This document shows positions 1-64,000 of a stretch of 64,000 bases of DNA, in pieces (position 1 is the first letter of the stretch; every line of letters starts with the position of its first letter). The DNA is taken from NCBI RefSeq assembly GCF_000974785.1, contig NZ_BBWV01000001.1, positions 806,001 through 870,000 of the forward strand, given 5' to 3'. A program made the translations under genes and the position numbers. The notes under the pieces are model-generated. The model searched no databases. It worked only from the letters and a program-made list of their open reading frames with translations, and had not been told where the DNA came from. This DNA is from Flavihumibacter petaseus NBRC 106054. Its GTDB lineage: Bacteria > Bacteroidota > Bacteroidia > Chitinophagales > Chitinophagaceae.

Positions 1-116
1 TCCGTGAATTCAAGGAAAAATATGCAGGAACCTGGGAAAACAAATACCTCGTGTATGAGAATGATTTTGACCTGTTGCAGTTGCCGGTGGCGTTGAACAA
101 GGTCATGCAGGGGTGA
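1..116 (+). CDS. C-terminal end of an MprF-like phosphatidylglycerol lysyltransferase (partial)
   Basis: An open frame enters from the left edge (first full codon at base 3) and stops with TGA at 114-116, giving 37 residues. The tail reads FKEKYAGTWENKYLVY followed by a short leucine- and valine-rich end. This resembles the extreme C-terminus of the DUF2156/MprF family, in which a soluble acyltransferase domain adds lysine or a related group to phosphatidylglycerol and ends with a motif of the type F-K-x-K-[YF]-x-P/G-x-W-x-x-[KR]-Y-L. Only this tail is visible, so the substrate and the membrane part cannot be judged. The family call is by motif only; the presence of a coding end is much surer than the name. 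Confidence 0.5.
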   Translation, partial: REFKEKYAGTWENKYLVYENDFDLLQLPVALNKVMQG

Positions 117-123
117 AAACGCC

Positions 124-155
124 GTTTAGTTGTTTACCTGTTTATTTGTTTAGTA
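124..155. repeat. Four-copy octamer tandem repeat GTTTANNN
   Basis: Four uninterrupted 8-base units follow one another: GTTTAGTT, GTTTACCT, GTTTATTT and GTTTAGTA. The array begins eight bases after the stop codon of the upstream gene. The same period and core recur at 33626-33657, so this is a repeat family and not a chance run. It lies between convergent genes, so a role in transcript ends is possible but not shown. Confidence 0.75.
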
Positions 156-302
156 GTTACCTCGTGCAAGACCTGGTACTGAAGTGAGCCTGAAGGCACG
201 ACTGTATTGAAACATATCCTGATTATTTTTTTTGAATGCTTGTTTGACAAATACAAAATCATCATACAAACAAATCCAACCTTTGCCCCTTTGCTCCTTA
301 GC

Positions 303-333
303 GTGCTTTGCGCGAAATAAAGGCGCGCAGCGC
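303..333. repeat. GC-rich imperfect hairpin in intergenic space
   Basis: Bases 310-314 (GCGCG) pair with 324-328 (CGCGC) around a nine-base AT-rich loop, and flanking bases extend the stem imperfectly. The surrounding text (CTTTGCTCCTTAGCGTGCTTTGCGCG and onward) resembles the degenerate 'CTTTGCG' intergenic repeats seen in many Bacteroidota. It lies between the convergent partial gene and the dehydrogenase and could act as a transcript-end structure, although no clear T-run follows. Confidence 0.3.
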
Positions 334-369
334 CACCAACACGAGCAAAATGTTCCCTGCATTCTTTTC

Positions 370-1119
370 TTACTGGGCGAGGTATCCGCCATCTACAGGA
401 TAGTAACCACCGGTCACGAATGATGCTTTACTGCTGCACAACCATAACACCAGTTCGGCAACTTCTTCAGGTGCACCCAAGCGGCCCATGGGATGCAGCG
501 ATTCAAGCTGGCGGCGCGCTTCATCAGACATTCCTTTTAGTAAAGGCGTATCGATATAACCCGGACCGACGGCGTTTATCCTGATCCCTTTGGCCGCATA
601 TTCAAGGGCGGCAGCTTTGGTAAGTCCCACAACGCCGTGTTTGGCTGCAACATATGCCGGAGACTGCCGTGTTCCCGCAGCACCAAGGATTGAAGCCATA
701 TTCACAATTGCTCCGCCACCACTTTCGAGGATCGCAGGCAACTGGTACCGCATGCCATAGAACACGCCATTCAGATTGATGTCAATGACTTTGTTCCATC
801 CGTCTACCGGGTATTCGCCGGTAAGTGCAATAGGACCGCCAATACCAGCATTGTTGACGGCGATATGCAACGCGCCGTAAGCAGATACTGCTGCGTGTAC
901 CAGCTTTTCGTGATCAGCAGCAAGCGCAGCATCTGCTTTGACAAAAATGACTTCCCTGCGGGCATTGTAAATGAGATCGTAGGTTTCCCTGCCCGATTTT
1001 TCATCAATATCGGCAAGTACTACTTTGGCTCCTGCTTCTGCAAAGAGGATGGCAATTTCCCGGCCGATGCCTGAACCGGCACCGGTGATGATAGCAACTT
1101 TGTGATAAATTGGTCCCAT
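370..1119 (-). CDS. SDR family NAD(P)-dependent oxidoreductase
   Basis: This 249-residue protein is a classical short-chain dehydrogenase/reductase, presumably cytosolic. The glycine-rich cofactor site TGAGSGIG lies at residues 12-19 and NNAG at 89-92. The catalytic triad is Ser143, Tyr156 and Lys160 in the YVAAK motif, and PGYIDTPL follows near residue 186. An Asp at the end of the second strand (ADID, about residues 36-39) usually favours NAD over NADP. The length is typical. The C-terminus VTGGYYPVDGGYLAQ matches the family's usual end. The substrate cannot be read from sequence; FabG-like and sugar or alcohol dehydrogenases all share this pattern. It starts two bases after the outer-membrane gene's stop codon, so the two are probably co-transcribed. 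Confidence 0.9.
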   Translation of the reverse strand: MGPIYHKVAIITGAGSGIGREIAILFAEAGAKVVLADIDEKSGRETYDLIYNARREVIFVKADAALAADHEKLVHAAVSAYGALHIAVNNAGIGGPIALTGEYPVDGWNKVIDINLNGVFYGMRYQLPAILESGGGAIVNMASILGAAGTRQSPAYVAAKHGVVGLTKAAALEYAAKGIRINAVGPGYIDTPLLKGMSDEARRQLESLHPMGRLGAPEEVAELVLWLCSSKASFVTGGYYPVDGGYLAQ

Positions 1120-1121
1120 GA

Positions 1122-1925
1122 TCAGAATTGAGTATTGAATCCGACAAATGTCTGGTACTTCGGTTGTCCGATACCATTGGCGAGTACGGTGAACTGCGGT
1201 TCTGCAAAAATGTTGAATACAATCTTGTTTACCTTGACCACTTTTCCTACCCCGAGGCCTACAGGTACACTGTATTCACCATTGCGCAGATTAAAGGTCC
1301 AGATACCGGTACTTCGGAGATAAGTTCCTCCACCAATCTGCCAGATAGCGAAGATCTGCGGAAAAAAAGTATTGACTTCATCGCGATCACTCTGACCAGC
1401 AAATGATGCCTGCCATTGAAGGAGTCCACCCCATTGTATAAGCCTGTTGCTGGCCATAAACGCCAAAATTGCAATACCACCCTGCCACTTCCCCGATCCA
1501 AGGTTATGCGAAGCTGTAGGCGCAGTAATGGTGGGTCCGATACCAAATTGATTTCCTGATTTGGTTGATCGGGAATAGATCCCGAAAATGTTAAAATCAC
1601 CCGTACCGGTGGTGGGCGACTTCCCAGCTTCCGAAGAAACAACAAATGGCATGCTGGCCCGGATCAAAACGCGACCCACAGGTTGTGCATACCTGACAAT
1701 CATCTGGCTCATGGAGGCATCCTCAATCCCATACAGTTTTGAAACCAGGTAAGTGTGCAGGTTCAGTGCTTTCGTACTGGCCATCGGGTTATTGGCCTTT
1801 TTGATTTCTTCATCGGAGAGTCCGGCTCCGCCCGCAGGCTTGGGAGGTTCCTGTTCCTGCGCGAACAGGGCCAGGGGTAAAACCATCAGTGCAGTCATCA
1901 GAATTCGAGCTGTCAGATAGCGCAT
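1122..1925 (-). CDS. Predicted outer-membrane beta-barrel protein, transporter-like
   Basis: Starting at the ATG at 1925 gives 267 residues beginning with a signal peptide (MRYLTARILMTALMVLPLALFAQ, then Gln-rich mature sequence). A longer frame to 1991 adds 22 residues that would spoil the signal peptide, so I prefer the shorter start. The mature part alternates glycine-rich strands and aromatic residues and ends FVGFNTQF. A terminal phenylalanine is the usual C-terminal signal of outer-membrane barrels. Overall it resembles the 'MetA pathway/neuromedin' transporter-like barrel group found in Bacteroidota and proteobacteria. The function is unknown. It lies just upstream of the SDR gene on the same strand. 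Confidence 0.7.
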   Translation of the reverse strand: MRYLTARILMTALMVLPLALFAQEQEPPKPAGGAGLSDEEIKKANNPMASTKALNLHTYLVSKLYGIEDASMSQMIVRYAQPVGRVLIRASMPFVVSSEAGKSPTTGTGDFNIFGIYSRSTKSGNQFGIGPTITAPTASHNLGSGKWQGGIAILAFMASNRLIQWGGLLQWQASFAGQSDRDEVNTFFPQIFAIWQIGGGTYLRSTGIWTFNLRNGEYSVPVGLGVGKVVKVNKIVFNIFAEPQFTVLANGIGQPKYQTFVGFNTQF

Positions 1926-2001
1926 GCGGTAAATTTTATGTGGTGGTGTATCCACATCTACCTGACAGTTCTGAAGGCGTCGTAACGCCACCCATTATCA
2001 A

Positions 2002-3135
2002 CTAGTTTGACACGGTTGTTGCTACTGCTTTTACCTGTTTACTGCGCTGGCGATCAGACAACCACTTCCTGATGGGCTGATCAAACCATTTTAACACAAC
2101 CCAGGAAAACAGGATCAGTAATAACGTGAAAACCGTTGTCACTATGACCACTTCAATTGTACCCGGATGCCGGCTGTTCAGGTAATCAGCAAAAAGCCAG
2201 ATAGCAGCATAGTGGGTCATGTAGAGCGGGTAGGAAATATCGCCGGAGAACCGGCAGATCTTTTGCCAGCGGGGAGTTAGTACGGCGCCCGCACCCAGGC
2301 ATATTATCAGGGGATTGTATACAATGGCCACGAACGGATCCACCCATTTGGTCCAGGGACCATAAGGAATAAAGAACGTAATACCCAGGAGCAGGGCAAG
2401 AATAGGAAATCCCAGGCGATTTTTTATCATCCAGTTGCTTCTGAAGATCAGTACACCTGCAAGAAATGAAAAACACAAACGTGCTGCGCCATCCCAGAAG
2501 GTTTCCCCACCCCAACCGCCTAACAGGTTACCCCTGAAAGCTGAAACTGCGCAGAGCCAGATCATCGAAATAACAGTCAATACCAATACCCACTTTCTGG
2601 GAAGTCGAACGATGACAAGGGCATACAGGATATTCGCCACATATTCCCAGAACAGCGACCATGCCGGTGCGTTCAGTCCAAACAGGTTGAAATACCGGTC
2701 AGCCATTACGGGATAAGGGATCACCAGAATCGTACTCAGAAAAACCAGCCAGATGTTATAGTCGGCCGGTGCTGTATGAAGTTGAAAAGGGTCATAGAAG
2801 TAACCCAGCAGCCCGATCACCCCACCCAAAACAACCAGTGGATGCAACCGGATCAGCCGGTTTCGGAAAAAGTTCCCGATCCCAATGGAGCCGATTCGCT
2901 TGTCATAGGCGTAGGCAATTACAAATCCGGAAAGGCAGAAAAAGAAGTCTACAGCCAGGAAGCCATGGGAAATAAAGCTGTCCTTATAATCCGGCGCCAC
3001 CACTTCCATGAAATGGAAAATGACAACGGCTATTGCTGCGACGCCTCGAAGTCCGTCGAGTATTTCGAAATGGGGACGGCTTTGGAGGGCTGAAGGCTGT
3101 ATTATTGATTGGGGTGCGGGGATGGCTTGCTGCAT
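2002..3135 (-). CDS. Acyltransferase 3 family membrane protein (OafA/YrhL type)
   Basis: This 377-residue integral membrane protein has about ten hydrophobic segments. The N-terminal region carries the family hallmarks: ILDGLRGVAAIAVVIFHF around residues 25-42, with the conserved Arg and His, then FLAVDFFFCLSGFVIAYAY. Members move an acyl group (often acetyl) from the cytoplasm onto sugars of surface polysaccharides, peptidoglycan or small molecules. The Arg/His pair typical of catalysis is present. The acceptor is not predictable from sequence. A perfect TAnnTTTG box 29 bases upstream suggests its own promoter. The neighbours do not form an obvious polysaccharide cluster. Confidence 0.9.
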   Translation of the reverse strand: MQQAIPAPQSIIQPSALQSRPHFEILDGLRGVAAIAVVIFHFMEVVAPDYKDSFISHGFLAVDFFFCLSGFVIAYAYDKRIGSIGIGNFFRNRLIRLHPLVVLGGVIGLLGYFYDPFQLHTAPADYNIWLVFLSTILVIPYPVMADRYFNLFGLNAPAWSLFWEYVANILYALVIVRLPRKWVLVLTVISMIWLCAVSAFRGNLLGGWGGETFWDGAARLCFSFLAGVLIFRSNWMIKNRLGFPILALLLGITFFIPYGPWTKWVDPFVAIVYNPLIICLGAGAVLTPRWQKICRFSGDISYPLYMTHYAAIWLFADYLNSRHPGTIEVVIVTTVFTLLLILFSWVVLKWFDQPIRKWLSDRQRSKQVKAVATTVSN

Positions 3136-3164
3136 GTGATCGTTTGCTCCGGTTCAAATTGGGG

Positions 3165-3172
3165 CAAATTTA
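3165..3172 (-). promoter_or_regulatory. -7 promoter box (TAAATTTG) of the acyltransferase gene
   Basis: Read on the minus strand this is TAAATTTG, a perfect match to the Bacteroidota -7 consensus TAnnTTTG. It ends 29 bases before the ATG at 3135. No convincing -33 TTTG is visible. Confidence 0.55.
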
Positions 3173-3247
3173 CAGGTAAACCGCCGCTACAGCTGAATCC
3201 GGATGATGCCATTCCCGCACCTTTCCCAAGTTTTTCGGGTAATGGGG

Positions 3248-3685
3248 CTATTTCTGGTTGCAGTTGAACATCCATTGTACACCGAACTGGTCGGTGCAGG
3301 AACCGAAATAATCTCCCCAGAACATTTCCTGGAGAGGCATCGTCACCTCTCCGCCTGATGAAAGTGCCGCAAACAGCTTATCCGTTTCGGCCCTGGTATC
3401 GGGTTGCAGGTTGATGTACTGGTTATTGCCAAAATTGACTTTGAATCCCATAGACTCAGGTGCGTCGGTTCCCATCAGGCTATGGCTGTTCAGGATCCTG
3501 AGTTCCACATGCATGATCAGGTCTTTGTCGCCGTCCGCCAGCGGGGGTGCGCCGGGCGCAGGCGGAATATCTTTAAACCGCATAAAGCCGTTGCCGAAAA
3601 ATTCTCCTCCAAAGACAGATTTGTAATAATTAAACGCGTCCTCCGTGTTCCGGGCAAAATTCAGGTAGGTGCTCACACTGGCCAT
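3248..3685 (-). CDS. VOC family protein, PhnB-like glyoxalase fold
   Basis: The protein is 145 residues, beginning MASVSTYLNFARNTEDAF. It has the PhnB/'3-demethylubiquinone methyltransferase-like' subgroup pattern: an N-terminal strand, then YYKSVFGGEF, a middle block with SLMGTDAP, and a C-terminal WGDYFGSCTDQFGVQWMFN. These proteins are small cytosolic VOC-fold proteins. Most are uncharacterised, and some act on metabolites or resistance substrates. The frame stays open 31 codons further upstream, but family N-termini begin at the start chosen here. A perfect -7 box at 3710-3717 sits inside the upstream extension and supports the shorter start. Confidence 0.85.
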   Translation of the reverse strand: MASVSTYLNFARNTEDAFNYYKSVFGGEFFGNGFMRFKDIPPAPGAPPLADGDKDLIMHVELRILNSHSLMGTDAPESMGFKVNFGNNQYINLQPDTRAETDKLFAALSSGGEVTMPLQEMFWGDYFGSCTDQFGVQWMFNCNQK

Positions 3686-3709
3686 AAAAAACGGTATTTG
3701 ATGATAGCC

Positions 3710-3717
3710 CAAAGCTA
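3710..3717 (-). promoter_or_regulatory. -7 promoter box (TAGCTTTG) of the VOC gene
   Basis: The minus strand reads TAGCTTTG, matching TAnnTTTG exactly, 24 bases upstream of the ATG at 3685. It rules against translation from the upstream in-frame ATG at 3778. Confidence 0.6.
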
Positions 3718-3835
3718 GCGGCTTCCGGCTGCAGGAACGGGTGGTAAACGGGACTTTGAATGGACGGTGACGCGACAAATGAAAAATCCAATTTAGCCGG
3801 TGTTCAGTGGTGGTCCGGCATTTGTTTCATGCTCC

Positions 3836-3944
3836 TAATGTTCTCCCTTCATGCTCCCTTTTTTCGCCCATCATACTCCAAAAATAACGGAAGACAATAG
3901 GAGCAAAGAGGGAGAAAAAAGGGAGCATGGAAGGAGAATTTAGT
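3836..3944. repeat. Long imperfect inverted repeat (about 45-base arms)
   Basis: The left arm runs from about 3836 to 3880 and the right arm from about 3900 to 3944. The core is 16 perfectly paired bases: CATGCTCCCTTTTTTC at 3850-3865 against its complement at 3914-3929. Flanking sequence pairs with a few mismatches, leaving a loop of about 20 bases. A GCTCC motif also repeats directly around 3830 and 3852. A transcript in either direction would fold into a long hairpin. It has no coding content and could be a MITE-like or REP-like element. Confidence 0.6.
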
Positions 3945-4053
3945 TTATAAAGATAACACACCGATCCAGGGCTGAGGATGGGGGAATCACAAACTGATCA
4001 GGAAAAATGAACTAAAAAAGAGTGGGATAATCCGTTCGAGTGTGATAGAAACT

Positions 4054-4088
4054 AAAAACACGATTCCTTTTTGGGGAACCGTGTTTTT
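4054..4088 (-). terminator. Hairpin terminator, probably serving tRNA-Ser
   Basis: AAAAACACG at 4054-4062 pairs with CGTGTTTTT at 4080-4088. Inner ATTCC and GGGGAA extend the stem. Read on the minus strand the stem ends in a T-run, so it could stop transcription leaving the tRNA gene about 130 bases upstream. The A/T-flanked stem could also work on the plus strand. Confidence 0.5.
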
Positions 4089-4157
4089 GCTTTTTTTGCT
4101 GGCGGACTTTGTCCGCTCTCAGCCACCGGGACATTTAGCATGTTACCCTGAGGGAGA

Positions 4158-4216
4158 GCCCACCTTCGATAAAGCTTCAACCGTCGCTATCGCTACGGCT
4201 GACAATGTCGGTGGGC
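4158..4216. repeat. REP-like palindromic element next to tRNA-Ser
   Basis: GCCCACC at 4158-4164 is exactly complementary to GGTGGGC at 4210-4216. Inside lies a second palindrome (CCGT and ACGG around CGCTATCGCT). The nested structure, the lack of coding potential and the position directly 3' of the tRNA suggest a dispersed repeat, but only one copy is visible in the window. Confidence 0.4.
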
Positions 4217-4221
4217 GGATG

Positions 4222-4309
4222 CGGAGAGCGCGGGATTCGAACCCGCGATACCCTTTAGAGGTATACACACTTTCCAGGCGTGCTCCTTCAACCACTCGGA
4301 CAGCTCTCC
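4222..4309 (-). tRNA. tRNA-Ser (anticodon GGA)
   Basis: Read on the minus strand the 88-base sequence begins GGAGAGCTGTCCGAGTGG and ends CGGGTTCGAATCCCG plus CGCTCTCCG. The acceptor arms GGAGAGC and GCTCTCC pair fully. The discriminator is G, as expected for serine tRNAs. The anticodon loop is CTGGAAA, with anticodon GGA reading UCC and UCU. A long variable arm (TATACCTCTAAAGGGTA) confirms the class II serine type. The T-loop TTCGAAT is intact. The 3' CCA is not encoded. It lies between ansA and the repeat-rich gap and does not overlap a gene. Confidence 0.97.
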
Positions 4310-4372
4310 GTGAACTGTTTTCCCGACCTGGTCCGATAACCCGAAACCAGGAACGGGCCGCAAATATAGGGC

Positions 4373-5473
4373 TTATCCGCCATTGGTCAATTCTCCCCGT
4401 AAAGAAGTTTCCAATAATTCCCGGATGCGCCGGGGAGAATGCTGCTGGGCAAGCAGGAACATCAGCTTGGCCAGCGCCGCTTCAAATGTCATGTCGTGGC
4501 CGCTGATCACCCCGATTTGCTTCAGTTGCATACTGGTTTCATACCTGCCCAATTCTACCGCGCCGCCATCACATTGGGTGATATCCACTACCAATACACC
4601 GCGTTTGACAGCACCTGCCAGCGCCGCGATGAACCAGGGAGCCGTTGTCGCATTGCCACTGCCAAAGGTTTCCAGGATCACCGCTTTTGTGCCGGGAGTG
4701 CCCAGAACAGCTTCTACGGTAGCGGGAGTGATTCCCGGGAAGATCTTTAAGACAGAAACCGCGGGGTCAAGGCGGGAATACACTTTCAATGCCTTCTCAG
4801 GGGCACGGAGAATGTACTCACGTTGATATTTGATGCTGATGCCTGCCTCAGCCAGCGGCGGGTAATTCATGGAATAAAATGCCTCAAATTTCTCTGCATT
4901 GTACTTCTTTGACCGGTTACCCCGGAAAAGCTGGTAGTCGAAATAAATACAGACTTCAGGAACTAATGCCTTTCCGGCTTTCCTGGCAGCTGCTATTTCC
5001 AGGGCTGTAATAATGTTTTCCTTGGCGTCGGTCCGTATTTCGCCAATGGGCAATTGTGACCCGGTAAGTACCACCGGTTTACCGAGGTTTTCCAACAGGA
5101 AACTTAGTGCGCTAGCGGTGAATGCCATCGTATCGGAGCCATGAAGGATTACAAACCCATCGTAGTTCTTATATTTTTTGCTGATAATGCCGGCGAGTTC
5201 AACCCATACTTCCGGGTGCATATTGGAAGAGTCCATAGGCGGGTTGAACGCATGCACCTCTACTTCAAATCCCAGTTTTACAATTTCAGGGATATTGTCG
5301 CGGATCTCTTTAAATCCAATTGGCTTCAGCGCCCCGGTGGCTGGGTCGATCACCATACCGACGGTACCGCCGGTATAGATGATGAGGATCCGGGTGTTAT
5401 TTCGTTTGGTTATAGTGGATCTTGACCGCGGTTGCCGCTGATCAACAGGAATACTTTTACTGCTCACGGTCAT
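4373..5473 (-). CDS. ansA: Type I L-asparaginase
   Basis: This 366-residue enzyme hydrolyses asparagine to aspartate and ammonia. The first catalytic threonine lies in IYTGGTVGM (residues 32-40). The second catalytic block HGSDTMAFTA is at 111-120, and TGSQLPIGEIRTDAKEN follows. The absence of a signal peptide and the family resemblance indicate the cytoplasmic AnsA type, although the first 25 residues are a polar extension longer than in E. coli. The ATG at 5473 lies 17 bases inside the end of tatD, so the two genes overlap and are probably translated in tandem. No later ATG precedes the catalytic motif, which fixes the start. The gene ends 63 bases from the tRNA-Ser gene. Confidence 0.93.
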   Translation of the reverse strand: MTVSSKSIPVDQRQPRSRSTITKRNNTRILIIYTGGTVGMVIDPATGALKPIGFKEIRDNIPEIVKLGFEVEVHAFNPPMDSSNMHPEVWVELAGIISKKYKNYDGFVILHGSDTMAFTASALSFLLENLGKPVVLTGSQLPIGEIRTDAKENIITALEIAAARKAGKALVPEVCIYFDYQLFRGNRSKKYNAEKFEAFYSMNYPPLAEAGISIKYQREYILRAPEKALKVYSRLDPAVSVLKIFPGITPATVEAVLGTPGTKAVILETFGSGNATTAPWFIAALAGAVKRGVLVVDITQCDGGAVELGRYETSMQLKQIGVISGHDMTFEAALAKLMFLLAQQHSPRRIRELLETSLRGELTNGG

Positions 5474-6245
5474 GTTGCTGAAGTTTAAATACAGTTCGGG
5501 CGTTCAGGGAAGTCAGGTCGGCGATTGCCTTCGTTTCCATCGCAAAAACCTCGGCGAGTTTTGCCACAATATGGGTCAGGTAGGAGCTTTCATTCCGCTT
5601 GCCACGAAACGGAACCGGGCTGAGATAGGGCGCATCCGTTTCCAATACAAGGCGTTCCGGACCTGCCTGTGACAGGATTTCTGCCAGTCCCCCATTCTTG
5701 TAGGTCACCACACCTCCGATACCAAGGTAAAACCCTGCGTCAGTAACCTGGCGGGCAAAATCAGCATCGCCGCTGAAACAATGAAAGACCCCGGACAAGT
5801 TGCCATCCTGGAGGGAGACCACCGTGTCGAGCGCTTCCCGGTTGGCGTTCCGGGAATGAATGGATACGGGAATTCCATGATGTTTTGCTAATTCAAGTTG
5901 CCGGCGGAAGGCTTCAAACTGCTGTTTTTCGAAGGTTCGGTCCCAGTAAAAATCCAGCCCGATCTCCCCAACACCGGCGAAAGGACGCCGCGAGAGCCAT
6001 TCCTCTACCAGCTGCAGTTCCGCCTGGTAATCTTCTTTTACTGAACAGGGGTGTAAACCCATCATTGCCAGGCATTTATCAGGATATTGCTGTTCCAGCC
6101 GGAGCATCGCGTCATGCTCTTCGGAGTCGATTGCGGGAAGCAATATTTCCGTCACACCGGCAGCTTCTGCCCGTTCCAGAACCTGTTCAACATCCTTGCT
6201 AAATGCGTTCACATAAAGGTGCGAATGCGTGTCAATCAGCGTCAT
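5457..6245 (-). CDS. tatD: TatD family metal-dependent hydrolase
   Basis: The protein has 262 residues from the ATG at 6245. I prefer it over the ATG six codons upstream because the family begins directly before the DTHSHLY metal motif. Further metal ligands appear in VGEIGLDFYWD, the SIHSRNA block, VFHCFSGD and ETDAPYLSP near the C-terminus. TatD proteins are amidohydrolase-fold enzymes with DNase activity (3'-5' exonuclease, implicated in DNA repair and RNA quality control), acting in the cytoplasm with two divalent metals. The gene is the first of a pair with ansA and diverges from the lipoprotein gene. Confidence 0.93.
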   Translation of the reverse strand: MTLIDTHSHLYVNAFSKDVEQVLERAEAAGVTEILLPAIDSEEHDAMLRLEQQYPDKCLAMMGLHPCSVKEDYQAELQLVEEWLSRRPFAGVGEIGLDFYWDRTFEKQQFEAFRRQLELAKHHGIPVSIHSRNANREALDTVVSLQDGNLSGVFHCFSGDADFARQVTDAGFYLGIGGVVTYKNGGLAEILSQAGPERLVLETDAPYLSPVPFRGKRNESSYLTHIVAKLAEVFAMETKAIADLTSLNARTVFKLQQHDREQ

Positions 6246-6345
6246 GGGGCCAAAGGTCAACAAAATTTATGTCAGATTTAAACGTTCTGGATGCAACCCG
6301 GTCATATTTCAGACCACCACAAATAACCACCACAACAACCAAAGT

Positions 6346-7233
6346 ATGAAAATCAACCTTTTCCATTCCAGGAACATGGCCATTATGCTGTTTTGCGGCA
6401 CACTGGCTTTCACCGCCTGTTCAAAATCAGGCAGTGAAGCGCAATCAAAGGAAATTCCGGAAGAAAACAGGGCAATGCTTGAATCTGATGCGGAGGCTGA
6501 ATTGCTGTACGATGATGTTTTCAATAACGTAATGGGCGTTAATTCCAGTGTTGCCATAGGCGGTACAGGTGTTTTTGCAGAACGCAAAAGCGATCCCAAT
6601 GCCCGTGAAATCCCATGCTTTACCCTGAGCTGGGAATTCCTGAACCAGAATGACAGCTTTCCGGTAGTCGTAACGATCGATTTCGGAACCGGATGTGAAG
6701 GTTGGGACGGCCGTGTGAGGAAAGGAAAAGTGATCACTACCTACGAGGCTCCCCTCTGGCAGGCAGGCGCGGTAGCCGAAACCACATTTGACGGATACTT
6801 TGTAAATGATATCGGTGTAGCCGGCACGCACCGCATTGAAAACCTGAGTACTGCCACCCAGCTGGCATTCCGGACAAAAGTGATCTCCGGAAAGCTGACC
6901 CGTCCTAACGGAAACTACGTGACCTGGGACCGGACGCGGGTGATCACCCAGGCAGAAGGCTGGGGAACTCCCTGGAACCCTGCAGACGATATCTACCATA
7001 TTGTCGGAAATGGCAGCGGCGCCGTTCACCGTGGAGACAAGGTAAATGAATGGACCACTACCAACATCGAACCGCTTGAAAAACGTTTCAGTTGCCGCTG
7101 GATCAGCAAGGGAAAACAGGCAATCCAACGAAATCAAGGCCCACAGGGCATTCTGGACTTCGGAAACGGGGATTGTGACGACAAGGCTACAATCACGGTA
7201 AATGGGGTATCAGTAGAAATTACTTTGAAATAA
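6346..7233 (+). CDS. Hypothetical lipoprotein
   Basis: The ATG at 6346 gives 295 residues with a basic start, a hydrophobic stretch and the lipobox LAFTAC followed by SKSGSEA. This predicts SPII cleavage and lipid attachment. The open frame extends upstream to 6229, but that part would overlap the divergent tatD start and hides the signal peptide, so I reject it. The mature protein is rich in beta-strand-like sequence (FPVVVTIDFGTGCEGWDGRVRKGKV, then repeated TxAT and TWDRTRVIT segments) and contains paired cysteines near its end. No family is recognised with confidence. A strong terminator follows. Confidence 0.85.
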   Translation: MKINLFHSRNMAIMLFCGTLAFTACSKSGSEAQSKEIPEENRAMLESDAEAELLYDDVFNNVMGVNSSVAIGGTGVFAERKSDPNAREIPCFTLSWEFLNQNDSFPVVVTIDFGTGCEGWDGRVRKGKVITTYEAPLWQAGAVAETTFDGYFVNDIGVAGTHRIENLSTATQLAFRTKVISGKLTRPNGNYVTWDRTRVITQAEGWGTPWNPADDIYHIVGNGSGAVHRGDKVNEWTTTNIEPLEKRFSCRWISKGKQAIQRNQGPQGILDFGNGDCDDKATITVNGVSVEITLK

Positions 7234-7284
7234 GAATAAAATATATACCTTTAAAACAGTTTTCATAGGGTACGGATTAAAAAC

Positions 7285-7318
7285 GGGCCAGGGTTTCTAC
7301 CCAGGCCCAACTTTTTTT
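7285..7318 (+). terminator. Rho-independent terminator after the lipoprotein gene
   Basis: GGGCCAGGG and CCCAGGCCC pair around TTTCTA (7285-7308), followed by a run of seven T (7312-7318). It lies 51 bases after the stop codon at 7233 and separates this gene from the convergent deacetylase gene. Confidence 0.85.
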
Positions 7319-7362
7319 AAGGACGTTCCCATTACACCAATCTCTCATTTATTATCATCTGT

Positions 7363-7995
7363 TTACACGAGGGATACTGTTTCAAGCGGTAAAAACTCAT
7401 ATTGTTCTCTTTGGAATTTTTCCAGAAACCTGGGTAAGGCAAAAGCCAGGCGGTCCCAGGCTTTTTCACTATCATGAAACAACACGATGCTGCCCCTGCT
7501 GGTATTTTTTTCCACAGTCCTCCAGCAAGCTTCAGGTGTAAGGTGAATATCAAAATCACCGCTCAACACACTCCACATCACAGGTGTATAACCGATTTTC
7601 CGCAGCAGGGCCGACTGAAAAGAAGTCATCCTGCCATAGGGTGGGCGGAACAGATTTGAATCAATAAGTTCGCCGGCAGCTTTAACATCGTTCACATAGG
7701 CATCATCAGCAGTTTTCCAACCGTTCACGTGATGCATCGTATGATTGCCTGCTGCATGACCTTCACGCAGCATGCGCGAATAGACATCTGGAAACTGCTG
7801 TACATTTTTTCCGATGCAAAAGAATGTTGCGTGCGCATGATATTGTTTTAACAGATCAAGTACGAACGGTGTGATGACGGGATGGGGACCATCATCAAAA
7901 GTGAGATAGATCTTCTTTTCTTTGCCGGGAACCTTCCATTTCCTTGAAGGATAAAGGCACCGCAGCAACAGATTGCCGGTTTTCCAGTACAACAT
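7363..7995 (-). CDS. Polysaccharide deacetylase family protein (NodB homology)
   Basis: This 210-residue protein is nearly all NodB domain. The catalytic Asp pair is in LTFDDGPHP (residues 31-39). The zinc histidines are in the H-T-M-H-H block at 85-89, RPPYG is at 117-121, and LFHDS near residue 172 carries the late catalytic histidine. These enzymes remove N- or O-acetyl groups from chitin oligomers, peptidoglycan or other glycans. No clear signal peptide is seen (MLYWKTGNLLLRCLYPSRKW), so localisation is open. The start is fixed by a perfect -7 box only four bases upstream, which would make the mRNA leaderless. It diverges from gltX over a 36-base gap. Confidence 0.92.
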   Translation of the reverse strand: MLYWKTGNLLLRCLYPSRKWKVPGKEKKIYLTFDDGPHPVITPFVLDLLKQYHAHATFFCIGKNVQQFPDVYSRMLREGHAAGNHTMHHVNGWKTADDAYVNDVKAAGELIDSNLFRPPYGRMTSFQSALLRKIGYTPVMWSVLSGDFDIHLTPEACWRTVEKNTSRGSIVLFHDSEKAWDRLAFALPRFLEKFQREQYEFLPLETVSLV

Positions 7996-7999
7996 GTAA

Positions 8000-8007
8000 C
8001 AAACCTA
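8000..8007 (-). promoter_or_regulatory. -7 promoter box (TAGGTTTG) of the deacetylase gene
   Basis: The minus strand reads TAGGTTTG, a perfect TAnnTTTG. Only four bases separate it from the ATG at 7995, so the transcription start should fall at or next to the start codon. Confidence 0.6.
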
Positions 8008-8018
8008 ACACTTCTTAT

Positions 8019-8026
8019 TACTTTTG
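8019..8026 (+). promoter_or_regulatory. -7 promoter box (TACTTTTG) of gltX
   Basis: TACTTTTG matches TAnnTTTG exactly and ends five bases before the ATG at 8032. Together with the opposite box at 8000-8007 it forms a back-to-back promoter pair within 36 bases. Confidence 0.6.
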
Positions 8027-8031
8027 CCGCT

Positions 8032-9555
8032 ATGTCACAGAAGATACGTGTTCGGTTTGCACCCAGTCCCACAGGTGGCCTTCATCTTGGAGGCGTTCGC
8101 ACAGTGTTGTATAATTATCTTTTTGCCCGCGGGCTCGGCGGAAAATTTATCCTGAGGATCGAGGATACCGATCAGAGCCGTTTTGTTCCCGGTGCAGAGG
8201 ATTATATCATGGATTGCCTGCGCTGGTGCGGTATGGAGCCTGATGAAAGTCCTGAAGCAGGGGGACCATTCGGTCCTTACCGGCAAAGTGAACGCAAACC
8301 CTCTTACCGTGCATTTGCAGAACAGCTCGTTCAGTCCGGAAAGGCCTATTATGCATTCGATACGCCGGCTGAACTGGAAGAGATGCGCAACCGGTTCAAG
8401 ACTGCCGAAAACCCGACGCCGCAATATGATCATCATCTGCGTTCGAAAATGCGCAATTCCCTGAGTATGGGCGAAGATGAGGTACGCCGTCTCATCGGGG
8501 AAGGCGTTCCCTATGTGATCCGCATCAAAATGCCGGCAGATGAAGTAGTGAGTTTCACGGATATGATCCGGGGAGAAGTGCGCTTCAATACCGGGATCGT
8601 GGATGATAAAGTTTTGCTGAAACAGGACGGTATGCCAACCTATCATCTTGCCGTGGTAGTTGATGATCATGCCATGGAGATCTCCCATGCATTCCGCGGT
8701 GAAGAGTGGCTACCCAGTGCACCGGTGCATGTGCTGCTATGGGAATACCTCGGATGGAAAAACAGTATGCCGCAGTTCGCGCACCTGCCTTTGATCCTGA
8801 AACCGGATGGCAATGGCAAACTCAGCAAACGCGACGGCGACAGGCTCGGATTTCCTGTATTTGCCATGAACTGGTCGGATCCGCGCACGGGTGATTTTAC
8901 GCAGGGATTCCGGGAACGCGGCTTTCTCCCGGAGGCTTTTGTGAATCTGCTCGCTATGCTGGGCTGGAATGATGGTACCGGCACTGAATTGTTTTCCATG
9001 GAAGAACTCATCAGCGCTTTCTCTATGGACCGCGTTCATAAAGGCGGAGCGAAATTCGACTTTGAAAAGGCAAAATGGTTCAACCATGAATGGATCAAAC
9101 GTTCATCTGCAGACCGTTTGCTGCCTGATGTAAGGCAGCATCTTGAAGCAGCGGGAATAACAGCTAACGATGATCACTATACGAAGACGGTAATCGACCT
9201 GGTAAAAGAGCGTTGTACCTTGTTGCCGGATTTTGCAGAGCAGGCAGGATTCTTCTTTAATCGTCCGGCTCCTCCGGATCTGCAACCCCTGGCAGCGAAG
9301 TGGTCGCCGGAGAAAACGACTTTCTTCCGGGAACTTGGTCCGGCTCTGGCAACGCTGCAGCACTGGACGGCAGCGGATATTGAAGCCTGCTTCAAGGACC
9401 TTGCCCAGCAGCACAGTCTTAAGGTAGGTGAATTGCAGTTGCCATTGCGGCTATTGCTGGTGGGGGGAAAATTCGGACCTGCTGTTTTCTCGATCGCTGC
9501 GACGATCGGCAGGGAGGAAACGATCTCCCGGATCGGCGCTTTCCGGATGGATTGA
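8032..9555 (+). CDS. gltX: Glutamate--tRNA ligase
   Basis: This 507-residue class I aminoacyl-tRNA synthetase charges tRNA-Glu in the cytoplasm. The ATP-binding HIGH-type motif is HLGG (residues 18-21) within PSPTGGLHLGGVRT. LRIEDTDQSRF follows near residue 42. The KMSKS-type motif is KLSKR at 263-267. The C-terminal half is the helical anticodon-binding domain. The length is normal for Bacteroidota GltX. GlnS and GatCAB are not in the window, so whether it also charges tRNA-Gln cannot be judged. It is transcribed divergently from the deacetylase gene. Confidence 0.97.
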   Translation: MSQKIRVRFAPSPTGGLHLGGVRTVLYNYLFARGLGGKFILRIEDTDQSRFVPGAEDYIMDCLRWCGMEPDESPEAGGPFGPYRQSERKPSYRAFAEQLVQSGKAYYAFDTPAELEEMRNRFKTAENPTPQYDHHLRSKMRNSLSMGEDEVRRLIGEGVPYVIRIKMPADEVVSFTDMIRGEVRFNTGIVDDKVLLKQDGMPTYHLAVVVDDHAMEISHAFRGEEWLPSAPVHVLLWEYLGWKNSMPQFAHLPLILKPDGNGKLSKRDGDRLGFPVFAMNWSDPRTGDFTQGFRERGFLPEAFVNLLAMLGWNDGTGTELFSMEELISAFSMDRVHKGGAKFDFEKAKWFNHEWIKRSSADRLLPDVRQHLEAAGITANDDHYTKTVIDLVKERCTLLPDFAEQAGFFFNRPAPPDLQPLAAKWSPEKTTFFRELGPALATLQHWTAADIEACFKDLAQQHSLKVGELQLPLRLLLVGGKFGPAVFSIAATIGREETISRIGAFRMD

Positions 9556-9589
9556 GCAATAGTCATTCTGCCTATCTTTACCAGGCCAT

Positions 9590-10006
9590 ATGAATACCAT
9601 CAATCGTCCCATCAGGGTATTAGTTGCCAAGGTTGGTCTTGACGGCCATGACCGCGGCGCAAAAGTAATTGCCACAGCCCTGCGGGATGCGGGTATGGAG
9701 GTGATCTACACAGGGTTACGGCAGACCCCCGAAATGGTGGTCAATGCAGCCTTGCAGGAAGATGTGGATGCCATTGGCATCAGCATTCTCAGCGGCGCCC
9801 ACATGACTGTATTTCCTAAGATCATCACCCTGATGAAAGCGTACCGGATGGATGACGTTCTGCTTACCGGCGGCGGCATAATTCCGGATGATGACATGAA
9901 CACCCTGCATGACATGGGCGTGGGTCGCCTTTTTGCACCGGGAACATCCACTGTAGACATTGCCAGCTATATCACCACGTGGGTACAGCAGCACCGAAAT
10001 TTCTGA
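9590..10006 (+). CDS. Stand-alone cobalamin-binding subunit of a methylmalonyl-CoA mutase-type enzyme
   Basis: This 138-residue protein consists only of a B12-binding domain of the MutB C-terminal type. The signature DxHxxG is D18-G-H20-DRG23. The lower ligand His20 would coordinate cobalt. SISILSGAH-like and [11 protein letters not shown] segments form the nucleotide-tail pocket. In split acyl-CoA mutases such a small subunit pairs with a separate catalytic subunit, which is not in this window. A near-consensus -7 box (TATCTTTA, 9573-9580) lies nine bases upstream. It is followed two bases later by a VOC gene and then an enoyl-CoA hydratase gene, a context that suggests acyl-CoA metabolism. 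The epimerase gene lies separately at 26746. Confidence 0.88.
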
Positions 10007-10007
10007 C

Positions 10008-10445
10008 ATGATCAGGTTACCACCACAAAGAATTTCCTTCATCACACTGGGCGTCAGAGACCTGCAGGCCAGCAGTATCTTTTATCAGCAAAAATTCGGA
10101 TGGAAGCCGTTGCCCGGCGAATCAGAAGGTATTGTTTTTTTCCAGTTGCACGGTCAGATCATGGCGCTGTTCCCTTCCGATGCACTGGCTGACGATGCCG
10201 GCATCGTCAACAACGGCGCAGGATTCAGGCGTGTAACACTTTCGATCAACTGCCACTCTGAAAAAGAAGTGGATGACATCTTTGAAGGCTTTAGGGCGAA
10301 TGGCGTGACCATTATCAAGGCGCCGGCAAAAGTATTCTGGGGCGGATACAGCGGTTATGCCTGCGACAACGAAGACAATTACTGGGAATTCGCCTACAAT
10401 CCTTTTATAGGGCTCGATGACAACGGCGCCATACTTACCTCGTGA
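10008..10445 (+). CDS. VOC family protein (glyoxalase/bleomycin-resistance fold)
   Basis: The protein has 145 residues from the ATG at 10008, one base after the mutase subunit's stop codon. An upstream in-frame ATG at 9960 lies inside that gene and is rejected. The start ISFITLGVRDLQASSIFYQQKFGW and the end WGGYSGYACDNEDNYWEFAYNP are typical of single-unit VOC proteins related to lactoylglutathione lyase and dioxygenases. The WEFAYNP segment carries the expected C-terminal metal-ligand glutamate. The substrate is unknown. Its position between a B12 subunit and a crotonase may hint at a CoA-thioester role, but that is inference. Confidence 0.85.
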   Translation: MIRLPPQRISFITLGVRDLQASSIFYQQKFGWKPLPGESEGIVFFQLHGQIMALFPSDALADDAGIVNNGAGFRRVTLSINCHSEKEVDDIFEGFRANGVTIIKAPAKVFWGGYSGYACDNEDNYWEFAYNPFIGLDDNGAILTS

Positions 10446-10455
10446 ATTAATAGTT

Positions 10456-11235
10456 ATGTACCAGACAATCCTGACAGCACTCAACAACGGTATTCTAACG
10501 ATTACCATCAACCGGCCAGATAAACTGAATGCGCTTAACAAAGCGGTAATTGCCGAATTGGGGCAAGTGCTGGAACTGGTTTACCTGGAACCGGAAATAA
10601 AAGCAGCGGTAATTACCGGAAGCGGACCAAAGAGTTTTGTTGCCGGGGCAGATATCTCTGAATTTTCGGGCCTCGACAGCCGTGGTGGTGAAGCAATGGC
10701 ATTGCAGGCGCAGGCAAAAGTGTTTGATAAAATAGAAAATTGTCCCAAACCCGTGATTGCGGCCGTGAATGGTTTTGCGCTCGGTGGAGGTTGTGAACTG
10801 GCTATGGCCTGTCATTTCCGCATCGCTGCAGATCAGGCCAGGTTCGGGCAACCCGAGGTAAACCTTGGTCTTACACCCGGGTATGGGGGCACCCAGCGGT
10901 TAACAAGGCTTATCGGCAAGGGAAAGGCGATGGAACTGCTCATGACCGGAAACATGCTGGATGCCGGGGAGGCATTGCGGCTGGGGCTGGTCAATGAAGT
11001 AACGGCACCAAAAGCCCTGCTCTCCAGGTGCCAGGAAATACTGGAAACGATCATTGCCAAAGCGCCATTGGCCATCAGCCGGATCATCGCACTCGTTAAC
11101 CTGGCTGACCGGTGTGACCCGGAAGGAATGGCCCGGGAAGCAAGGGCTTTCGGGGAACTTTTCGACACTGCAGATGCCAAAGAAGGTGCAGCAGCCTTCC
11201 TTGAAAAGCGTAAACCCGTGTTCAGAGGCGCCTAA
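10456..11235 (+). CDS. Enoyl-CoA hydratase/isomerase family protein
   Basis: This 259-residue crotonase-fold enzyme starts at the ATG at 10456. An ATG 13 codons upstream overlaps the VOC gene and is not needed. The oxyanion-hole motifs are FVAGADI (61-67) and GFALGGGCELAM (106-117). Both catalytic glutamates of true hydratases are kept: Glu114 in GGGCELA and Glu134 in GQPEVNLGL. This supports hydration of trans-2-enoyl-CoA to 3-hydroxyacyl-CoA, as in fatty-acid or amino-acid breakdown. It lies ten bases after the VOC gene in the same probable operon. Confidence 0.92.
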   Translation: MYQTILTALNNGILTITINRPDKLNALNKAVIAELGQVLELVYLEPEIKAAVITGSGPKSFVAGADISEFSGLDSRGGEAMALQAQAKVFDKIENCPKPVIAAVNGFALGGGCELAMACHFRIAADQARFGQPEVNLGLTPGYGGTQRLTRLIGKGKAMELLMTGNMLDAGEALRLGLVNEVTAPKALLSRCQEILETIIAKAPLAISRIIALVNLADRCDPEGMAREARAFGELFDTADAKEGAAAFLEKRKPVFRGA

Positions 11236-11284
11236 TTTCCCTATTCCAGCCTAACTTCGCGGCCTAAACCATCAACGTCGCGAT

Positions 11285-12682
11285 ATGGATTACAGAATAG
11301 AAAAAGATACCATGGGAGAAGTTAAAGTACCCGTGGATGCTTTTTATGGCGCACAAACCCAGCGCAGCATTGACAATTTCAGGATTGCCCAGGACACCAA
11401 CAGGATGCCGCTCGAGATCATACGGGCATTCGCTTACCTGAAGAAAGCTGCGGCACTCACCAATCTTGATGCGGGTATACTGACCAAAGAAAAATCAGAT
11501 CTCATCGGTAAAGTTTGTGACGAAATCCTGGCGGGCAAACTGGACCAGTATTTTCCGCTGGTGGTTTGGCAGACGGGATCCGGCACCCAGAGTAACATGA
11601 ATGTGAATGAAGTGATCGCCTATCGTGGTCATGTGCTCAATGGCGGAAAGCTGGAGGATAAGGAAAAATTCCTGCATCCCAATGATGATGTGAACAAGTC
11701 GCAATCCTCCAATGACACTTTCCCGACTGCGATGCATATCGCCGCTTACAAGATGCTGATTGAAATCACGATACCAGGCATCGAGAAGCTTCGTGATACA
11801 CTGGCTGCAAAGAGCAAGGCCTTTATGAATGTGGTAAAGATCGGCCGTACCCATTTTATGGATGCTACACCGCTTACCCTGGGTCAGGAATTCAGCGGAT
11901 ACGTATCCCAACTGGATCATGGGTTGAAAGCCATCAGGAATACCTTACCCCATCTGTCTGAACTGGCACTTGGCGGAACTGCGGTCGGAACCGGCATCAA
12001 TACACCCGAGAACTATTCCGAAAATGTCGCGGCTCACATTGCAACACTCACAGGTCTTCCGTTTATAACAGCCGAGAATAAATTCGAAGCACTGGCTGCT
12101 CATGATGCGATCGTGGAAGCACATGGTGCGCTCAAGACTGTTGCCGTAAGCCTGATGAAAATCGCCAACGATATCCGGATGTTGTCCAGTGGTCCCCGCT
12201 CAGGCATTGGCGAGATTCATATTCCGGATAATGAACCCGGATCATCTATCATGCCCGGCAAAGTAAATCCTACCCAGTGTGAAGCATTGACGATGATCGC
12301 AGCCCAGGTGCTCGGTAATGATGTTGCCATCAATATCGGCGGCGCCACCGGCCACTTTGAACTGAATGTGTTCAAGCCGGTAATGATTTTTAACTTCCTG
12401 CACAGTGCCCGCCTGATCGGCGATGGTTGTGTGAGCTTCAACGACAAATGTGCGGCGGGCATAGAGCCGATCGAAGCCAATATCCGTAAGCACGTGGAGA
12501 ATTCCCTGATGCTGGTTACAGCGCTTAACACCAAAATCGGCTATTATAAGGCAGCCGAGATCGCGCAGAAAGCACATAAGGAAGGGACAACCCTGAAAGA
12601 AATGGCGGTAAAACTGGGACATCTGACACCGGAAGATTTTGATGCCTGGGTTATTCCGGCCAATATGGTGGGAAAGATCTGA
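11285..12682 (+). CDS. fumC: Class II fumarate hydratase
   Basis: This 465-residue cytoplasmic tetrameric enzyme of the citric-acid cycle interconverts fumarate and malate. The fumarase/aspartase signature [11 protein letters not shown] is present around residue 318. The N-terminal region has the expected [13 protein letters not shown] substrate-binding block near residue 98. [17 protein letters not shown] near residue 185 carries the active-site histidine. The length fits FumC rather than aspartase. A near-consensus -7 box (TAACTTCG) lies at 11252-11259. A strong terminator follows the gene. Confidence 0.97.
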
Positions 12683-12713
12683 TACTTCGCCTATCCCTTA
12701 CCGAAATACTACC

Positions 12714-12744
12714 ACGAAAGCCTCCGTTTATCGGAGGCTTTCGT
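12714..12744 (+). terminator. Terminator after fumC
   Basis: A 13-base perfect stem (ACGAAAGCCTCCG at 12714-12726 with its complement at 12732-12744) encloses the loop TTTAT. It is followed by CTGTTT. It lies 32 bases past the fumC stop codon. Confidence 0.85.
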
Positions 12745-12889
12745 CTGTTTATCCGGAAAATACCCAGAACCAGCTAAAAACTTTGGGTACAGCAATACCT
12801 CTAAGGAAATTTGCGTTTGTTAAAATCCTGATCCGCCCCTTGAGTCTTTTTCCTTTTTCACTATCCTATATAAAGATATAATCCCGGCT

Positions 12890-15244
12890 ATGAATAATCG
12901 CTATGCGACAGCCTTTGCTGTTGCCCTGAAAATTATTGTCTGTTGCTGCCTGCTGACCTGGCATATTTCCGCATCTGCCCAGGTTACCAACGGATACAGT
13001 TATGTGAACATCACCAAACAAACGGTTGGTGGAACGGTGGAACCCGGCGATGTGCTGGAGATCCGCCACAGCATACATATTCCCTGGGGATTCAATAGTG
13101 CAAACAGTGGCAGAATTTATAATGTACGGTACTACGACTCCCTACCGACAAGAACCACGATGGTTACTACTGCGATGGGGGGGAGTTTGCGGGTGATCAC
13201 CAATGAAGGTGTTACCCTTGCGGGTAAGTCATACACCACCACTGCTGGAGATGATGCCGGTACCTATATTGCCAATCCTGCCGGTGGAGAATATCATATC
13301 CGGATTAACCTGGGGTCTGCGCCGACTGCTCCGGCCAACAACAAAGTATCAGGAACAGGATCGCTTACCGGAGCGTCTTCCATAAACGTCTCCAGCCAGG
13401 GAGCCGGCGATGCGCCGAAATGGTATACTGGTCACCTTTTCTCAACTGCCTTCAGAGTGACTGTTACCGGTACATATGGGCAAGTCATTGATCTCGGAGC
13501 TGCACGCTTCTACTACACCACCACGAGCAATTCTACGGTCAGCATTCCCATTCCGGTTTACCGGTACAAAATTCTTATCGCCAAAAATGATGCGCTTTGC
13601 ACCAATACTGTTGGCGCCAATTTTGCCGGCGAAAGCGGCGGCACATTTGGATCCGGCAACAGCCTTAACCGTTCAACAGGCCCTTCCTATGCCATTTCAG
13701 GATACACCTACGTCAACAACGTGTCTGCGAGTAATGCAGTGAATGACGGCAGCTACGCCATTGTGAATAACCTCAGTCCCCGCGGCAGCAACAATACCGC
13801 CGCCAAAAAAGAGCCTAACTGTAATTCAAGTTCTCCAGCCACGACAACAGCAAATAACTGTAACAACAGGATGTTCAGCGTTTGGGATATCGCCGGCGAC
13901 CATAGTGGTACGGCCACGACAGGCGGTAATGTACCGCCGGCTTCAGGGGCGAATTCCGGATACATGTTAATGGTGAATTCTGACTATGTAACATCCGAAG
14001 CCTACAGGCAGACCATTTCCGGTTTATGTCCGGGAACCACTTATGAGTTTTCGGCCTGGATCAAAAACATCTGTTCCTATTGTGGCATGGACGCCACCCT
14101 GAATGCCCGCACCGGTGCCGGGGTGAAACCCAGTCTGACATTTGTGCTCGATGGTATTGACCGGTATGGTACCGGAGAAATAGCTTATACCGGCAATTGG
14201 ATAAAAAAGGGATTCACCTTTACCACGGGGGCAAGTCAGACATCAGTTACCTTTTCTATCCGGAACAATGCCCAGGGTGGCGGTGGAAACGACTGGGTAA
14301 TGGACGATATTTCCATTGCGACCTGTCAACCTAACCTGGTCATGAAACCCTACGGCAATGCATCGGTTTGTTATGGCAACCAGGTATCTTTTTCAGCAGA
14401 TATCCAGAGTGTGTTCAGCAACTATTCCTCTTATCGCTGGGAAAGAAGTACTGACGGCGGTACTACCTGGAGCAATCAGTCCAATTCAACCGGCACACCC
14501 GCACTGGTAGGAGGCCAGTATACCTACACTGTGAATTTCCCTCCGATTATTGGCGATGAAAACACCCACAACGATATTATAAGATTGCGTGTGGCCACCA
14601 CGTCAGACAATCTCAACAATAACAGTTGTTCCTTCCTTGCATCGACCCAGGTAGTAGTACTGGTGCACAATTGCGAGTGGGTACTGAGTGCAGATATTGT
14701 ACAGTTCAAGGCGCAGCCAGGAGCCAGCGGAACGTCGCTTCGCTGGGCCACAGTCAACGAATCAGAGGGTCTGGTCTACGTATTGGAAAAAAGCACTGAT
14801 CAGCGGAACTGGACCATGGTAAGGGAAGTGAATGCCAAAGTGAATGGTGCACAAAACAACTATAGTGAACTAGACCCTTCGCCGCTGAATAAACCGACCT
14901 ATTACCGGATCAGCATGGTCTATAACGGAAAACAAAAATTCACTCACCAGTTATTGGTTCAGCCAGGGCTTGTTCCCGGAAGCGACCTGGTGTTGCAGGC
15001 GATCCAGAATCCTTTTAACAGCCAGTTACCTTTTGATCTCTATACGCCGGTCAGCGGTGAGGCCAATATTGCCCTCTATGATCTTTATGGCAAACAGGTA
15101 AAGCAGCTGGACTGGAAACTTCAGCGGGGTGGCAATAAACTCGTTCTGGCAAATACAAGTTCCCTTGCCTCAGGCACTTATATCCTGATGATCAGGATGG
15201 GAGATAAACTGGTTCAGCGCAAAGTTATCAAGGCAAACAGGTAG
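12890..15244 (+). CDS. Secreted T9SS-sorted protein, first of a tandem paralogous pair
   Basis: This 784-residue protein has an N-terminal signal peptide ending near SASAQ (about residue 30). The mature part starts NGYSYVNITKQTVGGTVEPGD, a block resembling Ig-like/DUF11 surface modules. A middle domain with paired cysteines (about 310-480) has YMLMVNSDYVT, RQTISGLCPGTTYEFSAWI and NDWVMDDISIATC, the pattern of jelly-roll carbohydrate-binding modules. An Ig-like part follows. The C-terminal about 75 residues (NPFNSQLPFDLY, ALYDLYGK, GTYILMI, QRKVIK) are a type A T9SS sorting domain, predicting export across the outer membrane and surface attachment. No catalytic domain is recognised. It is about two-thirds identical, by eye, to the next gene. 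Confidence 0.85.
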   Translation: MNNRYATAFAVALKIIVCCCLLTWHISASAQVTNGYSYVNITKQTVGGTVEPGDVLEIRHSIHIPWGFNSANSGRIYNVRYYDSLPTRTTMVTTAMGGSLRVITNEGVTLAGKSYTTTAGDDAGTYIANPAGGEYHIRINLGSAPTAPANNKVSGTGSLTGASSINVSSQGAGDAPKWYTGHLFSTAFRVTVTGTYGQVIDLGAARFYYTTTSNSTVSIPIPVYRYKILIAKNDALCTNTVGANFAGESGGTFGSGNSLNRSTGPSYAISGYTYVNNVSASNAVNDGSYAIVNNLSPRGSNNTAAKKEPNCNSSSPATTTANNCNNRMFSVWDIAGDHSGTATTGGNVPPASGANSGYMLMVNSDYVTSEAYRQTISGLCPGTTYEFSAWIKNICSYCGMDATLNARTGAGVKPSLTFVLDGIDRYGTGEIAYTGNWIKKGFTFTTGASQTSVTFSIRNNAQGGGGNDWVMDDISIATCQPNLVMKPYGNASVCYGNQVSFSADIQSVFSNYSSYRWERSTDGGTTWSNQSNSTGTPALVGGQYTYTVNFPPIIGDENTHNDIIRLRVATTSDNLNNNSCSFLASTQVVVLVHNCEWVLSADIVQFKAQPGASGTSLRWATVNESEGLVYVLEKSTDQRNWTMVREVNAKVNGAQNNYSELDPSPLNKPTYYRISMVYNGKQKFTHQLLVQPGLVPGSDLVLQAIQNPFNSQLPFDLYTPVSGEANIALYDLYGKQVKQLDWKLQRGGNKLVLANTSSLASGTYILMIRMGDKLVQRKVIKANR

Positions 15245-15393
15245 TGAACCAGGTATAAATACGATAGCAATTCTGCTAATAACAGATTAGAAATTAACGA
15301 TTTATAAAATTTTTCGACCAATAGACAGATTTATTGCAATAGAAAGAGATCGGTTACCGTTTCCAGTTATGATGGTCACATTAATCCGAATCT

Positions 15394-17730
15394 ATGAGAA
15401 AACTTTACACAGTAGTTTTTGCTGTTTGTAACTATCTAATCATACTATTTGCGCTTTTGGTTCCAACAATCCTGTTGGCGCAACCCCGGAATGGTTACAG
15501 TTATGTAAACATTACAAAACAAACAGTCGGGGGAACAGTGGAGCCGGGGGATATTCTTGAAATCCGCCACAGCATTCATATTGCCTGGGGATCCAACAGT
15601 GGTAATAACTATACGTACTACAACGTACGGTATTATGATTCCCTGCCTACCAATACTGCCATGATCACCTCTCCCACAGAGTACCTTCGGGTTATTACCA
15701 ACGAGGGGGTGACGCTTAAGCAATACACCACTAACGCGGGCGATGATCCTGGCACCTTTATTGCCAATCCCGCTGGTGGCGAGTACCATATCCGGATCAA
15801 CCTGGGCAGGTACGCTACAGCCCCCGCCAACAATAAACTGACAGGTACCGGAAGCACAACCGGAACAGGCAGGATCAATGTAAAAGATGTGAATAGCGGT
15901 GACCGCCCCAGGTGGTATTCAGGGCACCTCTTTTCTACAGCCTTCCGCGTAAGGGTAACCGGTAATTATGGCGATATTATCAAACTAGGCGCAGCTCGTT
16001 TCTATTATTCGACAACAGCAAACGGAATCAGTGTTCCGATTTCTGTTTTACGCTTCCAGATCCTTATCACCAAAAACAATCCACTCTGTGACAATATCAC
16101 CGGAACCAACTTCGCCGGTGAAAATGGTGGTACATTCGGATCAGGCAATTCGCTGGTGAGAAGTACATCAGCGATGTTCCCGATTCCCAATTTCCGTTAT
16201 ATCGTCAACAGCGATTTGCCGAACCAGCCAGTGGATGACGGCATGTATTCCATCATGAAAAATACCAGCCCGGTGAGCAGCACCAACGTGAATGCGAACC
16301 GTGAATTGAGTTGTGGCAGCAATGTACCGGCAGCCAATGCCTGCAGCAACCGGATGTTCGGCTCCTGGGATATCAACGGCGATCATACAGGATCCAATAA
16401 TTCCACCGGGAATGCACCGGCCGGCGCCAACCAATCAGGTGGTTACATGCTGGTAGTCAACTCCGACTATGTAACGAATGAAGCCTACCGCCAAACGATT
16501 TCAGGCCTATGCCCCAATACCACTTATGAATTTTCGGCATGGATTCGAAATGTATGTAAGAACTGTCACTGGGATTCGAGTCTGGCGCGCAGTTCGGGCG
16601 ACGGTGTGCGGCCCAACCTGACCTGGGTGCTGGATGATATCGACCGGTACAGTACCGGTGAGATCCCCTATACCAGCAGCTGGGTGAAAAAAGGTTTCAC
16701 CTTTACCACAGGAGCAACACAGAATACTGTAACCTTCTCGATCCGGAACAATGCCCAGGGTGGCGGCGGAAACGACTGGGTGATGGATGATATCGCCATT
16801 GCAACCTGTCAGCCTAACCTGACCATGAGACCCTATGGCAACGCAGTGGTTTGTTTTGGCAACCAGGTTGACTTTGATGCAGAAGTAAAAAGTTACTTTA
16901 ATAATTACACCAGCTGGCGTTGGGAGAAAAGTACTGATGGTGGCAATACCTGGAGCAATGAAAATTCCGGAACAGGAACACCTGTACTCAACAGCGGACA
17001 ATATGTTTACTATGTTCCCCATGCACCTTTCCTGGGAGACAGCTCAACTGCCGGCAATATTATCCGCCTCCGCATTGCAACCACCCAGGATAACCTGAAT
17101 AACAACAGTTGTTCGTTTCTGGCCAGTACAACGGTGGTGGTAATGGTTAATAACTGTACCTGGGTGCTCGATGCCAATGTGATCCAGTTCAAGGCGCAGA
17201 GCATGAACAGTGGTACGTCACTTCGCTGGGCAGCCGTGAACGAGGTTCCCGGATTGAAATATGTAATCGAGAAAAGCACTGATCTGAGGCAGTGGAAAAC
17301 GGTTAACGAGACCATGGCCCTGGCTACCGGAAGTCAGAACAACTATACGACGGTGGATCCGGGTCAGCTCAGCCAGACTACGTATTACAGAATCTCCATG
17401 GTGTTTGAAGGAAAAACCAAATACACGCACCAGTTAAGTGTTGCGCCGCAACGGGACGCAATGCTGACTTTGGCAATAAAAACAGTACAGAACCCGTTCA
17501 ATACACAGTTACCCGTTGAACTGACCGTTCCGGATAACGGCGACATCCAGGTAACCCTCTTTGATCTCTATGGTAAACCTTTAAAACAGGCGAACTGGAA
17601 AGTGACAAGAGGAAGCAACAGACTGATCCTGGGTGAAACCGGTATACTGCCTGCGGGTACTTACATCCTGATGGCCAGGTTCAATGATCAGGTGGTGCAG
17701 AAAAAAGTAATCAAAATGAATCAACTATAG
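15394..17730 (+). CDS. Secreted T9SS-sorted protein, second of a tandem paralogous pair
   Basis: This 778-residue paralogue of the preceding gene keeps the same domain order. A signal peptide ends near LLAQ. The block NGYSYVNITKQTVGG and the jelly-roll-like middle part with conserved cysteines follow (SGLCPNTTYEFSAWI and NDWVMDDIAIATC). Next are the Ig-like part and a T9SS type A sorting domain (NPFNTQLPVEL, FDLYGKPLK, AGTYILMARF, KKVIKMN). Stretches of DNA are still identical between the copies, for example 26 bases at 14258-14283 and 16741-16766, so duplication or gene conversion is fairly recent there. The role is unknown; adhesin or glycan-binding function is inference from domain type. 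The 149-base gap between copies has no terminator. Confidence 0.85.
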   Translation: MRKLYTVVFAVCNYLIILFALLVPTILLAQPRNGYSYVNITKQTVGGTVEPGDILEIRHSIHIAWGSNSGNNYTYYNVRYYDSLPTNTAMITSPTEYLRVITNEGVTLKQYTTNAGDDPGTFIANPAGGEYHIRINLGRYATAPANNKLTGTGSTTGTGRINVKDVNSGDRPRWYSGHLFSTAFRVRVTGNYGDIIKLGAARFYYSTTANGISVPISVLRFQILITKNNPLCDNITGTNFAGENGGTFGSGNSLVRSTSAMFPIPNFRYIVNSDLPNQPVDDGMYSIMKNTSPVSSTNVNANRELSCGSNVPAANACSNRMFGSWDINGDHTGSNNSTGNAPAGANQSGGYMLVVNSDYVTNEAYRQTISGLCPNTTYEFSAWIRNVCKNCHWDSSLARSSGDGVRPNLTWVLDDIDRYSTGEIPYTSSWVKKGFTFTTGATQNTVTFSIRNNAQGGGGNDWVMDDIAIATCQPNLTMRPYGNAVVCFGNQVDFDAEVKSYFNNYTSWRWEKSTDGGNTWSNENSGTGTPVLNSGQYVYYVPHAPFLGDSSTAGNIIRLRIATTQDNLNNNSCSFLASTTVVVMVNNCTWVLDANVIQFKAQSMNSGTSLRWAAVNEVPGLKYVIEKSTDLRQWKTVNETMALATGSQNNYTTVDPGQLSQTTYYRISMVFEGKTKYTHQLSVAPQRDAMLTLAIKTVQNPFNTQLPVELTVPDNGDIQVTLFDLYGKPLKQANWKVTRGSNRLILGETGILPAGTYILMARFNDQVVQKKVIKMNQL

Positions 17731-17849
17731 TTAGTCTCATGTTCCGTTTTGGTCCGTTCCTTATATTGCTTTGACGACCAATATCCGCCGAAAGACCAAT
17801 AAAGGCTTGGTTAAAGGAAATGTTGTCAATTTCGAATATAGGGTTTAGA

Positions 17850-17879
17850 GCCCCTCTTTTCAAGGAGGGGCATTTTTTT
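17850..17879 (+). terminator. Terminator after the T9SS paralogues
   Basis: GCCCCTC at 17850-17856 pairs with GAGGGGC at 17865-17871, and seven T follow at 17873-17879. It lies 120 bases after the second paralogue's stop codon. Confidence 0.8.
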
Positions 17880-17933
17880 GGCCCTGATACTGAAGTTGTA
17901 GAGGGAATCAGTTGGGGCTGGCGAATGTATTGA

Positions 17934-18653
17934 TCAGGAAACCTGGACGTCGTCGTTTACAGGAGTACTGGTTTCGATCGTCTGGTTTTTATCAGCATGA
18001 TGACCATGCATAAAGCGTTTCTGAAACAGCAGCAAGGCAATTACGCCGATGGAGATTGAAGCATCTGCAAGATTGAAGACGGGGCTGAAAAACTCAAAGT
18101 CTTCACCACCAAAAAAAGGAAACCAGGAAGGATAGTGCGTACGAATGACGGGAAAATAAAACATATCAACTACGCGGCCGTGCAGAAAGCCGGCGTAACC
18201 TTTCGACGGGAAAATATTGGCTACCGAGACATAGGTACTCTTCTCAAATATCAATCCGTAGAACATGCTGTCGATAAGATTGCCGAGGGCGCCGGCAAAA
18301 ATCAGTGCCACACAGATGATAAACCCCGGGTGATGCTTTTTCCTGAGGATCTCCCGGATGTACCATACGCCAAAGATCACTGCCAACAGTCTGAAAAGGG
18401 TCAATGCCATCTTGCCCCATTCTCCTCCAAAGGATAATCCCCATGCCATTCCTTCATTTTCCACGAAGTAGATCTGGCACCATTCGGCTTCAGGCCCGAA
18501 GGGTCTTATTCCCCGGTCATAAGGGGTAAGCATCTGATGGGAAGCATCCCAATGATAGCTGAGCGGCATATGGGTCTTCACCCAGATCTTAATCGCCTGG
18601 TCCACCACTAAAATCAATAAAATCAGTAATACAAGGTTTCTTGCTTTTCCCAT
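17934..18653 (-). CDS. lspA: Lipoprotein signal peptidase (signal peptidase II)
   Basis: This 239-residue inner-membrane aspartic protease cleaves the signal peptide of prolipoproteins after diacylglyceryl transfer. Four membrane segments are visible. The catalytic aspartates sit in GNLIDSMFYG (around residue 123) and in FNLADASISIGV (around residue 200). VVDMFYFPV lies between them. The chain is longer than the E. coli enzyme because of extra loop sequence and a polar C-terminal tail, as is usual in Bacteroidota. It follows murF/alr by 41 bases but has its own perfect -7 box at 18671-18678. The window encodes several lipoproteins that would be its substrates. Confidence 0.95.
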   Translation of the reverse strand: MGKARNLVLLILLILVVDQAIKIWVKTHMPLSYHWDASHQMLTPYDRGIRPFGPEAEWCQIYFVENEGMAWGLSFGGEWGKMALTLFRLLAVIFGVWYIREILRKKHHPGFIICVALIFAGALGNLIDSMFYGLIFEKSTYVSVANIFPSKGYAGFLHGRVVDMFYFPVIRTHYPSWFPFFGGEDFEFFSPVFNLADASISIGVIALLLFQKRFMHGHHADKNQTIETSTPVNDDVQVS

Positions 18654-18670
18654 ACTTTTCGCTAAAGGGA

Positions 18671-18678
18671 CAAAGATA
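18671..18678 (-). promoter_or_regulatory. -7 promoter box (TATCTTTG) of lspA
   Basis: The minus strand reads TATCTTTG, a perfect TAnnTTTG, 17 bases upstream of the lspA ATG. It implies that lspA can be transcribed apart from the upstream murF/alr run. Confidence 0.55.
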
Positions 18679-18694
18679 ACCGTTGAAAGGGTTC

Positions 18695-21145
18695 CTAGTC
18701 CTGGTAATAAATCCTTTTAACACGCTGTGAAATGCCCGTCAGCATTTCATAGGCAATGGTTGCAGCCCATTCAGCAACCCGGCTTACGGTTAGTTCACCG
18801 CCAAAAACAATTACTTCGTCGCCTTCATTTACATTGCCGATACCGGTTATGTCCAACATGGTCATATCCATGCAGATACTGCCAATCACAGGGGCTTCCT
18901 TTCCGGCAACCAGCATCCTGCCCCGGCCGTTTCCGAGGCTGCGGGGATAGCCGTCGGCATAGCCGATCCGAACCGTTGCAATCCGGGACGGACGATCAAT
19001 TCTCCCTCTCCTGCCATACCCAACAGTATCTTCCGGGCCCAGGGTTTTGATCTGTGCAATGGTTGTTTTCAGGGTGGCTACTTCCATCAGATGGAGGTCG
19101 CCGGTTCCGGCAGAATCAATTCCATACAGTCCTATACCCAATCTGACCATATCGAACTGCCATCCCGGCTTTCGCTGTATGGCGGCGGTGTTTTCAATGT
19201 GACGAAGAAAAGGATAGTGTACAACTGTTGCGATTGACAGGCAAGCCTGTTCGAACAACCTCACCTGATGCCGGCTAAAATCGTCATGCGCCGGATCTTC
19301 ACTGGCGGCAAGATGGCTGAATACTGACTGGACTTTAAATCCGCTTACCGGCAACAGGCGGGTCAGTTCGGGCAGGTCGCCAGTGGCGAATCCGAGGCGG
19401 TTCATTCCCGTTTCCATTTCAAGGTGAACAGGATAACTGTTCAGGCCTTCCTGCCTGATGTACTGACCAAACTGCCGGAATAACGGGAGTGAATACAATA
19501 CCGGCTCAAGGTTATGTTCCAACAGCGCAGCGAAGCCCGAAGGTGCGGCATTCATCACCATTATCGGCAGGTGTATACCGGCGCGACGGAGGGCAACGCC
19601 TTCATCCGTATAGGCAACGGCGAGATAGTCAACCCCATGGAACTGCAGCAGGTTGGCGATCTCAAAGCTGCCGGTGCCATATGAAAATGCTTTGACCATT
19701 GCCATCAGCCGGATGCCAGGTGATAACAATTGCTGGTATTGCCGAAGGTTATTGAGTAACGCATTGAGGTTAATTTCCAGTACAGTCTGGTGTTCCTGCA
19801 TTTCAAGGAGCGCTGTAATGGTTTCGAAACCAAAACGTCTCGCCCCTTTCACCAAAATGGTTTCCTCCTGAAACGGGATCTCATCAAAGCGGTTGACAAA
19901 AGCATCTGTACTGATGAATTTTCTGGTATGAATGCCTTTTTCCTCAAAATAATGCAGGTGTTCAGAGATCACAGGGCCGATCGCAAGCAGGCGTTGAATG
20001 CCATGCCTGTGCAGCAGTGAGGCAACTTTTTCATAAAGCCTGGCGGCTGACAATCCGGTTTCCGGAATATCGGAAAGTATGACTGTCTTGCGCAGGTGCT
20101 GTTGTTGCTGCGACAGGAAATCCAGTGCAATTGTCAGGGAACTGATATCAGCGGAGTAACTGTCGTTGATCACCGAACAATGGTGAATGCCTTCTTTCAG
20201 TTCCAGCCGCATGGAAACCGGTTTCAGCTGAACGATCCGCTCCGGTATGAGCGTTTCCGGTATACCCAGGTATAACAGGCAGGCGACGCAATGCAGGGTA
20301 TTCTCGATGGACGCTTCGTCGGTAAATGGCATCCTCAGCTGAAATTCTGTGTTGCGGTAACGGATCCGGAAATCCGGAAGCACCTGCATCGCACATTCTT
20401 CCGTGGTTCCCCAGGAAAATATTTCAGGACCATTGTCCCTGAGGGTAGCAACCCATTTGTCGATTATTCCACCATCCTTATGATAGATGATTGTTGAACA
20501 GCTGTCAAACAGTTTCCATTTCTCTTCCAGCTTTTCCTGCTGGGATCTGAATCCTTCACTGTGCGCGAGACCGAGATTGGTAAAAATGCCGATGGTCGGT
20601 TGAATAATGGCTGCAAGTCTGTTCATTTCACCGGGACGGGAAATGCCGGCCTCAAAGATTGCCAATTCGTGCACGGGATCCATCAGGCATACACTCAGTG
20701 GTACACCGAGTTGAGAGTTATAACTTCTCGGGCTGCGAACAATGCGGAAATCGTTTTCAAGCAGTTGGTTGAGCCATTCTTTTACAATGGTCTTTCCGTT
20801 GCTTCCGGTGATACCGATTACAGGAATGCTAAACCGCATCCGATGCCGCGATGCGAGTTGCTGCAAGGCTTCCAGGGTATCGTCCACCAGCAATAAATTG
20901 GCACCGGGCAGCAAGGTCGGGTCCATTGATTGGCTGATCACAAAGCTGCGAACACCCTGCGCATAAAGCCGGTTGATAAACTGGTGGCCGTCGCGGCTGG
21001 ATGTTCTGATGGCAAAAAAAATGCTGCTATCGGCAAACAGCAGCTTGCGGCTGTCCGTCAGTAAATGGTTAATGGTAACCGGATCTCCCTGTTGCAACCA
21101 GCTGGCTCCTGTGAGCGTTGCGATATCGGCAATGGTATAGTTCAA
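18695..21145 (-). CDS. Bifunctional MurF ligase / alanine racemase fusion
   Basis: This 816-residue fusion supplies two steps of peptidoglycan precursor synthesis. The N-terminal about 450 residues are MurF, which joins D-Ala-D-Ala to UDP-MurNAc-tripeptide, with the ATP loop GITGSNGKT near residue 111. The C-terminal about 360 residues are PLP-dependent alanine racemase. The PLP lysine lies in MVKAFSYGTG (around residue 482), and the C-terminal part has the GYGRRGR and YADGYPRSLGNG segments. Such fusions are a known Bacteroidota feature. By fusing the racemase to the D-Ala-D-Ala ligase of the next stage, the cell could match supply to use. It begins directly at the terC stop codon with no gap, so it is co-transcribed with gldF-gldG-terC. 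Confidence 0.95.
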   Translation of the reverse strand: MNYTIADIATLTGASWLQQGDPVTINHLLTDSRKLLFADSSIFFAIRTSSRDGHQFINRLYAQGVRSFVISQSMDPTLLPGANLLLVDDTLEALQQLASRHRMRFSIPVIGITGSNGKTIVKEWLNQLLENDFRIVRSPRSYNSQLGVPLSVCLMDPVHELAIFEAGISRPGEMNRLAAIIQPTIGIFTNLGLAHSEGFRSQQEKLEEKWKLFDSCSTIIYHKDGGIIDKWVATLRDNGPEIFSWGTTEECAMQVLPDFRIRYRNTEFQLRMPFTDEASIENTLHCVACLLYLGIPETLIPERIVQLKPVSMRLELKEGIHHCSVINDSYSADISSLTIALDFLSQQQQHLRKTVILSDIPETGLSAARLYEKVASLLHRHGIQRLLAIGPVISEHLHYFEEKGIHTRKFISTDAFVNRFDEIPFQEETILVKGARRFGFETITALLEMQEHQTVLEINLNALLNNLRQYQQLLSPGIRLMAMVKAFSYGTGSFEIANLLQFHGVDYLAVAYTDEGVALRRAGIHLPIMVMNAAPSGFAALLEHNLEPVLYSLPLFRQFGQYIRQEGLNSYPVHLEMETGMNRLGFATGDLPELTRLLPVSGFKVQSVFSHLAASEDPAHDDFSRHQVRLFEQACLSIATVVHYPFLRHIENTAAIQRKPGWQFDMVRLGIGLYGIDSAGTGDLHLMEVATLKTTIAQIKTLGPEDTVGYGRRGRIDRPSRIATVRIGYADGYPRSLGNGRGRMLVAGKEAPVIGSICMDMTMLDITGIGNVNEGDEVIVFGGELTVSRVAEWAATIAYEMLTGISQRVKRIYYQD

Positions 21146-22105
21146 TCAATGTAATTCTTGATCTCCGTTTTCAGGATATTCTTTTTCTTCCCGGTTGGCG
21201 ACGCTGATCGAATAGACGATCGAGGCTACGATACACAAAACAATTACGATCAGCGATACGAATACTGGCACTTTGAAGTGAAAGTATTCCACCAGCATTT
21301 TCAGTCCGATAAAAACAAGGATAACTGCGATACCCTGCTGCAGGTAAGCAAACTTATTGACAGCTCCTTTCAGCAGGAAGAAAAGCGACCTTAAACCGAG
21401 AACAGCGAAAATATTGCTGGTATAAACGACCAGGCGGTTCTGGGAGATGGCAAATACAGCGGGAATGGAATCCAGTGCAAAAACGATGTCGGTGGTGGCC
21501 AGCATGATGATGACCACAAACATATTGGTGAAGTATTTCTTGCCATTCTCTACTACCGAGAATTTTCCCTTGCCATCATGCGGCACCAATGGAAAAGCTT
21601 TCTGAAGCAGGCGGTATACCTTGTTCTGACTCAGGTCAGGCTCCTCCTCGTGCTTCGCAGAGAACATCTTGAATCCGGTGTACAACAACAGTGCGCCGAA
21701 TATGTACAACAGCCAGTGGAATCTTTCGATCAGTACGATGCCAATAGAAATAAAGATCACCCTGAACAGGATGGCCATCAGGATACCGTAAAGGAGTACA
21801 CGGGGCACATAATCTTCATGTACAGCAAAAAAGGAAAAGATCAGTATAAAAACGAAGATATTGTCGATGCTCAGCGACCATTCCATGAGGTAGGCGCTGA
21901 GGTATTCAATGGCAACCACTTTGCCATTCTCGAACCAGAGAAATACAAAAAATGCGAGTGCGAGGCTCACCCAGAAAATTGTCTGAAAGAGTGCTTTCCG
22001 GATGGTGATATGGGTGGTCTGCTTACTCAGGAGGCCAAGGTCAAGCACAAGGGCAACGATCAATACGATGCCGAAAACGAGATAGGTAATTTGCTCTGCT
22101 GTCAT
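21146..22105 (-). CDS. TerC/Alx family integral membrane protein
   Basis: I start this at the ATG at 22105, which overlaps the gldG stop codon by one base (TGATG). An upstream in-frame ATG at 22201 lies inside gldG. The 319-residue protein has about eight to nine membrane segments and the family motif EWSLSIDNIFVFILIFSFF. The conserved acidic residues in the membrane (SIDN and FALDSIPAVFAIS) are thought to bind or move metal ions. TerC/Alx proteins are linked to tellurite resistance and manganese efflux or metal loading during secretion. It lies between gldG and murF/alr; the overlap suggests translational coupling. Confidence 0.9.
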   Translation of the reverse strand: MTAEQITYLVFGIVLIVALVLDLGLLSKQTTHITIRKALFQTIFWVSLALAFFVFLWFENGKVVAIEYLSAYLMEWSLSIDNIFVFILIFSFFAVHEDYVPRVLLYGILMAILFRVIFISIGIVLIERFHWLLYIFGALLLYTGFKMFSAKHEEEPDLSQNKVYRLLQKAFPLVPHDGKGKFSVVENGKKYFTNMFVVIIMLATTDIVFALDSIPAVFAISQNRLVVYTSNIFAVLGLRSLFFLLKGAVNKFAYLQQGIAVILVFIGLKMLVEYFHFKVPVFVSLIVIVLCIVASIVYSISVANREEKEYPENGDQELH

Positions 22106-23811
22106 CACTGCTGCTGATACTTTTTCTTTCTGATCCACTGATAGCTTACGCCAAAGATCAATATTATCAATACGGGTATAAGGATATTCATCAGTTGCCA
22201 CTTCACTTTCCCATCCTCCAGCTTTTTCTTATCGAGCAGCCGGAGGGTATAATCTTTACTGCGGGATTCGAGGATTCCGGAATTGTCAACGAGATACTCT
22301 ACGCAATTCTGAATGAAGTCGTGATTGGCATACTGGTACTTCGTATAGGGGTTCATCCCCATGGGCAAAGGTCCTTCATTCTGGGTAACGGCATTCAGGG
22401 CAATATCGCCATCGGATATGACGATCATTTTTCCGGGAACGGAACTTTTGGCAAAAGCTTTACCGGAGGCCTGCTGCCAGGCATCCTGCTGTTCGTTTGA
22501 CAAACGGTTGGCATAAAGGGAGCTGAATTGTCCCTCCAGCAGCATTGCTACAGGAATCGTGCCTTTGTTAAAGGTTTTGAGATCATCTTCTGTCTGAATG
22601 CTTTGCCAGGTGACCCGGGCCGGTGACGCGAGTACCCTGGATTCCGGCGAAGTACTCAGGAGGATAGTTTTGGTTATACCGGGAGCAGAGACCGTGTCCA
22701 TTGAATTGGGAAACTGGGCAACTACATAGTCCAGGTTTTTCGCTACCGGATGACCGCTGTAACTGGTGAGCAACGGAAAGTAAGGCCACGGTAACAATTC
22801 GATCTGGGGCTTGCCGCCAACGGAGCCAACCACGGACGGGTTTTTATCGGCATTGAGATCCTGCACGAGGTCGAGGTTGATCCTTACGCCGTATCTAAAC
22901 AGGATGTCTTCCAGCTGGAGGCCGCGGTCAAAAGCGATGAATTCATTTTGTGTACGCTGGAGGCTGTCCATTTCAGCATACAGGTTGTCAATCATCCAGA
23001 GCAATTTCCCTCCCTGCATTACGTACTGATCAAGCTTCAGTTTCTGTGATTCATTGAACGCAAGCGTGGGTTTGGTGATCAGCAGGGCACTGAAAACTTC
23101 CGGTATCGCCGGAACGCTGTCTATCGGCAAAATGCGGAAAGCATAATCTTTTTTCAGCACTTTTTCGATCAGGTCAAATACCTGGTAATTGAGGGGCTCG
23201 CCGTTTCCGACGAGATAACCAACGAGCGGCACGGTGTCCTGTGTTACCTGGCGGATTGCGTTGCTGAATTTATATTCCAGGAGTGCTTCGGCTTTGTTTA
23301 ATGATTCGAGACCACCCTGGGCGCTTACTCCCTGCAGCAGGTCGATGGCGGTGGTACGGCCCTGGCAGGAAATCACTGCGCCGGGAAATACCAGTCTTTC
23401 TTCCTGGCCTTCGCCTTCTTTCGTTTGCGCTTTTATGTTGGTAGGCCGAAGGCCGAGACGGCTAAGTGAGTCATAGAGGATCGTTTTAAGCGTATCGTTC
23501 ATGCCTTCACCTGGTTTTATAAACCGATACTGAAAACGGGAACGACCGTTCGCCTTGTACTCCTGCATGAGATCCAGTGTGCTGTTAGCCAGTTTCCGGA
23601 ATCCCGCAGGCATTTCGCCACCCAGGAGGATATCTACGGTTACCGGCTCCCGGAGATCAGCAAGCAGTTTCCTGGATGGCTTTGAAAGGGTGTAGCGTTT
23701 TTCTGCCGTAAGGTCAGCGCGGAAAGGCCATAATGCAGCCAGCCAGTTGATGGCGATTAACAGGATGAGCAGGATCAGCCAGTTGTATTTGGAGGTGAGC
23801 AGTGATTTCAT
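22105..23811 (-). CDS. gldG: Gliding-motility ABC transporter accessory protein GldG
   Basis: This 568-residue protein has an N-terminal membrane segment (YNWLILLILLIAINWLAAL), a large periplasmic part and a C-terminal membrane anchor (LMNILIPVLIILIFGVSYQWIRKKK). The start RADLTAEKRYTLSKPSRKLL is diagnostic for the GldG/ABC-associated family. GldA, GldF and GldG form an ABC system required for gliding in Flavobacterium. Here gldF is directly upstream with an eight-base gap, but the ATPase gldA is not adjacent. The last codon overlaps the terC start. Orthology is clear by family layout; its motility role in this organism is inferred. Confidence 0.93.
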   Translation of the reverse strand: MKSLLTSKYNWLILLILLIAINWLAALWPFRADLTAEKRYTLSKPSRKLLADLREPVTVDILLGGEMPAGFRKLANSTLDLMQEYKANGRSRFQYRFIKPGEGMNDTLKTILYDSLSRLGLRPTNIKAQTKEGEGQEERLVFPGAVISCQGRTTAIDLLQGVSAQGGLESLNKAEALLEYKFSNAIRQVTQDTVPLVGYLVGNGEPLNYQVFDLIEKVLKKDYAFRILPIDSVPAIPEVFSALLITKPTLAFNESQKLKLDQYVMQGGKLLWMIDNLYAEMDSLQRTQNEFIAFDRGLQLEDILFRYGVRINLDLVQDLNADKNPSVVGSVGGKPQIELLPWPYFPLLTSYSGHPVAKNLDYVVAQFPNSMDTVSAPGITKTILLSTSPESRVLASPARVTWQSIQTEDDLKTFNKGTIPVAMLLEGQFSSLYANRLSNEQQDAWQQASGKAFAKSSVPGKMIVISDGDIALNAVTQNEGPLPMGMNPYTKYQYANHDFIQNCVEYLVDNSGILESRSKDYTLRLLDKKKLEDGKVKWQLMNILIPVLIILIFGVSYQWIRKKKYQQQ

Positions 23812-23819
23812 GAATTGGT

Positions 23820-24542
23820 TTAGCGGAGCGCTGTTTTGCGGTTGGTGATAAACAGGAAGAAGAGGATAATGCTGGCGAAGTAGATGATATCGCGGCTATC
23901 CACCACTCCCCTGCTGATGCTCTTGTAATGAAAGTTAATTCCGATCATTTCCATGAAATAATCCGCGCCGTTCTGCAGCAATGGCAATTTGCTGAGTGCA
24001 TCAAAACCGGTATAGAGGATAAAGCAGAAGAAGGCGCTCAACAGGAAGGCGACTACCGGGTTTGCCGTCTGGCTGCTGCACCAGGTTCCGATGGCCGTAA
24101 ATACGGCTGCCAGCAGGAAAAGGCCAATATATGAACCCAGGGTGCCACCGGCGTCAATGCCGTTGTCGACTGCCAGTGCCTGCACACTGAAAACATATAT
24201 TACAGTTGGTATCAGGGCCAGCGCTACGATGAAGAATGCGCCCAGGTATTTTCCGGCTACCAGTTGTGTGCGGGTAAGCGGGCGGGTGCGCAGTATTTCA
24301 TATGTCCCGGCTTTGAATTCATCCGACCAGCTGCGCATGGTAACGGCGGGTACCAGGAAGAGAAGGATCCATGGTGCCAGTTCAAAAAATTTATCAAGGC
24401 TGGCATAGCCATAGTCCAGAATGCTGGAATCCGGGAAAACAAACAGGAACAGCCCATTCAGCAGGAGAAAAATGATGATGGCAACCAGTCCCGTCAGGCT
24501 GCTGAAAAACTGCCGGAACTCCTTTTTACAAATAGACCACAT
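23820..24542 (-). CDS. gldF: Gliding-motility ABC transporter permease GldF
   Basis: This 240-residue ABC-2 type permease has about six membrane segments. It begins MWSICKKEFRQFFSSLTGLV, typical of GldF. The middle has APWILLFLVPAVTMRSW and the family's TYEILRTRPLTRTQLVAGKYLG. It would form the channel of the GldAFG complex in the inner membrane. A perfect -7 box (24547-24554) lies only four bases before the ATG, implying a leaderless mRNA that starts the gldF-gldG-terC-murF/alr run. Confidence 0.93.
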   Translation of the reverse strand: MWSICKKEFRQFFSSLTGLVAIIIFLLLNGLFLFVFPDSSILDYGYASLDKFFELAPWILLFLVPAVTMRSWSDEFKAGTYEILRTRPLTRTQLVAGKYLGAFFIVALALIPTVIYVFSVQALAVDNGIDAGGTLGSYIGLFLLAAVFTAIGTWCSSQTANPVVAFLLSAFFCFILYTGFDALSKLPLLQNGADYFMEMIGINFHYKSISRGVVDSRDIIYFASIILFFLFITNRKTALR

Positions 24543-24546
24543 GCGT

Positions 24547-24554
24547 CAAAAATA
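24547..24554 (-). promoter_or_regulatory. -7 promoter box (TATTTTTG) of the gldF operon
   Basis: The minus strand reads TATTTTTG, a perfect TAnnTTTG. Four bases separate it from the gldF ATG at 24542. Confidence 0.6.
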
Positions 24555-24574
24555 GGTTATTGCAGCAAAAATAA

Positions 24575-24597
24575 ATCCCGCCGCAAAGCGGCGGGAT
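24575..24597 (-). terminator. Terminator of the isc operon
   Basis: ATCCCGCCGC and GCGGCGGGAT form a perfect ten-base stem around AAA. On the minus strand a T-rich run (TTTATTTTTG) follows. It sits between the iscA-like stop codon and the gldF promoter, separating the two transcripts. Confidence 0.88.
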
Positions 24598-24620
24598 AAA
24601 CATTCTATTCTAAAAGGAGA

Positions 24621-24950
24621 CTACACAGCGAAACTTTCACCGCAACCGCAGGTGCGGCTGGCATTGGGATTACTGAAATAAAATCCCTTACCATTCAACC
24701 CATCGGAGAAATCAAGCGTGGTATTTACCAGGTACAGGAAACTTTTCAGGTCGGTTACAACCTTAACGCCGTTATCCTCAAAAACCTGGTCCATCGGCTT
24801 TGACTCATTATCAAAGTCGAGCTTGTAGCTCAACCCTGAGCAACCTCCACCCACTACCGACACACGCAGGAAGTACCCCTTGTCCGATTCAATAGCTGCA
24901 TCGTGCATCAGTCTTGACACTTTCTCACGAGCCTTGTCGCTTACGTAAAT
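24621..24950 (-). CDS. HesB/IscA family iron-sulfur cluster assembly protein
   Basis: The ATG at 24950 gives 109 residues, the normal A-type carrier length. The longer frame adds 12 residues that overlap iscU and are not family-like. The three conserved cysteines are present: one in GGGCSGLSY (near residue 39) and two in the C-terminal CGCG motif (SRTCGCGESF). A-type carriers receive 2Fe-2S or 4Fe-4S clusters from IscU and pass them to apo-proteins in the cytoplasm. It is the last gene of iscS-iscU-iscA, 13 bases after iscU. Whether it is IscA-, ErpA- or SufA-like cannot be decided by eye. Confidence 0.93.
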   Translation of the reverse strand: MYVSDKAREKVSRLMHDAAIESDKGYFLRVSVVGGGCSGLSYKLDFDNESKPMDQVFEDNGVKVVTDLKSFLYLVNTTLDFSDGLNGKGFYFSNPNASRTCGCGESFAV

Positions 24951-24963
24951 CATTGTCGTATTG

Positions 24964-25383
24964 TTAGTGAACTGCTTTCTCTTCAAAAACGATCTCTTCG
25001 AGGCCGTTTTTCTTCCGGTAGTCGTTAATCGCTGCTTTGATGGCGTCTTCTGCCAGTACAGAGCAGTGGATCTTAACAGGGGGAAGATTCAGTTCTTCAA
25101 CAATCGTCATGTTATCGATCTGAAGTGCCTCATCAACAGACTTGCCTTTCAGCCATTCTGTAGCCAGGGAAGAAGACGCAATGGCAGAACCGCAACCAAA
25201 TGTTTTGAATTTGGCGTCAGTGATCATGCCGGTTGAATCGTCCACCTGAATCTGCAGGCGCATAACGTCACCGCATTCCGGTGCACCTACCAGGCCGGTA
25301 CCCACGTTTTTTTGTGATTTATCCAGTGTTCCTACATTTTTGGGATTCTGGTAGTGGTCTATGACTTTTTCTGAATATGCCAT
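24964..25383 (-). CDS. iscU: Iron-sulfur cluster scaffold protein IscU
   Basis: This 139-residue scaffold receives sulfur from IscS and assembles a 2Fe-2S cluster. The three cluster cysteines are seen in APECGDVM (near residue 37), TFGCGSAIASSSLATEW (near 64) and KIHCSVLAEDAI (near 107). The Asp next to the first cysteine is conserved. The N-terminus MAYSEKVIDHYQNPKNVG is typical. The C-terminal tail is slightly extended compared with E. coli. It lies 33 bases after iscS. Confidence 0.95.
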   Translation of the reverse strand: MAYSEKVIDHYQNPKNVGTLDKSQKNVGTGLVGAPECGDVMRLQIQVDDSTGMITDAKFKTFGCGSAIASSSLATEWLKGKSVDEALQIDNMTIVEELNLPPVKIHCSVLAEDAIKAAINDYRKKNGLEEIVFEEKAVH

Positions 25384-25416
25384 GATAATTGAATTATTGT
25401 TGTTGGATATTATCGG

Positions 25417-26634
25417 TTAGTGATGTGCCCACTCAATGGTGTTCAGGTCAATTCCTTCCTTGTACATTTCCCAGAGCGGACTCATCTCCCTAAGTTTGTT
25501 AACTGTTTTCGCAACCTGTTCGATCGTGTAATCAATCTGGTCTTCTGTTGTGAAGCGACCTAGGCCGAATCGCAGGGAAGAGTGTGCCAGGTCGTCTCCC
25601 AGACCCAGTGCTTTCAGCACATAGGAGGGTTCCAGTGAGGCGGAAGTACAGGCAGAACCGCTGGAAAGGGCGATATTTTTATTAAAGCCCATCATCAGTC
25701 CTTCCCCTTCCACATATTTGAAAGAGATATTGGCAACGTGCGGCAGGCGGTGCTCAACACTACCATTCACGTAAGCTTCTTCCAGCTGCAGCAGTGCCTG
25801 CTCCAGCTTATCTCTCAGTTTGCTGAGGCGTTTACCTTCTTCTTCCATTTCCAGATTGCAAAGTTCCGCGGCCTTACCGAAACCGACAATACCGGGAACG
25901 TTCAGGGTACCTGACCGCATGCCTCTTTCATGTCCGCCACCGTCCATCTGGGCGGTCACTTTAACCCTTGGGTTCTTCCGGCGAACATAAAGGGCGCCGA
26001 CTCCTTTGGGGCCATACATTTTATGGCCGGAGAAAGTAAGCAGGTCGATGCCATCTTTAATAACGTTGATCGGAATTTTACCAGCTGCCTGGGTGGCATC
26101 GGTAAAGAACAGCACACCATGCTTTTTGGCGATTGCACTGATCTCCCGAACGGGCATAACCGTACCGGTTTCGTTGTTGGCATACATGATAGCTATCAGG
26201 ATCGTGTTCGGCTTGATTGCAGCTTCCAGTTCCTTCAGATCTATCAGTCCTTCGTTGTTTACGGGAAGGTAGGTTACTTCACCACCTGTTTTCTCAATAT
26301 GCTTACAGGTATCCAGTACCGCTTTATGCTCTGTTACGCAGGTAATAATATGATTGCCTTTGCTGGCATACATATCAAAAACCCCTTTAATTGCCAGGTT
26401 ATCACCTTCCGTGGCACCGGAGGTGAAAATAATTTCCTTGGGATCAGCGCCGATCAGTTTAGCCACCTGTTCCCGGGCATAATCAACAGCTTCTTCCGCT
26501 GCCCATCCGAAAGGGTGGTTACGGCTGGCCGCATTACCGAAGTTGTCGGTAAAATAGGGAATCATTGCTTCAACGACCCGGGGGTCGGCAGGTGTTGTGG
26601 CGTTATTATCAAGGTAAATAGGAAGCTTCAACAT
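25417..26634 (-). CDS. iscS: Cysteine desulfurase IscS
   Basis: This 405-residue PLP enzyme converts cysteine to alanine and an enzyme-bound persulfide that feeds iron-sulfur, tRNA-thiolation and cofactor pathways. PLP lysine is in [14 protein letters not shown] (around residue 206). The active-site cysteine lies in [16 protein letters not shown] (around residue 328), and its long mobile loop is the class I type. The N-terminus [16 protein letters not shown] matches the family. It leads the iscS-iscU-iscA operon, which has no hscA/hscB/fdx visible here. A perfect -7 box is 26 bases upstream. Confidence 0.96.
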
Positions 26635-26660
26635 AATATGGACACGTTTATTCTAAAACA

Positions 26661-26668
26661 CAAAATTA
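26661..26668 (-). promoter_or_regulatory. -7 promoter box (TAATTTTG) of the isc operon
   Basis: The minus strand reads TAATTTTG, a perfect TAnnTTTG, 26 bases before the iscS ATG. It diverges from the mce promoter box at 26728-26735. No IscR-like palindrome was identified. Confidence 0.55.
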
Positions 26669-26727
26669 GCCTAATTGGTTGAGATTTCCGGGATGCCTTT
26701 GGCGGTGCGGTACAGGTATTTTACCTG

Positions 26728-26735
26728 TATTTTTG
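26728..26735 (+). promoter_or_regulatory. -7 promoter box (TATTTTTG) of the epimerase gene
   Basis: TATTTTTG matches TAnnTTTG exactly and ends ten bases before the GTG start at 26746. The predicted leader is only a few bases long. Confidence 0.6.
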
Positions 26736-26745
26736 CCAAAAAACG

Positions 26746-27159
26746 GTGAAAATTGAACATATCGGAATAGCTGTTAGATCGCTGGAGGTCTCCATCCCGC
26801 TATATTCCCGGCTGCTGGGTGTGCCCTGTTACAAAACTGAAGAAGTAGGCAGTGAAGGCGTAATAACCGCTTTTTTTGCGGCTGGTGAGGGAAAAGTAGA
26901 ATTGCTGGAAGACAATGGTGCGTCCGGTGTAATCAGCCGGTACATCGACAAGAAAGGAGAGGGAATTCATCACATTGCTTTTGCAGTAACTGATATCTGG
27001 GCAGAAATGGCGCGGTTAAAAGCTGAAGGTTTCGAATTATTGCAGGATGAACCCAAACGGGGGGCCGATAATAAGCTTGTCTGCTTTGTTCATCCAAAAT
27101 CAGCGAACGGGGTATTGGTGGAGCTTTGCCAGGATGCCGGTGAGCTTATGGGAAGCTGA
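26746..27159 (+). CDS. mce: Methylmalonyl-CoA epimerase
   Basis: This 137-residue VOC-fold metalloenzyme interconverts the (R) and (S) forms of methylmalonyl-CoA in propionate and succinate metabolism. The metal ligands are visible as His5 in KIEHIGIAV, Glu in KVELLE, His in IHHIAFAV and Glu in VLVELCQ. The start codon is GTG; no ATG is available before IEHIGIAV, and the family begins exactly here. A stand-alone B12-binding mutase subunit at 9590 may share the pathway, but the main mutase is not in the window. It converges on rnc with two bases between the stop codons. Confidence 0.95.
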   Translation: MKIEHIGIAVRSLEVSIPLYSRLLGVPCYKTEEVGSEGVITAFFAAGEGKVELLEDNGASGVISRYIDKKGEGIHHIAFAVTDIWAEMARLKAEGFELLQDEPKRGADNKLVCFVHPKSANGVLVELCQDAGELMGS

Positions 27160-27161
27160 GA

Positions 27162-27899
27162 TCAGCGGGAGGCTGTGTCATTTTCGCTGTTTAGCCCCAG
27201 TTTTTCAACTGCTACCTGGGCGGCGACCTGGCTGGCGTCCTTTTTATTATATGCTTTCCCCTGGGCAATCAGCTGTCCGTCTACAATGGCACCGATGGTA
27301 AATAACCTGCGGCCGCCTTCGAATTTCTCCTCAAGTGTCTCAAACTCAAGGTTTTTGCCGTTTTTGTTGGCCCATCCATAAAGCTTGTTTTTATGGTTGA
27401 TTTCCAGGTTCTCCAGGTCATCCATAAACATATATGGCAGGATAATGCGCTCGAGTACCCATTTCCGGGTTTTCTTGAAACCCCTGTCCAGGTAAACGGC
27501 ACCGACGACAGCTTCCAGTGTATTACCGAAAATCTGACTGACTTTCAGTGAGTTGTCAAACTTGTTAAAGTAAACGATCTTTTTCAGTCCCATTTTGATC
27601 GCCACGTCATTGAGTGTCACGCGGTTGACCATCTTGCTGCGCATTTCCGTCAGGAATCCTTCTTCCTTGTAAGGATATTTTTTAAAGAGGAAGTCGGCCA
27701 CGATGCTGCTGAGGATGGCGTCGCCCAGATATTCCAGTCTTTCGTTATTATCAGCAGCGCTGTCTTTTACGGAACGGTGGGTCAGTGCGGTTTTATACAA
27801 ATCCGAATTACCCGGCATAAAGCCAAGTACATTTTTAAGCTGCTTTTTGAAGGTTGCTTTTTCAGAAGAGCCCGTAAAGAAATTGTCGAATAGACCCAC
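27162..27899 (-). CDS. rnc: Ribonuclease III
   Basis: This 245-residue double-strand-specific endoribonuclease processes rRNA and structured mRNAs. The catalytic signature ERLEYLGDAILS lies near residue 58. A second acidic cluster is in QIFGNTLEAVVGAVYLDRG (around residue 123). A C-terminal double-stranded RNA-binding domain follows (LYGWANKNGKN to the end). It lies 57 bases after fabF, in the widely conserved acpP-fabF-rnc order. Confidence 0.95.
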   Translation of the reverse strand: MGLFDNFFTGSSEKATFKKQLKNVLGFMPGNSDLYKTALTHRSVKDSAADNNERLEYLGDAILSSIVADFLFKKYPYKEEGFLTEMRSKMVNRVTLNDVAIKMGLKKIVYFNKFDNSLKVSQIFGNTLEAVVGAVYLDRGFKKTRKWVLERIILPYMFMDDLENLEINHKNKLYGWANKNGKNLEFETLEEKFEGGRRLFTIGAIVDGQLIAQGKAYNKKDASQVAAQVAVEKLGLNSENDTASR

Positions 27900-27956
27900 A
27901 GAATGTTTGGTTGTAAACCGTCATCAAGTTAAGTGATTGCCACCACACTTTCAATT

Positions 27957-29210
27957 TCAGGGTTCATATTTCTTCACAATCACACAGGCATTGTGACCGC
28001 CGAAACCGAACGTGTTGCTTAAAGCAGCCCGCACTTTCCTGGTTTGCGCCTTGTTGAATGTAAAATTCAGCTTGCCGTCGAGCTCAGGATCGTCTGTAAA
28101 GTGGTTAATGGTTGGGGGTATTACATCATGTACAACGGCCTTAACAGCGGCGATCGCTTCAATAACGCCGGCGGCGCCAAGGCAATGCCCGGTCATGGAT
28201 TTGGTAGAACTGATGTTCATTTGATAGGCATGGTCGCCAAAAACATCAAGGATGGCTTTAGTTTCTGCGATATCGCCCAGCGGGGTGGATGTACCGTGGG
28301 TATTGATATAGTCAATATCGGACGGCTGCATGCCAGCGTCTTCGAGCGCGGACAGCATCACATTCCGGGCGCCGAGGCCTTCCGGGTGCGGAGCTGTAAT
28401 GTGATGGGCATCGGCGGTGGCACCGGCGCCTGCAACTTCGCAATAAATCCTCGCGCCACGGGCAAGGGCGTGTTCGAGATCTTCGAGAACCAGGATACCG
28501 GCTGCCTCTCCCATAACGAATCCGTCCCGATCCTTATCATAGGGACGGCTGGCGGAAGCCGGGTCGTCATTGCGTTCGCTCATGGCCTTCATGGCGTTGA
28601 ATCCGCCAACACCTGCTTCGCTGATCACCGCTTCACTGCCACCGCTCACAATTATGTCAGCCTTTCCGAGCCGTATCAGATTGACGGCCTCCATGATGGC
28701 ATTGGTGCTGCTGGCGCAGGCGCTGGTGACAGCGAAATTGGGACCGCGGAGGTTATGCCGCATGGAAATCTGGCCGGCAGCAATGTCCAGGATCATTTTG
28801 GGAATGAAGAAGGGATTGAAACGGGGTGTTCCGTCACCTTTGGCAAAATCAATTACTTCATTCTGAAAGGTAATCAGTCCTCCTATCCCACTTCCGAACA
28901 CTACACCAATCCGGTCCGGATTGATGTTCTCTTTATTTAAACCAGCATCTGCCATGGCTTCATCGGAAACATAAAGAGCGAATTGGGTGAAGCGGTCGAT
29001 CTTGCGGGCTTCCTTTCTGTCGAGGAAACTTGTGGGATCGAAATTCTTCACCTCACAGGCGAAACGGGTCTTGAATTTGGAAGCATCAAACAGGGTGATC
29101 ATGGCCGCCCCGGAAGTTCCGCTAACAAGGCCGTCCCAATATTGCTGGTGCGTGTTCCCAACCGGCGTTAACGCACCCATACCTGTAACTACAACTCTTT
29201 TCAGTTCCAT
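27957..29210 (-). CDS. fabF: Beta-ketoacyl-ACP synthase II
   Basis: This 417-residue condensing enzyme elongates acyl-ACP with malonyl-ACP in type II fatty-acid synthesis. The active-site cysteine is in TSACASSTNA (around residue 166). The two catalytic histidines are in NTHGTSTPLGD and KSMTGHCLGAAG. The length matches FabF, and there is no chain-length-factor substitution. It lies downstream of acpP with a 93-base spacer containing a hairpin, and upstream of rnc. Confidence 0.97.
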   Translation of the reverse strand: MELKRVVVTGMGALTPVGNTHQQYWDGLVSGTSGAAMITLFDASKFKTRFACEVKNFDPTSFLDRKEARKIDRFTQFALYVSDEAMADAGLNKENINPDRIGVVFGSGIGGLITFQNEVIDFAKGDGTPRFNPFFIPKMILDIAAGQISMRHNLRGPNFAVTSACASSTNAIMEAVNLIRLGKADIIVSGGSEAVISEAGVGGFNAMKAMSERNDDPASASRPYDKDRDGFVMGEAAGILVLEDLEHALARGARIYCEVAGAGATADAHHITAPHPEGLGARNVMLSALEDAGMQPSDIDYINTHGTSTPLGDIAETKAILDVFGDHAYQMNISSTKSMTGHCLGAAGVIEAIAAVKAVVHDVIPPTINHFTDDPELDGKLNFTFNKAQTRKVRAALSNTFGFGGHNACVIVKKYEP

Positions 29211-29238
29211 GCAGTTATGCTGGATTTTAAAAGTGATA

Positions 29239-29279
29239 AATCCGCCTTCTGAGCGGAAATTGCTTTCGAAAGGCGGATT
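29239..29279 (-). promoter_or_regulatory. Hairpin between acpP and fabF, possible attenuator
   Basis: AATCCGCCTT (29239-29248) and AAGGCGGATT (29270-29279) form a perfect ten-base stem with an internal AGCGGAAATTGCT-type loop. On the minus strand it is followed by TATCACTTTTAAAA, a weak T-rich tail. It could lower fabF expression relative to acpP or protect the acpP mRNA end. Ordinary terminators in this window have longer T-runs, so partial read-through is likely. Confidence 0.55.
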
Positions 29280-29303
29280 AAATATGCCTGAAACGGAAAC
29301 CGT

Positions 29304-29540
29304 TTACTTAGCGTGCTCTTCTAAATAAGCAACAGCCTGGCCTACAGTAGTGATAGTTTCTGCTTGCTCATCCGGGATAGAGATATTGAATTCTTTCTCG
29401 AATTCCATGATCAGTTCTACTGTATCCAGAGAGTCAGCCCCAAGATCATTGGTGAAAGAAGCTTCGTTGGTTACTTCAGCTTCGTCTACTCCTAATTTGT
29501 CAACAATGATCTTTTTTACTCTTGTTGCGATGTCTGACAT
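29304..29540 (-). CDS. acpP: Acyl carrier protein
   Basis: This 78-residue, very acidic four-helix carrier holds growing acyl chains on a phosphopantetheine arm. The attachment serine is in the classic [10 protein letters not shown] motif (around residue 37). It is the first gene of acpP-fabF-rnc. A perfect -7 box lies 24 bases upstream. Confidence 0.97.
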
Positions 29541-29564
29541 TGTGGTAAAGTTTAGTTACGGCTG

Positions 29565-29572
29565 CAAAAATA
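29565..29572 (-). promoter_or_regulatory. -7 promoter box (TATTTTTG) of acpP
   Basis: The minus strand reads TATTTTTG, a perfect TAnnTTTG, 24 bases before the acpP ATG. Confidence 0.55.
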
Positions 29573-29748
29573 TACTTTTTGAGTAAATAACCATTTTTGC
29601 AACTTTTTTTAATTATTGGCAATCAAATCCTTCCCTGGGGAGGGTTTGCCGCAAAAGGACTAACAATTGTAAGTAAAAATGGGCTGTATACGCCGGCTGT
29701 CGCGATGAATTTTGTATTTTAGTTGCCCCAATCATCAAATCCCCTCCA

Positions 29749-30180
29749 ATGGCACTAAAAATCATCGACCACGGTTCTCCTGAATACAACCAGATGATCC
29801 GTTTGCGGGATGATATTTTGCGCCGTCCCCTTGGCCTGAGCTTCAGCCAGGATGAACTGGATAAAGAAAAGGAAGAGATTCTGATCGGTGCCTTTGAGGA
29901 AGAAAAGATGCTCGGATGTTGCATGTTAGTGCGGGAGGAGGGCGGAACTGCCCGGCTCCGGCAGATGGCTGTCAGCAATAACCTGCAGGGAAAAGGTATC
30001 GGCCGGGCGCTGATGATCTTCGCTGAAAACATTGCCCGCGACCGCGGATTCCGCCGTCTGACCATGCACGCCCGAAAAACGGCCGTCGGTTTTTATGAAC
30101 GCCTCGGTTATGAGGTTACCAGTGAAGAGTTCCAGGAAGTGACAATTCCTCATTTCGTGATGGAAAAACGTTTACGTTAG
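29749..30180 (+). CDS. GNAT family N-acetyltransferase
   Basis: This 143-residue protein has the GNAT acetyl-CoA fold. The pyrophosphate-binding motif is in NNLQGKGIGRALM (around residues 79-91), preceded by ARLRQMAVS. The C-terminal strand carries RLTMHARKTAVGFYERLGY, the ElaA/PhnO-like ending. The acceptor substrate is not known. Its last nine bases overlap the end of mfd on the other strand. A near-consensus -7 box (TATTTTAG) lies about 36 bases upstream. Confidence 0.9.
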   Translation: MALKIIDHGSPEYNQMIRLRDDILRRPLGLSFSQDELDKEKEEILIGAFEEEKMLGCCMLVREEGGTARLRQMAVSNNLQGKGIGRALMIFAENIARDRGFRRLTMHARKTAVGFYERLGYEVTSEEFQEVTIPHFVMEKRLR

Positions 30181-33100
30181 GGCCTTTTCTTCGAGCATGA
30201 CCTTTCCATGCATGCGTTGCAGAAAACCCAGAATCGTTTTCATATCCTTCATCTTTTCTACCACCAGCAGAAAATTTTTACCGGTCTGCTTCAGGCGGGC
30301 GTTGTTGGTATGGGTTTGCAGGTAACCGATGATGCGCTGGAACAGGTCTGACTCGAAATAGGGTGAATCATGCTTGTTGACGAAAAAACACTTCAATACT
30401 TCATCCCGCAGCAACAGTTTCTCAAATCCAAGATCAACTCCAAGGCGCCTTACACGGACGGTATCGAACAGGTCTTCAACAGGTGGTGGGATGGGGCCGA
30501 ACCTGTCCTGCATCTCCTGGTAGAATGCCCGTAATTCCGTCTCGTTTTCTGCGTTGTCAAGCCGCTGATACAGGGTCAGCCTTTCTGTAATGCTTTCCAC
30601 GTAATCGTCTGGTATCAGTATTTCAAGATCGGTATCGATTGTACAATCCTGTACATAGTCTTCCTGTTGAGCGATCTCTTCCTTGAACAGTTCCCGGAAT
30701 GAACTTCTTTTCAGTTCCCTTATGGCTTCGTCAAGGATTTTCTGATACATTTCAAATCCGATTTCGGCCATAAAGCCGCTCTGCTCTCCCCCCAGCATAT
30801 TTCCGGCGCCCCGGATATCCAGATCACGCATGGCAATCTGAAATCCGCTCCCCAATTCGCTGTGCTGTTCAAGAGTCTGCAGCCTCTTTTTGGAATCGGA
30901 GGGAAGTGTACTCATGGGCGGTGCCAGCAGGTAACAAAACGCTTTGCGGTTGCTCCTGCCCACTCGACCTCTTAACTGGTGCAGGTCACTGAGTCCGAAA
31001 TGGTGTGCATTGTTCACGATGATGGTGTTGACATTGGGAATGTCTACGCCACTTTCAACAATATTGGTACACACAAGCACATCATATTTCTTGTCGATGA
31101 AATCCATGATCCGTTCTTCCAGCACATGGCCCTCCATTTGTCCGTGAGCATAGCCGATACTGAGATCCGGACAGTGACTCTGGATGATCGCTGACATTTC
31201 GGCCAGCCCGTTCACCCGGTTGTGAATAAAAAAGACCTGACCGCCCCGCTCCGTTTCAAAATAGATAGCATCGCGGATAAAATCCTCGTTGTACACCTGG
31301 ACCTCCGTTTGAATTGGTTGCCGGTTGGGTGGCGGCGTGTTGATGATACTGAGATCACGCGCGCCCATCAGGCTGAACTGGAGTGTTCTCGGAATCGGTG
31401 TTGCTGTAAGGGTAAGGCAGTCGACGTTGGTGCGGAGTGTCTTGATTTTTTCTTTATGCGCCACACCGAATTTCTGTTCTTCATCGATGATCAGCAATCC
31501 GAGATCTTTAAACTTCACCTCTTTCCCCAGGATCGCGTGGGTGCCTACAAGGATATCTATCTTACCTTCTTCCAGTTTCTTATAGGTTTCTTTTTTCTCC
31601 TTGTTGGATTTGAAGCGATTCACATAATCTACCGTCACGGGAAAGTCCTTCAGTCTTTCGCGGAAGGTCTTGTAGTGCTGAAATGCCAGAATGGTTGTGG
31701 GTACCAGGATCGCTGCCTGCTTGCCATCAACTGCAGATTTAAATGCTGCACGGATCGCAATCTCCGTCTTACCAAATCCAACATCACCGCAAACGAGCCT
31801 GTCCATCGGCGAGGGCGCTTCCATATCCTTCTTCACATCGGCGGTTGCCTTGCTCTGGTCGGGTGTATCTTCATAAATAAACGAGGCTTCCAGTTCCGTC
31901 TGCAGGTAGGTGTCTGGCGTAAACCGGAATCCCTGCTGGGCTTTCCGTTGTGCATATAGCTGAATGAGGTCGAAAGCGATCTCCTTTACTTTCGTCTTGG
32001 TCTTCTCTTTTAATTTCGACCATGCATCGCTGCCCAGTTTGTTCACCTTTGGCACAGTCCCTTCCTTGCCCGTATACTTAGAAATCTTGTGGAGGGAGTT
32101 AATATTCACATACAGGATATCACTGTCTTTGTAAATAATGCGTACGGCCTCCTGCAACTTTCCGTTCACCTCAATTTTCTGCAAGCCGCTGTATACACCA
32201 ACACCATGATCAATATGCGAAACAAAATCTCCCGGCTGCAATTCCCTGAGCGTGCGAAGCGTCAGGGCTTTATTTTTATTGTAGGCCTGCTTGACCTTGT
32301 ATTTGTGGTAACGCTGGAAAACCTGGTGGTCAGTATAACAGACTGCCTTGATGTTTTCGTCGATAAATCCGCCATGTATGGCAACGGGGATCGGTGTGAA
32401 ATGAATCGAAGCCTTAAGGTCTTCAAAAATACTATGGAGCCTTTCCAGCTGTTTTGGATTCTCAGCAAAAAAATACAACCCGAAACCTTTTTTCTCCCAT
32501 TGCTGAAAGTCTTTGATCAACAATTCAAATTGCCGGTTAAAGGCCGGTTGTGGACGTGTATTGAAATCAATCTCAAAAGTTGCCCGGCCGGGAAAACTGC
32601 CGCGGCCCTCAAGTTCCACGATATGCCGGTCCTGCAATATCGTTTCTATGGTCGCAGCGGGGAGAAACTCATCACGTTGAACTGATTTGCGAAGGAGTTT
32701 GTCTTCATCCTCTTCCTCTTTGGATGGCTGGTCTGCATTGCGGTTAAGAAAGAGATCCAGCTCCTCCTCCTGCAGTTCCAGTCGCTCTTTAACGAATTCC
32801 CAGTCGTTCATCCACACTACCGTATTTTCCGGCAGGAAATCAAACAACGACACACTTGCTGCGGAAGGCATTTCCGCTTGCAGATTGGGAATAATGCTCA
32901 CCTGCAGCAACTTCCTTTCACTCAATTGGGTTTCCGGATCAAATAGCCGGATGGAATCCACATCATTACCGAACAATTCGACCCGATAGGGCTTCTCGTT
33001 ACCGAAGGAATAAATATCAACGATTCCTCCACGCACGGCAAACTGGCCTGGTTCGTACACGAAGTCTGTCCTGTTGAATCCCGCATCTGTCAGCTGACCG

Positions 33101-33582
33101 AACAGTTTTACTGTATCCAGTACATCATTCACTTTGATCTGAATGATATTACTGCTGAGCGTGTCAGGAGGCACGAGCTTTTCAAACAAGGCTTCGGGAT
33201 AGGTTACCACGATCTTTTTATTTCCGCCTGCGCTGAGCCGCGTGAGCGTTTCAGTACGCAACATGACGTGGCTGCTGTTCAGCAACCGGTAGTTCTTTTT
33301 GTTGCGAAAGCTGGAAGGAAAATAAAACAGGTCGAGTGCACCGCTCAGGTTTTCAAGCGTGTTGTGAAAATAAGCCGCTTCTTCGGCGTCGTTCAACACA
33401 ACAATGTGATTGACCTGGGCTGTAATGTCTTTTTTTAGCAGTGATGTCAGGATAAATTCCGGTGAGCTCCCGCTTAGATTTTTAAGCGCAAGGTGCTGCG
33501 GTAAAGACATAGTGATTCTGTCCGCCAGTTGAAAAAGGCGGCCATCATTGCTGTATAACTCCAGTAAATGATCCAAATTCAT
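30172..33582 (-). CDS. mfd: Transcription-repair coupling factor
   Basis: This about 1136-residue ATP-driven DNA translocase removes stalled RNA polymerase and recruits UvrA. The order is an N-terminal UvrB-like part and the RNA-polymerase-interacting domain (LQPGDFVSHIDHGVGVYSG). The RecG-like helicase core follows, with Walker A CGDVGFGKTE, DEEQ in LLIIDEEQKFG and SATP-type TLTATPIPRTL. The C-terminal regulatory domain comes last. I choose the ATG at 33582 because a perfect -7 box overlaps the alternative ATG at 33615, which therefore should not be transcribed. An octamer repeat sits just upstream of that box. Confidence 0.96.
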   Translation of the reverse strand: MNLDHLLELYSNDGRLFQLADRITMSLPQHLALKNLSGSSPEFILTSLLKKDITAQVNHIVVLNDAEEAAYFHNTLENLSGALDLFYFPSSFRNKKNYRLLNSSHVMLRTETLTRLSAGGNKKIVVTYPEALFEKLVPPDTLSSNIIQIKVNDVLDTVKLFGQLTDAGFNRTDFVYEPGQFAVRGGIVDIYSFGNEKPYRVELFGNDVDSIRLFDPETQLSERKLLQVSIIPNLQAEMPSAASVSLFDFLPENTVVWMNDWEFVKERLELQEEELDLFLNRNADQPSKEEEDEDKLLRKSVQRDEFLPAATIETILQDRHIVELEGRGSFPGRATFEIDFNTRPQPAFNRQFELLIKDFQQWEKKGFGLYFFAENPKQLERLHSIFEDLKASIHFTPIPVAIHGGFIDENIKAVCYTDHQVFQRYHKYKVKQAYNKNKALTLRTLRELQPGDFVSHIDHGVGVYSGLQKIEVNGKLQEAVRIIYKDSDILYVNINSLHKISKYTGKEGTVPKVNKLGSDAWSKLKEKTKTKVKEIAFDLIQLYAQRKAQQGFRFTPDTYLQTELEASFIYEDTPDQSKATADVKKDMEAPSPMDRLVCGDVGFGKTEIAIRAAFKSAVDGKQAAILVPTTILAFQHYKTFRERLKDFPVTVDYVNRFKSNKEKKETYKKLEEGKIDILVGTHAILGKEVKFKDLGLLIIDEEQKFGVAHKEKIKTLRTNVDCLTLTATPIPRTLQFSLMGARDLSIINTPPPNRQPIQTEVQVYNEDFIRDAIYFETERGGQVFFIHNRVNGLAEMSAIIQSHCPDLSIGYAHGQMEGHVLEERIMDFIDKKYDVLVCTNIVESGVDIPNVNTIIVNNAHHFGLSDLHQLRGRVGRSNRKAFCYLLAPPMSTLPSDSKKRLQTLEQHSELGSGFQIAMRDLDIRGAGNMLGGEQSGFMAEIGFEMYQKILDEAIRELKRSSFRELFKEEIAQQEDYVQDCTIDTDLEILIPDDYVESITERLTLYQRLDNAENETELRAFYQEMQDRFGPIPPPVEDLFDTVRVRRLGVDLGFEKLLLRDEVLKCFFVNKHDSPYFESDLFQRIIGYLQTHTNNARLKQTGKNFLLVVEKMKDMKTILGFLQRMHGKVMLEEKALT

Positions 33583-33612
33583 ACACACATCCCTGTAGGG
33601 TACCAGGGACGG

Positions 33613-33620
33613 CAAAGATA
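33613..33620 (-). promoter_or_regulatory. -7 promoter box (TATCTTTG) of mfd
   Basis: The minus strand reads TATCTTTG, a perfect TAnnTTTG, 30 bases upstream of the ATG at 33582. It overlaps the competing ATG at 33615, which argues against that start. Confidence 0.6.
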
Positions 33621-33625
33621 GAAAA

Positions 33626-33657
33626 GTTTAGGAGTTTAGCTGTTTAGGAGTTTAGTT
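33626..33657. repeat. Four-copy octamer tandem repeat GTTTAGNN upstream of mfd
   Basis: Units are GTTTAGGA, GTTTAGCT, GTTTAGGA and GTTTAGTT, in perfect register with period eight. The array begins five bases upstream of the mfd -7 box and so occupies the region where a -33 element would lie. It matches the array at 124-155 in period and core. Confidence 0.8.
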
Positions 33658-33698
33658 GTTGGCTATGGTGTATGATGCCGGCCTCGCTGGTCGTAGCT

Positions 33699-36600
33699 TC
33701 ACCGAAGGCCAGTTTGGGTAAAGAGATCAGTAACCTTCTGGTGGGCTGCGGGTGGTGTAACGTCAAGAATGGCACTGATAAGGTCGGTGGATACCGGCCG
33801 GGAAAAGGGATAACGGTGCTTATGTAAGAAATTCCGCAATGCAAGGTTGAGTTTTGATTCACCGATAATGTCGCTGAGTGTTACCAGAACAACCGCTCCT
33901 TTGGAATAATAAATATGCGCATCACTGCCGGTCACACGATATAATGGACGCTCGGGTATAAATCCCCTTTCGGATTCGTAGATCTGCCGGTGCAGTTGAA
34001 CACGTTCCAGCATCCTGCTCCTGCCATACATTTTCTTGTACAGCATCATCTCTGTATACATTGCCAGTGATTCCGTCAGCATCTGGGCGCCCTCCCGGTC
34101 GTCGGGGGAAATCTGGTTGTTGCCCCACCAGAGGTGTGACAGTTCATGACCTGCCAGTTCATTGATCACATCCTGCTGGCGGTCAGCATGAATGTTGGCG
34201 TGGAAGATCATATTCTCCGTCATATAAATTGTTCCGGGATAAGCAGTCCCCGCAAATCCACGGGTAAACGACGACACTTCAGCAAAGGTGACAGTCCGGA
34301 ACGGATAGGCACCAAACTGTTCCTGGCAATAGTCGAGTGTACTGGCAGCATTGTTCAGCAAATGATCAACATTCGTTTCATGTAAAGGATGGTAGTAAAT
34401 GCTGATGGCTGTTCCATTATGCTGCAGCGTCTTTTTGCCGTACCTGCCAGATGAAAGCGCAAAACGAAACGGTATGGGCTGACCGGTGCGGTACCGGTAA
34501 TAACTCCTCCCCTCCAGTTGTTTTTGTTCTACCAGTTCTCCAACTGCCACAGCGACCTGGTCCCGATCCGTGATGATTTCCATATCCAGCAACAAGCCTT
34601 CAGGCAATATCGCAGTAGTATCGGACAACTTCTTCAGGGGGGTCGGGCCACCCAGCCCCATTTGACGGCGTTGTGCGGAATCTTCCAGTTCACGGTCCGC
34701 CTGATATCCGATTGAAGGAAAATAACGGCTGATGCGTAGAAATGTTCCATTCTCCACAATAGCATTGAAAGACTGATGTCCATTGGCCGGCGACCATCGG
34801 CTGGATAACTCAAACTGCAGGTGCGCGCTGTCTCCCGGTCGCAGCGGGTGTTTTAAGGCAAGGACAGCTGCGTCATTGCTGACAACAGTTCTTTCGTCGT
34901 CTTTTACAAAAGTCACGTTACTCCGCACCCCTTCATTTACGGAATTGATCAACAGGGATGTTACGGGAAACTGTGAAGTATTTTTCAGGGTATAGGTTCC
35001 GGACGCCTTATAGCAATTCTCAGCCGGAAACAATGTTACCCTTGTCCGGACGCTGGTAATAGCCGGCATTGCCACGCCGGCATATTGGCGGAATGATTTT
35101 TCATAGCTAACTGCTTCCCGGACCTCCCGGTTGCGGTCAGCCGGAACATATTCATGCATTGCTAACCGGCCAAAAAAATATCCGGCTACCGCCAATCCTC
35201 CAATGCTGAGCAACATTATTACCAGGTTGCATCTCTGCCGTACCCAGATGGCAATTATCGTTATGATAGCAATCACGCTTGCACCAACCGCCAGCCGTTG
35301 AAGGCCGTATGCCAGGTATGGTCCATAACCCGAAAAGTCACTGTAAGGCCCGTTAAACGTAGCCATTACACCAAGCAGGGGCACCGGCAATAATTTACGC
35401 TGCAAAGGGCTCACCAGCATTGCTACCAGAATGAATGAGAATGCCAATGCCACATACCTGCCCGGAGAAACCGCATTGACGAGAAGTAGAATCGCCAACA
35501 ACAACAACAACGGGAAAGCGACAAAAATGCCCACTCCTGTATAAGCCCTCCAGTCGAATATCGTATAGCTGAATCCAGCCTGGAAGAAAATGCCCAAAAC
35601 AATATTCGCCACGCAAAGAAAAAATATCAGTAATGCGCCGCTGACAAAGTGCCCGGCAATACGACAGTGGGCCATCGGGAATGTATCGCCCACCTGGTTG
35701 AACCTCGTAGCGTCAGATTTCCAGAAAACGTCGTTGATAAAATAAACCAACAGCAATGCTGCGGGAAAATGAAAATTTCTGATGATCGAACGTGCCATCA
35801 AACCTGAACTTGCGAATTGCTGCGGGATCCGGATGCCTTTTTCAATATCAGCATACATTTCCATTCCGGTCATAAATAGTGTCAGCAGCAAGGCTGCAGG
35901 AAGCGCTATGCTTTTTACCAGCGCAATCAGGTCCATCCGCGCGACAGACATTATTGCGTTCGAGGTCGTCCTATAATTAAAAGAAATTGTCAACCTTGCC
36001 GGTTGTTCAAAAACTGCCGCCTGGGGAACTGCCGTTACAGAATTGCTTCCCGGATCCGGGATGTTATGGCGGCGATTCCCGGAGGGCTTCCGCCTGATGG
36101 CGCCTTGCGCCCACCACAACATGGCACATGAGACGATGAACACTCCGGTTCGGTTGTACGCGAACAAACCTGAAAATGGAATCAACCTGGTATTGCGCTG
36201 CTGTACAGAAAAGTCCTTTGCAATCCAGAAATAGGCGGAAAGGCCAAAGGGATCAATCATCGCAGCAACCTGTTGCGCTGCAGTGGTCTGTGGAAGACTT
36301 TGTGCCATGAAAGGCGAATTGGAATACAACAACCCGATCATGTACAGTACATACAGCAGCAGTCCCCCTATCGACACCAGCAATTTATTTCCCGTTCTCC
36401 AACCAATTACACTCAGCACAGCGCAAACGAAAAAACTATTGATCAAACCAAAAACCAGTATTGGCCAGGCATAATAAAGCAGGTTGAATACATTTTCAGC
36501 ACCACCGGATCGCTGTGACTGCCCAATGGCAAATCCAACGGTGAGTAGCAGAAATCCTGTAAACGTGATCAGCAATAAAGCCAAAAAGCGACCAGACACA

Positions 36601-36896
36601 TAACCAGTTGCTTTGAGTGGCATGGTAAACAGCAGTTGGTCAAAGCGGCTGTCCCATTCCCTGAACAGCAACTGTACTGCAAACAGTGTTGCAATAAATA
36701 TGATTATCAGGCTTAGCAGGCCGATCATAAATCCGATGATGTAGGGACCGTTTAACAGCACCCCTTCACCGATGGACAGGTTAAAATTGCTTCCGGTAAA
36801 AAGGCCACCCAGCAACAGCAGCAGCATTGTACCATAGAACAGGGGTGAACGCCGGTAACCTGCCAGATCAAAGGAAAGTACAGAGAACATAGTCAC
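33699..36896 (-). CDS. ABC transporter permease fused to an M1-family aminopeptidase domain
   Basis: This 1065-residue protein has about twelve membrane segments in two ABC-2 permease-like halves (roughly residues 1-560) and a C-terminal gluzincin domain. The zinc motif is HELSH at 917-921 with a downstream Glu at 942 in LTESLA. The spacing is HExxH-x20-E, two residues more than classic M1 enzymes. Such permease/M1 chimeras are known in Bacteroidota but poorly characterised. The ATPase gene precedes it, with ATG and stop overlapping by four bases (ATGA), so the two surely form one transporter. A role in exporting or trimming peptides or proteins at the membrane is inference. Confidence 0.9.
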   Translation of the reverse strand: MTMFSVLSFDLAGYRRSPLFYGTMLLLLLGGLFTGSNFNLSIGEGVLLNGPYIIGFMIGLLSLIIIFIATLFAVQLLFREWDSRFDQLLFTMPLKATGYVSGRFLALLLITFTGFLLLTVGFAIGQSQRSGGAENVFNLLYYAWPILVFGLINSFFVCAVLSVIGWRTGNKLLVSIGGLLLYVLYMIGLLYSNSPFMAQSLPQTTAAQQVAAMIDPFGLSAYFWIAKDFSVQQRNTRLIPFSGLFAYNRTGVFIVSCAMLWWAQGAIRRKPSGNRRHNIPDPGSNSVTAVPQAAVFEQPARLTISFNYRTTSNAIMSVARMDLIALVKSIALPAALLLTLFMTGMEMYADIEKGIRIPQQFASSGLMARSIIRNFHFPAALLLVYFINDVFWKSDATRFNQVGDTFPMAHCRIAGHFVSGALLIFFLCVANIVLGIFFQAGFSYTIFDWRAYTGVGIFVAFPLLLLLAILLLVNAVSPGRYVALAFSFILVAMLVSPLQRKLLPVPLLGVMATFNGPYSDFSGYGPYLAYGLQRLAVGASVIAIITIIAIWVRQRCNLVIMLLSIGGLAVAGYFFGRLAMHEYVPADRNREVREAVSYEKSFRQYAGVAMPAITSVRTRVTLFPAENCYKASGTYTLKNTSQFPVTSLLINSVNEGVRSNVTFVKDDERTVVSNDAAVLALKHPLRPGDSAHLQFELSSRWSPANGHQSFNAIVENGTFLRISRYFPSIGYQADRELEDSAQRRQMGLGGPTPLKKLSDTTAILPEGLLLDMEIITDRDQVAVAVGELVEQKQLEGRSYYRYRTGQPIPFRFALSSGRYGKKTLQHNGTAISIYYHPLHETNVDHLLNNAASTLDYCQEQFGAYPFRTVTFAEVSSFTRGFAGTAYPGTIYMTENMIFHANIHADRQQDVINELAGHELSHLWWGNNQISPDDREGAQMLTESLAMYTEMMLYKKMYGRSRMLERVQLHRQIYESERGFIPERPLYRVTGSDAHIYYSKGAVVLVTLSDIIGESKLNLALRNFLHKHRYPFSRPVSTDLISAILDVTPPAAHQKVTDLFTQTGLR

Positions 36897-37759
36897 GAAT
36901 TAAGTGCATGAAAATATACGTGTTCAAGAGTCGGCGCGTCAGGAACGAAACCAGGAGGTTGTACTTCCGCGTAAACAGTAACAAAAGGCCGCTTGCCGAT
37001 CAGCTGGCGGCTGATCAGGCGATGTGGAAAATCGGGTTCCGGGCCGCTGGTTACTGCTGATTTCTTCGACCATATTTTTCCATCAAGTGCACTGATCATC
37101 ATCGCCGGCTTACCTTCAGCCACTACCCTGCCCTGGTGAATAACGGCCATGTTATCACAGAGGTTACGTACATCTTCTACCAGGTGGGTAGACAGGACGA
37201 CGATCAGTTCTTCACTGAGCGCACTGAGCATACTGTTGAAGCGATGGCGTTCCTCAGGGTCGAGTCCTGCAGTCGGCTCGTCCAGCAATATTACCTGCGG
37301 ATTACCAATGAGTGCCTGCGCAACACCGAATCGCTGTTTCATTCCTCCGGAAAATCGATGCACGGCGCTATTCCGGTATTCCGACAGGTTCATTTGCTCG
37401 AGCAGATACGTCACCTGTTTCCGGCGTGCGGTAGCATCGCCGACACCTTTAAGAATAGCAATATGCTGCAAAAGGTCCCAGGCAGTAACACCCGGATAAA
37501 CACCGAAATCCTGTGGCAGATAACCCAATTGTTTCCTGAGATAAAACTGGTCATTTGAAAGGTCGATCCCGTTCAGGAAGATTTTTCCTTTATCCGGTTG
37601 TTGAAGGCCGACAATTGTTTTCAAAAGTGTTGACTTTCCGGCACCGTTAGGGCCAAGTAAACCAAACATCCCTTTGCTGAACTGAAGGGAAATATCATTC
37701 AGCGCCTTAACACCGTTGCGCCAGGTTACAGACACTGTATCAATGCTCAGTGAGTTCAT
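36893..37759 (-). CDS. ABC transporter ATP-binding protein, partner of the permease/M1 fusion
   Basis: From the ATG at 37759 this is 288 residues (an upstream ATG at 37783 would add eight). Walker A is GPNGAGKSTLL, the signature is FSGGMKQRFGVAQ, and Walker B is VILLDEPTAGLDP. An H-loop lies in VLSTHLVEDV. The C-terminal about 80 residues are the extra regulatory tail typical of ABC-2 exporters. Its stop overlaps the permease/M1 start by four bases, which indicates translational coupling in one operon. The substrate is unknown. Confidence 0.95.
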   Translation of the reverse strand: MNSLSIDTVSVTWRNGVKALNDISLQFSKGMFGLLGPNGAGKSTLLKTIVGLQQPDKGKIFLNGIDLSNDQFYLRKQLGYLPQDFGVYPGVTAWDLLQHIAILKGVGDATARRKQVTYLLEQMNLSEYRNSAVHRFSGGMKQRFGVAQALIGNPQVILLDEPTAGLDPEERHRFNSMLSALSEELIVVLSTHLVEDVRNLCDNMAVIHQGRVVAEGKPAMMISALDGKIWSKKSAVTSGPEPDFPHRLISRQLIGKRPFVTVYAEVQPPGFVPDAPTLEHVYFHALNS

Positions 37760-37794
37760 GAGATTATTTTTTAGTGCAGACAAAAGATTAGCCC

Positions 37795-37814
37795 CGGGTG
37801 CTTAGGCACACCCG
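37795..37814 (-). terminator. Possible weak terminator downstream of the HTH gene
   Basis: CGGGTG (37795-37800) pairs with CACCCG (37809-37814) around eight bases. On the minus strand a short CTTTTG follows after about ten bases. The stem is only six base pairs, so this is tentative. Confidence 0.3.
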
Positions 37815-37843
37815 TCAGATGCTATTATTTGACAAAGGGGTAT

Positions 37844-38050
37844 TTAAGCTTTTCTGTATTCGAGTATATCTCCCGGCTGGCATTCCAGTATTTCACAGAT
37901 TGCCTCCAGGGTTTCAAAACGAACTCCTTTTGCTTTTCCAGTTTTTAATACCGAGAGATTTGCCGGAGTAATGCCCAGCCTTTCTGCCAGTTCCTTGCTC
38001 TGCATTTTTCTTTTCGCCAGCATTACATCAACGTTTACAATAATGGGCAT
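37844..38050 (-). CDS. Small XRE-family HTH regulator (YozG-like)
   Basis: This 68-residue protein is essentially one helix-turn-helix: KRKMQSKELAERLGITPANLSVLKTGKAKGVRFETLEAICEILECQPGDILEY. It is the Cro/CI-type single-domain group that regularly accompanies DUF2975 membrane proteins. It starts two bases after the DUF2975 gene's stop codon and is surely co-transcribed. The pair probably forms an autoregulated switch, but what it senses is unknown. Confidence 0.92.
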   Translation of the reverse strand: MPIIVNVDVMLAKRKMQSKELAERLGITPANLSVLKTGKAKGVRFETLEAICEILECQPGDILEYRKA

Positions 38051-38052
38051 AA

Positions 38053-38568
38053 TCAGATAAATAAGTCTTGTTCATTTTGCAAATACAAGCCCTGCCGGAA
38101 TATCACTGCCAGGAAATACACAAAAATTCCGAGGAAGCCATGAACCAGCACCAAAACCCAGATAGCGTTTTCAAGCGGCACAAAAAATCCAGCCAGTAAT
38201 ACAGCCGGAAAAGGGATGAAAATATCAAAAACGTAGAATCGCTTTAATTGAACTATGTTCTGCGTTGTAAACAACCTGGATTGAAAGAAAACACGAAATA
38301 CATTGGAGGACAACCAGAAAAATATCCCATACAGCAACAGGGGTAAGATAAAGGAAAAGATGATATACGGGAGGTTGTTGTCAACGTTCAGAAATGGTCT
38401 TGACGTGAAAGGATAATTGATATGCAGGAATTTGTTATCACCATAAGGCTGCACAAACCACCCGGTGACAATACACAGCAATGCATAAGCTACCGAAAAC
38501 AAATATCCGACAGAGAGGAACCGGCTGAAATAGAACAGACACCGGGAAATGATTTTGGCCTGTTGCAT
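38053..38568 (-). CDS. DUF2975 membrane protein
   Basis: From the ATG at 38568 the protein has 171 residues and four predicted membrane segments (FSRFLSVGYLFSVAYALLCIV, IIFSFILPLLLYGIFFW, FPAVLLAGFFVPL, LVLVHGFLGIFVYFLAVIF). I reject the 26-residue upstream extension because it is AT-rich and overlaps the TonB receptor gene. It matches the DUF2975 family in layout and in its partner gene. A role as a membrane antagonist or sensor of the HTH protein is a fair guess and is unproven. Only 71 bases separate it from the TonB-receptor gene upstream. Confidence 0.8.
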   Translation of the reverse strand: MQQAKIISRCLFYFSRFLSVGYLFSVAYALLCIVTGWFVQPYGDNKFLHINYPFTSRPFLNVDNNLPYIIFSFILPLLLYGIFFWLSSNVFRVFFQSRLFTTQNIVQLKRFYVFDIFIPFPAVLLAGFFVPLENAIWVLVLVHGFLGIFVYFLAVIFRQGLYLQNEQDLFI

Positions 38569-38639
38569 AGGCTGCAATATTAAATTAATACTGCAATGAT
38601 AATAATTAATTATCGTTTTACAATAATTATTCAATTTTT

Positions 38640-40994
38640 TTACCAACGATACTGCAAAGTGAGGCCGTATCGTCTGGGTGCCGCCAGGTTAACCGCCCCA
38701 AAATCATAGGCATAGCCGATATAGCGGGTATCCGTGAGATTCTTTACCCATCCAGAAACAGTAATCTGCTTCAGCATGATTCCGGCCCGAATGTTAAGTA
38801 CGTGATACGGCGTTTGTTCCAGCGTGTTGGCAAGGTCAAAATACTGCATACCTAGGTACTTCCACTCAGCCCTTGCAATTCCTTCCAGCTTTAAAGAAGG
38901 GATGAGTATGCTGCGGTATTGTACAGTGATCAGCGATGTCAGGTCGGGTGTAAAGATCTGCCTGCTGCCTTTAAGATCCGTTTCGTTGCCATTCGCTGCA
39001 ATCTTAAGCTCGTCATAGGCAGCATCGGTTATTCCGGCAGCCCATGAAACCTCCAGATCACGCAACGGTTTGGCGATCAATTCTGCCTCAAGTCCTTTGC
39101 TGGTCATTTTACCTGTATTCCGGGTGATGGTCACCGCATCAGGTAATATGAGTGTTGGCACCTGAACGTCGTTTACGATCGAATAAAAGGCAGCCATATT
39201 CAACTGCCAGTTGTTGCGCTTGTTTCGCCATTTCCAGCCCAGTTCCCAGTTATGGCTGTGTTCGGGATCAAATCCGAACAGTGGCGGCTGGGAAGGATCG
39301 GATGCAAGTGGTGTCAGGCCACCGGTCCGGAAACCCTTGCTGTAACTCAAAAAAAGCAGTTGCTGTGCTGCCGGTTGATAGTTGATGCTCAGTTTAGGAC
39401 TGAACGACGAGAAATTTCGGGAAGCTGCAGTATCCGGCCGGTATGCGAACTGAGGCTGCGATTCGGAATCATCCTGGTATTCCCCCAGCACAGACAATTC
39501 TCTTTTTTCGAGATCATATCTCAGGCCGCCGGTAATGGACCATTTCGGCGAAACAGTATACGTGGCCTGTCCATAGCCAGCCAGGCCCCGGTTCTTTCCT
39601 ATTGATGTATTGATCAGGCTGAAATTAGGGTGGTCAGCACCTACGAGTTCTGCATCATTACCGAAATGGGTTGCCTGTTTCACGGGATTGTCCTGTATGA
39701 ATAAATATACGCCAGCAGTCCACTGCAACGGGTTCTTATTGCCTGCGGGTGATGACAACCGCAATTCTTCCGTCCATACCTGAACACGGTTCCAGTCCCG
39801 TCCGTAATTATTGATTATAGTAATGCCATCGATAGGTGAAAAATCTGCATCGATGGGATCGTCATAATATTTGTAATTGTTCTGATAGGCAGTTTGCGAC
39901 AACAGCTGGAATTTATTGCGGGAATAGCGAATGGACGCAACCGCATTCATCGTATTGTCGATCAGTTCGGTTTTAGCGTTCTGATTAAGATGATAGGGAG
40001 AAGCGAAGGCGTCTTCCTTTCCCATTACAAGCGGGAAAGGACCATTGTTCCTGTTTTGCTGTTGTTTTACATTAAGGGATATTGCCCAGTCAGCACCAGG
40101 ATAATAGTCAAGAGAATAACTGCCGCTAAAAGCGTGCTGTCTGTCGTACCGGGACTGATCGAAGTCATTGGTATAGTAACCGTTTGATTTTTCGTACAGT
40201 GCCGCTGCACCAATAAAAAGCTTTCCCGGGATCAGTGGTGTACGGAATCCGGCGCTGTATCGTTGCTGTCCATAATTTCCAATGCTCACTTCCGCAAATC
40301 CGGAAGGCTTTCCCGTAGGTTTACGCGTAACGATATTAACAACCCCTCCCATAGCGTTCCGGCCATACAGCGTTCCCTGGGGGCCTCTCAGTACTTCTAT
40401 CCGCTCGATGTCAAGCAGCTGGGCAATATAGGTATCCAGGCCGAACTGGTTGACGCCGTCGATATAGGTGGCAACAGCAGGATCATAGGAACTTGAAGTG
40501 ATTCCACGGATAGAAATGACGTTCCGCTTATCCCCCGGATCAGCAGAAAAAAAGTTGGGCACCACAGCCGTGAGGTCTTTTGCATTCCAGAGCTGAAGGT
40601 CATTTACCTGTTTTCCAGTTAGTGCAGTTACACTTACCGGCAGCTTTTGCAATTGGGTTTCCCTTTTCTCAGCAGTAACCACAACTTCATCGAGTTGGGT
40701 CCTGCTTTCTTCGAGTTGCCATACGACAGGATCGCCTTTATGCCAGGTTACAACTTTATTCGCGAATCCGGTAGCGCTTAATTCAAGCTGAAGTCTATCT
40801 GCAGGCGCAACAAAACTGAAATGACCGGCGCTGTCACTGATTGCAAACAGGCGGGATTCGATGATATGGATAGTAGCTCCCCTGACAGGTCTGCCCTGGC
40901 GGTCTTTTATTGTTCCGGAAATATCAGATGACGTTTGAGCTATACCGGTAGAATAGAAAAATGCTGAGAGCAACAATAGTGAAAAACGCTTCAT
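38640..40994 (-). CDS. TonB-dependent outer-membrane receptor
   Basis: This 784-residue receptor has a signal peptide ending near TGIAQ, then a carboxypeptidase-like regulatory domain (about residues 22-105). A plug domain (about 110-230) follows, with VSVTALTGKQVNDL and VLRGPQGTLYGRNAMGGVVNI. The 22-stranded barrel ends in LTLQYRW with the terminal aromatic residue. It has no SusD partner, so it fits a siderophore, cobalamin or metal-complex receptor better than a glycan receptor. No TonB box could be singled out. Its start overlaps the stop of the TMEM220-like gene (ATGA), forming a pair. Confidence 0.93.
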   Translation of the reverse strand: MKRFSLLLLSAFFYSTGIAQTSSDISGTIKDRQGRPVRGATIHIIESRLFAISDSAGHFSFVAPADRLQLELSATGFANKVVTWHKGDPVVWQLEESRTQLDEVVVTAEKRETQLQKLPVSVTALTGKQVNDLQLWNAKDLTAVVPNFFSADPGDKRNVISIRGITSSSYDPAVATYIDGVNQFGLDTYIAQLLDIERIEVLRGPQGTLYGRNAMGGVVNIVTRKPTGKPSGFAEVSIGNYGQQRYSAGFRTPLIPGKLFIGAAALYEKSNGYYTNDFDQSRYDRQHAFSGSYSLDYYPGADWAISLNVKQQQNRNNGPFPLVMGKEDAFASPYHLNQNAKTELIDNTMNAVASIRYSRNKFQLLSQTAYQNNYKYYDDPIDADFSPIDGITIINNYGRDWNRVQVWTEELRLSSPAGNKNPLQWTAGVYLFIQDNPVKQATHFGNDAELVGADHPNFSLINTSIGKNRGLAGYGQATYTVSPKWSITGGLRYDLEKRELSVLGEYQDDSESQPQFAYRPDTAASRNFSSFSPKLSINYQPAAQQLLFLSYSKGFRTGGLTPLASDPSQPPLFGFDPEHSHNWELGWKWRNKRNNWQLNMAAFYSIVNDVQVPTLILPDAVTITRNTGKMTSKGLEAELIAKPLRDLEVSWAAGITDAAYDELKIAANGNETDLKGSRQIFTPDLTSLITVQYRSILIPSLKLEGIARAEWKYLGMQYFDLANTLEQTPYHVLNIRAGIMLKQITVSGWVKNLTDTRYIGYAYDFGAVNLAAPRRYGLTLQYRW

Positions 40995-41368
40995 GACTTC
41001 AATTTATAACGCGCCCATAACCAATTAAGAGAAATAGCGAATAACAGTAGCAGGAGTCCGCCAAACTCCCTGGTCTCTTCTATCCACGGTCGTGTAGCTT
41101 TCATTGATTGAACAATACTTTCTGCATGGTGATCCCGCCACCAGCTGAGCACACCTGAACGGTCAAAAAAAAGGTATAGGGCATAGCCACCGTACACAGC
41201 CCATCCGATATAATACATAGCAGGCTGGAATTTTCCTTTCAGCGCCTGGTAACAGAGCCATGCACCGAAAAGGTAGATAGGCACCCACAGATAAGGATCT
41301 GGGTCGTTGTACTGCAGTGCCGCCGAAGCCAGGAAGAGAATGATAAAAAAGAGGTTCAGGATACGCAT
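40991..41368 (-). CDS. TMEM220-like small membrane protein
   Basis: This 125-residue protein starts MRILNLFFIILFLASAALQYNDPDPYLW and has three to four membrane segments. The motif QYNDPDPYLW is characteristic of the transmembrane 220 family, whose function is not known. I set the start at 41368, since a longer frame would be antisense to the flavin reductase gene. Its stop overlaps the TonB receptor start by four bases, so the two proteins are co-produced. That may mean a shared job at the envelope, which is inference. A -7-like box (TATTTTTA) lies nine bases upstream. Confidence 0.85.
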   Translation of the reverse strand: MRILNLFFIILFLASAALQYNDPDPYLWVPIYLFGAWLCYQALKGKFQPAMYYIGWAVYGGYALYLFFDRSGVLSWWRDHHAESIVQSMKATRPWIEETREFGGLLLLLFAISLNWLWARYKLKS

Positions 41369-41423
41369 GGCAATGTGTAAAAATAGGACAATTATTCTTC
41401 TTACCTTACCACAAATTACCGTC

Positions 41424-42173
41424 ATGCTGCAACCCTGGCAAACCGGCAAGATCATCCGAATAGCCGATGAAACAGATGCTACCAGGAGGTTCTGGATCCA
41501 ACTCACAGAAACCGACAATTTTGATTTTAAACCGGGACAGTTCGTAACACTTGATCTTCCCATTCATGAGCAGCGCAACAAACGCTGGAGAAGTTATTCA
41601 ATTGCTTCCTGGCCTGATGGCACCAATGTAATTGAGCTGGTGATCGTGTTGCTTGAAGGCGGATTGGGAACGCAATATCTGTTCCATGAAGTGACCGTAG
41701 GTTCTGAAGTATTGCTTCGCGGACCACAGGGTGTATTTGTGTTGCCGGAGACAATTGAAACCGATCTTTATTTCGTGTGTACCGGTACCGGCATAGCGCC
41801 TTTCCGGGCTATGACGCATCATATTCTGAATCTGGATATTCCGCACAAGGAAATCTTTCTGATCTTTGGCTGCAGGAAATTCAGCGATGCGTTGTATGGC
41901 GCTGAAATGCGCGAACTGACGGAGAAAGTCACTTCGTTCAGGTACATACCGACCTTCTCCCGGGAGTCACCGGGAGAACATCTGTACAGAACTGGATATG
42001 TACATGCAGTTTATGAGGATCTGATCCGGGAGAAACAGACAACTGTTCCCGGTGGACAGTATGCGGCAAACTTTTTTCTTTGCGGGTGGAAGAACATGAT
42101 CGACGAAGCCAAACAACGCATTCTTTCACTTGGCTATGAGAAAAAAAGCATTCACCTCGAGTTATATGGATAG
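41424..42173 (+). CDS. Ferredoxin/flavodoxin-NADP reductase family flavoprotein
   Basis: This 249-residue enzyme carries an FAD domain with RSYSIAS (the RxYS motif) and a nucleotide domain with FVCTGTGIAPFRAM. The end LHLELYG is the usual tail of the FNR family, in which the last residues stack on the flavin. Members transfer electrons between NAD(P)H and ferredoxin, flavodoxin or a ferric chelate. I start at the ATG at 41424; the longer frame runs over the divergent gene. It diverges from the TonB receptor pair, which makes an iron-related role conceivable, but the sequence does not prove it. Confidence 0.9.
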   Translation: MLQPWQTGKIIRIADETDATRRFWIQLTETDNFDFKPGQFVTLDLPIHEQRNKRWRSYSIASWPDGTNVIELVIVLLEGGLGTQYLFHEVTVGSEVLLRGPQGVFVLPETIETDLYFVCTGTGIAPFRAMTHHILNLDIPHKEIFLIFGCRKFSDALYGAEMRELTEKVTSFRYIPTFSRESPGEHLYRTGYVHAVYEDLIREKQTTVPGGQYAANFFLCGWKNMIDEAKQRILSLGYEKKSIHLELYG

Positions 42174-42452
42174 TAGTCCCTGAGCCATTGCCCGGCCTGA
42201 GGCGCCTGCCGTATCACTTTTTGAAAGACTGATTACGGGCACTTTGCCACCCTGGTTACTTTGCTCCGAATGGGATTTATGCAGGCGTAAGATTTCTGCA
42301 TGGTTATTCACCATTTCGGTTTCAAGCTCAAGAATTCTTCTTTTGGATTTAGCCATTTGTCTGGACCTTACAAATAGTCCGAGCAAGGATCCGGTTGCAA
42401 ATGCTGCTATCAGCCATATGGCAATCGCCAATGTGATGTTTGCGGACATCAT
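42162..42452 (-). CDS. Small membrane-anchored protein with coiled coil (paralogue A)
   Basis: This 96-residue protein has one N-terminal membrane segment (ITLAIAIWLIAAFATGSLLGLFV), a charged heptad stretch (KSKRRILELETEMVNNHAEILRLHK), and a polar serine-rich tail. The layout recalls LapA/DUF1049-like proteins. The block NHAEILRLHK recurs in the next upstream gene. Its stop overlaps the reductase gene by 12 bases on the other strand. The function is unknown. Confidence 0.7.
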   Translation of the reverse strand: MMSANITLAIAIWLIAAFATGSLLGLFVRSRQMAKSKRRILELETEMVNNHAEILRLHKSHSEQSNQGGKVPVISLSKSDTAGASGRAMAQGLLSI

Positions 42453-42554
42453 AGAAATTGGTTTGAGTCATTTGTGGATATTCACAGGATTCAGATACTG
42501 TGATAAAACGGCTCATCCAACTAAATATTGCCCTGAATAAGGGGAAATTGGGTA

Positions 42555-42836
42555 TTACTGGGCTCTTTTGTTTTTACCGGCATCAGTGGGCTGGTTGGCC
42601 TCTTTCTCTTTGAATTGAACGACTGGAGTACCGTTCTGATTCTCGTTTGCGGCGCGGAGCTCGGAAAGTTTTTTATGCAATTGGAGGATTTCTGCGTGAT
42701 TTTCAAGCTTTTCCCTTTCCAGCTGCAGTAACTGGTTCTTAAGGTACCTCGCCTGCAGGAACCGGAATACCAGTCCCGCCAGGAAAGAACACAGAGCCCA
42801 CAAAACAAGCAATCCTAAATGGATGGTTATATGCAT
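42555..42836 (-). CDS. Small membrane-anchored protein with coiled coil (paralogue B)
   Basis: From the ATG at 42836 this is 93 residues: a membrane segment (HLGLLVLWALCSFLAGLVFRFL), a coiled coil (LLQLEREKLENHAEILQLHKKLSEL) and a polar tail. The motif NHAEIL[RQ]LHK, membrane position and length match paralogue A, so the pair arose by duplication. The longer frame to 42890 adds 18 residues of doubtful quality. Both lie directly downstream of glyS and may be read from the same transcript. Confidence 0.68.
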   Translation of the reverse strand: MHITIHLGLLVLWALCSFLAGLVFRFLQARYLKNQLLQLEREKLENHAEILQLHKKLSELRAANENQNGTPVVQFKEKEANQPTDAGKNKRAQ

Positions 42837-42898
42837 GTTATATATTAAATGGCCTGACGGGTAACTGGCAGGCATTAGGGTATATAACAAATATATAA

Positions 42899-44350
42899 TT
42901 ACTGGATGGCTTTGTCAACCAAATCTTTTACAGCTTTTAATGGTATTCTTTCCTGCTCCATTGTGTCCCGGTATCGTATAGTTACTGTGCCGTCTTCTTT
43001 GGTCTGGTGATCGATGGTGATACAAAAAGGCGTTCCAATCGCGTCCATCCTGCGATAGCGCTTGCCAATAGTGTCTTTTTCCTCGTAAAAACACTTGAAA
43101 ACACTACGGCATTCCGCCATCAATTCCTGGGCAATTTCAGGCAGTCCGTCCTTCTTGGTGAGGGGTAAAATACCCAGTTTCACTGGTGCCAATTTAGCCG
43201 GGAATCGTAAAACTACGCGGGAATCCGGTTTATCCGGGGTGCCGAGGTCCTGTTCCTCATAAGCCTCACTCAGTAGCATCATCACCGTCCGGTCCAGGCC
43301 GATGGAAGTTTCAATCACATATGGAATATAGTTACCATATGGCTTTCCGTCCGGCCCCACTTCCGGGTCGAAGTACTGCATTTTCTTCCGGCTGAATTCC
43401 TGGTGGTTTTTGAGGTCAAAATCTGTACGGCTGTGAATACCTTCCACCTCTTTGAAGCCGATGGGGAAGTCGTATTCAATATCGCATGCTGCATCGGCAT
43501 AATGCGCCAGTTTTACGTGGTCATGGAAACGATAACGGCTTTCAGGTATACCGAGACTCAGGTGCCATTTCATCCGTTCTGTTTTCCAGAACTCGTACCA
43601 CTCTTTCTGTGTGCCGGGGCGAATAAAGAACTGCATTTCCATCTGTTCGAATTCACGCATGCGGAAGATGAACTGCCGGGCTACAATCTCATTGCGGAAT
43701 GCTTTACCGATCTGAGCAATACCAAAGGGAATCTTCATCCGGCCGGACTTCTGTACGTTCAGGAAATTCACGAAAATACCCTGGGCAGTTTCCGGACGCA
43801 GATAGACCATATTGTCACCTTCCTCACCGCTTACGCTGCCGAATTCAGTGGAGAACATGAGGTTAAACTGCCTCACATCGGTCCAGTTTACGGTACCGCT
43901 GATGGCGCATTTAATTTTTCTGGATTCGATCAGTTGTTTCAGACCGGCGAAGTCTTCTGCAGCCAACAGCTTTTCCATAGAGGCGATCAGTTCAGCGCCC
44001 TCGGCTTCGGGAAGCGTTTCGGCGAATCCTTCAATCAGATGATCCACGCGGTAGCGCTTTTTACTGTCCTTGTTGTCGATCATCGGGTCACTGAAATTGT
44101 CCACGTGACCGCTCGCTTTCCAGGTGGTAGGATGCATGAATATGGCAGCATCGATTCCTACGATATTATCCTGCAACTGGGTCATCCATTTCCACCAGTA
44201 GTCGCGGACATTTTTCTTCAGTTCACTGCCGTTCTGACCATAGTCATAAACAGCACTGAGTCCGTCATAGATTTCGCTGGAAGGAAAAATGAATCCGTAT
44301 TCTTTGCAATGCGAGATAATCGCCTGGAATTTATTCGAATCGTTTGCCAT
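42899..44350 (-). CDS. glyS: Glycine--tRNA ligase, dimeric class II type
   Basis: This 483-residue synthetase is the single-chain class II enzyme found in Bacteroidota, archaea and eukaryotes, not the E. coli GlyQ/GlyS tetramer. Motif 2 and 3 regions are seen in the RNEI...FRMREFEQMEMQFF block and in ETSIGLDRTVMMLL. The N-terminal KEYGFIFPSSEIYDGL is diagnostic. A C-terminal anticodon-binding domain follows. It is probably transcribed with dtd and the MazG-like gene, 15 bases downstream of the latter. Confidence 0.96.
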   Translation of the reverse strand: MANDSNKFQAIISHCKEYGFIFPSSEIYDGLSAVYDYGQNGSELKKNVRDYWWKWMTQLQDNIVGIDAAIFMHPTTWKASGHVDNFSDPMIDNKDSKKRYRVDHLIEGFAETLPEAEGAELIASMEKLLAAEDFAGLKQLIESRKIKCAISGTVNWTDVRQFNLMFSTEFGSVSGEEGDNMVYLRPETAQGIFVNFLNVQKSGRMKIPFGIAQIGKAFRNEIVARQFIFRMREFEQMEMQFFIRPGTQKEWYEFWKTERMKWHLSLGIPESRYRFHDHVKLAHYADAACDIEYDFPIGFKEVEGIHSRTDFDLKNHQEFSRKKMQYFDPEVGPDGKPYGNYIPYVIETSIGLDRTVMMLLSEAYEEQDLGTPDKPDSRVVLRFPAKLAPVKLGILPLTKKDGLPEIAQELMAECRSVFKCFYEEKDTIGKRYRRMDAIGTPFCITIDHQTKEDGTVTIRYRDTMEQERIPLKAVKDLVDKAIQ

Positions 44351-44365
44351 AAGGCCGCAAATATA

Positions 44366-44707
44366 TTAGATATTGCCCAGTTTCGGGTTATTCCGATGCC
44401 TGTCGGCATCCCGTTTGGTCTTCTTTTCGATAGACTGCCGGAGTGCTTTGGTAAGGTCGGTGCCGGTCTGATTGGCCAGGCAGAGCAATACCCACAGTAC
44501 ATCAGCCATCTCTTCTTCGAGCGAAGATTCTTCCTGACCGGGGCGGGTGGATTGCTCACCATAGCGGCGAACCATGATCCTCGCGAGTTCGCCTGTTTCC
44601 TCCATCAGAATTCCCAGGTTGGTCAATTCCGAAAAATAGCGGACACCAACTGTTTTGATCCACTGGTCCACTGTTTCCTGTGCTGCCCGCAATGTCATGT
44701 CTTCCAT
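44366..44707 (-). CDS. MazG-like nucleotide pyrophosphohydrolase
   Basis: This 113-residue all-alpha NTP pyrophosphohydrolase has the acidic motif EETGELARIMVRRYGEQ followed by EEEMADVLWVLLCLANQTG (ExxE and ExxD helices). Such proteins clear unwanted NTPs in the cytosol; the exact substrate is not predicted. It lies three bases after dtd and 15 bases before glyS, so the three are likely one operon. Confidence 0.9.
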   Translation of the reverse strand: MEDMTLRAAQETVDQWIKTVGVRYFSELTNLGILMEETGELARIMVRRYGEQSTRPGQEESSLEEEMADVLWVLLCLANQTGTDLTKALRQSIEKKTKRDADRHRNNPKLGNI

Positions 44708-44710
44708 ACC

Positions 44711-45163
44711 TTATTCTTTATTTTTAGTATCCATCCAGATGGTAACGGGACCATCATTTTCCAGCGCAACCAGCATATCTGCCCCGAAAATGCCTGTCCC
44801 GACCGGTTTTCCCATTTCTGCAGTCAATAAAGACACAAATCTTTTATATTGCGGAATCGCCTTGTCAGGTTTACTGGCCCTGATATAAGACGGCCTGTTT
44901 CCCTTCCTGGTACTGGCATGCAGGGTGAACTGGCTTACCACCAGCAGATCCCCGTCAATATCCCTGACGGAAAGATTCATAACACCCGAAGCATCGTCGA
45001 AAATCCGGAGCTGGCAAATCTTTCCGGCCAGCCATGCTGCGTCTTCGTCATTGTCGCTGTCTTCAATGCCAACAAGCACCAGTAGCCCCTTTTCAATTTG
45101 GGCATTTACTTGCTTTGCGATGGTAACAGATGCCTTCCGCACCCTTTGAATAACCACTCTCAT
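44711..45163 (-). CDS. dtd: D-aminoacyl-tRNA deacylase
   Basis: This 150-residue enzyme removes D-amino acids and glycine mis-charged on tRNAs. The active-site motif SQFTLHAS (SQFTL) is near residue 77. The Gly-cisPro motif appears as the NDGPVTIW end. It begins MRVVIQRVRKASVTI, the family start. It leads the dtd-mazG-glyS run. A functional link to glyS (proofreading of mis-acylated tRNA) is attractive and follows from known Dtd activity on Gly-tRNA-Ala; the coupling here is inference. Confidence 0.96.
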   Translation of the reverse strand: MRVVIQRVRKASVTIAKQVNAQIEKGLLVLVGIEDSDNDEDAAWLAGKICQLRIFDDASGVMNLSVRDIDGDLLVVSQFTLHASTRKGNRPSYIRASKPDKAIPQYKRFVSLLTAEMGKPVGTGIFGADMLVALENDGPVTIWMDTKNKE

Positions 45164-45199
45164 AATAATCGTAACTTCAGGTTGATTGCCGAAAATAAC

Positions 45200-45955
45200 A
45201 TGAAATATCCGCTTACCATTTTTCTGCTCCCCTTACTCATCCTGGTTGGCTGCCGTAAAGAAGACAGCCGTGAAAACGCAGAGAGCGCCTACCTGGAACT
45301 GGCGATCAGCGTAGAAATGAATGGTAGCCCATTTGTACCGGGGCAGGATTATTCCACTGTTTTCGGAGAAACACTTAGACCTGATGCATTGCGATTTTAT
45401 ATAGGGCAATACCGGCTTTCCGGGCAGGAATCTGCCGAACAGTTCAACGACAGCTACCAACTTTTTGACCTGGCAAAACCAGAAACACATACCCTGCGCG
45501 TACCCATACAGCCGGGAACATACGATCAGATCAATCTGTTGCTCGGTGTAGACAGCGCAAGGAACGTGAGCGGTGTACAGACCGGAGCGCTTGATCCGGT
45601 TTTGGGAATGTTCTGGACCTGGAACAGTGGTTATATCTTTCTGAAGTTTGAAGGACATTCTGATGCGTCACCCGAACCAGATAAAATTTTTCAGTACCAT
45701 ATCGGTGGATTCCGTTCGCCCTGGTCAGCAATACGGACTTTCCAGGCAATATTGAACCAGGATGAACAGTGGGTACTCACTTCCGGACAGACACTTCACC
45801 TTGACCTGACCTGCCAGCTGGATCTCTTCTTTAATGCATCACTTCCCTTAAGAATTGCTGACACACCGGTTGAAATGACTCCCGGTGAAAACAGTGCCAG
45901 GCTCGCTGACAATTTCGCCGGCTCCTTTTCTCTCACCAACTGGGTAATTCAATAA
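45200..45955 (+). CDS. MbnP family putative copper-binding lipoprotein
   Basis: From the ATG at 45200 the protein has 251 residues with lipobox LVGC (Cys18). The MbnP hallmark block is GMFWTWNSGYIFLKFEG near residue 140, with tryptophans of the kind that MbnH oxidises to kynurenine. HIGGFRSPW follows. In methanotrophs MbnP binds copper after this modification. It overlaps the following diheme gene by one base (TAATG), as in the known MbnP/MbnH pair. An upstream frame from 45098 is antisense to dtd and not used. Confidence 0.9.
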   Translation: MKYPLTIFLLPLLILVGCRKEDSRENAESAYLELAISVEMNGSPFVPGQDYSTVFGETLRPDALRFYIGQYRLSGQESAEQFNDSYQLFDLAKPETHTLRVPIQPGTYDQINLLLGVDSARNVSGVQTGALDPVLGMFWTWNSGYIFLKFEGHSDASPEPDKIFQYHIGGFRSPWSAIRTFQAILNQDEQWVLTSGQTLHLDLTCQLDLFFNASLPLRIADTPVEMTPGENSARLADNFAGSFSLTNWVIQ

Positions 45956-46956
45956 TGACCTGGCCTCTGAATATACAGCGCGGTTGCCTGGCGATTCTGG
46001 CGGTAATGGTGCTAACTTCCTGCAACCGGGATGGAAGTGACCCTGCCGGAGAACGAATAGCGTTTTCTGTTCCCGACGGCTGGCCGGCTCCGGTTTATGA
46101 TTTTGCTTCCAATCCCGTCACCAGGCAGGGATTTGAGCTGGGAAAAAGGTTGTTCTTTGATGGCAGGCTTTCGCTGGATGGGAATTTTCCCTGCGGCAGC
46201 TGTCACCAGCCTTTTGCAGCCTTTGCCAACTTCGATCATGCGTTCAGCCATGGATTCAACAACCAGTTTACCACGAGAAATGCTCCGGCCCTGTATAACC
46301 TGGCCTGGCTAAAAGAATTTCATCACGATGGAGCAATTCCCAACCTGGACCTGCAACCGCTGGCTCCAATTACTGCACCCAACGAAATGGCTGAAACTTT
46401 ACCCGGAGTGCTGGAAAAACTGCAGGCCGACCCCGACTACCCGAAGCTTTTTAAGGCAGCTTTCGGAAGCGAGGAAATAACCGTTCAGAATATGACGAAA
46501 GCTTTGTCTCAGTTCGAACTAATGCTGATATCAGACAACTCAAAATATGACAGGGTAATGCGTGGTACGGCTACATTTGACGTGAACGAGGCAGCCGGAT
46601 ATGAATTGTTCAAAGCCAAACAGTGCACCAATTGTCACACTGAGCCCCTTTTTACCAATAACAGCTTCGAAGATGACGGCCTGCCGATCGACCCGGTAAG
46701 GAAAGATTCCGGCCGGATGCGCATTACCGGTAGGCAGGAGGATTATCTGAAATTCAAAGTACCGAGTCTCAGGAATGTTGCCGTCACTTTTCCTTATATG
46801 CATGATGGCAGGTTTAACAGCCTTGCGGAGGTGCTGGAACATTATGATAAAAAAATTCCCCTTTCCCAGGGGGAAAGGGGACTGCTTACAGCATTTTTCC
46901 GTGCGCTCACGGATTCAGCTTTTATCAGCAATCCGTTGTTTTCTCCTCAACAATAG
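45955..46956 (+). CDS. MbnH-like diheme cytochrome c peroxidase family lipoprotein
   Basis: This 333-residue lipoprotein has lipobox TSC (Cys23). Its heme-binding motifs are CGSCH (80-84) and CTNCH (224-228). The length and the two-heme layout match the MauG/bacterial cytochrome c peroxidase family. In the MbnP partnership the diheme enzyme MbnH converts a tryptophan to kynurenine. The second copy of the family's proximal region contains KVPSLRNVAVTFPYMHDG. It is co-translated with the MbnP gene. Confidence 0.92.
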   Translation: MTWPLNIQRGCLAILAVMVLTSCNRDGSDPAGERIAFSVPDGWPAPVYDFASNPVTRQGFELGKRLFFDGRLSLDGNFPCGSCHQPFAAFANFDHAFSHGFNNQFTTRNAPALYNLAWLKEFHHDGAIPNLDLQPLAPITAPNEMAETLPGVLEKLQADPDYPKLFKAAFGSEEITVQNMTKALSQFELMLISDNSKYDRVMRGTATFDVNEAAGYELFKAKQCTNCHTEPLFTNNSFEDDGLPIDPVRKDSGRMRITGRQEDYLKFKVPSLRNVAVTFPYMHDGRFNSLAEVLEHYDKKIPLSQGERGLLTAFFRALTDSAFISNPLFSPQQ

Positions 46957-47071
46957 GTTACCTGCGGTAAGGCCGGGAAAGGTTTAATGGCTAATTGATG
47001 GCATCCCGGAGCAAATATGTTTAAAAAGATGATTCAACAGACCCGTATTTTCCCCGGTACTGCGTGATAAT

Positions 47072-47100
47072 TTTGTTAATTCGATTTCAACCTATTTTTG
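47072..47100 (+). promoter_or_regulatory. Promoter of the flippase gene (TTTG - 17 - TATTTTTG)
   Basis: A -33-like TTTG at 47072-47075 is spaced 17 bases from a perfect -7 box TATTTTTG at 47093-47100. The TTG start codon follows 15 bases later. This is the only site where both elements are visible. Confidence 0.6.
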
Positions 47101-47115
47101 CGCAAACCTCCCTGA

Positions 47116-48636
47116 TTGAGCGACATTAAAAAACTGGCCGGACAGACCCTATGGTATGGCGTACCCACCATCGTTACCCGTTTTCTCGGATACCTGATGA
47201 ATATGGCGCTACCCTTTCTGTTTGCGCAGCCGGCCAGAACGGCTGATATCAGCCAGGTATACGCGATAATACCATTCCTGAACGTACTTTTCACCTATGG
47301 CCTGGAAACAGCTTATTTTAAATTTTCCCAGGACCGCGACAAAAATCATCTCTATAATACCCTTTCCGTTTCACTGCTGGTGAGCAGCATCCTGATGATC
47401 ACCGTGCTTTACCTGTGCAGGGGTGCAATTGCCAGTGCGGCCAGTCTCCAGGATCATCCTGAGTATGTCACCTGGATGTGCGGCATTATTTTTTTTGATG
47501 CATTGTCTACACTTGCCTTTGCAAAGCTGCGGCAGGAAAACAGGCCTCGCCGGTATGCTTTTGTCCGGTTATCGGGTGTTCTGGTCAATCTCCTGGTGAT
47601 CATCACCTTTCTGGGCGTGCTGCCCGGGTATGTGTCACGCAACCCGGATAGTCCGCTCCGGATGATCCAGAATATGAACATCGGCATCGGTTATTACCTG
47701 ATCGGCAATCTTCTGGGTAGCCTTGCCACCCTCTTCCTGCTCCTGCCGGAATGGAAAACAATTCATTGGGAATTTGACAAGCCCCTGTGGAAGGAGGTAA
47801 TGCAATACAGCTATCCGCTGATCATCGTTGGGTTTGGCGGCATGATCAATGATATGCTGAGCCGCCTGGTTTACCAACATGTGGTGGATCTTCCGGCAGA
47901 GCAGGCTAAGCATGAGCTGGGTATATTCGCCAATGTTTACCGTTTATCGGTACTAATCACGATCATGATCCAGGCGTTCCGGATGGCTGCCGAGCCATTT
48001 TTCTTCAGCCAGTCAAAAAATGAAGGTGCCCAGAAGAATTATGCGCGCATCATGAAATTCTTTGTGCTGGCGTGCTGTTTCATGTTCCTGCTCATCGGAC
48101 TCTACCTCGATGTACTGAAATGGATTATTACCCTGAAATCGAAAGCATGGGGCGAGGGTATCTATATTGTTCCCATTCTGGCACTGGGTAATATTTTCCT
48201 GGGGATCTATTACAATCTCAGTATCTGGTATAAACTTACAGGCAAGAACCTGTATGGTGCCTGGATCACCATCGGTGGGGCAGTAGTGACCATCGTGCTG
48301 AATATGCTCCTCATTCCGAAACTCCACTACCTGGGCGCTTCACTGGCAACCTTTACCTGTTATCTGCTGATGATGGTAAGCAGCTATGTGCTTGGACAGC
48401 GTTTTTACCCCATACCCTATGCGCGGAAAAAGTTACTGGCTTACCTGGCTATCGTGTCCATCCTTGTAGTTGCCCATCGCGGATTGCTGCAGCTGTATTC
48501 CCCGATCTGGTTCAGTATACTGACCGGAACAATCCTGCTGGCCGGATTTACACTTTTCGTAGCCAGGGTAGAGAAACGTGAATTTGAAAGGCTGAACCTG
48601 CCGTTCCTGAGAAAACGGCCCTCTCCGTCAGGTTAG
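47116..48636 (+). CDS. Polysaccharide flippase (Wzx/MATE-like, oligosaccharide export)
   Basis: This 506-residue protein has about 14 membrane segments of the polysaccharide synthase/MOP exporter superfamily, which flips lipid-linked glycans across the inner membrane. The frame begins with a TTG codon: a TGA precedes it directly, and the next ATG (residue 28) would cut the family N-terminus KKLAGQTLWYGVPTIVTRFLGY. Residue one is therefore read as Met from TTG. No glycosyltransferase cluster is adjacent on this strand, but envelope genes are frequent nearby. Its last bases overlap the MBL-fold gene on the other strand. Confidence 0.92.
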   Translation: MSDIKKLAGQTLWYGVPTIVTRFLGYLMNMALPFLFAQPARTADISQVYAIIPFLNVLFTYGLETAYFKFSQDRDKNHLYNTLSVSLLVSSILMITVLYLCRGAIASAASLQDHPEYVTWMCGIIFFDALSTLAFAKLRQENRPRRYAFVRLSGVLVNLLVIITFLGVLPGYVSRNPDSPLRMIQNMNIGIGYYLIGNLLGSLATLFLLLPEWKTIHWEFDKPLWKEVMQYSYPLIIVGFGGMINDMLSRLVYQHVVDLPAEQAKHELGIFANVYRLSVLITIMIQAFRMAAEPFFFSQSKNEGAQKNYARIMKFFVLACCFMFLLIGLYLDVLKWIITLKSKAWGEGIYIVPILALGNIFLGIYYNLSIWYKLTGKNLYGAWITIGGAVVTIVLNMLLIPKLHYLGASLATFTCYLLMMVSSYVLGQRFYPIPYARKKLLAYLAIVSILVVAHRGLLQLYSPIWFSILTGTILLAGFTLFVARVEKREFERLNLPFLRKRPSPSG

Positions 48637-49266
48637 AAACGGATTAAATTTCTTTTCCTCGCCGATTGTTGTTACCTCCATATGACCGGGGAATACGCGG
48701 GTTTCGTCCGGGAGCACAAATAACTTCTTCCGGATACTGTCCAGCAATTGGGCGTGGTTGCCGCCTGGAAGGTCGGTTCGGCCGATGCTGCGCCGGAACA
48801 AAACGTCGCCCCCGATGAGGAACTGCTGGTCTTCCTTATAAAAACAAACATGACCCGGAGAGTGGCCCGGGGCCTCAATGACTTTCAGTTCATCCCCCCG
48901 CAACCCGACACTGTCTCCTTCTCGTATATAATGGACGGGACCTTCATACGGCCGGAAGGGGAGATTCCAGCGGCGGCCGGCTTCCGGTGACAAATCCAGG
49001 ATTTTCTGTTCAAGGGGGTGGATATGGGGTTCGAGCTTCCATTGCTGGTATACGAAACGGTTGCCGAAAATATGATCCAGGTGGCAATGGGTGTTTAGCA
49101 GCCATTTCGGTTGGAGATGATGGTCAGTAAGGAAATCTGCCAGCTCCCGCTCCTCCTCCTGCCGGTAACATCCCGGGTCAATAATCACTGCTTCACCTGC
49201 CCCGTTATACAAAACATAGGTGTTTTCCTGAAGGGGACTGAACACAAATTGGCGAACTGTTAACAT
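48628..49266 (-). CDS. MBL-fold metallo-hydrolase (glyoxalase II-like)
   Basis: This 212-residue beta-lactamase-fold hydrolase has the metal motif NTHCHLDH (HxHxDH, near residue 58), a later GHSPGHVCFY and FPGHMEVTT near the C-terminus. This is the compact glyoxalase II-type group that hydrolyses thioesters such as S-lactoylglutathione or related compounds. The substrate here is not predictable. The end overlaps the flippase gene by nine bases, tail to tail. Confidence 0.9.
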   Translation of the reverse strand: MLTVRQFVFSPLQENTYVLYNGAGEAVIIDPGCYRQEEERELADFLTDHHLQPKWLLNTHCHLDHIFGNRFVYQQWKLEPHIHPLEQKILDLSPEAGRRWNLPFRPYEGPVHYIREGDSVGLRGDELKVIEAPGHSPGHVCFYKEDQQFLIGGDVLFRRSIGRTDLPGGNHAQLLDSIRKKLFVLPDETRVFPGHMEVTTIGEEKKFNPFLT

Positions 49267-49336
49267 AGCTCTATTATTTTCAGGGGATTTCCCTGATAAG
49301 GTTGAAAAACATAATTTTAGACCACAATCGCTGGAT

Positions 49337-52300
49337 ATGCAATTTCCGAAGAATCATTCGTTTTTGAGTGTTTTGACCAAGGTGACCGTACTGATTTTCC
49401 TTTACCCGATGTTAACTGCCCTTCCCGCTCAAGCTCAGGTGAACACAGTTGAATTCGGAAAAAACAGGGTGCAATACCAGAAGTTCAAATGGCAATTTTA
49501 CCAGACCGTCAACTTCAACACCTATTTCTATCAGCATGGGGAACCGTTGGCGAAGACCGTCGCCCAGATGGCAGAGGCGGAGTTGCCGGAGCTTGAAACA
49601 TTCATGGAATACGGCTTACAACGAAGAGCCAATCTTATTTTGTACAATAGCTTTAACGAGCTGCAGCAAACCAATATCGGGCTCACTACTGACTGGCAGA
49701 CCAATGGAGGCAACACTAAACTGGTCAACAACAAGATGGTGGTGTACTTCAACAGCAATCATGAAAACCTGCGCATCCAGGTCAGGCAGGGGATAGCGAA
49801 AATTTTGCTGGACAATATCCTGTTTGGTGATGACCTGGGCGAATTTGCCACCAACCAGGCGTTGCTGGATCTGCCCAAATGGCTCACTGATGGGTTTGTA
49901 TCCTATGCCGCGGAAAACTGGAGCACGGAACTGGACGACCAGCTGAAGTCTGCCGTACTCGCAGGAACATACAAAGATTTTCGCCAGTTCGCCTTTGACC
50001 GGCCGGGACTCGCCGGGCATGCTTTCTGGCGTTACATCGAAGAAGTGTATAAAAAAGAGAATACCAAATACTTCCTTTACCTGGCCCGTCTTTACAGGAA
50101 CCTGAACGGAGCGTCGAACCGGATCTGTAAAAAGAAATTCAGAGATGTGCTGGAAGATGCCATGGCCTATTACGAAGACAAATATTACAAGGATATCAAA
50201 AGCCGCCGCAACAATCCGAAAGGATCGATGTCTGTAGTGGAAGAGACTTCCAAGTATAAGGACTTTTACAACTTCTCCCCCAATCCGGCACCCCGCAGCC
50301 AGTCGTATGCTGTTGTGGAATGGAAAAAAGGATTACAGTGTGTGATCTACTACGAAGATTATACCACCAAAAAAGTATTGCTCAGAAATGATATCCGGAG
50401 CCTGGATGCAAAACAGGACCCTCACTATCCCCTCCTTGCCTGGAATGGTAAGGGAAATAAGCTCCTGGTAGTGTATAATCATGAAGGTAAGATCCGCATG
50501 TTCACGTATGACATTTTTTCGCGGTTGAAAAAAGACAAGCTGACTCTTGAATTTGACCAGATCCAGGACGTTAAGTTCATGACTGATGACAACACACTCC
50601 TGATGAGTGCCGTTAAAAACGGACAGTCGGATATCTACACGTTTAAGATCGACCGCGAACGGGCGGAACAGATCACCAATGATATTTACGACGATCTAGA
50701 TCCCAGCTTTGCTGCTTTCCCCAACAAAATGGGTATCCTTTATGCGTCAAACCGTCCTTCGGCCGCTGCGGGTACAGGAGATACCATCCTTCCCTCAAAT
50801 AACCGGTTCAATATCTTCCTGGTAGATAACTTCAACAAAAGCGAGTTCAGGCAGATCTCACAATTATCGCGGCTCAAATATGGCAATGCACGTTATCCGA
50901 CACAATACAACACCTCCCACTTCACTTTCGCGGCCGATGAGAACGGCATCAATAACCGCTTTGCGGGATTCTTCACTACTTCGAGGGTCGGCGTCGATAC
51001 CATCTACCAGATCGGCGATGATGTACTGCGCAACCCGGAATACAAGGATATAGATTCCCTGCTGCGATTTTATGGAAAGCAGGAACCTGACACCATTTTT
51101 ACATTTGCCATCACCAACGACTCCGCTTATGTTTTTCCGATCACGAATTACCAGAGCGGCCTGGTGGAAACGAAATCTGCAGGAGATAAGGACCAGGTCA
51201 GTGAAGTAAGGCAGGAGGGAGAACTGAAATTCCTCTACAAGTTGAAAGTGGATGAAGCAACCTTAAGGAAACGCAATGTCAACCCCAGACCTACTGATTT
51301 CCGCAGGCGAACGATGGACCAGATGCGTGTGCAGGCAGGGGATGCGTTGAAATACCAGCAGGGACGCCCCCCGGTTTCGGATACCAGTAAAAAGCAAAAT
51401 GCCTTTGAATCGGAATTCAGTGCAGAGAAAGCAGATTCCGCACTGACCGATCTCATCAATAGTGGTAAAAAAGAAGTTGAAACGCCTTCAGTGCTGAATA
51501 AAGCCGGAAGATTCAACTATCGTCTGAAATTTGCTGTAGAACAGGTAACGGGTTCGCTATTCAACAATGACGTACTGATCACCCGCTATGAGACCTTCAA
51601 CGGATCGCTGCCGGTAACCAACAGCTCCAACAATGGTTTTAACGGCATGCTGAAAGTGACGGTATATGATCTGCTGGAAGATCTCCGTTTTACCGGTATG
51701 GTAAGGGCTCCGCTGATCAATACTGCAGGACAGGGTGTACCGGTGTATGTTGGCGATCCTAATGTTTTCATTCCCGGTTCACAATCATTGTTTAATTCTG
51801 GTTCTGAATACATGGCGAGGTTTGACTATCTGAAGAAAAGAATTGATTATACTGCACTCTACTATCGGCGGACGGATGTTGGTACTACCATTTATAAGTC
51901 CTCCATGCTGGTACCAGCCAAGATGTACACCAATTTGTTCCAGGCAGGTATCCGGTATCCGTTTGACAGGATCAGGAGCGTAAGGATAAATGCAGGGTTA
52001 CGTAACGATAAAATGGTGACCAAGAGCATTTTCATTCCAGGTGACAATGGAGACATCATTAATACTCCTGATGCGAAAAAATCATATGGATTATTGCGAC
52101 TGGAGTATGTATATGACAACTCCATTGAAAAGTCAACCAATATCTGGAATGGCCTGCGTTACAAGATCTATGCGGACTATAATTCACAGATCAATAAATC
52201 GAAGGAGGAAGGCGGCCGTACCGGCTTCAACCTCGGATTCGATGCCCGTTATTATTATCCGATCTTTCGCAATTTTATCTGGGCAGCCCGTGTAGCCGGC

Positions 52301-52816
52301 GACGCCTCGTGGGGTGACCAGAAAATCGTGTACTACCTTGGTGGCCAGGATGGCTGGTTGTTTCCGAAAGCCAATTATGAAAATGTGCCTTCACCACAGG
52401 ACTATTCCTTCCAGGCACTGGCGGTTAACCTTCGCGGCCACAAACAGAATGTTTCTAATGGAAACAATGCGATGGTCATCAACAGTGAATTCCGTTTCCC
52501 GGTATTTACCACCTTGCTGAAACGTCCGATCAACAATGCGTTTGTCCGCAATTTCCAACTGACACAGTTTATTGATCTTGGCTCAGCATGGGATGGTTCT
52601 CCGAAAAGCATGCAGCGTCCCGAAGTGGTTTACACTGAAGGCGACGTCCGCGTGAAGATCAAGGCGGGCGGTATTGGCCCATTCGTTGGCGGCTACGGTT
52701 TTGGCGCCCGGAGTACCTTGCTTGGTTATTTCATGCGCCTGGATACAGCCTGGGACATGAGCGGGTTTTTTAAGGGAAAGCCAATCTGGTATTTCGCCCT
52801 TGGGGTTGACTTCTGA
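49337..52816 (+). CDS. Giant envelope protein: peptidase-MA-like N-terminus, beta-propeller, outer-membrane barrel
   Basis: This 1159-residue protein has a signal peptide ending near LPAQAQ. Residues about 40-260 resemble the peptidase MA (gluzincin) fold with its WLTDGFVSYAAE element. The expected HExxH is not seen in the equivalent helix (GIAKILLDN), so it is probably inactive. Residues about 310-620 are repeated TolB/WD40-like propeller blades (PLLAWNGKGNKLLVVY, DLDPSFAAFPNKMGILYASNR). The C-terminal about 420 residues look like a barrel and end WYFALGVDF with terminal Phe. The combination is shared among Bacteroidota, but its role is not established. A -7-like box (TAATTTTA) lies 16 bases upstream. 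Confidence 0.85.
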   Translation: MQFPKNHSFLSVLTKVTVLIFLYPMLTALPAQAQVNTVEFGKNRVQYQKFKWQFYQTVNFNTYFYQHGEPLAKTVAQMAEAELPELETFMEYGLQRRANLILYNSFNELQQTNIGLTTDWQTNGGNTKLVNNKMVVYFNSNHENLRIQVRQGIAKILLDNILFGDDLGEFATNQALLDLPKWLTDGFVSYAAENWSTELDDQLKSAVLAGTYKDFRQFAFDRPGLAGHAFWRYIEEVYKKENTKYFLYLARLYRNLNGASNRICKKKFRDVLEDAMAYYEDKYYKDIKSRRNNPKGSMSVVEETSKYKDFYNFSPNPAPRSQSYAVVEWKKGLQCVIYYEDYTTKKVLLRNDIRSLDAKQDPHYPLLAWNGKGNKLLVVYNHEGKIRMFTYDIFSRLKKDKLTLEFDQIQDVKFMTDDNTLLMSAVKNGQSDIYTFKIDRERAEQITNDIYDDLDPSFAAFPNKMGILYASNRPSAAAGTGDTILPSNNRFNIFLVDNFNKSEFRQISQLSRLKYGNARYPTQYNTSHFTFAADENGINNRFAGFFTTSRVGVDTIYQIGDDVLRNPEYKDIDSLLRFYGKQEPDTIFTFAITNDSAYVFPITNYQSGLVETKSAGDKDQVSEVRQEGELKFLYKLKVDEATLRKRNVNPRPTDFRRRTMDQMRVQAGDALKYQQGRPPVSDTSKKQNAFESEFSAEKADSALTDLINSGKKEVETPSVLNKAGRFNYRLKFAVEQVTGSLFNNDVLITRYETFNGSLPVTNSSNNGFNGMLKVTVYDLLEDLRFTGMVRAPLINTAGQGVPVYVGDPNVFIPGSQSLFNSGSEYMARFDYLKKRIDYTALYYRRTDVGTTIYKSSMLVPAKMYTNLFQAGIRYPFDRIRSVRINAGLRNDKMVTKSIFIPGDNGDIINTPDAKKSYGLLRLEYVYDNSIEKSTNIWNGLRYKIYADYNSQINKSKEEGGRTGFNLGFDARYYYPIFRNFIWAARVAGDASWGDQKIVYYLGGQDGWLFPKANYENVPSPQDYSFQALAVNLRGHKQNVSNGNNAMVINSEFRFPVFTTLLKRPINNAFVRNFQLTQFIDLGSAWDGSPKSMQRPEVVYTEGDVRVKIKAGGIGPFVGGYGFGARSTLLGYFMRLDTAWDMSGFFKGKPIWYFALGVDF

Positions 52817-54271
52817 TCAGAAATTATAGAGATAGGAAACAAGTGCCGCCACAGTAAAAGTGGTGGCACTTGTTTTTCCGGGAGTACCCAGCAGCACATT
52901 GCTGTCTTTGGGATCGTCAAAATTGACCACTTGCTGATAATCGTTGGACTTACCGTAAGACAATAGGAGACCCGCTCTCAGGTTAAACTTTTTCTTCAGC
53001 AGGTTAGCGCCTATCTGTGCATGATAAATATTAATATCGGAAACATTGACTTTGTAGCCATCACGGTTGCCGAACAGGTTATCTGTTGCATACGAGAAAT
53101 CGGTGCGTAAGGAAACGTAACCGCGGATTTTTTCTTTAAGGTCAAAACTGCATCCGATACCGAAATTCATCACGGCCTGCCGGGCATCATGGAATCGCAG
53201 CATCTGCGTGGTGTTGCGCGCCGCGGTATCCGGGCGGATAAATGCCTCATTTCTTGGCGTTACCACGTTATAGTCATCCACTTTACCAAAATATTCAGAA
53301 GCCAGGTAGAGTTGACCCTTTTCAAAATCCCAGGTATAACCAGCTGCGATACTAACGGGCATTTTCCATTTACTTTTCAGGTTGGTCTGCCGGGTGCTGG
53401 CCAGTACGTTCAGCGGAATGCCGGGAATCCACTGCAGATCGCTGATCTCTTCATCTGCCAGCAGCGTAGCTGACCCCATAAGGTTTACCAGCGGCGACGT
53501 TATCATCAGGCCAAATGCATGATGCCCGTTTGGCCGGTACGAAATACCACCTTTTATCCTGCCGCCAACAGACCAGGCATTGAGCTGATAATATGCTTCC
53601 ACTGATGAAACCGGTGGAAAAAGTATTGTATCACTGCCGGCATTCTGAAGGGCACGAAGTTTCGCATTGTTGATGTAATCAGTTTTATGCATCAACCCCT
53701 CTAGCGTCACCCCTACCGTCCAGTGATCACTCAGCGCCAGTCCTCCGCTCAGGATGAAGGATGTTTCAGAACTGCTGTTGTTTAAGGAATACTGCCCGAT
53801 AAACACTTCGTCACCGGGGGAATAACTGTCATTGAGCACATTGTCCGTCATTTCCCTGCGCTGTGTAGCACTGTAATTCAGTACCGGGCGGGTGGTGATG
53901 GCATATACCAGGCTGAAGGGAAGTTTTAATTTAAAAGGGATCGAGTGGGCGATCATTAAAGGAACGATAGTTCCGTGGCTGGATTTAAGATCAAGGCTGG
54001 TTCCCGCCCCGTTTTTAATGGTCACCTGCTGGATCTGGTACAAGGTACCGGAAATGGAAGCTGCATTGTTCCGGCTGTAAGCCAGGAGGGCAGGATTGAC
54101 AAACAGTACGCCGCTGTCGCCGTTATAGGCAACAACACCACCCGGCATAAAAAAGCTGCCGGGACCATACGCGGAGCTCCAGTAGTTGGCGTCCTGAGCG
54201 GCCGTGCTGAAATGGCTGATCAAAAGGATCAGCACCCCCAATATCTTCAGATAAGCAATTTTACAATGCAT
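52817..54271 (-). CDS. Outer-membrane protein, FadL/porin-like barrel
   Basis: This 484-residue protein has a signal peptide ending near STAAQ, a start of ANYWSSAYGPGSFFMPGGV, and many alternating beta strands ending ALVSYLYNF with terminal Phe. The N-terminal GDSGVLFVNPALL resembles the FadL/OmpP1-type start (plug region with NPA). This suggests a barrel for hydrophobic compounds, but similarity is only by general layout. It abuts the preceding gene tail to tail, with stop codons adjacent in TGATCA. Confidence 0.75.
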   Translation of the reverse strand: MHCKIAYLKILGVLILLISHFSTAAQDANYWSSAYGPGSFFMPGGVVAYNGDSGVLFVNPALLAYSRNNAASISGTLYQIQQVTIKNGAGTSLDLKSSHGTIVPLMIAHSIPFKLKLPFSLVYAITTRPVLNYSATQRREMTDNVLNDSYSPGDEVFIGQYSLNNSSSETSFILSGGLALSDHWTVGVTLEGLMHKTDYINNAKLRALQNAGSDTILFPPVSSVEAYYQLNAWSVGGRIKGGISYRPNGHHAFGLMITSPLVNLMGSATLLADEEISDLQWIPGIPLNVLASTRQTNLKSKWKMPVSIAAGYTWDFEKGQLYLASEYFGKVDDYNVVTPRNEAFIRPDTAARNTTQMLRFHDARQAVMNFGIGCSFDLKEKIRGYVSLRTDFSYATDNLFGNRDGYKVNVSDINIYHAQIGANLLKKKFNLRAGLLLSYGKSNDYQQVVNFDDPKDSNVLLGTPGKTSATTFTVAALVSYLYNF

Positions 54272-54433
54272 AATTGTCGCTGTAATTGGCAGTTAAGTTA
54301 AACCGACTTTATCAGATAATTGCCGGTGTGTTTGATTTCGGTGACCCGGGGGCACCGCGACATTTAAAAATCTTTCCCACAAGACAAGGAAGATATTAAA
54401 TTATTTATACTATGTTCGGCAACGAGAAAGCGC

Positions 54434-55867
54434 ATGGAGCCCCGAAACACCAACAACCGACTGCATTGGCTGGTCATTATTTCAACACTATTCATGGTTA
54501 TACCTGCCTCTGGCCAGGTAATAGTAACCGATAGCAGTAAAACAGTTGTTGATACGGCGCACCTTCGATTGGACACAGTCATTACCAAAAAGAGTTTCTG
54601 GCAAAGTCGTGCAGTACAGATCTCTATTGCTCCGGCTGCTTTCCTGACTGCTTCCTGGTTATTATGGGGTGAACGGAAGGAAATACGTGATTTCAGGAAT
54701 CGCTATATTCCCACCTTCCGGCATCACTACGACGACTACCTGCAGTACATGCCGGCTGTGGCGGTATTCGGCCTGAATGCAGCCGGTGTAAAAGGAAAGA
54801 ATACGCTCAAGCGGGCAAGTGTATCGTATGTTTTTTCGGCAGTGACCATGGCAATCCTGGTTAATACCGTAAAGTATACGGCAAAAGTGGAAAGGCCCGA
54901 CGGAACAGAACGCAATTCCTACCCTTCCGGTCATACGGCGAACTCATTCATGAATGCCACTTTTCTTCACAAGGAATATGGTCAGTACAGGAGTCCCCTT
55001 TACAGCGTTGCCGCATACGGTGCGGCGACGGTCACCGGCATCAGCAGGGAACTGAACAACCGGCATTGGGTATCTGATGTTCTGGCGGGAGCGGGCATCG
55101 GCATTCTGTCTACGGAGCTGGGCTATGTTTTTGCGGACAAGCTGTTCAAGGAAAAGGAAGCACACAAGCCGCTGCGACAGACGCCATTTCCCGTCACCAA
55201 CAAACCCAGCTTCCTGGAAATGCGGATCGGTTATGCGACAGCCCTGCACAGGGACATAACTGTGACCGATGAAAAAGTGAAAGCAAAAGATGGTTTTAAT
55301 CTTGGATTGCAGGGCGCCTGGTTCTTTCATAAAAATGTAGGTATTGGCGGGGAGTTTGCGTTTACGAGTTTTCCGATGAACAGTGACAATTTCAACCTTT
55401 CAGATTTGTCACCGGAGCTTGATTCCATAGCTGACGGAATTTATACCCAGCCAATGGGCGTACGGTACCTGGAGCTGGGCCCTTTCTTCAGTCTGCCGCT
55501 GACCCATAACTGGTTCATTTCGGCAAACTGGTGCGCAGGAGTGAGTTCGGGAGCACAGGGAAATATTCAGTTGCTGCTCAATGCTGAATGGAAAGAATTC
55601 CTGGAAAGAAACGATTATCCGTTTTACCGCTATAAACCGGAGCGTACGTTCAGCTGGTCGTGCGGAGCCGGCCTTGCAAAAAGAGTTTCCAGGAACGTTG
55701 CCATCAAGCTGTATGGGAAGTATTTTCATTCCCGCCACAATTTTGAGCTGGATATGATTGATGACCTTGATGACAAAGGCAATGTCGTTTACAAGTACCT
55801 GAGTTCGGAGATCATCGATTTTTCCCATATTGCCATCGGTCTCGGCCTCACGGCCTATCTCTGGTGA
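54434..55867 (+). CDS. PAP2 phosphatase fused to an outer-membrane-type barrel domain
   Basis: This 477-residue protein begins with a signal or anchor segment. It then has the PAP2 catalytic motifs: K-x6-RP (KYTAKVERP), PSGHT, and SR-x5-H-x3-D (SRELNNRHWVSDV). All are intact in residues about 150-230. The remaining about 220 residues are rich in aromatic beta strands and end GLGLTAYLW, like an outer-membrane barrel. The fold removes phosphate groups from lipids such as lipid A or undecaprenyl pyrophosphate. It precedes the Kdo8N genes on the same strand by 33 bases, so an LPS role (LpxE-like) is reasonable inference. Whether the barrel lies in the outer membrane is unproven. Confidence 0.88.
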   Translation: MEPRNTNNRLHWLVIISTLFMVIPASGQVIVTDSSKTVVDTAHLRLDTVITKKSFWQSRAVQISIAPAAFLTASWLLWGERKEIRDFRNRYIPTFRHHYDDYLQYMPAVAVFGLNAAGVKGKNTLKRASVSYVFSAVTMAILVNTVKYTAKVERPDGTERNSYPSGHTANSFMNATFLHKEYGQYRSPLYSVAAYGAATVTGISRELNNRHWVSDVLAGAGIGILSTELGYVFADKLFKEKEAHKPLRQTPFPVTNKPSFLEMRIGYATALHRDITVTDEKVKAKDGFNLGLQGAWFFHKNVGIGGEFAFTSFPMNSDNFNLSDLSPELDSIADGIYTQPMGVRYLELGPFFSLPLTHNWFISANWCAGVSSGAQGNIQLLLNAEWKEFLERNDYPFYRYKPERTFSWSCGAGLAKRVSRNVAIKLYGKYFHSRHNFELDMIDDLDDKGNVVYKYLSSEIIDFSHIAIGLGLTAYLW

Positions 55868-55875
55868 AACATCCC

Positions 55876-55883
55876 TAATTTTG
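55876..55883 (+). promoter_or_regulatory. -7 promoter box (TAATTTTG) of the kdnA operon
   Basis: TAATTTTG is a perfect TAnnTTTG, 17 bases before the ATG at 55901 and nine bases after the PAP2 stop codon. It lets the kdn genes be transcribed independently. Confidence 0.55.
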
Positions 55884-55900
55884 CCGGAAATTTTGCCTTT

Positions 55901-57091
55901 ATGCCCGGATTTGAACGCTTCGGCGAAGAAGAAAGAAAAGAAGTCAATGAGGTGCTGGAAACAGGCATCCTGATGCGATATGGCTTTGACGGCGCCCGCA
56001 AAGGCATCTGGAAAGCTAAGGAGCTGGAAGCAGCCATCAGCGATAAACTCAATGTAAAATATGTTCAGCTGACCTCCAGCGGAACAGCTGCACTGACCAC
56101 CGCAATGGCAGCATTGGGAATCGGCGCAGGCGACGAAGTGATCATGCCCTGTTTCACTTTTGTGGCGAGTTTCGAAGCTGTTCTTTCAGCAGGAGCCACT
56201 CCCGTGCTGGTAGACATTGATGAGAGCCTTACGCTCGACCCGGCAGCCGTGAAAGCAGCGATCACTCCCCATACGAAAGCTATTATGCCTGTTCATATGT
56301 GCGGCGCTATGGCTGACCTGGATGCGTTGCAGGACATTTGCAGGGAAAATGACCTGATTTTGCTTGAAGATGCCTGCCAGGCAATTGGCGGCAGCTATAA
56401 AGGAAAATACCTTGGCACGATCGGTGACGCAGGAACATTTTCCTTTGACTTTGTAAAGACGGTTACCTGTGCAGAAGGCGGTGCTGTTCTTACCAATAAT
56501 GAATCAGTATTCATTAAATCTGACGGATTCTCCGATCACGGGCATGACCACCTCGGTGCTGACCGTGGTGCCGATCTTCATCCGTTTCTCGGATACAATT
56601 TCCGTATTTCGGAGTTGCATGCTGCAGTAGGTCTCGCCCAGTGGCGCAAGCTGGATACCTTTCTGGAAATACAACGCAACACAAAGAAAAAACTGAAAGC
56701 CTCTTTGCAGGATATTCCACAGGTGAGTTTCCGGAAGATTCATGATGAAGCAGGTGACAGCGCCACTTTCCTCGAGATCTTTCTACCGGATCAAACAACA
56801 GCAGCAAAAGCCGCAGCAGCCATGAAAGCAAGCGGTCTTCCCAGCTTTTACTATTTTGATAATAACTGGCACTATTTCCGCAAATGGGACCACTTCAAAA
56901 ACGGTATTGCCCTTTCTCCCTTTGCGCCGGCGCTCCGGGATTATCTCAGACAATATGAGGATAAAACCTTCCCGGTGTCTGACGCCATTATCAACCGCTG
57001 CATCTGCATGCTGATCAACCTTAACTGGTCTGAAGAAGATATAGCTGACAAAGCATACAAACTGAAAGCAGCCATTCAATCTGCCATATGA
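55901..57091 (+). CDS. kdnA: DegT/DnrJ/EryC1 family aminotransferase, probable KdnA (8-amino-Kdo transaminase)
   Basis: This 396-residue PLP enzyme of the sugar aminotransferase family has the PLP lysine at Lys186 in FSFDFVKTVTCAEGGAV. The conserved EDACQAIGGSYKG binding segment precedes it. It is followed, with overlap or short spacing, by kdsB and an iron-containing alcohol dehydrogenase. That trio is the known Kdo8N pathway: KdnB oxidises the C8 hydroxyl of Kdo and KdnA transaminates the aldehyde to 8-amino-3,8-dideoxy-Kdo. The name rests on this context plus family, so other sugar aminotransfer reactions are possible. Its stop overlaps kdsB by four bases (ATGA). Confidence 0.82.
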   Translation: MPGFERFGEEERKEVNEVLETGILMRYGFDGARKGIWKAKELEAAISDKLNVKYVQLTSSGTAALTTAMAALGIGAGDEVIMPCFTFVASFEAVLSAGATPVLVDIDESLTLDPAAVKAAITPHTKAIMPVHMCGAMADLDALQDICRENDLILLEDACQAIGGSYKGKYLGTIGDAGTFSFDFVKTVTCAEGGAVLTNNESVFIKSDGFSDHGHDHLGADRGADLHPFLGYNFRISELHAAVGLAQWRKLDTFLEIQRNTKKKLKASLQDIPQVSFRKIHDEAGDSATFLEIFLPDQTTAAKAAAAMKASGLPSFYYFDNNWHYFRKWDHFKNGIALSPFAPALRDYLRQYEDKTFPVSDAIINRCICMLINLNWSEEDIADKAYKLKAAIQSAI

Positions 57092-57813
57092 AAACAATTG
57101 CGTTGATACCCGCCCGTTATGCAGCTACCCGATTCCCGGGAAAAATGCTGGCTGACCTTGCCGGAAAGTCGGTGATCCTGCGAACATATGAAGCAGCGGT
57201 CAGTACCGGCCTGTTTGATGATGTTGCCGTGGTATGTGATCACGACCTGATCTATAACGAAATCGTATCGAATGGCGGCAAAGCCATCCGCAGTAAAAAG
57301 GAACATGAATGCGGTACAGACCGGATTGCTGAAGCGGCTGCGGAGATGGATGCTGACATCGTTGTAAATGTTCAGGGCGACGAACCTTTTACGAAAAGGG
57401 CACCGCTTGAAAAACTGCTGCAGGTATTTCAGGGTCCTGCCGGCGAATCGGTAGAGGTCGCCTCGCTCATGCAGGTACTTACCGATCCCGGATCTATCAG
57501 CAATACGAATTTCGTAAAGGTTGCCATCGATCTTAACGGCAATGCATTATTCTTTTCCCGCTCACCCATCCCCTATCATCGTAATCAGGAAGTTAAACCC
57601 GTCTATTACGAACATATCGGTGTATACGCTTTTCGAAAAAAAACGCTGATCGATTTTACGGCATTGCCGGTCAGTCCGCTGGAAGCCGCAGAAAAAATCG
57701 AGTGCCTCAGGTATCTTGAAAACGGTATCCGGATGAAGATGGTGGTAACTGATTATATGGGCGTGGAGATTGACACGCCTGAAGATCTGGAAAAAGCAAC
57801 ACGGTTATTATAA
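57088..57813 (+). CDS. kdsB: 3-deoxy-manno-octulosonate cytidylyltransferase (Kdo or Kdo8N activating)
   Basis: This 241-residue enzyme links CMP to Kdo, the last soluble step before transfer to lipid A. The nucleotide motif is IPARYAATRFPGKML, and QGDEPF and PVSPLEAAEKIECLRYLENG follow. The length matches KdsB. Its position between the probable kdnA and kdnB suggests it may act on 8-amino-Kdo, as with the Shewanella homologue, but specificity cannot be read from sequence. A four-base overlap with kdnA indicates coupled translation. Confidence 0.94.
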   Translation: MKTIALIPARYAATRFPGKMLADLAGKSVILRTYEAAVSTGLFDDVAVVCDHDLIYNEIVSNGGKAIRSKKEHECGTDRIAEAAAEMDADIVVNVQGDEPFTKRAPLEKLLQVFQGPAGESVEVASLMQVLTDPGSISNTNFVKVAIDLNGNALFFSRSPIPYHRNQEVKPVYYEHIGVYAFRKKTLIDFTALPVSPLEAAEKIECLRYLENGIRMKMVVTDYMGVEIDTPEDLEKATRLL

Positions 57814-57833
57814 GCGAACAGAAAACAACGGTT

Positions 57834-58910
57834 ATGAAATTCAGAAACTTTAAGTTGACCGGTTATGTAGTGTATGGCAATGGTTCCTTCGATCAGCTGG
57901 GCGAGATCATCGCACCCAAGCGGAAGGACAATGCCCCAATGATATTCTTCGTTGATGAGTATTTCCGCGACAAACCCGATTTCCTGAACAGGATACCCCT
58001 GGAGGGCCAGGATAAGATCGTGATCATCGACGTAACACACGAACCCAAAACCACCTATGTTGACAAACTGCGCGATGAACTGACCGCAGCGTTCGGAACT
58101 GTATCGGGCATTATTGGTATCGGTGGCGGTTCAGTGATGGATATGGCCAAGGCTGTTTCCCTGATGATGTCCAATCCGGGATCTTCTGCTGACTACCAGG
58201 GATGGGACCTGGTAAAGGTTCCGGGCGTTTATAAAGTGGGCGTGCCCACTATTTCCGGAACAGGTGCCGAAGTCAGCCGTACCTGTGTACTGACCGGTCC
58301 CACGCGCAAACTTGGCATGAATTCCGACTATACAGTATACGACCAGATCCTCCTGGATCCTTCACTTACTGCCAGCGTGCCGGTAAATCAGCGTTTCTAT
58401 ACAGCGATGGACTGTTATATCCATTGCGTGGAATCACTGACAGGTACCTATCTCAATGCATTCAGCAAATCTTACGGTGAAAAAGCACAGGAGCTTTGCG
58501 AAGAGATCTTTCTTCAAAAAAACAACTGGGATTCAGATTCAGATGAAAAACTGATGATGGCATCCTATGCAGGCGGCATGAGTATCGCCTATTCCCAGGT
58601 TGGCGTAGCACACGCGGTCAGCTATGGTCTGTCCTACCTGCTCGGGACCAAACACGGGATTGGTAACTGTATCGTTTTTGACAAGCTGGAAGAATACTAT
58701 CCGGAAGGAGTGGCGAAGTTTAAGGAAATGGTGAAAAAACACAATATTGACATCCCCCAGCATATCACCAAAGGATTGACTGATGCGCAGTTCGACACCA
58801 TGATCAACGTGTCGCTCGGCATGGCTCCCCTCTGGGAAAACGCCCTGGGTAAAGACTGGAAAGAGAAGATCGATGCAAAGAAACTGAGAGCGCTTTACGA
58901 GCGGCTCTGA
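57834..58910 (+). CDS. kdnB: Iron-containing alcohol dehydrogenase family, probable KdnB (Kdo 8-oxidase)
   Basis: This 358-residue dehydrogenase has GGGSVMDMAKA for NAD binding (residues about 98-108). The metal histidines lie in CYIHCVESLTG and VAHAVSYGLSYLLGTKHGIGN. The family is metal-dependent (iron or zinc). The Kdo 8-oxidase KdnB belongs here. It follows kdsB by 20 bases and precedes a terminator, so kdnA-kdsB-kdnB looks like a complete unit. A dehydroquinate-synthase-like or glycerol dehydrogenase role is the alternative, less likely in this context. Confidence 0.82.
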   Translation: MKFRNFKLTGYVVYGNGSFDQLGEIIAPKRKDNAPMIFFVDEYFRDKPDFLNRIPLEGQDKIVIIDVTHEPKTTYVDKLRDELTAAFGTVSGIIGIGGGSVMDMAKAVSLMMSNPGSSADYQGWDLVKVPGVYKVGVPTISGTGAEVSRTCVLTGPTRKLGMNSDYTVYDQILLDPSLTASVPVNQRFYTAMDCYIHCVESLTGTYLNAFSKSYGEKAQELCEEIFLQKNNWDSDSDEKLMMASYAGGMSIAYSQVGVAHAVSYGLSYLLGTKHGIGNCIVFDKLEEYYPEGVAKFKEMVKKHNIDIPQHITKGLTDAQFDTMINVSLGMAPLWENALGKDWKEKIDAKKLRALYERL

Positions 58911-58929
58911 GCTGTTTCGGGAAGTTTAC

Positions 58930-58957
58930 AGGCCGGGAATGATCCCGGCCTTTTTTT
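58930..58957 (+). terminator. Terminator after kdnB
   Basis: AGGCCGGGA (58930-58938) pairs with TCCCGGCCT (58943-58951) around ATGA, with seven T from 58951 to 58957. It closes the kdn operon. Confidence 0.9.
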
Positions 58958-59062
58958 AGCCGTTAACCCTCCCTTCTCGCCCTACCCATTAACCCCGGAG
59001 CCAGCTGATTAACGAATAGGAACATGGTGACAATTATTACCGGAAAAACAATTCGCGGGAAC

Positions 59063-59070
59063 TAATTTTG
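59063..59070 (+). promoter_or_regulatory. -7 promoter box (TAATTTTG) upstream of a small ORF
   Basis: TAATTTTG matches TAnnTTTG exactly and lies eight bases before the ATG of a 44-codon frame, and 197 bases before the ABC exporter start. Confidence 0.5.
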
Positions 59071-59078
59071 CAGCATCA

Positions 59079-59213
59079 ATGCCCACCATGCAATCATTTA
59101 AATTATTTATATGTAGAGCACATATACGTTTTCCGCTGAGGATCAGCAGGAATGAGACCGAATTCATGAAACAGTACGGTAAAAGGTTCCTGATAACTGC
59201 AATAAACCGGTAA
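59079..59213 (+). CDS. Candidate small basic protein, 44 residues
   Basis: The frame starts with ATG at 59079 (an internal ATG at 59088 is also possible) and stops at TAA 59211-59213. The product begins MPTMQSFKLFICRAH and is rich in Arg and Lys (RFPLRISRNE, KQYGKRF). The perfect -7 box placed eight bases upstream is the same layout as at several real genes here. No family is recognised, and the AT-rich 5' end and short length leave chance as a real option. Confidence 0.35.
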   Translation: MPTMQSFKLFICRAHIRFPLRISRNETEFMKQYGKRFLITAINR

Positions 59214-59267
59214 ATCGTGACCCCCATACAACTTATTCCTCCCGCAGATTGTCAATGTTGCTAGATT

Positions 59268-61094
59268 ATGAAGACCTATTTCAGATTATTGTCGTTCGCC
59301 CGACCGATTGAGAAGTTTGCAATTCCCTACATATTGTTCACTTTACTGGCCGTGATTTTCAGCACCCTTAACCTGGCGCTGGTAGCTCCGTTGCTTACAA
59401 CCATCTTTAATCAGAATGCCCATCCAGAGCAGCTGGTTAAGCCCGAGCATGCCCTGGATATTTTTAAGTGGTTTAATTACTATGCCGGATTGGCTAACAG
59501 TCGTTTTGGGGCAACCCGCACGTTGCAGCTTGTTTGTGCAACAATAGTATTGTCTGTTGTGATCGGTAATTTTTTTCGTTACCTGTCAGACCGCATCATG
59601 GAGAATCTTCGTATTCATACCTTGTTGAACCTCCGCCGGTCGGTATTCAACAATGTAATGAAATTACACCTCGGCTATTTTAATAACGAAAGGAAAGGAG
59701 ATATCATCAGTAAAATTGCATCTGATGTTCAGGTGGTGCAATATTCCGTTACCGGTACCCTTCAGGTCTTGTTCAAAGAACCACTGACCCTCCTTACCTA
59801 CCTGGTAATGTTGTTTATCATCTCTTATAAGCTGACACTGGTGTCTATGCTGATTATTCCTGTCTCGGCTTTTGTTATCTCAAAAATCGTCAAAAAACTG
59901 AAGGAGCAGGCCTCGGCGTCACAGACCTCCTATGGCATGATGATCAGCTACCTGGATGAAGCTTTGAATGGCATGCGGATCATCAAGGCATTCAATGCAG
60001 TCAATTTTATCACGAACCGTTTCGAGAACGAAAACCAACGCTATTCAACAATCATACGCTCTATGGCGAAGCGCCAGCAACTGGCATCGCCTGTATCAGA
60101 GTCACTCGGTGTCATGATGGTGGCAGGTATTGTTCTGTATGGCGGGTCACTTGTTCTGGCCGGTAAGGGGCTCAACGGTGCGAACTTTATCGCGTATATC
60201 GCTTTGTTCTCACAGATCATGCGGCCGGCAAAAGCCATCTCTCAATCATTCAGCAATATCCATTCAGGCATTGCAGCCGGAGAGCGTGTACTGGGTCTGA
60301 TTGATGAAAAACCTCAGATCGTTGATGCGCCTGATGCTGCAGCCGTTTCCACTTTTAACCATGAAATAAAATTCAGTGGTGTCAATTTCTCTTATGGCGA
60401 TAAAAAAGTACTTCAGGATGTTTCCTTCACTATTCCGAAAGGACAGTCTGTAGCGTTGGTGGGTCCTTCAGGCGGAGGAAAGTCTACCTTGATGGACCTG
60501 CTGCCGAAATTCATAGAACCACAATCCGGCGCCATAACCATCGACGGAAAAGATATCCGTAAAGTAACTGCGGACTCCCTGCGTTCACTGATGGGAGTTG
60601 TGAACCAGGAATCCATCCTGTTCAATGACACGATCTTCAACAACATCGCATTTGCAAAACCCAATGCAACCCAGGCTGAGGTGGAAGCTGCTGCACGCAT
60701 TGCCAATGCGCACAATTTTATAGAAGCGACCGAAGCCGGTTACCAGACAAACATCGGCGACAAGGGGATCAAACTTTCCGGCGGACAAAGGCAGCGGATC
60801 TGTATTGCGCGTGCCGTACTGAGCAATCCGCCCATCATGTTATTGGATGAAGCGACATCGGCCCTTGATACCGAGTCTGAAAAAATGGTGCAGGATGCGC
60901 TTAACAAACTGATGCTGAACCGTACGTCACTGGTTATCGCGCACCGCCTGAGTACAATTCAGAATGCAGATAAGATTGTGGTACTGGACCAGGGTCGCAT
61001 TGTTGAACAGGGCAGTCACCTGGAATTGCTGGAACAGAACGGGTTATACAGGAAGCTGATTGACATGCAAACATTTGGGGTACTGGTTTCTTAA
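59268..61094 (+). CDS. MsbA-like ABC exporter (permease-ATPase)
   Basis: This 608-residue half-transporter has six membrane segments (residues about 15-320) and a C-terminal ATPase with Walker A GPSGGGKSTLM, signature LSGGQRQRICIARA, Walker B IMLLDEATSALD and an H-loop in VIAHRLST. The dimeric type is used for lipid A, lipid-linked glycans or peptides. Its place between Kdo8N genes and glycosyltransferases favours lipid A or lipooligosaccharide flipping, which is inference. A glycosyltransferase gene follows eight bases after its stop. Confidence 0.93.
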   Translation: MKTYFRLLSFARPIEKFAIPYILFTLLAVIFSTLNLALVAPLLTTIFNQNAHPEQLVKPEHALDIFKWFNYYAGLANSRFGATRTLQLVCATIVLSVVIGNFFRYLSDRIMENLRIHTLLNLRRSVFNNVMKLHLGYFNNERKGDIISKIASDVQVVQYSVTGTLQVLFKEPLTLLTYLVMLFIISYKLTLVSMLIIPVSAFVISKIVKKLKEQASASQTSYGMMISYLDEALNGMRIIKAFNAVNFITNRFENENQRYSTIIRSMAKRQQLASPVSESLGVMMVAGIVLYGGSLVLAGKGLNGANFIAYIALFSQIMRPAKAISQSFSNIHSGIAAGERVLGLIDEKPQIVDAPDAAAVSTFNHEIKFSGVNFSYGDKKVLQDVSFTIPKGQSVALVGPSGGGKSTLMDLLPKFIEPQSGAITIDGKDIRKVTADSLRSLMGVVNQESILFNDTIFNNIAFAKPNATQAEVEAAARIANAHNFIEATEAGYQTNIGDKGIKLSGGQRQRICIARAVLSNPPIMLLDEATSALDTESEKMVQDALNKLMLNRTSLVIAHRLSTIQNADKIVVLDQGRIVEQGSHLELLEQNGLYRKLIDMQTFGVLVS

Positions 61095-61102
61095 ACTACA
61101 CT

Positions 61103-61942
61103 ATGAAAAGCAGTCTGATCATCAGTACTTATAACCGGCCTGACGCGTTGGAAGTAAGTCTTCTCAGTGCAATCGATCAAACCGTGCTGCCAGATGAAAT
61201 CATTGTGGCAGATGACGGATCAACGGCGGAGACGGCGGCAACCGTTGCTGCGTTCGCGAAACAATCCAAAGTTCCTGTAAAACATATCTGGCAGGAAGAT
61301 ACCGGCTTCCGGTTATCAAGGATCAGGAATCTTGCTATTGCCGCTGCATCCGGCGATTATATTATCCAGATAGACGGTGACATTGTTTTGCATCCGCGCT
61401 TTATTGAAGATCACCTGAAGTTCGCCCGTCCGCGCACTTTCGTAAGGGCCAGCAGGATCTATCTGAATGATGAACTTACAGACACAGTGATACGCACTAA
61501 AAAAACCCGGATCAATATTTTCAATAAGGGCGTTACCAACACGCTTAGTGCCATCCGGTTTCCCCTCATCTGGCCATTGTTTGAGACCAGCTACAAAAAC
61601 AAGGGTGACGAGCGCTGGGAAATTCATGGTTGCAATATGGCATTCTGGAAAGAAGATATTGTGTCTGTGAATGGCTATAATGAAGCGTTCAGCGGTTGGG
61701 GCATGGAGGATAAGGAACTGGTTGTTCGCCTGATCAATGCGGGCTTCGAAAAGCGGTTCCTGAAGGCCGGTGGCGTTGCATTTCACCTGATCCATCCTGT
61801 TAATGCAAAAGAGCGGCTGCAGGAAAATGAAAGGTTGCTGAAGGAAGCTATTGATGCGCGTACTGCCTGGTGTGAAAATGGTGTATCACAACATTTTGAA
61901 TCGCCAGAAAGCGAAACTACTCAGCAGGACTATCAGCACTAG
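61103..61942 (+). CDS. Family 2 glycosyltransferase
   Basis: This 279-residue GT-A enzyme starts SLIISTYNRPDALEVSL. It has ADDGS (nucleotide binding), QIDGDIVLHP (DxD-type metal site, around residue 94) and GWGMEDKELVVRLINAG near residue 197, a galactosyltransferase-like C-terminal motif. It lacks membrane segments. It would transfer a sugar to a lipid or core oligosaccharide in the cytoplasm. It is in an operon with the MsbA-like gene. Its last 57 bases overlap the next gene on the opposite strand. Confidence 0.92.
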   Translation: MKSSLIISTYNRPDALEVSLLSAIDQTVLPDEIIVADDGSTAETAATVAAFAKQSKVPVKHIWQEDTGFRLSRIRNLAIAAASGDYIIQIDGDIVLHPRFIEDHLKFARPRTFVRASRIYLNDELTDTVIRTKKTRINIFNKGVTNTLSAIRFPLIWPLFETSYKNKGDERWEIHGCNMAFWKEDIVSVNGYNEAFSGWGMEDKELVVRLINAGFEKRFLKAGGVAFHLIHPVNAKERLQENERLLKEAIDARTAWCENGVSQHFESPESETTQQDYQH

Positions 61943-63037
61943 CTTGATTATCTTCCATCGGTTCAGGCGGAAGGGACTGGGGTTCTCTTTCCTGAAGCCC
62001 ATATCCAGCCGGCGGGCAAATTGCCGTGGTGGAAACACAGCCAGGCTTTCCAGCAGGTACCCGCATTCCCAGCTGAATTTCGTCCACCATAACGACAGTG
62101 CTACCTGCGGCGAAAAGGTTTTACCTACTATGATGGCCTTTATATAATTCACCAGGAGCTCAGCCATTAATACTGCTCCCATGAAGAGCATGACCAACAG
62201 GGCGCTGTCGTTCATGGCTGCTACCGGCAGAACGAGCAACAGCAGCAATAAAGTTTCGGGGGTATTTGTAAAATCAAGGTAGGTGTACCGGTTTAACGGA
62301 TTTTTGCGGGCTACCTGGCAGGCACCCCGGCCGTAGCGGAAGAGGCGACCCGTCTGCAGCTGACCATTATTCCACCACGGGTGATGAACGATCGCTCCCG
62401 GAACTGAATGATATTTCTCCTGCAGTGCCAGGCTGTTGCGTACCAGGAAATCCATGTCCTCGCCACTCCATCGGAGTGCAGTATCAAATTGCCTGTTCTG
62501 CAGTTTTTCACGGTTCAGGAGGAGATTGGCTGTAGGTGCCCATCGTTGTAATGGTTGATGTAACGCGGCAAGGAAGTGACCTGTGGTGCCGTTGATCTCC
62601 AGCGCACGGGTGACGGCATTGAATGATTCCGGAAAGTCAGTAACACCGGCAAAACCGATCGCATCAGGATGTTGCATGATGGCAGCCGCGTAAGCAAAAA
62701 GCAAATCTTTTTCAGGAATGATGTCATCGTCAAGAAAGAGCAGCCATTTACCATTTCCCGATTCCAGCGCAGTGTTGCGGGCGGCCCCTATGCCCAGGTT
62801 CCTGGGATGAATGATCAGGTCGATCGTGTCAGCATCCCTGAGCCGGAATATCGATTCAGGAATGTCAACATCCGGGTTATCTGATATAACGCATACCCTT
62901 GATCGGAATGGCGAAGGAGTTTCAAGCGCAGCAATGGCAAGTAACACCCGCTCATCGAGGCGGAAAGAAGGAACGGCGATATCGATCAGTAAAGCGTCAG
63001 GCACGGCAGCAAATATAGCGCTAACTTCGGGCTGCAT
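61886..63037 (-). CDS. Family 2 glycosyltransferase with C-terminal membrane segments
   Basis: From the ATG at 63037 the protein has 383 residues: a GT-A domain with DIAVPSFRLDERVL, then RDADTIDLIIHPRNLGIGAARN and LFLDDDIIPEKD (DxD-type). Hydrophobic segments follow near residues 285-340 (LLLLLLVLPVAAM and VMLFMGAVLMAELLV). The open frame goes back to 63172, but that part is antisense to the methyltransferase gene and lacks family sequence. The start codon shares CATG with that gene's start. The end overlaps the neighbouring glycosyltransferase gene by 57 bases. The acceptor is unknown. Confidence 0.82.
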   Translation of the reverse strand: MQPEVSAIFAAVPDALLIDIAVPSFRLDERVLLAIAALETPSPFRSRVCVISDNPDVDIPESIFRLRDADTIDLIIHPRNLGIGAARNTALESGNGKWLLFLDDDIIPEKDLLFAYAAAIMQHPDAIGFAGVTDFPESFNAVTRALEINGTTGHFLAALHQPLQRWAPTANLLLNREKLQNRQFDTALRWSGEDMDFLVRNSLALQEKYHSVPGAIVHHPWWNNGQLQTGRLFRYGRGACQVARKNPLNRYTYLDFTNTPETLLLLLLVLPVAAMNDSALLVMLFMGAVLMAELLVNYIKAIIVGKTFSPQVALSLWWTKFSWECGYLLESLAVFPPRQFARRLDMGFRKENPSPFRLNRWKIIKLVLIVLLSSFAFWRFKML

Positions 63038-63563
63038 GACAAGCGAAGCAGCTATTAGCCTGTTACAACATGAAGGTCGCGGTATCAGCCACGGGAGCAA
63101 TTGGATTGAACTGGGTGCGGGAAATGGTGTATTCACCAGGGCACTGGCAAACTGCCTGAAAGGAAACAGCAAGATACTGGCGATTGACCGGTCGATTTCC
63201 GGAGCGCTGCGTGAGATTCAGCAGCACGGTGTAGCGATAGAAACGTTGCAGGGCGATTTCAATACCATGTCACTTCCGGAAATGGCTGCTGACGGTATTC
63301 TCATTGCCAATGCCATTCATTATGTAGTTGACAAGAAAGGTTTTCTGAGCAGGTGGGCGGACTGCCTGCAGCCCGGTGGTGTTTTCTGCCTGGTGGAATA
63401 TGACACCTCACTGGCGAACCAGTGGGTGCCATATCCGGTACCGGCAGCAGACATAGGAAAGGTTTTCGAAGGCATAGGGTTCGGTAAAACCGATTTTATC
63501 AACAGGGTAGCTTCAAGATATCATAAGGGTGGAATCTATTCAGTACTGGCCAGGCGCGGCTGA
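63036..63563 (+). CDS. Class I SAM-dependent methyltransferase
   Basis: This 175-residue protein starts at the ATG at 63036, MTSEAAISLLQHEG. Motif I is WIELGAGNGVFTRAL, and a later acidic loop, DGILIANAIHYV and LQPGGVFCLVEYD follow (motif post-I and strand 5). The length fits a small Rossmann methyltransferase. A near-consensus -7 box (TAACTTCG, 63022-63029) lies six bases upstream. The start shares bases with the divergent glycosyltransferase start. The substrate is unknown. Its end overlaps creD by 28 bases. Confidence 0.85.
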   Translation: MTSEAAISLLQHEGRGISHGSNWIELGAGNGVFTRALANCLKGNSKILAIDRSISGALREIQQHGVAIETLQGDFNTMSLPEMAADGILIANAIHYVVDKKGFLSRWADCLQPGGVFCLVEYDTSLANQWVPYPVPAADIGKVFEGIGFGKTDFINRVASRYHKGGIYSVLARRG

Positions 63564-64000
63564 TCCTGCTGCTGTTCATTTCCGTACCAGTTAACCTTTC
63601 TGCTTCCGTACATCGCCAGGCCAAGAATCAGGAAGAGTCCGATGCTGCCGATCAGTAATGCCGTGTCTTCAAGGCGGACCAGCACAAAGATGAATCCATA
63701 CAGCATCGTGATAACCGCTCCAAGTAATGCGGCCGTCCGGAAAGATTTGAAATGTCCCCTGACATACCAGGTAATCAGAACGATCGTTGCAGTTGCAGCG
63801 ATGAGATAGGCCCAGTCAAAAAACAGGAATTCGCTGATCGACAATAGCAGTGTATAAAATATTGTCAGGGCAAGTCCGATCAATACATATTGCACAGGGT
63901 GAACAGGTTTTTTCAGGATCTGTTCCATGATGAAAAATAAGGAGAACGTGAGACCTATTACCAGGATCGCGTACTTGACACTTCTTTCTGTTTTGGCGTA
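63536..64000 (-). CDS. creD: CreD family inner-membrane protein (partial, 5' end outside the window)
   Basis: The frame remains open to the right edge, beyond the first ATG at 63928. In-frame residues upstream read YAKTERSVKYAILVI, typical CreD sequence just before the membrane part. The visible C-terminal part of about 150 residues has several membrane segments, with HPVQYVLIGLALTIFYTLLLSISE, LEDTALLIGSIGLFLIL and the tail MYGSRKVNWYG. CreD belongs to the creBCD regulon in enterobacteria and affects envelope integrity and beta-lactam response. In Bacteroidota the role is less clear. Its end overlaps the methyltransferase gene. Confidence 0.93.
   Translation of the reverse strand, partial: YAKTERSVKYAILVIGLTFSLFFIMEQILKKPVHPVQYVLIGLALTIFYTLLLSISEFLFFDWAYLIAATATIVLITWYVRGHFKSFRTAALLGAVITMLYGFIFVLVRLEDTALLIGSIGLFLILGLAMYGSRKVNWYGNEQQQDQPRLASTE

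What the first reader, a model, noticed from the sequence alone, without database searches (positions are those of the whole stretch)
55901..58910. Likely 8-amino-Kdo (Kdo8N) operon kdnA-kdsB-kdnB in a Bacteroidota genome
A sugar aminotransferase, a Kdo cytidylyltransferase and an iron-type alcohol dehydrogenase lie together with overlaps, followed by a terminator. This is the gene set known for Kdo8N, an inner-core sugar variant first described in Shewanella. The flanking PAP2 phosphatase, MsbA-like exporter and glycosyltransferases fit lipid A remodelling.
Basis: partly seen in the sequence, partly recalled or inferred. Interest (0 to 1): 0.6.

Follow-up and report, generated by a model that had tools for sequence, protein, structure and literature searches.

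The report
Amino-Kdo sugar operon in Bacteroidota
This Bacteroidota genome carries the three genes expected to make an aminated form of Kdo, the sugar that joins endotoxin to its lipid anchor, and one amino acid of the activating enzyme tracks, within its branch, whether a relative has the pathway, which points to a testable substrate switch.

Summary
The operon is real. Its outer genes are orthologues of the solved Shewanella enzymes KdnA (5k8b: 464 bits, next 174; 53% identity) and KdnB (5k8c: 441 bits, next after the two KdnB-like chains 82; 55%), with catalytic lysine and metal ligands kept. The middle gene is the only KdsB found in the genome; KdtA, KdsA and KdsC are present. Most likely Kdo8N replaces Kdo in the LPS; no chemistry was tested.

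Added here: (1) kdnA and kdnB travel together through Bacteroidota: 58 of 346 genomes of a class draw have both, 2 have kdnB alone, 0 kdnA alone, at the cut-offs used. Papers seen call Kdo8N a Shewanella trait. (2) In the KdsB clade of this operon, residue 227, two before the Mg-ligand Asp, is Glu in 16 of 16 genomes with kdnA+kdnB and Gly/Ala in 27 of 27 without, and Glu in 68 of 68 named loci. The genome with a decayed KdnB and no KdnA has Gly. I propose Glu227 as Kdo8N specificity switch.

Against: 11 kdn genomes read with other KdsB types have Cys, Pro or Ser there.

The parts
55901..57091 (+). kdnA: PLP-dependent aminotransferase, expected to turn 8-oxo-Kdo into Kdo8N
   Evidence: phmmer 5k8b 2.7e-138, 464.5 bits, next chain 174.6; 53% identity over 392 columns, Lys186 (PLP lysine by position in the family) in 32 of 32 aligned rows
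57088..57813 (+). kdsB: cytidylyltransferase, the only one found in the genome; expected CMP-Kdo8N synthetase
   Evidence: TIGR00466 172.5 bits over cut-off; one match in the whole genome; start overlaps the kdnA stop by 4 nt
57766..57768 (+). codon of KdsB Glu227 (GAG), proposed Kdo8N specificity residue; Asp229 (57772-57774) corresponds to E. coli Asp235, a ligand of the catalytic Mg
   Evidence: alignment with E. coli KdsB: win 227 = E. coli 233; association with kdnA+kdnB 16/16 against 0/27; Asp235/Asp100 as metal ligands from passages of PMC2901514
57834..58910 (+). kdnB: Fe-ADH-fold Kdo 8-oxidase
   Evidence: phmmer 5k8c 3e-131 and 3rf7 1.1e-128, next 82 bits; 55% identity over 354 columns; D193, H197, H260, H274 kept; only Fe-ADH match in the genome
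58930..58958 (+). intrinsic terminator candidate (9-bp stem, 4-nt loop, T run)
   Evidence: fold

Best explanation
kdnA-kdsB-kdnB is a Kdo8N operon. Free Kdo (from KdsA and KdsC, encoded elsewhere in the genome) is oxidised at C8 by KdnB, the aldehyde is aminated by KdnA, and KdsB activates the product as CMP-Kdo8N, which the single KdtA puts on lipid A. Because no other KdsB was found, Kdo8N probably replaces Kdo rather than adding to it, giving the inner core a positive charge. Within this KdsB clade Glu227, two residues before the Mg-ligand Asp229, probably helps to select the 8-ammonium sugar. Shown: orthology, gene order, single-copy KdsB, catalytic residues, and the Glu227 association. 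Inferred: all enzyme activities, the product in the LPS, and what Glu227 does.
For: Orthology and catalytic residues. One KdsB, one KdtA, and one KdsA and one KdsC over cut-off in a 99.7% complete genome. Triad within 300 bp in 37 of 80 named loci. Co-occurrence: KdnA (E<=1e-95) in 58 and KdnB (E<=1e-60) in 60 of 346 genomes, all 58 being among the 60; in a phylum draw of 296, 19 strong KdnA (386 bits or more) all among 22 KdnB genomes. KdsB clade: 49 of 92 rows, SH-aLRT 99, 40 with and 9 without KdnB. Residue 227: Glu 16/16 with kdnA+B, 0/27 without, the best of 241 columns; Glu in 68 of 68 named loci in which KdsB lies on the fetched stretch; a prediction written down beforehand for 8 newly fetched genomes held 8 of 8. 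G118, with no KdnA at E<=1e-70 and KdnB metal ligands reduced to DQRH, has Gly.
Against: No activity or LPS data. In 11 genomes with kdnA+kdnB but other KdsB types residue 227 is Cys (6), Pro (3) or Ser (2), never Glu, so Glu is not needed for every Kdo8N-type pathway, if these are one. In the class draw only 11 of the 58 kdnA+B genomes have a KdsB of this clade at E<=1e-68. On well-supported branches only 2 independent contrasts remain (p 0.5; 6 on the best tree), and many rows without kdn are of one genus. G118 was first labelled kdn+ on KdnB alone and moved after it proved the exception. The Shewanella KdsB sequence could not be reached.
Confidence: 0.85

Rival explanations
1. KdsB stays a Kdo enzyme or takes both sugars, so the LPS holds Kdo or a mixture, and Kdo8N is a minor or conditional form.
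For: KdsB scores over the general kdsB cut-off; specificity cannot be read from sequence alone; kdn genomes with other KdsB types lack Glu227.
Against: The KdsB is in the kdn operon and is the only one found; residue 227 tracks kdnA+B within the clade.
Confidence: 0.1
2. KdnA and KdnB act on another ulosonic acid or make an amino sugar for another glycan, and their place beside kdsB is incidental.
For: A KdnB of 43-45% identity sits in other polysaccharide clusters in G145 and G169, so the KdnB family can sit in another context.
Against: Best solved relatives are the Kdo8N enzymes with a large gap; near-exact co-occurrence of A and B; the order with kdsB is kept in 37 of 80 named loci.
Confidence: 0.04
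3. Glu227 does not touch the sugar but changes the Mg site, as the aspartate two before the conserved Asp does in CMP-sialic acid synthetase (Asp209/Asp211).
For: PMC2901514 (passages): in the Neisseria enzyme Asp209, two before Asp211, is a metal ligand and D209A abolishes activity.
Against: It does not by itself explain why the residue tracks kdnA+B; KdsB already has its second Asp (E. coli Asp100).
Confidence: 0.25
4. The Glu227 association is shared descent plus chance, without function.
For: Only 2 independent contrasts on starred branches.
Against: Both traits need 6 changes on the best tree, in step; fresh prediction 8 of 8; genomes G029 and G088 of one genus (g19) differ in both.
Confidence: 0.15

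Closest known systems
Kdo8N pathway of Shewanella oneidensis (KdnB, KdnA; Gattis et al. 2013, not held, recalled; structures 5k8b and 5k8c)
   Same: Orthologous KdnA and KdnB with catalytic residues kept; kdsB in the same cluster (the Shewanella order is recalled from accession numbering, not checked).
Canonical Kdo activation, E. coli KdsB
   Same: Same family and Mg-ligand aspartates.
   Different: 35% identity; E. coli has Gly at the 227 position and its locus has no kdnA/kdnB.
CMP-sialic acid synthetase (NeuA) of Neisseria meningitidis
   Same: An acidic residue two before the conserved Asp (passages of PMC2901514).
   Different: Other substrate; there it is a metal ligand. The positional match is my inference from residue numbers, not an alignment made here.

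Membership tests
Kdo8N operon (Shewanella type) | KdnA orthologue with PLP lysine | tested here: met
Kdo8N operon (Shewanella type) | KdnB orthologue with Asp/His/His/His metal ligands | tested here: met
Kdo8N operon (Shewanella type) | KdsB linked to kdnA and kdnB | tested here: met
Kdo8N operon (Shewanella type) | Kdo supply and transfer genes: kdsA, kdsC, kdtA (kdsD not searched) | tested here: met
Kdo8N operon (Shewanella type) | Oxidation of Kdo at C8 and amination | not testable with these tools
   needs enzymes
Kdo8N operon (Shewanella type) | 8-amino-Kdo in the LPS | not testable with these tools
   needs mass spectrometry or NMR
CMP-Kdo8N synthetase | Preference for Kdo8N over Kdo | not testable with these tools
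   only the Glu227 association speaks to it
CMP-Kdo8N synthetase | Glu227 also in the Shewanella KdsB | not tested

The most novel reading that the evidence does not exclude
Residue 227 of KdsB is a natural one-residue switch between CMP-Kdo and CMP-Kdo8N synthesis: Glu pairs with the 8-ammonium group, and lineages that lose kdnA/kdnB go back to Gly or Ala. Kdo8N, described as a Shewanella trait, would then be an ordinary and repeatedly lost inner-core sugar of Bacteroidota, readable from genome sequence in this KdsB clade.
Probability: 0.5. Interest if true: 0.65.

Novelty: new member of a known kind. Interest (0 to 1): 0.5.

Why it matters
Kdo sits between lipid A and the rest of the LPS in most Gram-negative bacteria. 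If many soil and water Bacteroidota carry an amino group there, their outer membranes have an extra fixed positive charge next to lipid A, which in Shewanella is linked to resistance to polymyxin and bile salts (recalled from the 2013 abstract). It would correct the view of Kdo8N as a Shewanella hallmark and give a single, cheap residue test of how KdsB tells the two sugars apart.

Tried and rejected
Flanking genes as support: PAP2 in 1 of 80 and the MsbA-like gene in 0 of 80 named loci, so I do not count them as part of the system.

Glu227 as a universal mark of Kdo8N: rejected; 11 other kdnA+B genomes whose KdsB I could read have Cys 6, Pro 3, Ser 2. Of 39 such flanks fetched (G535 apart) only 7 held a KdsB, so most of this lineage is unread.

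KdnA-like proteins of 238-288 bits in 42 of 296 genomes are not counted as KdnA: 41 are of family f17, mostly genus g49; in the 10 of them fetched, a different Fe-ADH (26-30% to KdnB) lies beside the gene. The other is G131.

Mobile origin: KdnB had no match in plasmids (E<=1e-30) and only weak Fe-ADH matches in phages. No Rfam family in 54000-64000.

Literature: nothing on kdnA/kdnB or Kdo8N in Bacteroidota was found, an open-licence library only; I judged listings and passages. PMC4052302 (passages) says in its Shewanella section that Kdo8N was confirmed in 'other bacterial species'; which ones I did not follow.

Full report
Observation.

Identity. KdnA matches 5k8b (named 8-amino-3,8-dideoxy-alpha-D-manno-octulosonate transaminase) at 464.5 bits, next chain 174.6. 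KdnB matches 5k8c (3-deoxy-alpha-D-manno-octulosonate 8-oxidase) at 441 bits and 3rf7 at 432.6; the next chain has 82. Identity is 53% over 392 and 55% over 354 columns; Lys186 of KdnA is kept in 32 of 32 rows and the KdnB ligands D193/H197/H260/H274 in 35 of 36. NCBIfam has no KdnA or KdnB model that scores over its cut-off here, which is why these proteins hit other aminotransferase and dehydrogenase models weakly. KdsB passes the kdsB cut-off. The role of KdnB is also stated in a passage of PMC5125639.

Genome. G000 has 5.69 Mb in 22 contigs, 99.74% complete. It has one Fe-ADH match, one KdsB, one KdtA, two KdsA-family matches of which one is over cut-off and two KdsC-family matches of which one is over cut-off. 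KdsD was not searched. So the only KdsB found is the one in the kdn operon.

Spread. Of the 80, 39 hold KdnA, KdsB and KdnB, 29 KdsB and KdnB, 12 KdnB alone (some are cut short); 37 have the triad within 300 bp. In a phylum draw KdnB (E<=1e-40) is in 22 of 296, strong KdnA (386 bits or more) in 19 of these, KdsB (E<=1e-15) in 221 of 296; of the 22 KdnB genomes 20 have one KdsB, G145 two and G169 three. In a class draw, which shares genomes with the first, KdnB is in 60 and KdnA in 58 of 346, all 58 within the 60; G118 and G474 have KdnB alone.

Two lineages. In the KdnA and KdnB trees the four genomes G091, G146, G190 and G249, with kdnB and kdnA side by side, form one group (SH-aLRT 100 in both), apart from the Chitinophagaceae and f5 rows; Shewanella falls nearer to that group, with support of 88-91 and a long-branch warning for KdnB. 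Their KdsB also lie together with those of other families, outside the KdsB clade of the window, although G091 is of the window's own family. So the kdn genes go with more than one KdsB lineage.

KdsB clade of the window. It holds 49 of 92 rows (SH-aLRT 99), 40 labelled kdn+ (by KdnB) and 9 kdn-. In the f5 family the order is kdsB, a ~230 aa gene, kdnB; in the kdn- genomes G021, G053 and G057 kdsB keeps neighbours seen in the kdn+ loci but lacks both, as expected if they were lost.

Residue 227. Comparing clade columns, residue 227 was Glu in 39 of 40 kdn+ rows and Gly or Ala in 9 of 9 kdn- rows of the same clade. The one exception, G118, has no KdnA at E<=1e-70 and a KdnB of 43% identity whose ligands read D, Q, R, H; I therefore counted it as lacking kdnA+B from then on, a relabelling made after seeing it. 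I wrote down a prediction for 8 newly fetched genomes and it held 8 of 8: G535 (kdn+) Glu, seven kdn- Gly or Ala. With ten more kdn- genomes of genus g18 the count is 16 of 16 against 0 of 27. These 43 are all the clade members I fetched from genome handles, not all that exist. Column 227 is the best of 241 (Fisher p 3.8e-12, not corrected for kinship; next 3.6e-7). Both traits need 6 changes on the best tree; 6 independent pairs on all branches, only 2 on starred branches (p 0.5). All 68 named loci in which KdsB lies on the fetched stretch have Glu.

Where it lies. Residue 229 aligns with E. coli Asp235, which with Asp100 holds the catalytic Mg (PMC2901514, passages; the same site in the Aquifex enzyme is D219 and D95, PMC3149649, sections 6 and 7 in part). 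Residue 227 is thus in the active site, where the Kdo-binding and nucleotide-binding domains meet. That its side chain reaches C8 is inferred; I had no coordinates.

Limits. In 11 kdnA+B genomes with other KdsB types the residue is Cys 6, Pro 3, Ser 2. Among 37 kdn- rows outside the clade it is Ser 17, Gly 8, Ala 7, Pro 5, so Cys may mark a second solution, but this is unproven.

What is known. Papers seen as passages describe Kdo8N as a hallmark of Shewanella (PMC6357163) and as setting Shewanella LPS apart from others known (PMC3210612); the Shewanella section of PMC4052302 speaks of other species without my tracing them. The pathway is therefore known; its spread in Bacteroidota and the residue are what I add, within the searches named in Tried and rejected.

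Noticed in passing
L219:6616-8933; L237:6202-8506 (G028, G169, family f17): A KdnA-like aminotransferase (38-39%) beside an Fe-ADH that is only 29% identical to KdnB; in L219 with an LPG_synthase_TM protein and a GT2 near by. Possibly a different alcohol-to-amine conversion on a surface lipid or glycan.
   Followed up: partly
L206:6959-7666, L207, L208, L209, L210, L218, L238: In f5-family loci a 233-237 aa gene lies between kdsB and kdnB; it is a HAD hydrolase in L206 (Pfam), and the L238 copy is 64% identical to it; it is missing with kdnB at kdsB of G021, G053 and G057. A possible Kdo-8-phosphate phosphatase.
   Followed up: partly
L216:7729-8841, L217:7565-8677 (G169, G145): A KdnB of 43-45% identity in an O-antigen-like cluster with a PseG-like protein and an LA_1612-family protein, no strong KdnA, and more than one KdsB in the genome.
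   Followed up: partly
L104, L193, L218 (G118): Decaying kdn locus: KdnB with two of four metal ligands changed, no KdnA found, KdsB with Gly at 227.
   Followed up: yes
L052: A contig titled Beijerinckiaceae carries a KdnB (75%) and KdsB (64%) like those of Chitinophagaceae: probably a mislabelled or mixed bin.
   Followed up: no
window:63536-63928: Minus-strand 130-aa ORF matching only the last 115 positions or so of CreD (profile 314-428): a truncated or split CreD.
   Followed up: no
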